From an uncultured Bacteroidales bacterium (lineage in GTDB: Bacteria > Bacteroidota > Bacteroidia > Bacteroidales > Paludibacteraceae): a DNA stretch of 34,527 nucleotides. Location of the stretch: positions 1-34,527 of the forward strand of contig CADCBP010000019.1 of assembly GCA_902799705.1 (NCBI GenBank), in the 5' to 3' direction. Below the pieces are notes generated by a model that worked only from the letters and a program-made list of their open reading frames with translations, made no database searches and was not told the DNA's origin. Each line of letters begins with the position of its first letter. Within the stretch, counting starts at the first letter, position 1. A program made the position numbers and the translations under genes. This document shows, in pieces, positions 1-34,527 of the stretch.

Positions 1-217
1 GTTGGGAGTGTAGGCTTTTACGAGCGCTGCAAGCTTGCTTGTGAGCGCTTGTGGAAGATTACGCTCCAGGCCGCGTGGGCCATAGGCTTAGCGGACGTAT
101 AATGCGCATTTTTGATTTCTGATATCTGATTTCTAAATTTTTTTTAGGCTTATTGCCGAACTCCGCAAGGAGTGCGAATTAGGACGATGGAGTGGCATGG
201 AAGGTGTCAAACAACCG
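1..217. other. Left-edge stretch without a supported gene
   Basis: No complete gene is visible here. Plus-strand frame 1 is open from the window edge to a TAA at 100-102 (33 codons), so the tail of a gene starting outside the window is possible, but the residues match no family I recognise. AGCGCT occurs twice near positions 24-50. The stretch 111-142 is A/T-rich with a repeated TTTCTGAT/ATCTGAT pattern. Near 160-174 an ACTCC/GGAGT stem closes a GCAA tetraloop. None of these can be given a function. Confidence 0.3.
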
Positions 218-249
218 AAAAAAAAATAGAGCCGCAATGCGACTCTATT
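218..249 (-). terminator. Rho-independent terminator of the gldJ-gcvH transcript
   Basis: Read on the minus strand, AATAGAGTCGC and GCGGCTCTATT form an 11-bp stem (one G-U pair) around an ATT loop. A run of T residues follows immediately (the A run at 218-226 on the plus strand). It lies about 50 nt beyond the gcvH stop codon, the expected place for the end of the gldJ-gcvH transcript. Confidence 0.88.
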
Positions 250-301
250 CGGGAACAGCATATAATATGCTTTAAATATGCTTTAAAGTCTATGATTATC
301 C

Positions 302-679
302 TCATTTAAGACTTGCCTCGTATGCTTTCGCATCCATGAGGCTGTCGAGTTCAGCAGCATCCTTCACGGCAATGCGGATGATCCATCCCTTGCCGTACGG
401 GTCGTTGTTCACCAACTCAGGCGCTGCGTCCAACTCCTCGTTCAGTTCCAGCACCTCGCCCGTTACAGGCATATTGAGATCACTCACCGTCTTCACGGCT
501 TCCACCGAACCGAACACTTCACCCTGACCGACCGTCTCTCCGACAGTAGGCACATCGATGAAGACAATCTCTCCCAACTCCGACTGTGCGTAGTCCGTGA
601 TGCCGACAAACGCCTCATCGCCCTCTACGCGAATCCACTCATGCTCGCTTGTATAGCGAATATTATCAGGAAATGTCAT
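302..679 (-). CDS. gcvH: Glycine cleavage system H protein
   Basis: The H protein is the lipoyl carrier that shuttles the aminomethyl group among the P, T and L proteins of the glycine cleavage system in the cytoplasm. The 125-residue product has the normal length and the usual start ([24 protein letters not shown]). The lipoylation site is the lysine in [15 protein letters not shown], near residue 63, and the conserved NDPYGKGWI lies near the C-terminus. It sits 39 bp downstream of gldJ on the same strand with no promoter seen between, so it is probably co-transcribed with gldJ and ends at the terminator at 218-249. No gcvP or gcvT lies in the window. Identification is secure from the lipoyl motif and length. 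Confidence 0.95.
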
Positions 680-692
680 TTATTATTTCAAA

Positions 693-717
693 TTTATGAT
701 TTATGATTTATGATTTA
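693..717. repeat. TTATGAT heptamer tandem repeat between gldJ and gcvH
   Basis: Three perfect copies of TTATGAT (694-700, 701-707, 708-714) plus a partial copy fill the 39-bp gap and reach the gldJ stop codon at 719-721. The same heptamer is repeated between plsC and the HIT gene at 15039-15073. Confidence 0.85.
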
Positions 718-718
718 C

Positions 719-2320
719 TTATCGAACAACCGGCGTTCCGGGAATCTGGTCACCCAGCGTGGACATAGCGCAACGGAAACCGATCTTCGACGAACTCTGA
801 TCCTGGTCGAGGTAACGACGCGTGGAGGGGTTCAGCCAGTAAATACGGTCAGCCCAGGAACCGCCCTTATAGACACGGCTCTTCTTGGTGATACGCGGCG
901 CGAGGATGTCCGTCGGGTCTGTCTTGACTGCTGCGAGGTTCTCGATACCAACGGTATCCAGCGGATAGTCTGTGTCGAAGAGACTGGCGAAATCGCCGTC
1001 GAGCACGTCACGCTTATCGTCCTCTTTACCCCAGGTGATCTTGATACAACCTACAGAGTCCATCTCGAATCTACCATTGTCATCCAATACCGGACGGCTG
1101 TAGATATTACCGCGGTAGGAGTTATACTCGCTCGTCTCCTGATAGGTCGTCTCGCGATATACATCCATTACCCACTCGTTCACGTTGCCGGCCATGTTAT
1201 ACAGACCGAAGTCGTTCGGCGAGAACTCATCCACAGGGTTGGTGATGACACGACGGTCGTTCAGCGCACCGCTGACACCCATCATATCGCCGCGACCGCG
1301 AACGAAGTTAGCCTGCAACTGACCGAGGTTCTTCTTACTCATGTCGCGCGGGTGGTATCCCGACCAAGGATAAACTTTACCCTCTATTGTCAGGCCATCC
1401 TCACCCGCCACAGGTGCGTAAGCCGCAAACTCCCACTCCGCCTCAGTCGGCAGACGGTAGCCCGTTACGAAGATACCGTCGGCGATATTCACCTTACGCT
1501 CGGCGCCATAGCTATCGCGTTTCGGATGACGGCCGTACTCCGGCATATACGAATCATCCATCAGATACTTCTCGGTATTGAAGACGAACTTGTCACGAAT
1601 CCACTCGAAGCTCGGGCGGTACATCGTCACCGTCTGCTCGGGATCCTCCGGGCTTACCTCTTCATAAGAAAACATCTCATATCCCGTCTGTTGCTCCCAC
1701 TCATCCTTGTAGGCCTCGTCATCAGTAGGCTGGAGATCGGCAAACGGCGGAATGACAATCGCACCGGCATTGATAAGCGCCATCTCGTTCACGCGGTCGG
1801 TACGCCACTGGCAGTACGCCATCGCCTGCTCCCACGTAACACCCACTACCGGGTAGAAAGAGAAAGAAGGATGCTCGAAATAGTTGTCCTCATACGGGTC
1901 ATTGTACGCCAAGTCCTCACGCCAAACCTTATGGTCAGGACGGGCTCTGTCCACCAATTCCGGAGCAACAGCGCCATAAACGAAATCCAACCAGTGGAGA
2001 TACTCATTCCAGTTGAGGTTGGTGATCTCATACTTGTCCATGTAGAAAGAGCTGACGGTAAGGGTACGCGTCTCGTTGTTACGCGGCGCGGTCAGGAACT
2101 CATCCTTCTCACCTACCGTGAACGAACCACCCTGAATAGGCACCATACCAATAGGATTGACGTTGCCTACTCCTTCATTGGCCTCGAAATTCGTAGTTTT
2201 CCGGTCAAAATAATTCCAACCGGTGGTGTTACTAACACGCGTATTCAGCTCACGCTTGTTACATGACATAGCAGCCATAGCCACCGAAACGATCAAGAGA
2301 TACTTCAATACGTTTTTCAT
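719..2320 (-). CDS. gldJ: Gliding/type IX secretion lipoprotein GldJ (sulfatase-modifying-factor fold)
   Basis: GldJ is an outer-membrane lipoprotein needed for stability of the type IX secretion/gliding machinery in Bacteroidota. The 533-residue product opens with a lipoprotein signal (hydrophobic core, lipobox AMSC, Cys20). It continues with the GldJ-like SNTTGWNYFDRKTTNF and an FGE/sulfatase-modifying domain that begins at GMVPIQGGSFTVG. That domain includes MDKYEITNLNWNEYLHWL, GYRLPTEAEWEFAAYA, NMAGNVNEWVMDVYRE and, at the end, VYKGGSWADRIYW...KIGFRCAMS. The paralogue GldK/PorK shares the fold, but the TTGWNY segment and length favour GldJ. No other core secretion gene is adjacent; gldH and gldB lie elsewhere in the window. 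It is expressed from the promoter at 2421-2452 with a leader of roughly 95 nt and is followed by gcvH. Confidence 0.88.
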   Translation of the reverse strand: MKNVLKYLLIVSVAMAAMSCNKRELNTRVSNTTGWNYFDRKTTNFEANEGVGNVNPIGMVPIQGGSFTVGEKDEFLTAPRNNETRTLTVSSFYMDKYEITNLNWNEYLHWLDFVYGAVAPELVDRARPDHKVWREDLAYNDPYEDNYFEHPSFSFYPVVGVTWEQAMAYCQWRTDRVNEMALINAGAIVIPPFADLQPTDDEAYKDEWEQQTGYEMFSYEEVSPEDPEQTVTMYRPSFEWIRDKFVFNTEKYLMDDSYMPEYGRHPKRDSYGAERKVNIADGIFVTGYRLPTEAEWEFAAYAPVAGEDGLTIEGKVYPWSGYHPRDMSKKNLGQLQANFVRGRGDMMGVSGALNDRRVITNPVDEFSPNDFGLYNMAGNVNEWVMDVYRETTYQETSEYNSYRGNIYSRPVLDDNGRFEMDSVGCIKITWGKEDDKRDVLDGDFASLFDTDYPLDTVGIENLAAVKTDPTDILAPRITKKSRVYKGGSWADRIYWLNPSTRRYLDQDQSSSKIGFRCAMSTLGDQIPGTPVVR

Positions 2321-2361
2321 ATCAATTACTTAAAGTTTATTATATTTCTATACATACAATT

Positions 2362-2408
2362 CGTACGCGAATCCGTACGCGAAATGCGCGCGTCAGTACA
2401 TGCGTACG
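2362..2408. promoter_or_regulatory. Three CGTACG palindromes in the gldJ leader
   Basis: CGTACG occurs at 2362-2367, 2374-2379 and 2403-2408, all between the gldJ promoter and its start codon. The first two are part of a direct repeat of CGTACGCGAA. A GCGCGCG tract lies between the second and third copies. They could be an operator or a structured 5' leader; no regulator can be named. Confidence 0.4.
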
Positions 2409-2420
2409 TAATTCAGCCTG

Positions 2421-2452
2421 CAAATGTACTGCTTTTTTTCCATATACGCAAA
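2421..2452 (-). promoter_or_regulatory. Bacteroidetes-type promoter of gldJ-gcvH
   Basis: On the minus strand the elements are TTTG, 20 nt and TACATTTG. The spacer carries TATATGGAAAAAAAGCAG, close to the spacers of the two tRNA promoters in this window. Transcription would begin a few bases past 2421 and leave a leader of about 95 nt before gldJ. Confidence 0.82.
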
Positions 2453-2477
2453 ATTTTCATCACTTTTTTACGATTTT

Positions 2478-2509
2478 TTTGCATAATTCGGCAATTTTTT
2501 GTACTTTTG
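2478..2509 (+). promoter_or_regulatory. Bacteroidetes-type promoter of folP-cdaA
   Basis: TTTG (2478-2481), 20 nt, TACTTTTG (2502-2509). The spacer ends in a T tract (AATTTTTTG). The predicted start of transcription falls almost on the GTG proposed as the folP start, so the mRNA would be leaderless or nearly so. Confidence 0.82.
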
Positions 2510-2513
2510 CAGC

Positions 2514-3233
2514 GTGAAAGCGCAGATAATGGCGATAGGCAACGTGACGCCGGATAGTTTCTATGCGGCCTCCCGCTTGCGTAGTACGGAGGCTGTGGTC
2601 TCTTGGGCCCGTCAGTCCTTGGCGGATGGAGCTACGCTCTTGGACATAGGCGCCTGCTCCACCCGTCCGGGAAGTATCCCCGCTTCGGAAGAAGAGGAAT
2701 GGAGCCGTTTGGAACCCGCCTTGCGCGCCTTGCGCGCAGCGTTGCCGGAAGTGCAGTTGTCCGTGGACACCTTCCGCCCTGAGATAGCACGCCGCGCCAT
2801 AGAGCAATACGGGCCGCTCATCATCAATGATGTGTCCGGAGGGTGCGAGGCGATGTATGAAGTTGTCCGGCGTGCGCGAGTACCATATATATGGACCCTC
2901 CGCGGTGATCTGGAACTCCCCGCCCGCATGCCCGCAATGCAGGATATAGACCTCATCCTCGATCCGGGATTCGGGTTTATCGGCAGTACGGAAGCCGATT
3001 ACGAGTGCATGCGTAATCTGGATCGCCTGCGCGCTTACAACCGGCCGGTATTGGTGGGAGTGAGCCGCAAATCGATAGTTTGGCGGCCGTTGGGACTCTC
3101 GCCGGAGACATGTCTCGAAGCTACACAGGCACTGCAGATGTACGCACTGGCTCACGGCGCTACCATCCTACGGACCCATGATATCAAAGAGACCGCACAG
3201 ATTGTCCGGCTCTTTGATAGGTTAAATAGTTAA
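2514..3233 (+). CDS. folP: Dihydropteroate synthase
   Basis: This TIM-barrel enzyme joins p-aminobenzoate to the hydroxymethyl-dihydropterin pyrophosphate in folate synthesis. The conserved stations are in order: NVTPDSF, LDIGACSTRPGS, LSVDTFRPE, IINDVSGG, DPGFGF, VSRKS and RTHDIKE. Expected ligand residues (Asn of NVTPDSF, Asp of SVDTF, Asn of INDVSGG, Asp of DPGFGF, Lys of SRKS, Arg and His of RTHD) are present. The usual MHM segment after strand 5 reads IWTL. A TTG at 2499 overlaps the promoter, so GTG 2514 (MKAQIMAIGNVTPDSF) is preferred; ATG 2529 would cut into the first strand. The N-terminus is about 15 residues shorter than in most homologues. It precedes cdaA by 39 bp, an arrangement common in Bacteroidetes. 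Confidence 0.9.
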   Translation: MKAQIMAIGNVTPDSFYAASRLRSTEAVVSWARQSLADGATLLDIGACSTRPGSIPASEEEEWSRLEPALRALRAALPEVQLSVDTFRPEIARRAIEQYGPLIINDVSGGCEAMYEVVRRARVPYIWTLRGDLELPARMPAMQDIDLILDPGFGFIGSTEADYECMRNLDRLRAYNRPVLVGVSRKSIVWRPLGLSPETCLEATQALQMYALAHGATILRTHDIKETAQIVRLFDRLNS

Positions 3234-3268
3234 AATGGTTTTGATTGCATCAAAACGTTAAATAGTTA
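3221..3268. repeat. Direct repeat flanking a hairpin at the folP stop codon
   Basis: GTTAAATAGTTA occurs at 3221-3232 and again at 3257-3268. Between the copies is a perfect 8-bp inverted repeat, GTTTTGAT-TGC-ATCAAAAC (3238-3256). The first copy contains most of the folP stop codon (3231-3233). There is no T run after the hairpin, so it is not a normal terminator. Confidence 0.8.
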
Positions 3269-3272
3269 GTTT

Positions 3273-4064
3273 ATGCAGTTTTTAGCTTTTTCATTCAGTT
3301 TCAAGGATGTAATCGATATCCTTTTGGTCGCATGCATCATGTATGAGGTGTACCGCTTGCTCCGCAAGACGGGAGCGGCAAACCTTTTCTGGGGTATCCT
3401 GGCCTTCGTGGTCGTCTGGTTCCTCGTGTCGTTTGTGTTCCAACTGGACCTGACAGGTGCGCTCTTCGACCGCATCATCTCCGTCGGCGCCATCGCCTTG
3501 ATCGTCATCTTCCAGGAGCAGATACGCATGTTCTTCTTCCGCATCGGTGCGCGCTTCTCGTCGTGGCAGCTCTTCCGCCGTAACACTCCGGAAGATGAGG
3601 CTGCGTCACGCCAACAGATACTGGAGATCACGCAGGCTTGCCGTCACATGGCATCAACCAAAACCGGTGCGCTCATTGTTCTCGCCGGCGAAGTAAGCCT
3701 CAAGGAAATCGTCGATACAGGTGAGCGCCTGGACGCGCAAGTGTCCGCGCGACTGTTAGAGAATATATTCTTCAAGAACACCCCGCTACATGACGGCGCG
3801 GTAGTGATCCGTGAAGGCCGCCTCATCGCAGCAGCGTGTATCCTTCCCGTGAGCAAGAACCAGGAGATCCCCCAACACTACGGACTTCGTCACCGAGCCG
3901 CATTGGGTTTAACAGAAAAATCCGACGCCACATGTATCGTGGTGTCGGAAGAGACAGGTAACATTTCCGTTACGAAAGAAGGTGCTATTCGCGAGGTGAG
4001 CGCCGACGAGTTATTCCTCGTACTTCACTCCACTTCTGCGGACGTTTCCGCGGCGAACGGTTGA
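3273..4064 (+). CDS. cdaA: Membrane diadenylate cyclase (c-di-AMP synthase)
   Basis: The enzyme makes cyclic di-AMP from two ATP molecules. The 263-residue protein has an N-terminal membrane part of about three hydrophobic helices (residues ~10-80, including ILLVACIMYEVYRLL and ISVGAIALIVIFQEQI). A DisA_N (DAC) catalytic domain follows, with the signature DGAVVI (Asp174) and GLRHRAALGLTE (Arg206-His-Arg). Domain order and length fit CdaA rather than the DNA-scanning DisA. It lies 39 bp behind folP and is probably transcribed with it. Its last 54 bp overlap the end of the convergent barrel-protein gene, so its C-terminal ~17 residues are encoded by DNA read on both strands. Confidence 0.93.
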   Translation: MQFLAFSFSFKDVIDILLVACIMYEVYRLLRKTGAANLFWGILAFVVVWFLVSFVFQLDLTGALFDRIISVGAIALIVIFQEQIRMFFFRIGARFSSWQLFRRNTPEDEAASRQQILEITQACRHMASTKTGALIVLAGEVSLKEIVDTGERLDAQVSARLLENIFFKNTPLHDGAVVIREGRLIAAACILPVSKNQEIPQHYGLRHRAALGLTEKSDATCIVVSEETGNISVTKEGAIREVSADELFLVLHSTSADVSAANG

Positions 4065-5060
4065 TCCGTATGCGTCGCGACAGATGACGCACTGACCCGG
4101 TTCCGGCAACTGGAAGAGTATCGTGAACTTCAGTCCCACCATCAGATTCTTCACCGCGGAGGCAAAACCTGTAGTGGACATGATATCATTCATCACCAAA
4201 CGATCCGGACTGATCATCGACTCCGACTTATAAACATAATAGTCAGAAGTCTTGTCTGTATCGTACTTAGACGGCTTCACCAACATATCATTCGATCCCT
4301 GGCTATGCAGGTCAAACAGACCGTAGTCCACAAACGCCGCCAGACGATACTCTACGCGGTCCTTCGGAACGTCATATCCGACAGCATCCGTCACGATACC
4401 ACCGACACGACCGCCTATCTCGAAACTCAGATCGACATCGAGATTCAGACTCGTCTTCACACCTCCTTGGATTGGCTTGTTCTCGAAGAACTGGTACTCA
4501 GGCATGTTTCTGAAAATACCGTACCCATAGCGCGTATAGTCTCCGTACGTATTGAGCATGGCAACCGTTTGCGTCTTCGTCCATACGCTGGCATTCACCT
4601 TTGCGCCGACTAACATATAGAAACGTCTGTGCTGCACACCGATCATCAACGGCACTTGCACAGCCACGTTATTATACCGGTCCTGGCGACCTTTCAAATC
4701 ATAGACGTAATCAAACGACTGCTTCTGCAAATCCTGCTGGTTGAACAATGTATCCATGCCATCCCTGGACTGCATGAAACTCGTCATGCCTCCCCAGGCT
4801 CCTACTCCCACATCCAGGAGGAAACGCGTCGGACTATACGTCTCACCGGCACGCATCTCGTACAGGAAACCTACTCCTCCGGCGATACCGAGACTACCGG
4901 TATAGTTACTGCCGGAAGGAAGCATCGACCACTCTCCCACGTTGGCATATCCGCCAATGTAATTATTCACCTTTGCATTCGCCCCACCGCAAAGCAGAAG
5001 AGCGAGCAACAGAAGACCATATAAGCGATGATTTTTCACCGAATAATCTGTATTTTTCAC
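4011..5060 (-). CDS. Outer-membrane beta-barrel protein of unknown function
   Basis: The 349-residue product starts with a signal peptide (hydrophobic LLLLALLLCGGANA, cleavage expected after ANA). It continues as alternating short strands rich in Gly and aromatic residues (GYANVGEWSML, GVGFLYEMRAGETYSPTRFLLDVGVGAWGG, LRFTILFQ-like last strand VGLKFTILFQLPEP), typical of a Bacteroidetes outer-membrane barrel. I do not recognise a named family. The start used is GTG 5060; GTG 5039 (MKNHRLYG...) gives a more compact signal peptide and is equally plausible. After the last strand the tail QCVICRDAYGS...VKYEE runs 54 bp into the end of cdaA on the other strand. A promoter lies at 5166-5197. Confidence 0.72.
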   Translation of the reverse strand: MKNTDYSVKNHRLYGLLLLALLLCGGANAKVNNYIGGYANVGEWSMLPSGSNYTGSLGIAGGVGFLYEMRAGETYSPTRFLLDVGVGAWGGMTSFMQSRDGMDTLFNQQDLQKQSFDYVYDLKGRQDRYNNVAVQVPLMIGVQHRRFYMLVGAKVNASVWTKTQTVAMLNTYGDYTRYGYGIFRNMPEYQFFENKPIQGGVKTSLNLDVDLSFEIGGRVGGIVTDAVGYDVPKDRVEYRLAAFVDYGLFDLHSQGSNDMLVKPSKYDTDKTSDYYVYKSESMISPDRLVMNDIMSTTGFASAVKNLMVGLKFTILFQLPEPGQCVICRDAYGSTVRRGNVRRSGVKYEE

Positions 5061-5066
5061 GTTTTA

Positions 5067-5098
5067 TTTGCACATTCGGATTTTTTGTAGTATCTTTG
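5067..5098 (+). promoter_or_regulatory. Bacteroidetes-type promoter of metG
   Basis: TTTG (5067-5070), 20 nt, TATCTTTG (5091-5098). The spacer has the T-tract form (ATTCGGATTTTTTG). It leaves a leader of about 140 nt before metG. The RNA start is expected close to 5103, to the left of the opposing start near 5160, so the two transcripts would overlap at their 5' ends. Confidence 0.82.
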
Positions 5099-5131
5099 CA
5101 CCCGATTTTGTGCGAAATTCCGTTTTTTCCC

Positions 5132-5147
5132 GAGCACGATGGTGCTC
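5132..5147. promoter_or_regulatory. Perfect hairpin shared by two opposing leaders
   Basis: GAGCAC-GATG-GTGCTC, a 6-bp perfect inverted repeat with a 4-nt loop. It lies between the predicted start points of the metG transcript (rightward) and the barrel-gene transcript (leftward), inside the region both RNAs contain. It could be an operator or an RNA hairpin; neither can be shown from sequence alone. Confidence 0.45.
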
Positions 5148-5165
5148 TACAATTAAAAAGCGGGG

Positions 5166-5197
5166 CAAAATTAGTACTTTTTTTTGATATACGCAAG
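5166..5197 (-). promoter_or_regulatory. Bacteroidetes-type promoter of the outer-membrane barrel gene
   Basis: On the minus strand: CTTG, 20 nt, TAATTTTG. The spacer contains TATATCAAAAAAAAG, the A-tract form also seen at both tRNA promoters. The leader would be about 100 nt long. Confidence 0.75.
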
Positions 5198-5243
5198 ATA
5201 TAAGGACATTTTTTTTATTTTTAGTATAAAAAATACACAAAAT

Positions 5244-7319
5244 ATGGCATTTAATCGTACTTTAATCACAGCTGCACTGCCTTACGCGAACGGTCCTGTT
5301 CATATCGGCCACTTGGCAGGCGTCTATGTTCCGGCGGATATCTACGCCCGTTATCTTCGTCTCAAAGGGCAGGAGGTTCTCTTCGTCGGCGGCAGTGACG
5401 AGCACGGCGTTCCCGTAACCATCCGCGCCCGCAAAGAAGGCATCACCACGCAGCAAGTCGTGGATCGTTATCACGAACTCATCAAGTCCTCCTTCGAGCA
5501 ATTCGGTATCAGCTACGATATCTATTCCCGCACCACCTCTCCGATCCATCATCAGTTTGCGGCAGACTATTTCCGCGCGATGTATGATGCGGGACAGTTT
5601 GTAGAAGAGACCTCCGAGCAGTTCTATGACCCCGAGACAGGTCATTTCCTGACCGACCGTAATATCCGCGGCGAGTGCCCGCGATGCCACTCGTTAGGCG
5701 CTTACGGCGACCAGTGCGAGAAATGCGGCGCCACACTCTCTCCGGACGAGTTGATCAACCCCTATAACGCCGAAACCGGCAATGCGCTGGCGAAGAAAGA
5801 GACCAAGCACTGGTACCTTCCGCTTGACCGCTATCAGGCATGGCTCGAGGACTGGATTCTTAATAATCATAAGGAATGGCGTCCGAACGTATATGGCCAG
5901 TGCAAGTCCTGGCTCGACGGCGGACTCAAACCACGCGCCGTGACGCGCGATCTCGACTGGGGTATCCCCGTACCGGTGGAAGGCGCGGAAGGAAAAGTAC
6001 TGTATGTATGGTTCGATGCACCGATAGGATATATCTCCAACACCAAAGAACTGTGCGACGCCCAGCCTGAGAAATACGGCAAATGGGAGAAATGGTGGAA
6101 GCAGGAAGATACAAGAATGATCCATTTCATCGGGAAAGATAACATCGTCTTCCACTGTATCGTCTTCCCCGCCATGCTCAAAGCACAAGGATACAATCTG
6201 CCGGATAATGTGCCGGCGAACGAGTTCCTCAACCTCGAGGGCGACAAGATATCCACCTCGCGCAACTGGGCTGTATGGCTGAATGAATACCTGACGGATT
6301 TCCCCGGTAAACAGGACGTTTTGCGCTATGTGCTTACCGCCAATGCGCCGGAAACCAAAGACAATGACTTCACGTGGGCGGACTTCCAGGCACGCAACAA
6401 CAACGAACTCGTTGCCATTTACGGCAACTTTATCAACCGCGCCTTGGTATTGACCGGCAAGTATTTCGAAGGCAAAGTGCCGGCATGCGGCGAACTGACA
6501 GAGTATGACAAGCAGACTATCGAGGAATTCAAGAACGTAAAAGCCACCCTCGAGCAGTTACTCGATAACTTCCGTTTCCGCGATGCCCTCAAAGAGGCGA
6601 TGAACCTCGCTCGCATCGGGAATAAATACCTGGCAGACACTGAGCCTTGGAAACTCGCCAAGACGGACATGAACCGCACCGCTACCATACTTCATCTGTC
6701 TCTTCAGATTGCAGCGAACTTAGCCATCGCTTTTGAGCCATTCTTGCCGTTTTCATCGGGAAAATTAAAGAATATGCTTTGCCTCGACAAGTCTATCGGC
6801 TGGGCGGATTTGGGACGTATCGACTTGCTGCGTGCCGGTCATGCATTGGGCGAGGTCAGTCTGCTGTTCGAGAAAATAGAGGATGCGGCTATTCAGGGTC
6901 AGTTGGACCGTCTCGCGCGTATTAAAAAGGAGAACGAGGCGGCCGCGCAGGAAGAGGCACTGAAGAACTGGCGACCGGAACCCGTCAAAGAACCCACCAC
7001 GATTGATGAGTTCGACAAGATGGATATCCGCGTAGCAACCGTATTGGACTGCCAGCCTGTCAAGAAATCCGAACGTCTGCTGCAATTCACGCTGGATGAC
7101 GGCATGGGTGGACGCACGATACTCTCCGGTATCGCGCAGAGTTATCCCGATCCGTCGGTACTCGTAGGCAAACAGGTTCTCTTTATCGCCAATTTCCCGC
7201 CACGCAAGATGATGGGTATCGAATCGCAAGGAATGATTCTCTCTGCGGTCGATGCTGACGGAAAACTCGTTGTGACTTCCGTCTCTTCACCCGTCAAAAA
7301 CGGCACTGCAGTAGGGTAA
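5244..7319 (+). CDS. metG: Methionyl-tRNA synthetase
   Basis: This class I enzyme charges tRNA-Met. The ATG at 5244 ([23 protein letters not shown]) is the start; an in-frame upstream ATG at 5184 would add 20 residues absent from the family. The 691-residue protein has the HIGH signature at residues 20-23, a zinc knuckle [17 protein letters not shown] (about 145-161) and the KMSKS loop as KISTS (335-339), followed by the anticodon-binding helical domain. A C-terminal Trbp111/EMAP-like tRNA-binding domain (about residues 590-691, [14 protein letters not shown] to [12 protein letters not shown]) is appended, the arrangement of the dimeric long MetG. It is transcribed alone from the promoter at 5067-5098. 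Confidence 0.97.
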
Positions 7320-7352
7320 AATGACGATTTTTAGTAAAAAAGTGCAAAAATA

Positions 7353-7384
7353 TTTGTGTATATCAAAAAAAAGCAGTACTTTTG
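7353..7384 (+). promoter_or_regulatory. Promoter of the tRNA-Met/DUF5606 transcript
   Basis: TTTG (7353-7356), 20 nt, TACTTTTG (7377-7384). The spacer holds TATATCAAAAAAAAGCAG, nearly identical to that of the tRNA-Asn promoter at 16903. It lies about 220 nt upstream of the tRNA, with a structured stretch in between. Confidence 0.85.
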
Positions 7385-7389
7385 TCGTC

Positions 7390-7605
7390 GATTTCGCTGA
7401 TTAATGACTTCGTTGCTCTGCAACTCGTATAATTATCAGGAAATCTCCTCTCCGATTAAAACATCGCTTCGCTAGCGTTTTAATCGGTTCTAACAAAACT
7501 AGCGAGGACTGCTAGTATAACGATAGTCCGAGCTAAAAGCGTAGCACAGAACGTAGCGCTATACAAGTGCGTAGCACGCAGTCGCGCGAGTTCTAGTGTA
7601 AGCGC
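7390..7605 (+). other. Structured leader upstream of tRNA-Met
   Basis: Non-coding by inspection (frequent stops in every frame). CCGATTAAAAC (7452-7462) and GTTTTAATCGG (7477-7487) form a perfect 11-bp stem with a 14-nt loop. Downstream, CTAGCG/GCTAGT elements recur around 7470-7520 and CGTAGC occurs three times between about 7538 and 7585. It may be the leader of the tRNA transcript, a small RNA, or a decayed repeat; I do not recognise a known RNA family. Confidence 0.4.
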
Positions 7606-7679
7606 GGCGGGATAGCTCAGCTGGTTAGAGCGCATGATTCATAATCATGAGGTCCCCAGTTCAATCCTGGGTCCCGCTA
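7606..7679 (+). tRNA. tRNA-Met (anticodon CAT), elongator type
   Basis: A full cloverleaf can be folded: acceptor GGCGGGA/TCCCGCT (first pair G-T), D arm GCTC/GAGC, anticodon stem CATGA/TCATG with loop TTCATAA, and T arm CCCAG/CTGGG with loop TTCAATC. The discriminator base is A and CCA is not encoded. The paired 1-72 and the absence of three G-C pairs in the anticodon stem argue against an initiator; an Ile tRNA with lysidine-modified CAT cannot be fully excluded. Only two bases separate its end from the start codon of the next gene. Confidence 0.95.
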
Positions 7680-7681
7680 CT

Positions 7682-8095
7682 ATGCTAAAGAACATTCTTG
7701 CAATTACCGGTAAGCCGGGACTGTACAAACTGGTTAGTCGCGGCAACAACATGCTGATTGTTGAATCGCTGGTGGACGGCAAACGTATGCCGACCTATGC
7801 CCGCGACAAGATCGTCGCCCTGAGCGATGTGTCTATGTTTACGGACGCTGACGATATCGCGCTGAGCGAAGTGCTGACCAGTGCCGGTAAGAAAGAAGGT
7901 CTGAAAGCAGTGACGATGGATCCGAAGAAAGCTTCGAACGCAGAGTTGCAGGCTTGGTTTGACGAAGTACTGCCGAACTGGGACCGCGACCGCGTTTATC
8001 CATCCGACATCCGCAAATTGATTCAGTGGTACAATATCCTCATCAATGCCGGCATCACCGATTTCACGGTGAAGGATGAAGAGGAGAAACAATAA
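7682..8095 (+). CDS. DUF5606 family protein
   Basis: A 137-residue protein (MLKNILAITGKPGLYKLVSRGNNMLIVESLVDGKRMPTYARDKIVALSDVSMF) of a family known essentially only from Bacteroidetes; its function is not known. The N-terminal half looks like a small beta domain; the C-terminal half (PSDIRKLIQWYNILINAGITDF) is helical and ends in an acidic tail. There is no signal peptide, so it is probably cytoplasmic. ATG 7682 is chosen because the open frame further upstream runs through tRNA-Met. The start codon lies two bases after the tRNA 3' end, so RNA processing there would leave a nearly leaderless message. The stop codon abuts the GTG of the next gene. Confidence 0.85.
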   Translation: MLKNILAITGKPGLYKLVSRGNNMLIVESLVDGKRMPTYARDKIVALSDVSMFTDADDIALSEVLTSAGKKEGLKAVTMDPKKASNAELQAWFDEVLPNWDRDRVYPSDIRKLIQWYNILINAGITDFTVKDEEEKQ

Positions 8096-8887
8096 GTGCT
8101 CTTACGAGCAATCATCCATAGCATAGAATCTGTAGCGCCACGGAGTGCCCAGGAAGAATGGGATAACTCGGGAATGCAGGTGGGCGACACGGGACAGGAT
8201 ATTCAATCTGTCCTCCTGACAACGGATATAACGGAAACCGTGGTCACTGAGGCTATTGAGCGCGGATGCCAACTCATCATCTCTCATCACCCCCTACTTT
8301 TTCACGGACTCAAGCAGGTATGCGGCCAAACGCCGCAGGCACGCATCGTGGAGATGGCGATAAAACATCATATCGCTATCTATTCAGCGCATACATCCTT
8401 GGATTCCGTTGCCGGAGGTATCAACACCCGACTGGCAGAGAAATTAGGAATCACGGACTACAAACCCCTTTCTCCTTCTTCCCTCAAGGGAGAACATAAT
8501 TATCTTGGAGTCATCGGGACACTGCCCGCACCTATCGCATACACCGATTTCCTCGCACAGGTACACGACACCTTAGATTGCACATACGTGCGCTATACGC
8601 GTCCGTGTAAAGAGTATATCCAGACGGTTGCCCTGTGCGGCGGCAGCGGAGCAGAGTTCATCGGGGCAGCCATCGAGCAAGGAGCGGATGTCTATCTGAC
8701 AGCCGACTGCAAATACCATGAGTTCCAGGATGCCGACGGATGTATCGGACTCATCGACATCGACCACTGGTTCTCGGAACGCCATGCGCGGGAGATTTTC
8801 CGGGATATCCTGGAGCCGCTCGGCATCACCTGTTACATCAGCAATAATGATAAAACCCCTATACAATTATGGCAAAAAAAGAATTGA
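8096..8887 (+). CDS. Nif3-like dinuclear metal centre protein
   Basis: Nif3/YbgI proteins form hexameric rings with a two-metal centre; several are annotated as GTP cyclohydrolase 1 type 2 homologues, but the true substrate is unsettled. The family core is clear in the 263 residues: APRSAQEEWDNSGMQVG, LLTTDITETVVTEAI, LIISHHPLLFHGLK (metal histidines), the SAHTSLD segment, CGGSGAEFIGAAIEQGADVYLTADCKYHEF and the closing metal-binding DIDHWFSE. It is the compact form without the extra ~100-residue insertion found in many homologues. It starts with GTG directly after the TAA of the DUF5606 gene and overlaps the zinc-ribbon gene by 19 bp, so translation is probably coupled. Confidence 0.92.
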   Translation: MLLRAIIHSIESVAPRSAQEEWDNSGMQVGDTGQDIQSVLLTTDITETVVTEAIERGCQLIISHHPLLFHGLKQVCGQTPQARIVEMAIKHHIAIYSAHTSLDSVAGGINTRLAEKLGITDYKPLSPSSLKGEHNYLGVIGTLPAPIAYTDFLAQVHDTLDCTYVRYTRPCKEYIQTVALCGGSGAEFIGAAIEQGADVYLTADCKYHEFQDADGCIGLIDIDHWFSERHAREIFRDILEPLGITCYISNNDKTPIQLWQKKN

Positions 8888-9600
8888 CCGTAGAGGATAA
8901 GCTGCGCGCACTCTACGAACTGCAGCAAGTGGATTCGAAAATCGATAACTTGCGTACCCTGGCAGGTGAGTTACCCCAGGAAGTGAAAGATATGGCCGAC
9001 GAAGTGGAAGGTCTCAAGACCCGTCTGACCAATATCGAGAATGATATCAAGGAGTGCGAGACGCAGATTTCGGACCACCGCGTACGTACCGAGAACGCCA
9101 ATGCCTCCATCTCGCGCTACAAAGAGCAGCAGAATACCGTTCGTAACAACCGCGAGTTCGACAACCTGAACAAGGAAATCGAATACCAGGAGTTGGAGAT
9201 CGAGGCTTCGCAACGCAAGATCAAACATTTCTCGGCGGAACTGGAAGAGCGTCTGCAAGAAAAAGCAGCAACTACCAAGACCATCGAGGAGCGCACGGTT
9301 GATCTGAACCAGAAGCGTTCGGAACTCGACCAAATCCTTGCTGAGACCAAGGCTGAGACCGAGGCGTTGATGCTCAAAGCAACCGATATCTCCAAGAAAA
9401 TCGACGAGCGTCTGCTCACCGCTTTCAACCGCATCCGCAAGAATGCGCACAACGGTCTGGCAGTCGTAAAAGTAGAGCGCGACAGCTGCGGCGGTTGCCA
9501 CGCAAAAATCCCTGCTCAGCGTCAGTTGGATATCCGCACACGCAAGAAAATTATCGTGTGTGAGTTCTGCGGTAGAATATTAGTAGACCCAGAGATGTAA
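8869..9600 (+). CDS. Coiled-coil protein with C4 zinc ribbon
   Basis: The 243-residue protein is about 190 residues of charged coiled coil (LRALYELQQVDSKIDNLRTLAGELPQ onward, heptads rich in Glu/Lys/Leu). A C-terminal zinc ribbon follows with two Cys pairs (CGGCHAKI and CEFCGRIL), the zf-RING_7 type related to CT398/HP0958-like proteins. The biochemical role is not established; a nucleic-acid- or protein-binding adaptor is plausible. It overlaps the nif3-like gene by 19 bp, a pairing common in Bacteroidetes, and is the last gene of this run. Its final 50 bp overlap the end of the convergent CPBP protease gene, and no intrinsic terminator is visible. Confidence 0.9.
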   Translation: MAKKELTVEDKLRALYELQQVDSKIDNLRTLAGELPQEVKDMADEVEGLKTRLTNIENDIKECETQISDHRVRTENANASISRYKEQQNTVRNNREFDNLNKEIEYQELEIEASQRKIKHFSAELEERLQEKAATTKTIEERTVDLNQKRSELDQILAETKAETEALMLKATDISKKIDERLLTAFNRIRKNAHNGLAVVKVERDSCGGCHAKIPAQRQLDIRTRKKIIVCEFCGRILVDPEM

Positions 9601-10405
9601 TCACGATACTGATTACTCCGATCCACCATGTATCGCCGGCACCGAACGTGTCGGCGATATTTTTGCTCTCCTCGCTCCCGCCGGCCAGATAATAGGCCGT
9701 TACCGCAAGGCCGTTATTGGTGAAGTGCATCAGAACCGGCACCCAGAGTGTGCCAGTCCACACGAAGATATAGCCGAACATGGCGCCCAGCAGCATACGC
9801 GGGATGAAGCCGTAAAACTGAAGATGGATGGCAGAGAAGATAAAGGCTGTACACCAGATTGCAATATGAATCTGCCCTTTCAGTTTGCCTTGCGTCAAAA
9901 TCTGCTGCAGCGTGCCGCGGAAAGAGACCTCTTCCGCCAAAGCCGGCAAGAGCGCCATCAGCCCGATATTGAGAAGCAATCCCCACACGCTGTCCGCTTG
10001 CAGAAAACGCTCCGTTAATGCCGTAGCAGCTTCTTCCTGCTGCTTGAATATTTGTTCGATGAAATCGAGACTTTCCGGTAAAGATACCCGGCTATTCAGG
10101 TCCGCTAACAGGTTGATACCCGGCACGGCGCAGAGCATAATCAGTACGGCTATCAGATAGTGCGACCAGTGCGTGGTCTTCGTGAGCCGCAGCCATGTAA
10201 ACGGCTTATGGTCTTCGCTCCATAACCATGCCCCGATAACAGACGGCAACAGGAAAGTGGCAATCGTTTGCATGAACTGCAGCCATTTGAGAGATTCCGT
10301 CGTCTGGCTGCCACCGCTCAAAGCCATCCAGAGGATCATGACCAGCGCAGTAAACAAGGCCATGAATCCCAGCCAATACAATATACGGATAAGCGGTTTT
10401 TGCAT
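9551..10405 (-). CDS. CPBP family intramembrane metalloprotease
   Basis: The 284-residue integral membrane protein has about eight hydrophobic helices (first: ILYWLGFMALFTALVMILWMAL). It carries the three CPBP/Abi motifs: EEVSFRG (EExxxR), a conserved His in FIFSAIHLQFYGF, and HFTNNGLAV (HxxxN). Family members include Rce1-type CAAX proteases and bacterial proteins of varied roles; the substrate here is unknown. It is the last gene of the long minus-strand operon that begins at adoK, 13 bp after the sirtuin gene. Its last ~16 codons overlap the 3' end of the opposite zinc-ribbon gene. Confidence 0.9.
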   Translation of the reverse strand: MQKPLIRILYWLGFMALFTALVMILWMALSGGSQTTESLKWLQFMQTIATFLLPSVIGAWLWSEDHKPFTWLRLTKTTHWSHYLIAVLIMLCAVPGINLLADLNSRVSLPESLDFIEQIFKQQEEAATALTERFLQADSVWGLLLNIGLMALLPALAEEVSFRGTLQQILTQGKLKGQIHIAIWCTAFIFSAIHLQFYGFIPRMLLGAMFGYIFVWTGTLWVPVLMHFTNNGLAVTAYYLAGGSEESKNIADTFGAGDTWWIGVISIVITSLGLLIFYRRTHTR

Positions 10406-10410
10406 CGGTA

Positions 10411-10438
10411 TTCAGTAATCAGTTTTCAGCAATCAGTT
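10411..10438. repeat. 14-bp tandem duplication over the sirtuin stop codon
   Basis: TTCAGTAATCAGTT (10411-10424) is followed directly by TTCAGCAATCAGTT (10425-10438), one mismatch in 14. The sirtuin stop codon (10419-10421) lies inside the first copy, so the duplication covers the gene's last codons and most of the 13-bp gap. Confidence 0.8.
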
Positions 10439-11114
10439 TTTCCACCAGTTCAGGCACTCCTTCCGTGGCCTTTTTCTTAATATGCGTGATATGGTCAGCC
10501 CAGTTGCCGAACTCCGGCTGCCCCGGATCGACAAAATAAATAGGAATGCCTGGGCGCGTATAATGGAGCAGCGATGCTGCCGGATAGACATTCAGACTCG
10601 TTCCTACCACCACCATGATATCCGCCGTCGAAGCAATCTGACAAGCCTGCTCGAAATAGGGTACGCCTTCTCCGAAGAATACAATATACGGGCGCAGCAA
10701 CGATCCGTCGGGATGTTTGTCGCCGTAATGCTGCTCCCATCCTTCCAAAGGAACAGTTGCCGTCTCATTGATTGAAGAACGCAGTTTAGTTATCTCGCCA
10801 TGCAGATGCACGACGTTCTTCGCTCCCGCACGCTCATGCAGGTCATCAATATTCTGTGTAATCACTGCCGTATCCGGAAAAACCTGCTGTAACTTCGCGA
10901 TGGCAATATGCGCAGCATTGGGCTTGGCAGCCAAGGTGTCCCGACGGCGGTCATTATAGAACTTCACGCATAACTGCGGGTTGGTTAACCATGCTTCATG
11001 GGTACACACATCCTCTACGCGGTAATGCTCCCATAATCCGTCACTGTCGCGGAATGTTCCCAATCCGCTCTCGGCACTCACTCCGGCACCGGTGAAAACA
11101 ACAATCTTAGGCAT
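10419..11114 (-). CDS. Sir2-family NAD-dependent protein deacylase
   Basis: Sirtuins remove acyl groups from lysines using NAD. Motifs in the 231 residues: GAGVSAESGLGTFRD (NAD fold), TQNIDDLHERAG, catalytic His in HLHGEI, LRPYIVFFGE, and DIMVVVGTSLNVYPAA. The YNDRRR segment supplies the Tyr-x-x-Arg pair linked in CobB/SIRT5-type enzymes to removal of acidic acyl groups such as succinyl. The four zinc cysteines usual in the small domain are missing (KLRSSINET stands where the first CxxC belongs). The start is ATG 11114: AAGGAG lies 5-6 nt upstream, whereas GTG 11132 has nothing comparable. It overlaps the end of trmB by 8 bp. Confidence 0.92.
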   Translation of the reverse strand: MPKIVVFTGAGVSAESGLGTFRDSDGLWEHYRVEDVCTHEAWLTNPQLCVKFYNDRRRDTLAAKPNAAHIAIAKLQQVFPDTAVITQNIDDLHERAGAKNVVHLHGEITKLRSSINETATVPLEGWEQHYGDKHPDGSLLRPYIVFFGEGVPYFEQACQIASTADIMVVVGTSLNVYPAASLLHYTRPGIPIYFVDPGQPEFGNWADHITHIKKKATEGVPELVEKLIAEN

Positions 11115-11874
11115 GATGCTCCTTTCTTTCACTGTTATAATTGCGTCCGTACGAACGGTAATTGTCTTTCTCTATCTCTATAGTCGGTTCTTCCCATTCC
11201 GCCAACGGCGCTAACTGCCACTCTATATATTTGATGTTCATCCCCCGATCCAACCATTGTTTCTCATAATGCGTCTTCAATGCGCGTGCGTCCGAAAACA
11301 GTTCGTTGGAATCGAGACTTTCTGCATATAGATCATCCGTAGAACATACTACCGGATAGGGGTTCAGCCGCAGCATTTCCATCGTATAGGTATAGAGGAA
11401 CGGACTATCTGTTTTCAGGTGAATAAGCCCGTTGGGTTTCACAATCTGCTGATAGCGCTGCATAAAATAGGTGGAAGTGAGACGTTTGGTAGCCTTCTTC
11501 ATCTGGGGATCGCAGAAAGTAATCCAGATCTCATCCACTTCGTTTTCCGCAAAGAAAGAAGTGATAAACTCAATGTTCGTGCGCAGGAATGCGGCATTCC
11601 CGAGTCCCTTCTCTATCGCCTGTTTGGCGCCGGCCCACATACGCGCGCCTTTGATATCCACACCGATGAAGTTCTTCTCCAGATATTTCTCTGCCAGCCC
11701 TACGGTATATTCGCCACGCCCGCAACCGAGTTCCAATACGATTGGATGTTCATTATGAAAGAAGCGTTCACGCCAATGACCCGCGATGGGGTCCGTCTCT
11801 GCTTGCACTCCGCACTGGAAGACATTGTCAAATGTCTCCATCTCCGCAAATTTCTTGAGTTTATTCTTTCCCAT
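11107..11874 (-). CDS. trmB: tRNA (guanine-N7)-methyltransferase
   Basis: TrmB makes 7-methylguanosine at position 46 of tRNAs, using S-adenosylmethionine. The 255-residue protein shows the SAM-binding ELGCGRGEYTVGLAEKY, acidic NFIGVDIKGARMW, FLRTNIEFITSFF, the family segment ITFCDPQMKKATKRLTS (in place of FPDPWPKKRH), and LIHLKTDSPFLYTYT. The C-terminal part is typical of the Bacteroidetes branch, with THYEKQWLDRGMNIKYIEW near the end. It overlaps gldH upstream by 14 bp and the sirtuin downstream by 8 bp, inside the holB-ricT-gldH-trmB series, so it is expressed as part of that operon. Confidence 0.94.
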   Translation of the reverse strand: MGKNKLKKFAEMETFDNVFQCGVQAETDPIAGHWRERFFHNEHPIVLELGCGRGEYTVGLAEKYLEKNFIGVDIKGARMWAGAKQAIEKGLGNAAFLRTNIEFITSFFAENEVDEIWITFCDPQMKKATKRLTSTYFMQRYQQIVKPNGLIHLKTDSPFLYTYTMEMLRLNPYPVVCSTDDLYAESLDSNELFSDARALKTHYEKQWLDRGMNIKYIEWQLAPLAEWEEPTIEIEKDNYRSYGRNYNSERKEHHA

Positions 11875-12322
11875 TACGTATGATCTCCACTCCGATGTCC
11901 GTAATTCCTCGCAAAAGAGAGTCGCGCATACCTTGCCGGATGGTCAAGGTGTATGTCCCCGTGTCCGAAAAATGCTTCTCCTCTTCCAGCAACACCGGCA
12001 TCTCGATAAATCCGTGGTTTTTATCTCCTAACCACTGCCCTCTGTCGTCTGCCAGATAAAATTCTATTGTGTCCCGGTATTGTCCTTCCCCGACAAACAG
12101 CCACATATTCTGATATGGATACCGCTCTGTGTGACGCACGTACACTATCATCCGGTAATCAGGGGTTGTGTCCAAAATTGCAAAGTCAAAACGAAGGACA
12201 CTGTCCGCATCCCATTTTTCCGATGAAACCGGTATAAACCGGCTATATACGATATCATGCGAACACGCGGACAGCAAACTTGCCATAGCGACTATCATCA
12301 GTATATAGAAACTCTTCTTCAT
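11861..12322 (-). CDS. gldH: Gliding motility lipoprotein GldH
   Basis: GldH is a small periplasm-facing lipoprotein required with GldB, GldD and GldJ for gliding and type IX secretion in Bacteroidota; its molecular role is not known. The 153-residue product has a lipoprotein signal with lipobox LSAC (Cys20). A single beta-rich domain follows (YSRFIPVSSEKWDADSVLRFDF, VRHTERYPYQNMWLFV, DRGQWLGDKNHGFIEMP, GTYTLTIRQGMRDSLLRGITDIGVEI), in good agreement with the GldH family in length and conserved segments. It starts in a 4-bp ATGA overlap with ricT and overlaps trmB by 14 bp, a gene order seen widely in Bacteroidales. Confidence 0.9.
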   Translation of the reverse strand: MKKSFYILMIVAMASLLSACSHDIVYSRFIPVSSEKWDADSVLRFDFAILDTTPDYRMIVYVRHTERYPYQNMWLFVGEGQYRDTIEFYLADDRGQWLGDKNHGFIEMPVLLEEEKHFSDTGTYTLTIRQGMRDSLLRGITDIGVEIIRNGKE

Positions 12323-13407
12323 CTTCTGAAATTTTTCTTTTTCTTGCGGTCAAAACGTGTCACATCTTCATGTCCCACATTATTTACATATCCGATTTCG
12401 GGTACAACCGTACGACCGCCTTCCAGCGTAAGCGGTTTCTCTCCGCGCCGGTTCATGGCGATAATCTCGTGCGCACGTTTCGTACTTATTGTCTGCAGGT
12501 TGGCCGCAACAGATTGGTCCGATGAGTAAGTCACCGTTCCTGCCAAGGGGTCGGAAGAGAAGAGATAGAAGGTCGCATCCTTGGTCTCGAGGGCTATATG
12601 ACGGCTTGGCAGTGCTTTCGAAGCGTCTTCATACACCGGCACTTCGTAATTGAGACAACATTTAAGTTTGGCGCACATTCCCGCTAACTTCTGCGGATTA
12701 GGCGATATATTTTGCAAACGTGCCGCGCCCGTTCCTACGGACGAGAAATTGATCATCCATGTGGAGCAACATAACTCGCGCCCGCAAGGGCCTGTTCCCC
12801 CGATGCGTCCCGCTTCCTGACGTGCACCGATCTGCTTCATCTCCACACGGATACGGAAAGTCTCGGCATAGACCTTGATAAGCTGGCGGAAATCAACACG
12901 CCCGTCGGCGATATAAAAGAATATAGCCTTCGACCCGTCTCCCTGATACTCTACGTCCCCTATCTTCATCTCCAATCCGAGCGATTTGGCGAGTTGGCGC
13001 GCCTTGATCATCGTCTCTTGCTCGCGCTCGTGCGCAAGACGTGCGCGCTCCAAATCTTCTTCGGTTGCTATCCGAAGTACTTGTCGTATCTCGTAACGGG
13101 AAGTGTCTATCTTGTTCTTTTTGATCTGGAGTTCCACCAATTTTCCGGTCAACACCACTTCACCCAAGTCATATCCCGGGTTTGCCTCCACCACCACTTT
13201 GACACCTTTCTCCAACGGCAGATGGTTGGAGTTATGGAAATAACCCTTGCGGGTATTTTTAAACTGCACCTCGATCAGGTCGGTCAATCGGGTGTTCTCC
13301 GGCAAATCACTCAGCCAATCGCTCACCGGCAACATATGGGCTGAGTTGCGTTTGGTAGCCGCAGCTCCCAATTCATTATGCTCCGCTCCTAAGGTATATT
13401 TTTTCAT
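12319..13407 (-). CDS. ricT: PSP1-domain protein, RicT/YaaT type
   Basis: RicT homologues carry a PSP1 domain; in Bacillus subtilis RicT works with RicA and RicF in an Fe-S-containing complex that promotes RNase Y maturation of mRNAs. The role in Bacteroidetes is not established. The 362-residue product contains VEVQFKNTRKGYFHNSNHLPL at the start of the conserved region. Next comes the hallmark GTGPCGRELCCSTW followed by MCAKLKCCLNYE, with the conserved cysteines, and then a Bacteroidetes-specific C-terminal extension ending in a basic RFDRKKKKNFRR. It overlaps holB upstream and gldH downstream by 4 bp each, so translation is probably coupled. Confidence 0.9.
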   Translation of the reverse strand: MKKYTLGAEHNELGAAATKRNSAHMLPVSDWLSDLPENTRLTDLIEVQFKNTRKGYFHNSNHLPLEKGVKVVVEANPGYDLGEVVLTGKLVELQIKKNKIDTSRYEIRQVLRIATEEDLERARLAHEREQETMIKARQLAKSLGLEMKIGDVEYQGDGSKAIFFYIADGRVDFRQLIKVYAETFRIRVEMKQIGARQEAGRIGGTGPCGRELCCSTWMINFSSVGTGAARLQNISPNPQKLAGMCAKLKCCLNYEVPVYEDASKALPSRHIALETKDATFYLFSSDPLAGTVTYSSDQSVAANLQTISTKRAHEIIAMNRRGEKPLTLEGGRTVVPEIGYVNNVGHEDVTRFDRKKKKNFRR

Positions 13408-14567
13408 TGTTTTGTTTTTTTAATCAATACTATCATTTGCAGGCAGAGGTCAAAAAATATGATTTTGGCATTGCCGTTTTGCTCTATCTGTTTTTCCGCC
13501 AACTCCAGTTGGTTCATGATGGCTTCCACGTTCCCGTCATGGATAAACGGCGCGAACTTGACGGAGAACTCCCGCTCAGCCGCCAATTGGTAATTCAATT
13601 CCGGCTGTGCCATATTACGGATATAGTTCTCGCGTACCTGCTGCTGGGCATATTGCAGAAAATGCTTCTGTTTCTCCCGTCCCACTTTGCTGTCAGCCAT
13701 GTCGAGACTCCATTTACGGAGGGCTTTGAGAGACTCATATTTCTTCTGCGGGTCTCTAAGCACACCTACCGTATAGGCATTCCGGAAGAGGGCTATGAAA
13801 TCGTTCAGTTCTTTTTTATTTTCCTCGGATTCATCGGCTTTTTTTCGTGCAGCGAGATAACTGCCATTGGCTATCCGTGCAATATCAGCAGCTGTGTCCT
13901 CGGCTATTCCACTCTGTATTAAGGCGTCTGTTATCGTCTCAACCGGTAAGCGTGGAACACGAATAGTCTGGACACGCGACTGGATGGTAGCCAGCAACTG
14001 TTCAGGATGTTCACTCACCAATAGAAAAACCGTTTGTGCGGGTGGTTCTTCCAGCAGTTTAAGCAGTTTGTTGGCACTGGACGGGTTCATCTTCTCCGGT
14101 TGCCAGATAATCATCACTTTATACCCGTTTCCGTATGGCTTAAGACTCAGTTTGCGGATGATTTCCTGGCTCTCTTTCTCATAGATCATGCTTTGCTTGG
14201 TCTCTACGCCCAACGCTTTGTGCCAATCGTCCAAATCAAAATAATGTTTTTCCAAGATGATTTGACGCCAAATATCCACATAATCATCACATCGGTCGTA
14301 ATCATCCGTCTTTACTATCGGGAAGGCGAAATGCAAATCCGGATGTTGCAGACGTTGGAACTGCAGACATGTGGGGCAGGTACCGCAACTGTCTTGCTCC
14401 GTTCTATTCGGACAATTCAGGTATTGGGCATAAGCCAAAGCCAACTGCAATTTGCCTATTCCGGCTATGCCCGTGAAGAGTTGTGCATGAGGTATCCGCC
14501 CCTCACGCACCGCCTGACGCAACTGTTGTTTGGTTGCTTCCTGTCCTATGATTTCTTTGAAAAGCAT
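13404..14567 (-). CDS. holB: DNA polymerase III delta-prime subunit
   Basis: Delta-prime is the stator of the clamp loader that puts the sliding clamp on DNA. The 387-residue AAA+ protein has a P-loop-like GIAGIGKLQLALAYAQYL, the four-cysteine zinc module (CPNRTEQDSCGTCPTC), IIWQPEKMNPSSANKLLKLLEEPP (Walker B and sensor region) and LATIQSRVQTIRV. The core is followed by a C-terminal helical region. The loop motif GIAGIGK ends in Leu rather than Thr/Ser, in line with the usual inability of delta-prime to use ATP. It lies 20 bp behind the HIT gene and overlaps ricT by 4 bp. Confidence 0.92.
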   Translation of the reverse strand: MLFKEIIGQEATKQQLRQAVREGRIPHAQLFTGIAGIGKLQLALAYAQYLNCPNRTEQDSCGTCPTCLQFQRLQHPDLHFAFPIVKTDDYDRCDDYVDIWRQIILEKHYFDLDDWHKALGVETKQSMIYEKESQEIIRKLSLKPYGNGYKVMIIWQPEKMNPSSANKLLKLLEEPPAQTVFLLVSEHPEQLLATIQSRVQTIRVPRLPVETITDALIQSGIAEDTAADIARIANGSYLAARKKADESEENKKELNDFIALFRNAYTVGVLRDPQKKYESLKALRKWSLDMADSKVGREKQKHFLQYAQQQVRENYIRNMAQPELNYQLAAEREFSVKFAPFIHDGNVEAIMNQLELAEKQIEQNGNAKIIFFDLCLQMIVLIKKTKQ

Positions 14568-14568
14568 T

Positions 14569-14602
14569 CAGCTGTCAGTATCAGCCATCAGCATGCAGCC
14601 GT
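14569..14602. repeat. Degenerate 7-bp repeat across the HIT stop codon
   Basis: CAGCTGT, CAGTAT, CAGCCAT, CAGCATG and CAGCCGT follow one another without gaps (four 7-mers and one 6-mer). They cover the last codons of the HIT gene, its stop (14588-14590) and the 20-bp gap to holB. The pattern matches the better preserved repeats elsewhere in the window. Confidence 0.55.
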
Positions 14603-15025
14603 AAGTTCTTTCTTGAGCGCCTCTACCATCTCGGCATACTCTGCGTCAGAGAGATAAACTTTTCCCGGATTCATCTGGAAAGTTCCTCCATAATCAGGAC
14701 CATCGACATACTTGGGAGCGAGATGAAAATGGAGGTGACTCAGTTTGTCGGAATAGGCACCGTAATTGATCTTCTCCGGCTTGAAGAGTTTTTGCATTGC
14801 GCGAGTGACATCAGCCACATCTGCCATAAAGAGATTGCGTTGTTCATCGCTCAACTCGTTCAGGTCGTTCACATGCTTGTCGTATGCCACCAGACAACGA
14901 CCATGGTAGGTTTGCTCTTTAAACAAGAACGCACGTGAGACGCGTAAGTGCGCGATCTCTATCATTAAATTGTGAAGTGTCTCATTGTTCTGACAATACA
15001 GACACGATTGGGGATCTGAATACAT
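14588..15025 (-). CDS. HIT family nucleotide hydrolase
   Basis: Histidine-triad proteins cleave nucleotide phosphates or phosphoramidates such as Ap4A or adenylated lysine compounds. The 145-residue product has an N-terminal CLYCQ pair that may bind zinc, the nucleotide-binding LFKEQTYHGRCLVAYDKHVNDLNELSDEQ and the catalytic triad in SHLHFHLAPKY (His-x-His-x-His). The C-terminal segment DYGGTFQMNPGKVYLSDAEYAEMVEALKKEL is common in the Bacteroidetes/Firmicutes group. The exact substrate cannot be told. It lies between plsC (41-bp gap filled by a heptamer repeat) and holB. Confidence 0.9.
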   Translation of the reverse strand: MYSDPQSCLYCQNNETLHNLMIEIAHLRVSRAFLFKEQTYHGRCLVAYDKHVNDLNELSDEQRNLFMADVADVTRAMQKLFKPEKINYGAYSDKLSHLHFHLAPKYVDGPDYGGTFQMNPGKVYLSDAEYAEMVEALKKELTAAC

Positions 15026-15038
15026 AGATAGGTGTTAT

Positions 15039-15073
15039 TTATGATTTATGATTTATGATTTATGATTTACGAT
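15039..15073. repeat. TTATGAT heptamer tandem repeat between plsC and the HIT gene
   Basis: Four perfect TTATGAT copies (15039-15066) and a fifth with one change (TTACGAT, 15067-15073). The plsC stop codon is made by the fifth copy. The same unit stands between gldJ and gcvH, about 14.3 kb away. Confidence 0.9.
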
Positions 15074-15807
15074 TTTATGCCTTCTATCACTGCATTACGC
15101 ACCGCCTCAATTGCGGCGTTCGCATCGATATTTCCTTCTTCATTTTTGAATTGGGTCATGTCGATGGGTTTTCCTATATGCATGTGTACAGGATGCCTGC
15201 TCACATACGCTTTACCTTTGGGTAAGACCTCGAAACATCCGTTGAGGGACAGCGGTATAACAGGCAGTCCCAGTTCCAACGCTATTTGGAATGCCCCTCG
15301 TTTGAATCGTCCTACCTCACCATTGAGCGAGCGGGTTCCTTCGGGGAAGATCACCGTGCATACTCCGTTCACAAGCTGTTTCTCCACTTCTTTGAGGCTC
15401 TCCATGGCGGCTTTTGCATTACGGCGGTCCACGAAGATATGACCGGCAGCCTTACATCCCGTGCCCACAAACGGCACTTTACGCAACTCAGCTTTCATCA
15501 GCCATTTGAATATCACCGGCAGCCACCCATAGACCAGCCACACATCGAACATCGATTGATGGTTGGCTACAAAGACATAACTCTGGTTAGGCTGAATATT
15601 CTCGATTCCATCGACAGAAACGGGCAGAAACATCAGCCGGAAAAACGCGCGTGACCAGAACTGCTGCACCTTATGCACAAACTCCGCATTACGCCAGTGT
15701 ACCGTGCAAACGGTGAAAATGGCCGTGAACATCGTCAGGACCGCCAACAAGGGCCAGGCTATCAGATATTGATAGAGTACATAAAATGGATAGAGGATGT
15801 ATTTCAT
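15067..15807 (-). CDS. plsC: 1-acyl-sn-glycerol-3-phosphate acyltransferase (lysophospholipid acyltransferase)
   Basis: The enzyme adds the second fatty acid in phospholipid synthesis (lysophosphatidate to phosphatidate) at the inner membrane. The 246 residues begin with a membrane anchor (YQYLIAWPLLAVLTMFTAIFTV). The four family blocks follow: VANHQSMFDVW (catalytic HX4D), VPFVGTGCKAAGHIFVDR, VIFPEGTRSLNGEVGRFKRGAF and LPVIPLSLNG. The acyl acceptor could also be another lysolipid. It lies 15 bp after adoK in the same operon. Its stop codon is formed by a copy of the heptamer repeat that fills the gap to the HIT gene. Confidence 0.92.
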   Translation of the reverse strand: MKYILYPFYVLYQYLIAWPLLAVLTMFTAIFTVCTVHWRNAEFVHKVQQFWSRAFFRLMFLPVSVDGIENIQPNQSYVFVANHQSMFDVWLVYGWLPVIFKWLMKAELRKVPFVGTGCKAAGHIFVDRRNAKAAMESLKEVEKQLVNGVCTVIFPEGTRSLNGEVGRFKRGAFQIALELGLPVIPLSLNGCFEVLPKGKAYVSRHPVHMHIGKPIDMTQFKNEEGNIDANAAIEAVRNAVIEGIKS

Positions 15808-15822
15808 AGTGTATATAAGGAA

Positions 15823-16827
15823 TTATTCTTTATCGTATTTCTGCATAAATCCACGGTAGAGGGCGCATATCCTGCGAATCTCATCCCAGGTCTCTTCACT
15901 CAGTTTGGTGCCTACAATCTCCACCACTCGTCCGGCTGCAATCGTACCTATTTCTGCGCATCGCCGAATATCGAAACCGTCGCTGAGCGCGTGGAGGAAT
16001 CCTCCGGCAAAAAGGTCACCTGCACCGGTGGAATCGGTGCAACTGGTGGTAATCGCCCCGATATGATGGCGCTTGCTTCCCTGCTGTACGTACGATCCGT
16101 TCTTGCCGACTTTTACGACAGCTATGTCGCATTGCTCGGCAATCATCTGAACAGATTCTTCCGGATTGAGATGGGTGTAAGCAAACGACTCGTCTTCGTT
16201 GGCAAAAACGATGTCCACATACTGTTTAATCAGTCCTTTAAGGAAAGCATGGTTCTCATTGACCACATTGTAGGACGCCAGATCCAATGAGACCATACAC
16301 CCGGATTCCTTTGCCAGACGGATTGCTTTCTCTATCAAATCATGGTTCTGAACCAGATATCCCTCAATATGGAATATATCGTATCCGTTAAAGGCATCTT
16401 TCTGGATATCATCTGCGCATAACTCTGCAGACGCTCCCAGATAGGTAGCGAAGGTACGCTCGCCGTCAGGCGTGATAAGCACAATCGAACATCCGGACAT
16501 CGCTTGCTGGGAAAGCAACAGGATGGGGTTGACTCCATTCTTAATCATGTCCTCGCGGTAGAAATCGCCGACTTCATCGTTTCCAATCTTACCGATGAAA
16601 GCTGCTTTACCGCCTAATGCAGCAACACAGTTGACCGCGTTGCTGGCAGATCCACCGGCAACCATGCGCTTACGAACAGATGCAAAACGGAATTGAATCT
16701 CCTCCGCTTGCTTCATGGAAATGAGGTTCATACTCCCTTTCGGGAACCCCAGTTCTCGTAAATCATCCTCACTCACCTGCAGAAGGATGTCTGTCAGCGC
16801 ATTACCTAATCCGAGAATTTTCTTCAT
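15823..16827 (-). CDS. PfkB-family kinase, probable adenosine kinase
   Basis: The 334-residue protein is a ribokinase-type sugar/nucleoside kinase. Signatures: AGGSASNAVNCVAALGGKAAFIGKIGNDEVG (substrate-binding PfkB motif 1), SLDLASYNVV, FANEDESFAY, AVVKVGKNGSYV, and motif 2 CTDSTGAGDLFAGGFLHAL with the catalytic base Asp271. Bacteroidetes orthologues are usually annotated as adenosine kinase, which would return adenosine to AMP and complement apt further along; the substrate is inferred, not shown. It heads the nine-gene minus-strand operon. The only promoter with both boxes lies at 17103-17134, so its leader of about 270 nt would be antisense to the whole tRNA-Asn gene; TATCTTTA at 16877-16884 is a weaker alternative lacking an upstream box. 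Confidence 0.87.
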   Translation of the reverse strand: MKKILGLGNALTDILLQVSEDDLRELGFPKGSMNLISMKQAEEIQFRFASVRKRMVAGGSASNAVNCVAALGGKAAFIGKIGNDEVGDFYREDMIKNGVNPILLLSQQAMSGCSIVLITPDGERTFATYLGASAELCADDIQKDAFNGYDIFHIEGYLVQNHDLIEKAIRLAKESGCMVSLDLASYNVVNENHAFLKGLIKQYVDIVFANEDESFAYTHLNPEESVQMIAEQCDIAVVKVGKNGSYVQQGSKRHHIGAITTSCTDSTGAGDLFAGGFLHALSDGFDIRRCAEIGTIAAGRVVEIVGTKLSEETWDEIRRICALYRGFMQKYDKE

Positions 16828-16902
16828 TTTTTATCTTTTTTGACCGAAAATCGGGTTATTTATCAAAAAATCTTAGTAAAGATACATTTTTTTTCAAAAA
16901 AA

Positions 16903-16934
16903 CTTGCACATATCAAAAAAAAGCAGTAATTTTG
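16903..16934 (+). promoter_or_regulatory. Promoter of tRNA-Asn
   Basis: CTTG (16903-16906), 20 nt, TAATTTTG (16927-16934). The spacer contains CATATCAAAAAAAAGCAG. The tRNA begins 21 nt past the downstream box. Confidence 0.87.
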
Positions 16935-16955
16935 CAGCCGCTTTCGAAAAAGCAT

Positions 16956-17029
16956 GCTTCCTTAGCTCAGTCGGTTAGAGCATCTGACTGTTAATCAGGG
17001 GGTCCTAGGTTCAAGTCCTAGAGGGAGCG
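16956..17029 (+). tRNA. tRNA-Asn (anticodon GTT)
   Basis: The cloverleaf folds cleanly: acceptor GCTTCCT/AGGGAGC (one G-T pair), D arm GCTC/GAGC, anticodon stem TCTGA/TCAGG with loop CTGTTAA, T arm CTAGG/CCTAG with loop TTCAAGT, and discriminator G as expected for Asn. CCA is not encoded. It has its own promoter and terminator and is crossed on the other strand by the predicted adoK leader. Confidence 0.96.
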
Positions 17030-17033
17030 CAAG

Positions 17034-17067
17034 AGCATCTACGTCATCCGTGGGTGCTTTTCTTTTT
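17034..17067 (+). terminator. Rho-independent terminator of tRNA-Asn
   Basis: AGCATCTACG pairs with CGTGGGTGCT (10-bp stem with two G-U pairs) around a TCATC loop, followed by TTTTCTTTTT. It begins five bases after the tRNA. On the other strand no T run follows, so it should not stop the opposing adoK transcript. Confidence 0.88.
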
Positions 17068-17102
17068 ATCCCTTTTCCTGTACCGCTTTTCAAAACACGC
17101 TG

Positions 17103-17134
17103 CAAAGGTACAAAAAATTTTGCATATATGCAAA
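17103..17134 (-). promoter_or_regulatory. Promoter of the adoK-plsC-HIT-holB-ricT-gldH-trmB operon
   Basis: On the minus strand: TTTG, 20 nt, TACCTTTG, followed by CAGCG. The spacer has the T-tract form (AAAATTTTTTG), and the downstream part is nearly the same as at the folP promoter. The first gene it can serve is adoK, about 270 nt away beyond tRNA-Asn. Confidence 0.75.
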
Positions 17135-17152
17135 TTTTACGTACAAAATAAT

Positions 17153-17251
17153 CTACTCGAGTGCCATTTCCATGCAAACATGTTGTTTTTCCGCCTCGAT
17201 AAAGAGTTCACCCACTGACTGAAAACCGAGTTTTTGGAATATGCAAATTTT
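17153..17251 (-). pseudogene. Remnant of a GNAT acetyltransferase C-terminus
   Basis: One minus-strand frame reads KICIFQKLGFQSVGELFIEA and continues EKQHVCMEMALE before a TAG at 17153-17155. The pattern (Phe-x-Lys-Leu-Gly-Phe, then Gly-Glu, Ile-Glu-Ala, His-Val-x-Met-Glu) is the usual last two strands of GNAT N-acetyltransferases of the ElaA sort. Upstream the frame loses resemblance, and no acetyl-CoA-binding loop or start codon can be found. It therefore looks like the tail of a gene that has been lost. The adoK promoter begins about 20 bp beyond its stop. Resemblance over 32 residues is suggestive, not proof. Confidence 0.5.
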
Positions 17252-17259
17252 GGGCGTGA

Positions 17260-17673
17260 GGAAGTATAAAAATTTAAATAAATAACTATAGAGTATAACA
17301 CTGCGTACTTCAGAAGTGATAAAGAAGTCGAAGGAAGATATAGAACGGGGAAAAGGATCCCGCAGAAATGGACATCCACGCCGAATTCAGCGGAAAGAAA
17401 GAAGGGGCCCGAATTCAATTCGGGCACAATGGACAAAGCCAAGAAGAAAAAGAAGAGTGGAAGGGGCATTGCCACGGAAGAAAAGAAGAAAAAGGAAAGG
17501 GGAATGGACATTCCACAGAAGAAAAGAAGAGAGGAATTGACAGAATAATATAGTAATAAAAGTTCCGATGAAATCGAGAAAAGTTACTATTTTTGAGATG
17601 TAAAACAAGAAAATGGATTGCTGTTCTTTGCGAATGGTGGCGATTATTTTTATTTCAAAAAAGTACGCACGCG
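17260..17673. other. Intergenic region with a polypurine stretch and inverted repeats
   Basis: From about 17330 to 17550 the plus strand is dominated by A and G. It contains a perfect inverted repeat with 9-bp arms (GCCCGAATT-C-AATTCGGGC, 17407-17425), a second one GGAATG-GA-CATTCC (17501-17514), and AATGGACA three times (near 17367, 17428, 17503). Short open frames on both strands are low-complexity Lys/Arg/Glu or Phe/Leu/Ser and look non-coding. No promoter with both boxes was found inside it. Confidence 0.4.
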
Positions 17674-17705
17674 CTTGCACATGTAAAAAAAAAGTTGTAA
17701 ATTTG
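17674..17705 (+). promoter_or_regulatory. Promoter of the mreBCD-mrdA-rodA operon
   Basis: CTTG (17674-17677), 20 nt, TAAATTTG (17698-17705). The spacer contains an uninterrupted A9 tract, in the A-tract form. The leader to mreB is about 80 nt. No further two-box promoter was seen among the tightly packed genes downstream, so it may drive a very long transcript. Confidence 0.83.
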
Positions 17706-17791
17706 CAGCCGATTTTAGTTTGGGTAAGTATGTGCAGGGTCCAAAGACCCAAAGAAGAAAACAAAGATAAATCAAATAATATAACATAAAC

Positions 17792-18811
17792 ATGGGACTT
17801 TTTTCTTTTACACAAGAGATTGCCATTGACTTAGGGACGGCGAACACCATCATCATGTGTGACGACAAGATTGTGGTAGATGAGCCGTCAGTTGTGGCTA
17901 TTTCTATGGCCGACAACAAGATGGTAGCCGTCGGTCGCAAGGCGCAACAAATGATTGGTAAGGGTGGTTCGATGATTCGCACCGTACGCCCTTTGCGTGA
18001 TGGCGTGATTGCAGATTTCTATGCTTGCGAGATGATGATTCGCGGAATGATCAAGATGATTCCGAAGCAGGCACGTTTATTTACTCCGTCCATCCGCATG
18101 GTAGTATGTATTCCATCCGGATCCACCGAGGTGGAGATTCGTGCCGTACGTGACTCATCCGAGCATGCCGGAGGTCGCGACATCTACATGATATACGAGC
18201 CGATGGCGGCAGCTATAGGTATCGGACTGGATGTAGAGAGTCCTGAGGGTTGCATGATTGTGGATATAGGTGGCGGAACGACCGAGATTGCAGTGATTTC
18301 TCTCGGTGGCATCGTCAGCAACAAGTCCATCAAGATTGCGGGTGACGATTTCAACCAGGATATCATCGAGTATATGGGTCGCATGCACAACCTGCGTATA
18401 GATGAACCGACGGCAGAGCGAATTAAGATTCAGGTAGGTTCCGCCTTGCCTGAGTTGGAGGACGCACCGGAGGATTTCGTGGTAATAGGACCGAACAAGG
18501 TAACAGCGCTGCCGATGTCCGTTCCTGTAAGTTATCAGGAGATCGCCCACTGTTTGGAAAAGAGTGTAAGTAAGATTGAGAGTGCCATACTTCAGGCCCT
18601 TGAGACGACTCCTCCGGAGTTGTACTCCGATATCGTAAAGCGTGGTATTTATCTTACCGGTGGTGGAGCATTGCTGCATGGATTGGCACGCCGTCTGACG
18701 GATAAGATCACTATTCCGTTCCACGTGGCAGATGATCCGCTGCACTCCGTAGCTCGCGGAACAGGTGTTGCGCTTAAGAACGTGAATAACTTCGGCTTCC
18801 TACTTCGCTAA
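17792..18811 (+). CDS. mreB: Rod shape-determining protein MreB
   Basis: MreB is the bacterial actin homologue that forms membrane-associated filaments and directs lateral wall synthesis. The 339-residue protein shows the actin-fold nucleotide motifs: phosphate-1 IAIDLGTANTIIMCDDKIVVDEPSVVA, connect-1 EPMAAAIGIGLDV, phosphate-2 MIVDIGGGTTEIAVISLGG, and the adenosine motif YLTGGGALLHGLARRLTDKI. Length matches the family. It opens the operon mreB-mreC-mreD-mrdA-rodA, the classical elongasome order, with 14 bp to mreC. Its own promoter lies at 17674-17705. Confidence 0.97.
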   Translation: MGLFSFTQEIAIDLGTANTIIMCDDKIVVDEPSVVAISMADNKMVAVGRKAQQMIGKGGSMIRTVRPLRDGVIADFYACEMMIRGMIKMIPKQARLFTPSIRMVVCIPSGSTEVEIRAVRDSSEHAGGRDIYMIYEPMAAAIGIGLDVESPEGCMIVDIGGGTTEIAVISLGGIVSNKSIKIAGDDFNQDIIEYMGRMHNLRIDEPTAERIKIQVGSALPELEDAPEDFVVIGPNKVTALPMSVPVSYQEIAHCLEKSVSKIESAILQALETTPPELYSDIVKRGIYLTGGGALLHGLARRLTDKITIPFHVADDPLHSVARGTGVALKNVNNFGFLLR

Positions 18812-18825
18812 TTCCCTGACACGGC

Positions 18826-19617
18826 ATGCAGAATTTGCTCAAAATACTGCTGCGTTACAGCAACTTCCTGGTGTTTATCCTCTTGGAAGTTGCTGCATTT
18901 TTGCTGATTTCATACAATAACGCTTATCCTCGAAGCAGTATATTGAGCACAGCCAATAATTTTGTAGCATGGCAGAACGAGCAGGTAGCGGAAATAAAAA
19001 CCTATTTTCGTTTACGCAGTGTGAACGAAGAGTTGGCCGCAGAGAATGCGGCATTGCGCAACCAGATTTGCTCGATGGATTCGACCATAAACAGAGAAGT
19101 CACCCATTACGAATCCGCCAAAGTGGTGCAGATGACGACAGACCAATTACGCAACTACCTGACGATCAACCGAGGCAGTGTAGATGGTATTCAACAAGGT
19201 CAAGGTATCCGTAATGCCGAAGGCGTAGTGGGTATAGTGAAGACAGTAGGTTACAACTACAGCGTTGTATTACCGCTCATCAATATCCAGACCAATCTCA
19301 GTTGCCGATTTACAAAAAACGACTACATCGCTACGCTCCAGTGGAATGGCAAAGACTGTCGTTTTGCTCAGTTAGCCGATGTTGCGGCACACATGGTCGT
19401 GAACCCGGGCGATACAATCGTGACCAGCGGATTAAGTCCCGTCTTCCCGGAAGGAATTCCCGTTGGAATCGTAGAAAGCAGTGTATTAAAGGATGGTGAG
19501 TCGTACCATCGTATCCGCGTACGCTTGCACACCAATTTTAAGCGATTGAAGTACGTAGAAGTGGTACAAAACGCCCATCAAACGGAATTAGAACAATTAG
19601 AGGATGGATTGGAGTAA
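18826..19617 (+). CDS. mreC: Rod shape-determining protein MreC
   Basis: MreC is the bitopic elongasome protein that links cytoplasmic MreB to the periplasmic synthases. The 263-residue product has one N-terminal membrane helix (YSNFLVFILLEVAAFLLISY). A periplasmic coiled coil follows (about residues 60-85, SVNEELAAENAALRNQI), then the MreC beta domains with VDGIQQGQGIRNAEGVVGIV and the closing GDTIVTSGLSPVFPEGIPVGIV. This order and length are standard. It overlaps mreD by 14 bp. Confidence 0.95.
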   Translation: MQNLLKILLRYSNFLVFILLEVAAFLLISYNNAYPRSSILSTANNFVAWQNEQVAEIKTYFRLRSVNEELAAENAALRNQICSMDSTINREVTHYESAKVVQMTTDQLRNYLTINRGSVDGIQQGQGIRNAEGVVGIVKTVGYNYSVVLPLINIQTNLSCRFTKNDYIATLQWNGKDCRFAQLADVAAHMVVNPGDTIVTSGLSPVFPEGIPVGIVESSVLKDGESYHRIRVRLHTNFKRLKYVEVVQNAHQTELEQLEDGLE

Positions 19618-20098
19618 ACAAATAGGACGGTATTTCTTAGTGATGCTATTACAGGTGTTGCTCTTTGACCAACTGCAACTGCTTGGTGTATGCCATCCGT
19701 ATATCTATATCCTTTGCCTTCTGATGATGCCCATTACCCTGCCGCATAGCGCTGATATGATCATCGGAGCGGTGGTGGGACTGATTATGGATATCTTCTG
19801 CAACTCTTTGGGCGTTCACACAGCGAGTTGTATTTTCATTATGTTCATCCGCCCATACCTGATAGGAGCGATTGTGAATGACAAAGACCGCCTGAATGAA
19901 CAAATTACTCTCCGTACCTTAGGCATGGAGCCCCTTCTTAAGTATGTGGTCATTTTAGTGTTGGCGCACCATCTGATGGTCTTCCTGTTAGCCGCATGGA
20001 GTTGGTCTCATATCGGTTTTGTAGCGGTTGAGACTATCGTGAGCAGTTTGATTACCATTTCCATCATAATAGGGTATAACGCCCTGATATACAGATGA
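19604..20098 (+). CDS. mreD: Rod shape-determining protein MreD
   Basis: MreD is a small polytopic inner-membrane protein of the elongasome. The 164-residue product is almost wholly hydrophobic, with about five helices (YFLVMLLQVLLFDQLQL, YIYILCLLMMPITL, MIIGAVVGLIMDIFCNSLGVHTASCIFIMF, and two at the C-terminus). The MDIFCNSLGVHTAS segment corresponds to the most conserved part of the family. Sequence conservation of MreD is low in general, so the call leans on length, topology and its place between mreC (14-bp overlap) and mrdA (4-bp overlap). Confidence 0.92.
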   Translation: MDWSKQIGRYFLVMLLQVLLFDQLQLLGVCHPYIYILCLLMMPITLPHSADMIIGAVVGLIMDIFCNSLGVHTASCIFIMFIRPYLIGAIVNDKDRLNEQITLRTLGMEPLLKYVVILVLAHHLMVFLLAAWSWSHIGFVAVETIVSSLITISIIIGYNALIYR

Positions 20099-21933
20099 TT
20101 AACGACCTGTTTTATAAACGCCGGTACGTGATCAGCGGCATTGCCGTTGTGGTTGTATTAGTGTACATAATCCGGTTGTTTTATCTGCAAATCATTGATC
20201 AATCGACGAAAGACCAAGCTGACAACAATGCGCTGGTCAAGCAAACAATCTATCCCTCCCGCGGATTGATATACGATCGCAACGGGGTATTGCTTGTTTT
20301 CAACCAACCTATCTATGAAGTGACAATGGTGATGCGTGATATGAAAGCCGGTTGGGACACAACGGCCTTTTGTCGTTGCCTGCAAATCAGTCGTACAGAG
20401 TTCGACGAGCGTATAGCCGAGATAAAAGACCGACGCAAGAACCGCGGATATTCCCGATGGACACCGCAGGTTTTTATGAGTCAGCTCAAGAAAGAAGATA
20501 TCGCCACACTGCAGGAAGAGTTGTTCCTGTTCCCCGGTATCCAGATTCAGAAACGCACTTTGCGCGACTACACATACAATGCCGCAGCTCATGTGTTGGG
20601 TTCAGTAGGCGAGGTTAACCAGAATGATATCGACCATGACTCTTATTACGCGCGCGGAGACTACTCAGGACGTGACGGTTTGGAACGTACTTACGAGAAA
20701 GAGTTGCGCGGAGAGAAAGGCGTAGAAGTGTTGATGCGCGACTCGCGCGGACGCATGCAAGGAAGTTATCAGAACGGAGAGTTAGACCGCCCAGCAAAGG
20801 CAGGAACAGACCTATATACTACCATAGATATCCGGTTGCAACTGTTGGCGGAAGAGTTATTGGCCGGTAAAATCGGCAGTGCAGTAGCTATTGAGCCGAA
20901 GACGGGAGAGATATTGGCATTGGTTTCCAACCCGAGTTGGAACCCCAAAGTATTGGTTGGGAAAGACCGCAGCAAGAACTACAACATCTTGCTCAGCGAC
21001 AAGACCAAACCTCTTATGAACCGCGCCACACAGGCGATGTACCCGCCGGGTTCCACCTTCAAGACCGTTCAGTCACTGGTATGCCTGGAACAAGGGGCTA
21101 TCACACCAAATACGCTATACCCTTGTTCCGGACCAAGCAGTACGCCTATCAAATGCACCCACCATCATGGTTCTCCCGTGGCATTGGACCGGGCTATCGA
21201 GCAGAGTTGCAATCCTTATTTCTGGTGCGCTTTCCGCGACCTGTTGCAAATGGACGGATATGGCAAAGACAACGAGGATTTCCGTCGTCGGTACGAGTTA
21301 TGGCGCGAGGCAGTCATGTCTTTCGGTTTAGGTCAACGCTTCACCGACTCCGACTTGAACGAACAATCTGCAGGCAGTATTCCAAGCACACGGCTATTCG
21401 ATAAATTCTACGGTAAAACCGGATGGAAAGCCATCACGATTCGTTCGCTCAGTATCGGTCAGGGAGAGATATTGGAGACACCTTTGCAGCTGGCAAATCA
21501 GGCAGCCACTATTGCCAATGAAGGATATTATATATCTCCGCACCTTAACAAGAACGACTCCATGCTCACACATCGTCATGAGTTGGCTATCCAAAAGAAA
21601 CATTTCGAAGTGGTCAAAGACGGCATGCACCGCGTGATGGTTTACGGTACAGGGCGTCATTATGCGATTGACAGTCTGCACATGGCCGGCAAGACCGGAA
21701 CGGCTCAGAACCCGCATGGCCGAGACCACGCTATCTTCATTGGTTTTGCACCGGTGGAAAATCCGAAAATAGCTGTAGCGGTGGTTGTGGAGAATGCCGG
21801 TTTCGGTGCTACGTGGGCATGTCCGGTAGCCACGATGATGATAGAGCAATACCTCACCGGAGAGGTAAAACGCAAAGATTTACGTAAACGTATAGGAGAA
21901 GCAGTACTCAATGAGAGCGTCAAGAAGTGGTAA
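20095..21933 (+). CDS. mrdA: Penicillin-binding protein 2 (elongasome transpeptidase)
   Basis: PBP2 crosslinks peptidoglycan during cell elongation, working with RodA. The 612-residue protein has one N-terminal membrane helix (YVISGIAVVVVLVYIIRLFYLQ) and a dimerisation/pedestal domain (PSRGLIYDRNGVLLVFNQPIYEV to the GRDGLERTYEKELRGEKG motif). The transpeptidase domain carries the active-site STFK (Ser320), SCN (371-373) and KTGT (Lys533). All three catalytic motifs are intact. It overlaps mreD by 4 bp (ATGA) and rodA by 23 bp, so synthesis of the PBP2/RodA pair is probably coupled. Confidence 0.96.
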   Translation: MINDLFYKRRYVISGIAVVVVLVYIIRLFYLQIIDQSTKDQADNNALVKQTIYPSRGLIYDRNGVLLVFNQPIYEVTMVMRDMKAGWDTTAFCRCLQISRTEFDERIAEIKDRRKNRGYSRWTPQVFMSQLKKEDIATLQEELFLFPGIQIQKRTLRDYTYNAAAHVLGSVGEVNQNDIDHDSYYARGDYSGRDGLERTYEKELRGEKGVEVLMRDSRGRMQGSYQNGELDRPAKAGTDLYTTIDIRLQLLAEELLAGKIGSAVAIEPKTGEILALVSNPSWNPKVLVGKDRSKNYNILLSDKTKPLMNRATQAMYPPGSTFKTVQSLVCLEQGAITPNTLYPCSGPSSTPIKCTHHHGSPVALDRAIEQSCNPYFWCAFRDLLQMDGYGKDNEDFRRRYELWREAVMSFGLGQRFTDSDLNEQSAGSIPSTRLFDKFYGKTGWKAITIRSLSIGQGEILETPLQLANQAATIANEGYYISPHLNKNDSMLTHRHELAIQKKHFEVVKDGMHRVMVYGTGRHYAIDSLHMAGKTGTAQNPHGRDHAIFIGFAPVENPKIAVAVVVENAGFGATWACPVATMMIEQYLTGEVKRKDLRKRIGEAVLNESVKKW

Positions 21934-23374
21934 TATATGGCAGCACGTGGATTGGACCACTATCGGTCTTTTTCTGGTCTTAGTGCTTTTCGGATGGCTC
22001 AATATCTATGGAGCCAGTTATACCTTTGACCAGACAAGTATCTTCGATTTCTCCAACCGCGCCGGTAAGCAGTTTACCTGGATCATCGGTTCGGTAGTGC
22101 TGGGTATTGTATTATTGCTCATCGACTACAAGACCTATGAAGTGCTGGCGTATATAGCGTACGGCGCGATGCTTCTTCTCTTATTGGCGACTCCTTTCCT
22201 GGCGCACGATATCAAAGGATCCATGAGTTGGATATCCTTGGGTCCGGTCAATCTGCAACCGGCGGAGTTCGCCAAGTGCATAGTTGCGCTGGCAGTTGCC
22301 AAATATATGGGAAGGTATGAATATAAACTGCGTAGTTGGCGCGATTTGATCGTACCTTTTGCACTCATCGGAGTACCAGCTCTGATCATTATGGTTCTGC
22401 AGAAAGAGACAGGTTCGGCACTTGTCTTTGCAGCCTTTCTGCTGGTTTTCTACCGTCAGGGAATGAGCGGATATGTGTTATGGACCGGCGTAGCTGCCGT
22501 TGCACTCTTTATCATCAGTATCCGCTGGGGTGAAGTAGCCTTGCCATTAGGAAGCGGCAGTGTGGGCATGCTCACGTGTATGTTGCTGTTGACGGCCGTG
22601 GAGATCTTCTTCATCTGCAAGGAACATCAGATGCGCTGGCAACCGCTTATCCTCATTGGCAGCGTATTGGCAATCTATGGCATCTCTCTGCTTGTCAGTA
22701 TATGGGTCACCGTGCCGTTTAACTGGGTTTCAGTAGGCGTTGTCGTAGCGCTGATGCTATACACGGTGTTTGTCAGTCTTTACTGGCGCAAGTATATGTT
22801 GCTGCTGGTGGCGGCCTTCAGCCTCCTCTGCATCGGGTATACGCAAGCTTGCGATTTCGTCTTCCAGAAAGTACTGCAACCGCACCAACGTATCCGTATC
22901 GAGGTGCTGTTAGGCATGAAAGAAGACCCGGCAGGCGCAGGGTATAATGTCAACCAAGCCCGCATCGCTATCGGTTCAGGGCGGTTCTTCGGAAAAGGTT
23001 ATCTGAACGGTACACAGACGAAGCTGCAATTTGTACCGGAACAGGACACGGACTTCATCTTCTGTACCGTTGGAGAAGAGTGGGGTTTTGTCGGTTCCAT
23101 CGGGGTTTTATTAGTCTATTTGTGGTTCATATTGCGCCTGATAGAGATTGCCGAGCGACAGCGCAGCCTGTTCACGCAGATATACGCATACGCAGTAGCC
23201 AGTATCTTCCTTTTCCACCTTACCATCAATGTGGGCATGGTATTGGGATTGCTGCCGGTTATCGGTATTCCGTTGCCGTTCTTCAGTTACGGAGGTAGTT
23301 CATTATGGGGATTCACACTGCTGCTGTTTATCTTACTGCGATTGGATGCAGCGCGTATGGAGCAATTGAGATAA
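21911..23374 (+). CDS. rodA: Rod shape-determining protein RodA (SEDS glycosyltransferase)
   Basis: RodA is the SEDS-family peptidoglycan polymerase that pairs with PBP2. The 487-residue polytopic protein shows WTTIGLFLVLVLFGWLNIYGAS at the start, GSMSWISLGPVNLQPAEFAKCIVALAVAKY, QKETGSALVFAAF, GSGRFFGKGYLNGTQTKLQFVPEQDTDFIFCTVGEEWGFVGS with the catalytic-type Asp, and the closing GIPLPFFSYGGSSLWG. About ten membrane helices are predicted by eye. It is longer than proteobacterial RodA (~370) because of extra helices in the middle, usual in Bacteroidetes. The ATG lies 23 bp inside mrdA. Confidence 0.95.
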   Translation: MRASRSGNIWQHVDWTTIGLFLVLVLFGWLNIYGASYTFDQTSIFDFSNRAGKQFTWIIGSVVLGIVLLLIDYKTYEVLAYIAYGAMLLLLLATPFLAHDIKGSMSWISLGPVNLQPAEFAKCIVALAVAKYMGRYEYKLRSWRDLIVPFALIGVPALIIMVLQKETGSALVFAAFLLVFYRQGMSGYVLWTGVAAVALFIISIRWGEVALPLGSGSVGMLTCMLLLTAVEIFFICKEHQMRWQPLILIGSVLAIYGISLLVSIWVTVPFNWVSVGVVVALMLYTVFVSLYWRKYMLLLVAAFSLLCIGYTQACDFVFQKVLQPHQRIRIEVLLGMKEDPAGAGYNVNQARIAIGSGRFFGKGYLNGTQTKLQFVPEQDTDFIFCTVGEEWGFVGSIGVLLVYLWFILRLIEIAERQRSLFTQIYAYAVASIFLFHLTINVGMVLGLLPVIGIPLPFFSYGGSSLWGFTLLLFILLRLDAARMEQLR

Positions 23375-23375
23375 G

Positions 23376-23822
23376 ATGGCATTTGTTACCAATCCCATAG
23401 GAATCATCGGCGAATCGGAAGCCACCAAAATGCTGGAGAAGAAAGGATTCCGGATTCTGGAACGCAACTGGCGCATGGGGCATCTGGAGGTGGACCTGAT
23501 TGCAGAGAACAAGAAAGAGATAGTATTTGTAGAAGTAAAGGCGAGGACGTGTATATTAAACGGCAAAATGCCGGAAGAAAATGTCGATGAAATCAAGATG
23601 AGAAGGATTACAGCGGCAGCCAACGCGTACCTCAAATACCACAAGATAGAGAAACAACCGCGATTTGATGTAGTGGGTATATTAGTGGATAGGAATACGA
23701 ATGAGATCACCTACCGCAACTACGTAGAGAATGCATTTCAACCGAAAATACGGACCATCTCTTCCGGCAGTTATACCGGCCAGTGGAAGTGGAGTCATCG
23801 CAATAAAAGAATAGGCAAATAA
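23376..23822 (+). CDS. yraN: YraN family (UPF0102) nuclease-fold protein
   Basis: YraN proteins have the restriction-endonuclease-like fold of archaeal Holliday-junction resolvases; their cellular role is not settled. The 148 residues include GIIGESEATKMLEKKGFRILERNWRMGHLEVDLIAENKKEIVFVEVKAR, which holds the Glu...Asp...Glu-x-Lys metal-binding core (E of GESEA, D of EVDLI, EVK). The conserved RITAAANAYLKYH and RFDVVGIL follow. The C-terminus is about 25 residues longer than average and basic. It starts one base after rodA and ends two bases before mnmG, so it rides on the cell-shape transcript. Confidence 0.88.
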   Translation: MAFVTNPIGIIGESEATKMLEKKGFRILERNWRMGHLEVDLIAENKKEIVFVEVKARTCILNGKMPEENVDEIKMRRITAAANAYLKYHKIEKQPRFDVVGILVDRNTNEITYRNYVENAFQPKIRTISSGSYTGQWKWSHRNKRIGK

Positions 23823-23824
23823 AT

Positions 23825-25690
23825 ATGGATTTCAGATACGATGTTATAGTAGTCGGCGCCGGTCATGCCGGTTGTGAAGCGGCGAGTGCTGCTGCCCGGA
23901 TGGGCAGTAAGACCCTGCTGATCACAATGGATATGAATAAGATTGCGCAGATGAGTTGCAATCCGGCTGTGGGCGGGATTGCAAAAGGGCAGATTGTCCG
24001 CGAGATTGATGCTTTGGGAGGTCAGATGGGTATTGTCACGGATCGGAGCGCTATCCAGTTCCGGTTACTCAATCAAAGTAAAGGACCGGCCATGTGGAGT
24101 CCGCGCAGTCAGAGCGACAGAAAGCGATTTATCGAAGAATGGATCAAGGTGTTGAGCGGAACGGAGAACTTGCATATTTGGCAAGACACTGCGGTGAGTC
24201 TTATTATCAAAGATAATAAGGTTTGCGGAGTTAAGACACTTTTAGGCATTGAGATGGAGGCACAGGCAGTGGTTCTGACCAATGGTACATTCCTCAACGG
24301 ACTCATGCATTGCGGCAAGACACAGGTCAAGGGTGGGCGTATATCCGAGCCTGCTTCATATGGTTTGACGGAACAATTGGTGGAATTGGGATTCAAGAGC
24401 GACCGGATGAAAACCGGCACACCAGCCCGCGTAGATGCACGCTCTATTCATTTCGACCGGATGATCCGGCAGGACGGAGATGACACATGGCATCAGTTCA
24501 GCTATCTGGATACTGTCAGACGGGAACTGAAGCAGATGCCTTGCTGGATTACATATACGAATCCTGAGACACACGCAGCCCTACGCGCAGGACTGAAAGA
24601 TTCTCCCCTTTTCAACGGACAAATCCAGAGTATAGGTCCGCGCTACTGCCCGAGTATTGAGACGAAGATTGTTACCTTTGCTGACAAAGAGGCCCACCAG
24701 CTATTCCTGGAACCGGAAGGCGTGGACAGTAATGAATACTATGTCAACGGTTTCTCGAGCAGTCTGCCCTGGCAAGTACAGTTAGCGGGATTAAAGACCG
24801 TGAAAGGTTTAGAGGATATCGTGCTGTACCGCCCCGGATACGCGATTGAGTATGACTTCTTCGACCCCACCCAACTGCACCACACCTTAGAAACAAAACA
24901 GATTAAAAATCTGTTTTTTGCCGGACAGATCAATGGCACTACGGGCTATGAAGAGGCGGCAGGACAAGGTTTGGTTGCCGGAGTGAATGCACACATCAAC
25001 GTACATGGCGGCGTTCCTTTCACGATGGGCAGGGACGAGAGTTATATCGGTGTGCTGATTGATGATTTGGTGAACAAGGGTGTAGATGAACCGTATAGGA
25101 TGTTCACCTCAAGGGCCGAGTACAGGATCTTGTTGCGACAAGACAATGCAGATGAACGCTTGACCAAGCGAAGTTATGAGATGGGGTTGGCAGATAAATA
25201 CCGGTATGATTTATGGTGTAAAAAACAATCAGCCTGCACCGATTTCATCGAGTTTATGCAAACTTTCACTGTGCGCAAAGGGAGCATCGACGGATGGTTG
25301 GAATCCATCGGTAGTACACCACTCCATGAAGGATGCAAGATCAGCGAACTGATTCTAAGACCACAAGTAGGCATAAAGGAACTGGCGGAAGTCGTGCCGG
25401 AACTAAAAGCCAAGATAGCAGAAATATCCGATGAGATTGTAGAGAGTTGCGAGATACAGATTAAGTACGCGGGTTATATCAAACGCGAGCAGATGGAGGC
25501 TGCCAAGTTACAGCGATTAGACCAGATACGCATTCCTGACGGATTCTGTTATGACGAGGTACAGAGTCTCAGCACGGAGGCCCGACAGAAGTTAAGCAAA
25601 ATCCGTCCGAAGAGTATCGGTGAAGCCCAACGTATACCCGGTGTAAGCCCGAACGACGTAAGCGTATTGCTGGTTTTGATGGGCAGATGA
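23825..25690 (+). CDS. mnmG: tRNA uridine-5-carboxymethylaminomethyl modification enzyme MnmG (GidA)
   Basis: MnmG, with the GTPase MnmE, installs the carboxymethylaminomethyl group on U34 of several tRNAs. The 621-residue flavoprotein has the FAD-binding VVGAGHAGCEAASAAARMG (residues 10-28), MSCNPAVGGIAKGQIVREIDALGG, GTFLNGLMHCGKTQVKGGR, the second family signature GQINGTTGYEEAAGQGLVAG, and the C-terminal MnmE/tRNA-binding region with KIRPKSIGEAQRIPGVSPNDVSVLL. Length is normal. mnmG often lies near the chromosomal origin; here a parS-like site follows 33 bp after it. Confidence 0.97.
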   Translation: MDFRYDVIVVGAGHAGCEAASAAARMGSKTLLITMDMNKIAQMSCNPAVGGIAKGQIVREIDALGGQMGIVTDRSAIQFRLLNQSKGPAMWSPRSQSDRKRFIEEWIKVLSGTENLHIWQDTAVSLIIKDNKVCGVKTLLGIEMEAQAVVLTNGTFLNGLMHCGKTQVKGGRISEPASYGLTEQLVELGFKSDRMKTGTPARVDARSIHFDRMIRQDGDDTWHQFSYLDTVRRELKQMPCWITYTNPETHAALRAGLKDSPLFNGQIQSIGPRYCPSIETKIVTFADKEAHQLFLEPEGVDSNEYYVNGFSSSLPWQVQLAGLKTVKGLEDIVLYRPGYAIEYDFFDPTQLHHTLETKQIKNLFFAGQINGTTGYEEAAGQGLVAGVNAHINVHGGVPFTMGRDESYIGVLIDDLVNKGVDEPYRMFTSRAEYRILLRQDNADERLTKRSYEMGLADKYRYDLWCKKQSACTDFIEFMQTFTVRKGSIDGWLESIGSTPLHEGCKISELILRPQVGIKELAEVVPELKAKIAEISDEIVESCEIQIKYAGYIKREQMEAAKLQRLDQIRIPDGFCYDEVQSLSTEARQKLSKIRPKSIGEAQRIPGVSPNDVSVLLVLMGR

Positions 25691-25697
25691 GTGATTT

Positions 25698-25716
25698 TAG
25701 TTTGCAAAGCAAACTA
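25698..25716. promoter_or_regulatory. Perfect hairpin between mnmG and the parS-like site
   Basis: TAGTTTGC-AAA-GCAAACTA, an 8-bp perfect inverted repeat with a 3-nt loop, eight bases after the mnmG stop. No T run follows, so it may slow or protect the 3' end of mnmG RNA rather than end transcription. Its role is open. Confidence 0.45.
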
Positions 25717-25723
25717 CTTAAAA

Positions 25724-25739
25724 TGTTTCACGTGGAACA
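25724..25739. other. parS-like centromere site (ParB-binding)
   Basis: TGTTTCACGTGGAACA is a 16-bp near-palindrome differing by one base from the canonical parS sequence TGTTTCACGTGAAACA. It lies in the short gap between mnmG and apt, not in a coding sequence. Many bacteria carry parS sites close to the origin, often near mnmG (gidA). parA and parB are not in the window, so the assignment rests on the motif and its place. Confidence 0.75.
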
Positions 25740-25762
25740 TAGAGCAAACAAACAGATACTAT

Positions 25763-26302
25763 ATGACAGCAGAAGAAGTAAAAGCATTGGTTCGTAATGT
25801 ACCTGATTTCCCAATCAAGGGCATACAATTTAAGGACATCACTACTGTTCTGGACAATCCGGAAGGTTTGCGTTGGATGCGAGACGAGATTGTAAAAAAA
25901 TACAAGAATCTCGGTATATCCAAAGTAGTGGGTATCGAGTCCCGGGGTTTTATATTAGCGCCTGCAGTAGCTATCGAACTCGGAGTTGGTTTTGTTCCTA
26001 TCCGGAAACCTAACAAGTTGCCCGCCGAAACTGTGTCTGTTACCTACAAGAAGGAATACGGAGACGATACGATTCAGATACATAAGGATGCTCTATGTCC
26101 GAACGATGTAGTACTTATCCATGATGACATTCTGGCGACTGGCGGCTCAATGGATGCCGCTATCGAATTGGTTAAGAAATTAGGTGTAAAGAAAATATAC
26201 GTCAACTGCTTAATAGAACTGATAGGGTTACATGGCCGTGAATATCTGAAGGGTAAAGCGGAAGATATCTATTGCTTGTTCGGAATGGAAGTAGATGAAT
26301 AA
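25763..26302 (+). CDS. apt: Adenine phosphoribosyltransferase
   Basis: Apt converts adenine and PRPP to AMP in purine salvage. The ATG at 25763 gives 179 residues, the usual length; the frame is open further upstream but would read through the parS-like site. Visible motifs: VPDFPIKGIQFKDITTVL, KVVGIESRGFILAPAVAIELGVGFVPIRKPNKLP (adenine/substrate hood), SVTYKKEYG and the PRPP-binding VVLIHDDILATGGSMDAAIELV. It lies 72 bp after mnmG and ends two bases before an 8-bp tandem repeat that leads into uvrC. With the probable adenosine kinase it would allow AMP recovery from both adenine and adenosine. Confidence 0.95.
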   Translation: MTAEEVKALVRNVPDFPIKGIQFKDITTVLDNPEGLRWMRDEIVKKYKNLGISKVVGIESRGFILAPAVAIELGVGFVPIRKPNKLPAETVSVTYKKEYGDDTIQIHKDALCPNDVVLIHDDILATGGSMDAAIELVKKLGVKKIYVNCLIELIGLHGREYLKGKAEDIYCLFGMEVDE

Positions 26303-26304
26303 GG

Positions 26305-26344
26305 TGAAAGAATGAAAGAATGAAAGAGTGAAAGAGTGAAAAAG
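26305..26344. repeat. 8-bp tandem repeat between apt and uvrC
   Basis: Five successive units: TGAAAGAA twice, TGAAAGAG twice, TGAAAAAG once. The array starts two bases after the apt stop codon, and its last units supply the uvrC GTG start codon (26336-26338). Each unit holds an ATGA or GTGA, an overlapping start and stop. Confidence 0.88.
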
Positions 26345-28153
26345 AAAGATGATCATATTGCCTTACTGCTAAAACGTATACCGGAGAGTCCGGGGGTGTA
26401 CCAGTACTTTGATAAGGACGGGCAGATCATCTATGTAGGTAAAGCCAAGAACCTTCACCGGAGGGTGAATAGTTACTTCAACAAAGACCATATATCGAGT
26501 AAAACGAGACAACTTGTAACACATATAGCGGATATTCGGTACGTGGTAGTAGATAGCGAACAGGATGCGTTCCTGCTGGAGAATAACCTGATTAAACAAT
26601 ATCAACCACGGTATAACATCCTGCTGAAGGACGGAAAGAGCTATCCGAGTATATGTATTACAAAAGAAGCGTATCCGCGAATCTTCAAGACAAGAACTAT
26701 CAACAAGAAAGCGGGGGAATATTATGGTCCGTATAGTTTCGGAAATACCGTAGAGATGGTATTAGAGTTGGTCCATAAGTTATATCCGATACGCACATGT
26801 AATATACCTTTAACCGCCGATTCCATCGAGAAAAAGAAAGTGAGGGTTTGTTTAAAATACCATTTGAAGAATTGCTGCGGTATATGCGAGGGGAAAGGGA
26901 AAGAGGAATACGGCGAATGGATAGACCAAGCGAGGAAACTGATAAAGGGCGATGCGCATGAGATTGGCCGTCAGTTGGAAGAGCAGATGATGCATTATGC
27001 GGCAGAGATGAAATATGAAGAAGCTGCAGATCTGAAGCATAAGATAGAATTATTAGAGCAGTTCAAGAGCAAGACAATCATCACGAATTCATCGGCAAAA
27101 GATACGGATGTATTCGGATACGATGAGCAGGACGACAAAGTGTACATATCTATGCTGCATGTACATAATGGATCGATTGTACAAGGTCAGACGATTGAGT
27201 ACCGGCGAAAGATGGAGGAAGAGAAAGAGGAGTTGTTAGCGATGGGCATGATGGAGTTGCGTGAGCGGTTGGAGAGTGAGACGAAAGACGTGATTGTTCC
27301 GTTCATTCCGGAGGTTTTTGATGATTCATTGCATATCCACATAGCCGTGAGCGGGGACAAGAAGAAGCTATTGGATCTCGCGATGCAGAACGTACGGCAG
27401 TACAAATTAGACCGATTAAAACAAGATGATAAGCTAAATCCTGAGCAACGGGGTGTACGCATCTTGACGGAGTTGCAGCAGATGATGGGGTTGGAGACCT
27501 TGCCTCGATGGATTGACTGCTTCGATAACTCGAATATACAAGGCGAGCACGCGGTAGCCGGATGCGTGGTTTACAGGATGGCCAAGCCGAGTAAGAGTGA
27601 TTACAAGAAATTTGACATCAAGACGGTAGATGGCGCGGATGACTACGCGAGTATGCGTGAGGTCGTGCGAAGAAGATATCAGCATTTAATCGATGAAAAC
27701 GGGACATTACCGGACTTGATCATCGCCGACGGAGGCATCGGTCAGATGCACGCTATCCGCGAGGCGGTTGAAGATCAATTGGGTTTGCATATCCCGATTG
27801 CGGGATTGAAGAAAAACGACAAACACCGGACTCAGACCTTGTTGTTCGGTTTTCCGCCGAAAGAGATCTCGATGCCGGTGACGAGTGAAGTGTTCCGGTT
27901 GCTGACGAATATACAGGATGAAGTGCACCGATTTGCCATTACTTTCCACAAAGCGAAGCGCAGCAAGGCGCAGATTCATAGCCAACTCGATGATTTACAA
28001 GGAGTTGGAGAGGTTACGAAGCAAAAAATACTAACTTATTTCGGTTCTGTGAAACGCGCTAGAGCTGCAAAGAAGGAAGAATGGATTAAATTGCTCGGAA
28101 AACGCAGAGGATCAGACATTTACGAGCAAATTCAGGCCAAAATAAGTCTCTGA
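26336..28153 (+). CDS. uvrC: Excinuclease ABC subunit C
   Basis: UvrC makes both incisions in nucleotide excision repair. The 605-residue protein shows an N-terminal GIY-YIG domain (ESPGVYQYFDKDGQIIYVGKAKNLHRRVNSYF), a UVR motif (MKYEEAADLKHKIELLEQF, near residue 220), the RNase H-like endonuclease domain (CFDNSNIQGEHAVAGCVVY...KKFDIKTVDGADDYASM) and helix-hairpin-helix repeats (LDDLQGVGEVTKQKILTYFGSV). The start is a GTG made by the 8-bp tandem repeat upstream; no ATG in frame occurs before the conserved GIY-YIG sequence. tsaE follows after 7 bp. Confidence 0.96.
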   Translation: MKKKDDHIALLLKRIPESPGVYQYFDKDGQIIYVGKAKNLHRRVNSYFNKDHISSKTRQLVTHIADIRYVVVDSEQDAFLLENNLIKQYQPRYNILLKDGKSYPSICITKEAYPRIFKTRTINKKAGEYYGPYSFGNTVEMVLELVHKLYPIRTCNIPLTADSIEKKKVRVCLKYHLKNCCGICEGKGKEEYGEWIDQARKLIKGDAHEIGRQLEEQMMHYAAEMKYEEAADLKHKIELLEQFKSKTIITNSSAKDTDVFGYDEQDDKVYISMLHVHNGSIVQGQTIEYRRKMEEEKEELLAMGMMELRERLESETKDVIVPFIPEVFDDSLHIHIAVSGDKKKLLDLAMQNVRQYKLDRLKQDDKLNPEQRGVRILTELQQMMGLETLPRWIDCFDNSNIQGEHAVAGCVVYRMAKPSKSDYKKFDIKTVDGADDYASMREVVRRRYQHLIDENGTLPDLIIADGGIGQMHAIREAVEDQLGLHIPIAGLKKNDKHRTQTLLFGFPPKEISMPVTSEVFRLLTNIQDEVHRFAITFHKAKRSKAQIHSQLDDLQGVGEVTKQKILTYFGSVKRARAAKKEEWIKLLGKRRGSDIYEQIQAKISL

Positions 28154-28160
28154 GAATTGA

Positions 28161-28637
28161 ATGAAAAGCAAGAATATGACTACTTATACGATAAAATTAG
28201 ACAACAATTCCAACATTTTGCTGTTCAATGAGAAAAATGAAACAGTAAGTACGTTGGAGCTCTTGAGTGAGCATGAACCGCACCGGGTGTTTGCGTTCGA
28301 CGGGGTGATGGGAGCAGGTAAGACGACATTCATCAAACAGATGGTGAAAGAGATGGGGTCGATGGATATTGTCAACAGTCCGACGTTTGCGATTGTCAAC
28401 GTGTATGACGTGGAACAACCTCACAATGGCGAGGTATATCATTTTGACTGTTACCGCTTGAAGGACATCCGTGAAGCGATAGATTTCGGAGCGGAGGAGT
28501 ATTTGTACTCCGGTAACTATTGCTTTATCGAGTGGCCGGAGAAGATAGAGGCTTTGTTACCGGACGACACCGTTTGGGTGAAGATTGTTCCGCAGGAAAA
28601 CGGAGAGAGACGATTGATAATTGATGATGGAATATGA
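28161..28637 (+). CDS. tsaE: tRNA threonylcarbamoyladenosine synthesis ATPase TsaE
   Basis: TsaE is the ATPase that works with TsaB and TsaD to transfer threonylcarbamoyl to A37 of ANN-decoding tRNAs. The 158-residue product has a P-loop [14 protein letters not shown], the switch-like [23 protein letters not shown] (Walker B region) and [15 protein letters not shown], all in the family order. The N-terminus from ATG 28161 is slightly longer than average; ATG 28176 is an alternative. It sits 7 bp after uvrC and shares a 4-bp ATGA overlap with the LolD-like gene. Confidence 0.93.
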
Positions 28638-29299
28638 TAGAAGTTAAGAACATCTATAAGTCCTTCGGGGACTTGGAAGTGCTGAAAGGCGTGAACCTGA
28701 GCGTGAAGAAAGGTGAGATTGTCGCCATCATCGGTAAGTCCGGCGCGGGAAAGACGACCTTGCTGCAAATTATCGGCACGTTGGACAGGCCTACGAAAGG
28801 CGAAGTGGTTATCGAAGGCACAAAAGTGTTTGCGATGAAAGACCGCGAGTTGGCGGCGTTCCGCAACAAGCATATCGGTTTTATTTTCCAGTTTCATCAG
28901 TTACTGCCGGAGTTCACGGCGCTGGAGAATGTGTGCATCCCGGCGATGATCGCGCGTCAGAAAGAGAGCGAATACAAACCGCGGGCGGAGAAGTTACTGC
29001 GTGAGTTAGGGCTCGGTGACCGAATGGACCATAAGCCGAATGAACTGTCTGGCGGTGAGAAGCAGCGTGTGGCGGCCGCACGGGCGTTGATGATGAGTCC
29101 CGACATCATCCTGGCCGACGAACCGACGGGCAGTCTGGACGAAAAAAACAAGAAAGAGTTGAGCGATTTGTTGTTGAAACTGCGGAAGGAATACGGACAG
29201 ACGATTCTGCTTGTGACGCATGACAAAGAGTTGGCGAGTATCGCTGACCGTGTGATTGAAATAAAGGATGGAATGATTAATGATGGAATGATGAATTGA
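28634..29299 (+). CDS. LolD-like ABC transporter ATPase
   Basis: The 221-residue ATPase has all ABC signatures: Walker [13 protein letters not shown]-loop [15 protein letters not shown], signature [15 protein letters not shown], Walker [13 protein letters not shown] and H-loop LVTHDKELA. The [16 protein letters not shown] segment is characteristic of the LolD/MacB group, which drives lipoprotein release from the inner membrane or mechanotransmission exporters. No membrane partner (LolC/E) is adjacent, so the exact system is open. A lipoprotein gene, gldB, follows. Its last codons ([10 protein letters not shown] and the TGA) are written by the start of the 8-bp tandem repeat, so changes in repeat number would alter the C-terminus. 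Confidence 0.88.
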
Positions 29300-29377
29300 T
29301 GGAATGATGAATTGATGAATTGATGGAATGATGAATTGATGAATTGATGGAATGATGAATTGATGGAATGATGAAGA
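29267..29377. repeat. 8-bp tandem repeat bridging the LolD-like gene and gldB
   Basis: About 13 units of GATGGAAT or GATGAATT follow with almost no interruption: one unit at 29267, a 7-bp variant at 29275, eleven perfect-length units from 29282 to 29369, and a last one running into gldB. It encodes the end and stop of the ATPase (TGA 29297-29299) and supplies the gldB start codons at 29368 and 29371. TGATG or ATGA start/stop overlaps recur throughout. Confidence 0.93.
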
Positions 29378-30375
29378 AGATTCTATATACTATTGCATGT
29401 ATGATGGTTCTGACCGCTTGTCAGAAAGGGAGAACCTATTTTCCGAAAGACACAGAGCCGCAAGAGATTGAGTTCGTGCGCTTTGACAATGCGCTGATGA
29501 ATGTGCATGAGGCGAGTGTGACGAAGGATGTGAAAGTGCTGTATGACGAATATCCGGCGTTCATGCCGTTGTGGGTGGAGGATGTTTTAGGTATTCCGTC
29601 GATAGATACGTTGTATCTGGAGCAGCAGTTACCGTTGTTCTTGAATGACACCTTGTATGGGTTCAAGCAGACGAATGCCCGCGAGCAGGAAGTGTTTGCG
29701 GACGTGAAGGATTTGGAGCAAGCGCTTGGAAAGGCATTTGCACGGATTCAATATCTATATCCGGAGACGGAGATACCTGCTTTCTATCTGTTCGTATCGG
29801 GTTTCCAGACGCCGATTTACTTCAACGACGAGATCATCGGTGTCGGCGCGGATATGTATCTGGGCAGCGACTACGAGTACTACAACCGCGTGGTATATGA
29901 ATACCAGAAACAGACGATGCGGAAAGAGTGTATTCCGGTGGATGTAGTGAGTGCGTATCTGTTCCGGACGATTCCTTATACGAGTACCAAGAGCCGGCTG
30001 TTAGACCAGATGATGTACAGAGGGAAAGTGATGTACCTGACGGCGCAGATCTTCGATAATCTGCCGGGTTATGAAGTGATGGGATGGAAGAAAGAACAGT
30101 GGGAGTGGTGTGTACGGAATGAAGAAGCCATCTGGCATTTGGTGATGGATAAAAGGGACTTGTTCAAGACCGAGAGTCTGATATTGACCGGTTACCTGAA
30201 TGACGGTCCTTTCACGTCGGAGGTGTCACAGGATGCGCCGGGAAGGTTAGGTATCTGGTTAGGATGGCGTATTGCGGAGAGTTACATGGAGCATCATCCT
30301 GAGGTGAGCCTGCAAGATCTGATGGCGGAAGGGGATGCGCAGAAAATATTAGAAGAGAGTTATTACAAGCCTTAA
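29368..30375 (+). CDS. gldB: Gliding motility lipoprotein GldB
   Basis: GldB is a lipoprotein needed for gliding and type IX secretion in Bacteroidota; its biochemical role is unknown. The 335-residue product has a lipoprotein signal (MKKILYTIACMMVLTAC, lipobox LTAC). It continues with FVRFDNALMNVHEASVTKDVKVLYDEYPAFMPLWVEDVLGI, YFNDEIIGVGADMYLGSDYEYY and the family tail APGRLGIWLGWRIAESYMEHHPEVSLQDLMAEGDAQKILEESYYKP. ATG 29368 or 29371 may be used; both lie at the end of an 8-bp tandem repeat. A second, diverged copy of the last 28 residues is fused to a sufS fragment 3 kb downstream. Confidence 0.9.
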   Translation: MMKKILYTIACMMVLTACQKGRTYFPKDTEPQEIEFVRFDNALMNVHEASVTKDVKVLYDEYPAFMPLWVEDVLGIPSIDTLYLEQQLPLFLNDTLYGFKQTNAREQEVFADVKDLEQALGKAFARIQYLYPETEIPAFYLFVSGFQTPIYFNDEIIGVGADMYLGSDYEYYNRVVYEYQKQTMRKECIPVDVVSAYLFRTIPYTSTKSRLLDQMMYRGKVMYLTAQIFDNLPGYEVMGWKKEQWEWCVRNEEAIWHLVMDKRDLFKTESLILTGYLNDGPFTSEVSQDAPGRLGIWLGWRIAESYMEHHPEVSLQDLMAEGDAQKILEESYYKP

Positions 30376-30377
30376 AA

Positions 30378-31568
30378 ATGGAAACTTACTTATTCAGAAA
30401 ACATATTCACCGTCTGCCGGGCAAAGTGATACATGCCGTGCCGCTTCCGAAGCCAGAAGTGACGGAAGGTTTCGGTGCGCGGGGGTGTATCGGCGAACTA
30501 TGCCGCGCTGCGGGATACAAGCAGGTGTTGGTAGTGACTGACACGACCCTGCATGAGTTAGGATATGAAAAAAAGATATCCGAGTCTTTGGAAGCCGCAG
30601 GCATCGGATACCGGTTATTCGCGGATATATGCTCTGAGCCAACGATACCTGTTATCGATGCGGGCCGCCAGGCGGCCATGGAGAGTCAAGCGGAGTGTAT
30701 CATCGCCTTAGGTGGCGGCAGTGTGATGGACAGTTGCAAGATCATTGCCGCGGGCGTAAAGATGCCCCATCTGCCCTCGAAAGTATTGCTTCCCAAGTTT
30801 CTCGTTGTGCCCGGAGATACCCTTCCGGTCATTATGGTTCCTTCCACTGCAGGGACCGGTGCAGAGATTACTGTAGGTGCCGTAGTGACGAACGAGAAGG
30901 GGCAAAAGGGTTCGACCGTCTTGGTCGGACTGAAGGTGGTACATGTTGTTTTAGACAGTGAACTGACCTTCCATGCCCCCCAAAGTGTGACGGCGGCATG
31001 CGGCATTGATGCGTTGAGTCATTGCATCGAAGGGGTTGTGAGCGATGTAGAAGAGAATGCGGAAGACATGCGCATGTCGATGGAGGGAGTGAGACTTATT
31101 CTTCAGAACCTGCCGAAACTGACGGGTGAAGGAGGGAGTTCATTGCCGGATGAAGAAGCGATTGAGGCACGGGGTAACATGTGCCGTGCGGCTTTGTACG
31201 GAGGCAATGCGATCAACACGCAGTTAGCCGGCTACGTGCATGCTTTCGCGCATAGCATCGGTGCCAAATACCATATGCCGCACGGGCAGGCTATATCGCT
31301 GATGCTGCTGCCCGTATTGGAATTCCAACAGCCGGCCTGCCGGGAGAAATATGAGAAGATGGCACAATATTGTGGTGTTCCAGATTTTCTGGAAGCCGTA
31401 CGGGCTTTGCTCAAAGAGTGCGGAATGGATAAGATTACCTCGCCGGTAAAGGAAGAAGACCACGAGGAACTGATTAAAATGGTAGCGGCTGATTCCATCA
31501 ATTATTCCGCTCCGGTGACGATGAATAACCGTCAGATAAAAGACATCTTAGAACAAATAACAAAATAA
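30378..31568 (+). CDS. Iron-containing alcohol dehydrogenase
   Basis: Group III alcohol dehydrogenases use a bound divalent metal, usually iron, and NAD(P) to interconvert alcohols and aldehydes. The 396-residue protein has CIIALGGGSVMDSCKIIAAG (nucleotide binding), IMVPSTAGTGAEITVGAVV, and the metal-ligand region (Asp and His in CGIDALSHCIEG; His residues in HAFAHSIGAKYHMPHGQAISLMLLP). All ligands are present. Substrate cannot be told. It starts two bases after gldB and is followed four bases later by an aldehyde dehydrogenase gene; the pair could run an alcohol-aldehyde-acid route. No microcompartment shell genes are nearby. Confidence 0.9.
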   Translation: METYLFRKHIHRLPGKVIHAVPLPKPEVTEGFGARGCIGELCRAAGYKQVLVVTDTTLHELGYEKKISESLEAAGIGYRLFADICSEPTIPVIDAGRQAAMESQAECIIALGGGSVMDSCKIIAAGVKMPHLPSKVLLPKFLVVPGDTLPVIMVPSTAGTGAEITVGAVVTNEKGQKGSTVLVGLKVVHVVLDSELTFHAPQSVTAACGIDALSHCIEGVVSDVEENAEDMRMSMEGVRLILQNLPKLTGEGGSSLPDEEAIEARGNMCRAALYGGNAINTQLAGYVHAFAHSIGAKYHMPHGQAISLMLLPVLEFQQPACREKYEKMAQYCGVPDFLEAVRALLKECGMDKITSPVKEEDHEELIKMVAADSINYSAPVTMNNRQIKDILEQITK

Positions 31569-31572
31569 CGAT

Positions 31573-32988
31573 ATGTACACGGAACAAGACATACAGACGA
31601 TAGTATCCGCTCAGCGGAAGTTTTTCCGGACAGGCGTGACGCTTCCTGTCTCATGGCGGATTGAACAACTGAAGAAACTTAAGGCGGCCGTCATTGCCCA
31701 TGCGGATGAGTTCACCGCTGCGCTGGCAGAGGACTTGGGCCGCAGCGAAGTAGAGGCGTACCTTTGCGACGTGGGTCCAATCATTGTAGAGATCAACGAG
31801 ATGCTGAGCGGGCTGCGTCGTTGGGCAAGGCCGGAACGGCATTTCAGCGGATGGATGTGTTTCCCGAGCCTCATCACCAAAGTGTATAAGATGCCTTACG
31901 GTGTATCGCTGGTAATCAGTCCGTTCAATTTCCCTATTCTGTTGACGATAGGTGTAGTAGCCGCGGCGATGTGCGGCGGCAATACGGTAGTGATCAAGTC
32001 GAGTTCGAAGTCGGCTGCATGCACGGCGGTGCTCAAGAAGTTTTTCGCAGAGGTCTTTCCGCCGGAGTACGTGACGCTTATTGACGGCGGGCATGACGTA
32101 GCGGATATGTGTCTGGCTCAGCGGTTCGACAAGATTTTCTACACCGGTTCTCCAGCGGTAGGCAAGCATGTGCTGTCCGAGGCGGCAAAGAACCTGACTC
32201 CGGTTGCTTTGGAGTTAGGCGGCGAGACCGGTAACTGGTGCGTTGTACGTGCGGACGCGGACCTGAAGGATGCAGCGCGCAAGATTGCGTTCTTCAAGTT
32301 GACCAACGCCGGGCAGATATGCATCAATATCAATCAGATAGCGGTGGCAGAAGAAGTGGCGGAGGTATTCATTGAAGAGTTGAAAAAAGCCTTTGTGAAA
32401 CAGATCGGCGAACATGCGGAGACGAATCCGGAATACCCGAAACTCATCACCGATGCGGCGTATGACAAATGCGCCAAGCTGGCGGACGAATATCGTGAAC
32501 GCATTGTGTTCGGAGGAGCGGGAGTAAAGGCGACGCGCAAATACGCGCCGACTATCATTTACCCCGTGGATATCAACGAGCATATCGTACAGCATGAGCT
32601 CTTCTGCCCGTTATTACCGGTTGTGCCCTACAAGGATGCGGAAGTGGATAATCTGATGGACGTTATCGCCGACCGCGAGCACCCGTTAGCGATGTATCTG
32701 TTCACGAAGAACATACGATGGGCGAACAGGGTGATGCAGACCCAGCAGTTCGGCGGAGGATGTATCAACGAAGTGTGCGTGCACATGATGGTCAAAGGAG
32801 TGCCTTTCAACGGTACAGGTCATTCCGGCATGGGTGCTTATCACGGCGAATGGGGATTTCGCGAATTTACCCATCCGCAAACGGTACTCAAAGGCAGCAC
32901 CCGTTTTAACTTGCCGCTCCGCGAACATCCGTACGGCGGCGAGGCAGGCAAGAAGAAAATGGCATTGCTGCGGCTTTTTGAAAAATAG
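31573..32988 (+). CDS. Aldehyde dehydrogenase family protein
   Basis: NAD(P)-dependent oxidation of an aldehyde to an acid. The 471-residue length and lack of a long N-terminal arm resemble the class 3 ALDH branch. Motifs: VSLVISPFNFPILLTIGVVAAAMCGGNTVVIKSS, FYTGSPAVGKHVLSEAAKNLTPVALELGGE (catalytic Glu), NAGQICININQIAV (catalytic Cys), YDKIFY/PLLPVVPY and FGGGCINEVCVH...FNGTGHSGMGAYHGEWGFREFTHPQTVL. The common LGGKSP reads LGGETG, which may reflect substrate or cofactor preference. It forms a two-gene unit with the iron alcohol dehydrogenase; the sufS fragment starts six bases later. Confidence 0.92.
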   Translation: MYTEQDIQTIVSAQRKFFRTGVTLPVSWRIEQLKKLKAAVIAHADEFTAALAEDLGRSEVEAYLCDVGPIIVEINEMLSGLRRWARPERHFSGWMCFPSLITKVYKMPYGVSLVISPFNFPILLTIGVVAAAMCGGNTVVIKSSSKSAACTAVLKKFFAEVFPPEYVTLIDGGHDVADMCLAQRFDKIFYTGSPAVGKHVLSEAAKNLTPVALELGGETGNWCVVRADADLKDAARKIAFFKLTNAGQICININQIAVAEEVAEVFIEELKKAFVKQIGEHAETNPEYPKLITDAAYDKCAKLADEYRERIVFGGAGVKATRKYAPTIIYPVDINEHIVQHELFCPLLPVVPYKDAEVDNLMDVIADREHPLAMYLFTKNIRWANRVMQTQQFGGGCINEVCVHMMVKGVPFNGTGHSGMGAYHGEWGFREFTHPQTVLKGSTRFNLPLREHPYGGEAGKKKMALLRLFEK

Positions 32989-32994
32989 AAGGGT

Positions 32995-33426
32995 ATGAAC
33001 AGAGCAGATTTTCCGATATTAAAGGAGCAGGTATATGGACAGGAGTTGGTGTACCTGGACAATGCGGCGACGAGTCAGAAACCGCAACAGGTGTTGGATG
33101 CTATCGTTGAAGCATACAGCACGTGGAACAGTAATATCCACCGCGGGGTGCATCACCTGAGCCAGATGGCGACTCACCACCACGAGGAGGCACGCCAAGC
33201 CGTGGCGGAATTTATCGGAGCGAAGAGCTCCGACGAGATCATCTTCACCAAAGGCACGACGGACAGCCTGAACACATTCGCTTTCTCCTTTGGAGAAGCT
33301 TTCATCAATGAAGGCGATGAGATCATCGTGAGCGGAGTAGAGCATCATCCCGAAGTGACGATCCAGCAACTGATGGCGGAAGGAGATGCACAGAAGATAT
33401 TGGAAGATAGTTATTATAAACCATAA
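32995..33426 (+). pseudogene. Chimeric fragment: SufS N-terminus joined to GldB C-terminus
   Basis: Residues 1-115 are the start of a group II cysteine desulfurase (SufS): FPILKEQVYGQELVYLDNAATSQKPQQVLDAI, NSNIHRGVHHLSQMATHHHEEAR, SSDEIIFTKGTTDSLNTFAFSFGEAFINEGDEIIVSGVEHH. At Glu-His-His the sequence switches to PEVTIQQLMAEGDAQKILEDSYYKP and stops, matching the end of GldB (24 of 28 residues identical counting from EHH). The PLP-binding lysine, the catalytic cysteine and most of the fold (about 290 residues) are missing, so desulfurase activity is not possible. DNA identity to the gldB tail is about 80 percent, largely synonymous changes. It may be a deletion product or a chimeric assembly join. 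Confidence 0.85.
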
Positions 33427-33432
33427 GAAAAC

Positions 33433-34519
33433 ATGCGAAAACATTGGATAGATAATTTGCGTTGGGTGACCGTACTGCTGGTACTCTTTTACCACGTTAT
33501 TTACTACTACAACGGCAAAGGGGTAGTAGGCGGAATAGGTGGCTTCGGAGGTCCTCAGTCCTTGGTTCATGCCTCTTTTGTTCTTGCTGGCAGGCATCAG
33601 TGCCCGGTACGCATTGGATGCACATTCGGAGAAAGAGTGGTTCAAAAGTCGCACCCGCAAGTTATTAGTGCCTGCTACAATAGGATTATTTGTTTTTCAA
33701 TGGATCGCCGGTTATTTCAACACGCATACACTTAGTTATACGAATGGAATAGACATGCTTGCCGACACTCCGGGCATCATTAAGTATGTGGCGTGGTCAC
33801 TGAGCGGTACGGGACCATTATGGTTTATACAGAATCTATGGTTGTTTAGTCTGGTTTTGCTGCTCGTTCGGAAGGTGGATGCACAAGATCGGTTCTACGG
33901 GTTCTGCGGGAAGATGGGTTTGGCAGGAATTATCCTGTTGGGCGTATTGTATTGGTTAGGTACCCGAACGCTGATCATGAACCCTCGTCCCGAAAGTTTG
34001 GATGGTCTTTATAACGGATACAAACCATTCTTTTATCTTCTTTTCTTTTTGAGCGGATACTTCGTCTTCTCGCATGAAAATGTATTAACGTCATTACGAA
34101 AAGGATGGATACCACTGATGGTGTGCGCCGTAGCAAGCGGTATAACATTATTAATCACTACCTTCGGTGAAGATAACACGACTCCTGTGTACCTAAGCAG
34201 TCCACTCAATTGTGTGTATGGATGGCTGATGTGTCTTGCCATGATCGGATGGTTCGCTGCCTGCTTTGATGACCGGAAATCCAAGTTTGCAGATTACATG
34301 TGCCGCAATAGTTTTGCTATCTATGTAGTTCACTATATAATCATCTCCGGTTTGGGGTATAGCATGAAGGTTTATACAACGCTTCCTCCGGTTGCGATGT
34401 ACGTGTTGCTTACGGTTGCCGTATTTACGTTGTCGCCGCTGTTAGTAGAACTAATACGCCGAATTCCTGTTATCAGATGGTGCGTACTGGGAGAGAAAAC
34501 AAAACAAATCAAGAATTGA
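33433..34519 (+). pseudogene. Acyltransferase 3 family membrane protein, frameshifted
   Basis: The first frame (33433 to about 33545) gives MRKHWIDNLRWVTVLLVLFYHVIYYYN, the usual first helix with the catalytic-type His of acyltransferase 3 proteins, then GGIGGFG and nonsense. The second frame, open from 33539 and shifted by +1, gives LSPWFMPLLFLLAGISARYAL and about nine further membrane helices to a normal end (WFIQNLWLFSLVLLLV, FYLLFFLSGYFVF, NSFAIYVVHYIIISG). Joined, the two would make about 360 residues, a normal length. So either a single-base indel has inactivated the gene, or the sequence has an error near 33540-33565. The family O-acylates cell-surface sugars; no substrate can be given. 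Confidence 0.82.
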
Positions 34520-34527
34520 AAAATAAC

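Follow-up and report, generated by a model that had tools for sequence, protein, structure and literature searches.

The core gene sufS appears at first sight to have been destroyed in an uncultured Bacteroidales bacterium of the family Paludibacteraceae, since an open reading frame (ORF) that begins as sufS ends as gldB, a gene whose complete copy lies further upstream on the same contig. Herein we ask whether this fusion is real, how it could have arisen, and what became of sufS. The window, i.e., the whole stretch of DNA that was analysed, comprises 34,527 nucleotides (contig CADCBP010000019.1, positions 1 to 34,527, assembly GCA_902799705.1) and was compared with a genus sample of 178 genomes, in which the window's own genome is labelled G000 and carriers of the fusion and their relatives are given G-numbers. 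The evidence below indicates that the chimera is real and that it is most likely the scar of a recombination rather than an enzyme of a new kind.

A fused reading frame ahead of a complete sufS

The chimeric ORF (sufS'::gldB', window positions 32995–33426) encodes 143 amino acids, with its two halves joined in frame: SufS residues 1–115, a Glu-His-His (EHH) motif shared by both proteins, and the last 25 residues of GldB. The first-pass annotation had read the ORF in the same way, as SufS up to EHH followed by the end of GldB, and both halves are indeed recognised by Pfam, with Aminotran_5 at residues 19–129 (E 9.7e-39) and GldB_lipo at residues 109–143 (E 2.8e-6); a phmmer search also matched the SufS part to solved SufS chains. 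The GldB_lipo match covers profile positions 275–309 of 309 only, and thus falls short of a near full-length domain. Compared with the SufS cysteine desulfurase, of which it has the first 115 residues and the EHH motif, the chimera is without the remaining two thirds: its SufS part stops at residue 118 and lacks the motifs SGHK and RTGHHC, which we take to be the PLP-binding lysine and the catalytic cysteine of SufS, and the chimera falls outside SufS membership. The full gldB that had been placed 3 kb upstream was located at 29368–30375, and the divergence of the chimera's tail from it (17 of 87 bases and 4 of 28 residues, counted from EHH on) was exactly reproduced. No second complete gldB was found in the window's genome, this being its only complete copy. 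The features of this part of the window are as follows:

29368–30375, + strand: gldB, complete, 335 residues, the native copy (Pfam GldB_lipo, E 2.6e-90)
30378–31568, + strand: iron-containing alcohol dehydrogenase gene (Fe-ADH), cargo between gldB and the sufS fragment (Pfam Fe-ADH)
31573–32988, + strand: aldehyde dehydrogenase gene (ALDH), cargo (Pfam Aldedh)
32995–33339, + strand: sufS', the first 115 sufS codons, with bases 1–170 native and the sequence common to carriers from about base 241
33340–33348, + strand: junction GAGCATCAT (Glu-His-His), which sufS and gldB of G170 both carry unchanged
33349–33426, + strand: gldB', the end of a foreign gldB (25 codons plus the stop codon), G170 gldB being nearest (94%; 82 of 87 bases)
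33433–34519, + strand: acyltransferase-3 family gene (AT; Pfam Acyl_transf_3 on the intact G075 copy)
34437–34527, + strand: AT 3' end plus spacer, matching the end of contig C38 exactly over the final 89 bases

The AT copy in the window carries a 29-base deletion after approximately position 33558, which shifts its frame. Imperfect GATGAATTGATGGAAT repeats were seen by eye at 29270–29370, from the end of an ABC-transporter ATPase gene through to gldB.

The last 89 bases of the window are identical to the upstream end of contig C38, and C38 therefore most likely continues the window. A search of the genome for a complete sufS, as had been advised, was successful on this contig, where the gene encodes 404 amino acids, with SGHK starting at residue 217 and RTGHHC at 357. 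As read from the assembled contigs, the order in the window's genome would most likely be gldB – Fe-ADH – ALDH – sufS'::gldB' – AT – sufS. In G075 the whole order of gldB, cargo, chimera, AT and sufS was found inside one 347-kb contig, with Nudix and tRNA-editing-domain (YbaK-like) genes where the window has Fe-ADH and ALDH. The earlier claim that the strain must have another desulfurase or lack the SUF system consequently does not hold, as a complete 404-residue SufS is encoded directly after the window's last gene. Two readings were rejected: plain truncation of sufS, given that the tail is the end of GldB and that a complete sufS lies downstream, and loss of SUF, given that the complete gene is in the genome and adjoins the window's end. 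The apparent destruction of a core gene is thus resolved as an additive insertion with the intact gene behind it, which is also a warning, since annotation from the window alone would call sufS truncated.

Recurrence of the junction and its probable origin

When the locus was compared with that of relatives, as the first-pass annotation had proposed, the same chimeric junction was found in 7 of the 178 genus genomes. Six (G000, G075, G170, G154, G002 and G165) match the chimera with E of at most 1e-60, the seventh (G164) has a one-base deletion, and G188 is a probable eighth carrier, in which one contig ends inside ALDH and another starts inside an identical gldB tail. The carriers include Bacteroidales bacterium UBA3653 (G075) and the uncultured Bacteroidales RUG14576 (G170), RUG11067, RUG12423 and RUG14329 (RUG presumably standing for rumen genomes), and many other genome records in the same listing name ruminants and the family Paludibacteraceae. 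All named carriers are metagenome assemblies, and their contigs often break at this locus. A complete sufS accompanies the chimera in five of the seven (G000, G075, G170, G002 and G165), only sufS residues 101–404 were found in G164, and no intact sufS was found in G154, these last two being ~82% complete genomes in which the contig of the chimera ends inside AT. G154 (L147 1845–2022) and G164 (L152 spacer) also have a similar ORF of ~60 codons between gldB and the chimera.

Pairwise identity among the seven chimeras is 73–92% over bases 1–120 of sufS', 71–97% over bases 121–240, 89–100% over bases 286–348 and 98–100% in the gldB tail, which is identical in six of the seven (G002 being read to the contig end). 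AT averages at least 99% up to the sufS start codon, after which the next 40 bases fall to 82%; these values cover 11 of the 21 intended carriers, and since a fixed anchor was unmatched in the other ten the 99% is not the all-carrier average. Among those dropped from it were G190, G192, G151, G030, G104, G149 and the carriers of AT pieces only, and the letter-level alignments comprised 16 sequences on the side of sufS and 19 for the left end of AT. Against the AT of G075, the copies of G170, G190, G192, G200, G151 and G030 are 96.5–97.2% identical, those of G104 and G149 90%, and most others at least 98% over the available part, with the pieces of G150, G143 and G157 lower. Divergent fronts combined with a near-identical tail and AT point to a shared middle piece set in species-specific ends. 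Both sufS copies of G075 have the same native 5' sequence (98–100% over bases 41–240), and the front of the window's chimera (bases 1–170) is 96–100% identical to the intact sufS of G165, i.e., native to the G000/G165 group. A native sufS start in both copies means that the insertion left the recipient with a duplicate of its own start of sufS. For bases 171–240 of the window's chimera no match above 81% was found among 47 other sufS starts (a comparison of 48 sequences, in which loci with no recognised start pattern were skipped).

The shared piece was also traced towards its likely parents. Across the 178 genomes, the complete sufS of G170 (95%) is the best non-chimeric match to the 117 bases of sufS that lead up to the junction, the second-best by score reaching 85%, and the best non-chimeric match to the gldB tail is the gldB of G170 (94% over 87 bases). 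G170 likewise came first among 55 gldB ends, with 82 of 87 bases against 76 for the next, and the first 38 bases of the tail are identical to its gldB. The right arm (bases 1–40 of the complete sufS in G000, G188 and G002) is 98% identical to the sufS of G170 and 100% identical to the front of its chimera. Since both halves match G170 best, the fusion would, on sequence similarity, most likely have formed between the gldB and the sufS of a G170-like lineage. This accords with the suggestion that the tail derives from a different but related gldB rather than from the neighbouring one, that of G170 being nearest at 94%. The AT of G170 is nevertheless of another sequence type (96.8% to that of G075) than in most other chimera carriers: the AT pieces of G188, G165, G154 and G164 are 98.9–100% identical to G075's, and that of G000 is 98% identical when the gap is left out. 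G170 itself is therefore not the direct donor, and either a G170 relative or an exchange at a later stage has to be assumed.

At the join the exact match is nine bases, GAGCATCAT, and the CC after it derives from gldB, not from sufS. The intact sufS of the window's genome reads GAGCATCACTCG at this position, and the sufS of G170, the likely parent type, reads GAGCATCATTCG. The placement of the join at a shared Glu-His-His in the first-pass annotation thus stands, while its statement that both genes carry GAGCATCATCC fails for sufS, which does not have it. The gldB/sufS pair of G170 shares 10 nine-base words, where ~4.7 are expected by chance; because such matches are expected between genes of this size, the short match alone is unremarkable, and what is above chance is the recurrence of one junction in 7 of 178 genomes, rather than the match.

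We consider it probable that the chimera is the scar of a join between gldB/sufS alleles at the nine-base match in a G170-like strain, whose product then spread between species. A gldB – AT – sufS allele would have been joined to a gldB – X – sufS allele at the match in the EHH codons, giving gldB – X – sufS'::gldB' – AT – sufS in one step. AT would then be flanked by sufS on both sides, so that ordinary homologous recombination could bring the unit into sufS in other species, with RecA-type recombination as the putative motor. The recipient would retain its own gldB and cargo, the 5' part of its own sufS would form the chimera's front, and behind AT sufS would be restored to full length. In the five carriers that have both copies, the donor tract in sufS' runs from about base 241, and in the full sufS it extends (by eye) over at most ~26–75 bases, with none in G165. 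A plain double crossover was rejected as the means of spread, as the donor tract in the rebuilt sufS is too short. The unequal tracts in the two sufS copies call for inter-chromatid exchange or later gene conversion, not one simple crossover; entry may have proceeded by single crossover of a circle or by inter-chromatid exchange, with gene conversion afterwards. The locus is in this respect a natural case in which the likely parents, the junction and the recipients of a gene fusion can be separated at base level.

An origin within a single genome is unlikely, although it deserves to be weighed. Unequal crossing-over between sister gldB – AT – sufS copies via the nine-base match would produce a tandem duplication, gldB – AT – sufS'::gldB' – AT – sufS, of which the first AT was later replaced by cargo. 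This would give the same junction, both halves do match one lineage best, and cargo turnover occurs at this hotspot (see below); however, no genome among the 178 has two AT genes around the chimera (broken contigs could hide one), and one step more is required than for joining two different alleles.

Less probable still is that the chimeric protein is useful, as a fragment pairing with SufS or as a translated leader for AT, and has been kept by selection. Its frame is open in five of the seven carriers (in G002 readable only to the contig end), its tail is conserved, and within G170 the chimera and the intact sufS differ by 11 synonymous and two amino-acid changes, an excess that could hint at constraint on the chimera, or at gene conversion. 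Since gene conversion from sufS can mimic constraint, this count is not decisive, while the identity of the tail among carriers can be put down to recent spread, which counts against a selected function. The absence of the SufS lysine and cysteine motifs, together with frames that are broken in two of the seven carriers (G165, +1; G164, −1), leads us to infer that the chimeric protein is probably non-functional. In the chimera of G165 (L150, C77) the sufS sequence changes from G000-like to G002-like at about codon 24, where one base is inserted; this represents a second recombination or an assembly join.

The gldB/sufS boundary and the acyltransferase gene

Among the matches listed, gldB and sufS lie on one contig and strand at 108 loci, 75 of them with a gap of at most 120 bases (including 34 that overlap) and 33 with a larger one. 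This count excludes the chimera carriers, pairs on different contigs or strands, and G109 and G179 (pairs at least 35 kb apart), and includes G146 twice for its two loci. The two genes are usually neighbours in this genus, and their boundary is a hotspot for accessory genes coming and going, with variable genes between conserved flanks. The cargo types comprise ALDH, Fe-ADH with ALDH, an aminotransferase, MATE, Nudix with a tRNA-editing domain, and esterase-like and phosphatase-like ORFs (some families tested with Pfam, the rest named by eye). Matches to Fe-ADH by tblastn also follow gldB in G079, G108, G165 and G188, and ALDH alone lies between gldB and sufS in G112 and G199. The chimera carriers themselves differ in cargo (Fe-ADH with ALDH; Nudix with a tRNA-editing domain; flavodoxin-like with MATE; aminotransferase; one small ORF), and like cargo is found between gldB and an intact sufS in chimera-free genomes (G079/G108; G018/G127; G162; G032), the likeness being judged by tblastn for Fe-ADH and ALDH and by eye for the others. 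No mobility genes were found in six unbroken AT alleles or in the Pfam-scanned cargo, a scan that covered the smaller part of the remaining cargo and none of the five intervals of more than 5 kb. The sufS and gldB ends around AT are mosaic, an observation that refers to this locus and not to the rest of the genome.

AT has matches in 24 of the 178 genomes at E 1e-40, 21 of them at 93% identity or more (fragments included). Among the matches listed, each of these 21 has the gene next to gldB, to sufS or to the chimera, and the other three matches (45–69%) lie on contigs other than those of gldB and sufS. In a family sample of 300 genomes from 33 genera, drawn from a larger group, 12 genomes had a match at E 1e-100 or better, all of them in this genus and none outside it. 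AT looks like an often gained and lost gene, as surface-glycan modifiers are. Several copies are altered, with deletions of 29 bases (window), 92 bases (G154), 27 bases in frame (G007) and ~66 bases in frame (G146), and with 36 inserted bases in G165 that appear to be a repeat; altered copies lie at 33433–34519 in the window, at 2461–3127 in L147, in L160, at 915–1964 in L075 and at 25–1176 in L151. In G007 (L160, C31) AT is joined to gldB ~28 codons before the normal end of that gene, a different illegitimate junction with the same cargo.

It is very improbable that a site-specific recombinase or transposase moved AT at the gldB/sufS boundary. In most of the carriers compared, AT does end on its right side at or near the start codon of sufS, and its constant position beside these genes would agree with such an enzyme, but AT fills the whole gldB–sufS interval in G190, G200, G192, G104, G149 and G007, which leaves no room for a recombinase gene in these unbroken alleles, and the shared tracts at its ends vary in length. 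The piece had no megablast match in plasmid and phage records, and the exact 33-base junction pattern had no match in viral contigs.

Contigs end in or next to AT in many genomes (G000:C38, G170:C8/C16, G002:C5/C29, G142:C2/C13, G150:C7/C45, G151:C28/C31, G143:C13/C35 and G165:C8/C77), as would be expected if assembly breaks on near-identical copies that several species share within one sample. That two strains or loci were wrongly joined in assembly, as had been suspected, is hardly credible, even though the sources are metagenome assemblies, many contigs of the genus end at this locus and the chimera of G165 has a one-base insertion at its mosaic breakpoint, given that the same junction recurs in several species and in seven genomes whose upstream genes differ, that two assembly projects at least (UBA and RUG records) contain it, and that it lies once within a 347-kb contig.

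A possible mobile cassette and comparison with known systems

Somewhat tentatively, and against our own leaning, the unit sufS'::gldB' – AT – sufS 5' part could be regarded as a recombinase-free mobile cassette with direct-repeat arms of ~0.35 kb, which would excise as a circle. If true, the cassette would enter the sufS of any related species, each time duplicating and rebuilding the 5' part of a core gene, and one accidental fusion would have turned a gene that replaces cargo into one that is added to it. The locus suggests how genes that lack mobility machinery may spread among gut Bacteroidales via the ends of core genes. Among the papers searched, none was found to name both gldB and sufS, and, at the level of titles, there was nothing on this locus in work on microhomology chimeric genes or on horizontal transfer in rumen Paludibacteraceae.

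For many hotspots, the relevant passages of a 2017 study (PMC5635113) propose that core genes on either side are the sites of exchange through homologous recombination, independent of mobility genes. The present locus is alike in that variable cargo lies between two conserved neighbours, no mobility genes were seen in the intervals scanned and exchange would proceed by the flanks, whereas in this case one cargo allele bears arms of the two flanking genes fused together, and cargo is added inside sufS instead of replacing cargo. Homology-facilitated illegitimate recombination, in which one homologous anchor and one illegitimate join add DNA, is described from experiments in the cited part of PMC3240628, and the same route is proposed in that of PMC5361080 for the keeping of old immunity genes in series in the type VI clusters of Vibrio cholerae. 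As far as those accounts extend, the likeness consists of a homologous anchor, an illegitimate join, here at the few identical bases GAGCATCAT (nine bases), and a gain of DNA; the difference is that the present join is in frame between two core genes and that its product would then have spread among species. Lastly, merodiploids of Streptococcus pneumoniae, according to the sections of PMC3784515 used here, arise by transformation with partly repeated DNA and carry duplications of ~100–900 kb. Common to both would be that a donor repeat pairs in an alternative way and is integrated between chromatids, which leads to duplication, although the duplicated stretch at the gldB/sufS boundary is ~0.35 kb rather than ~100–900 kb.
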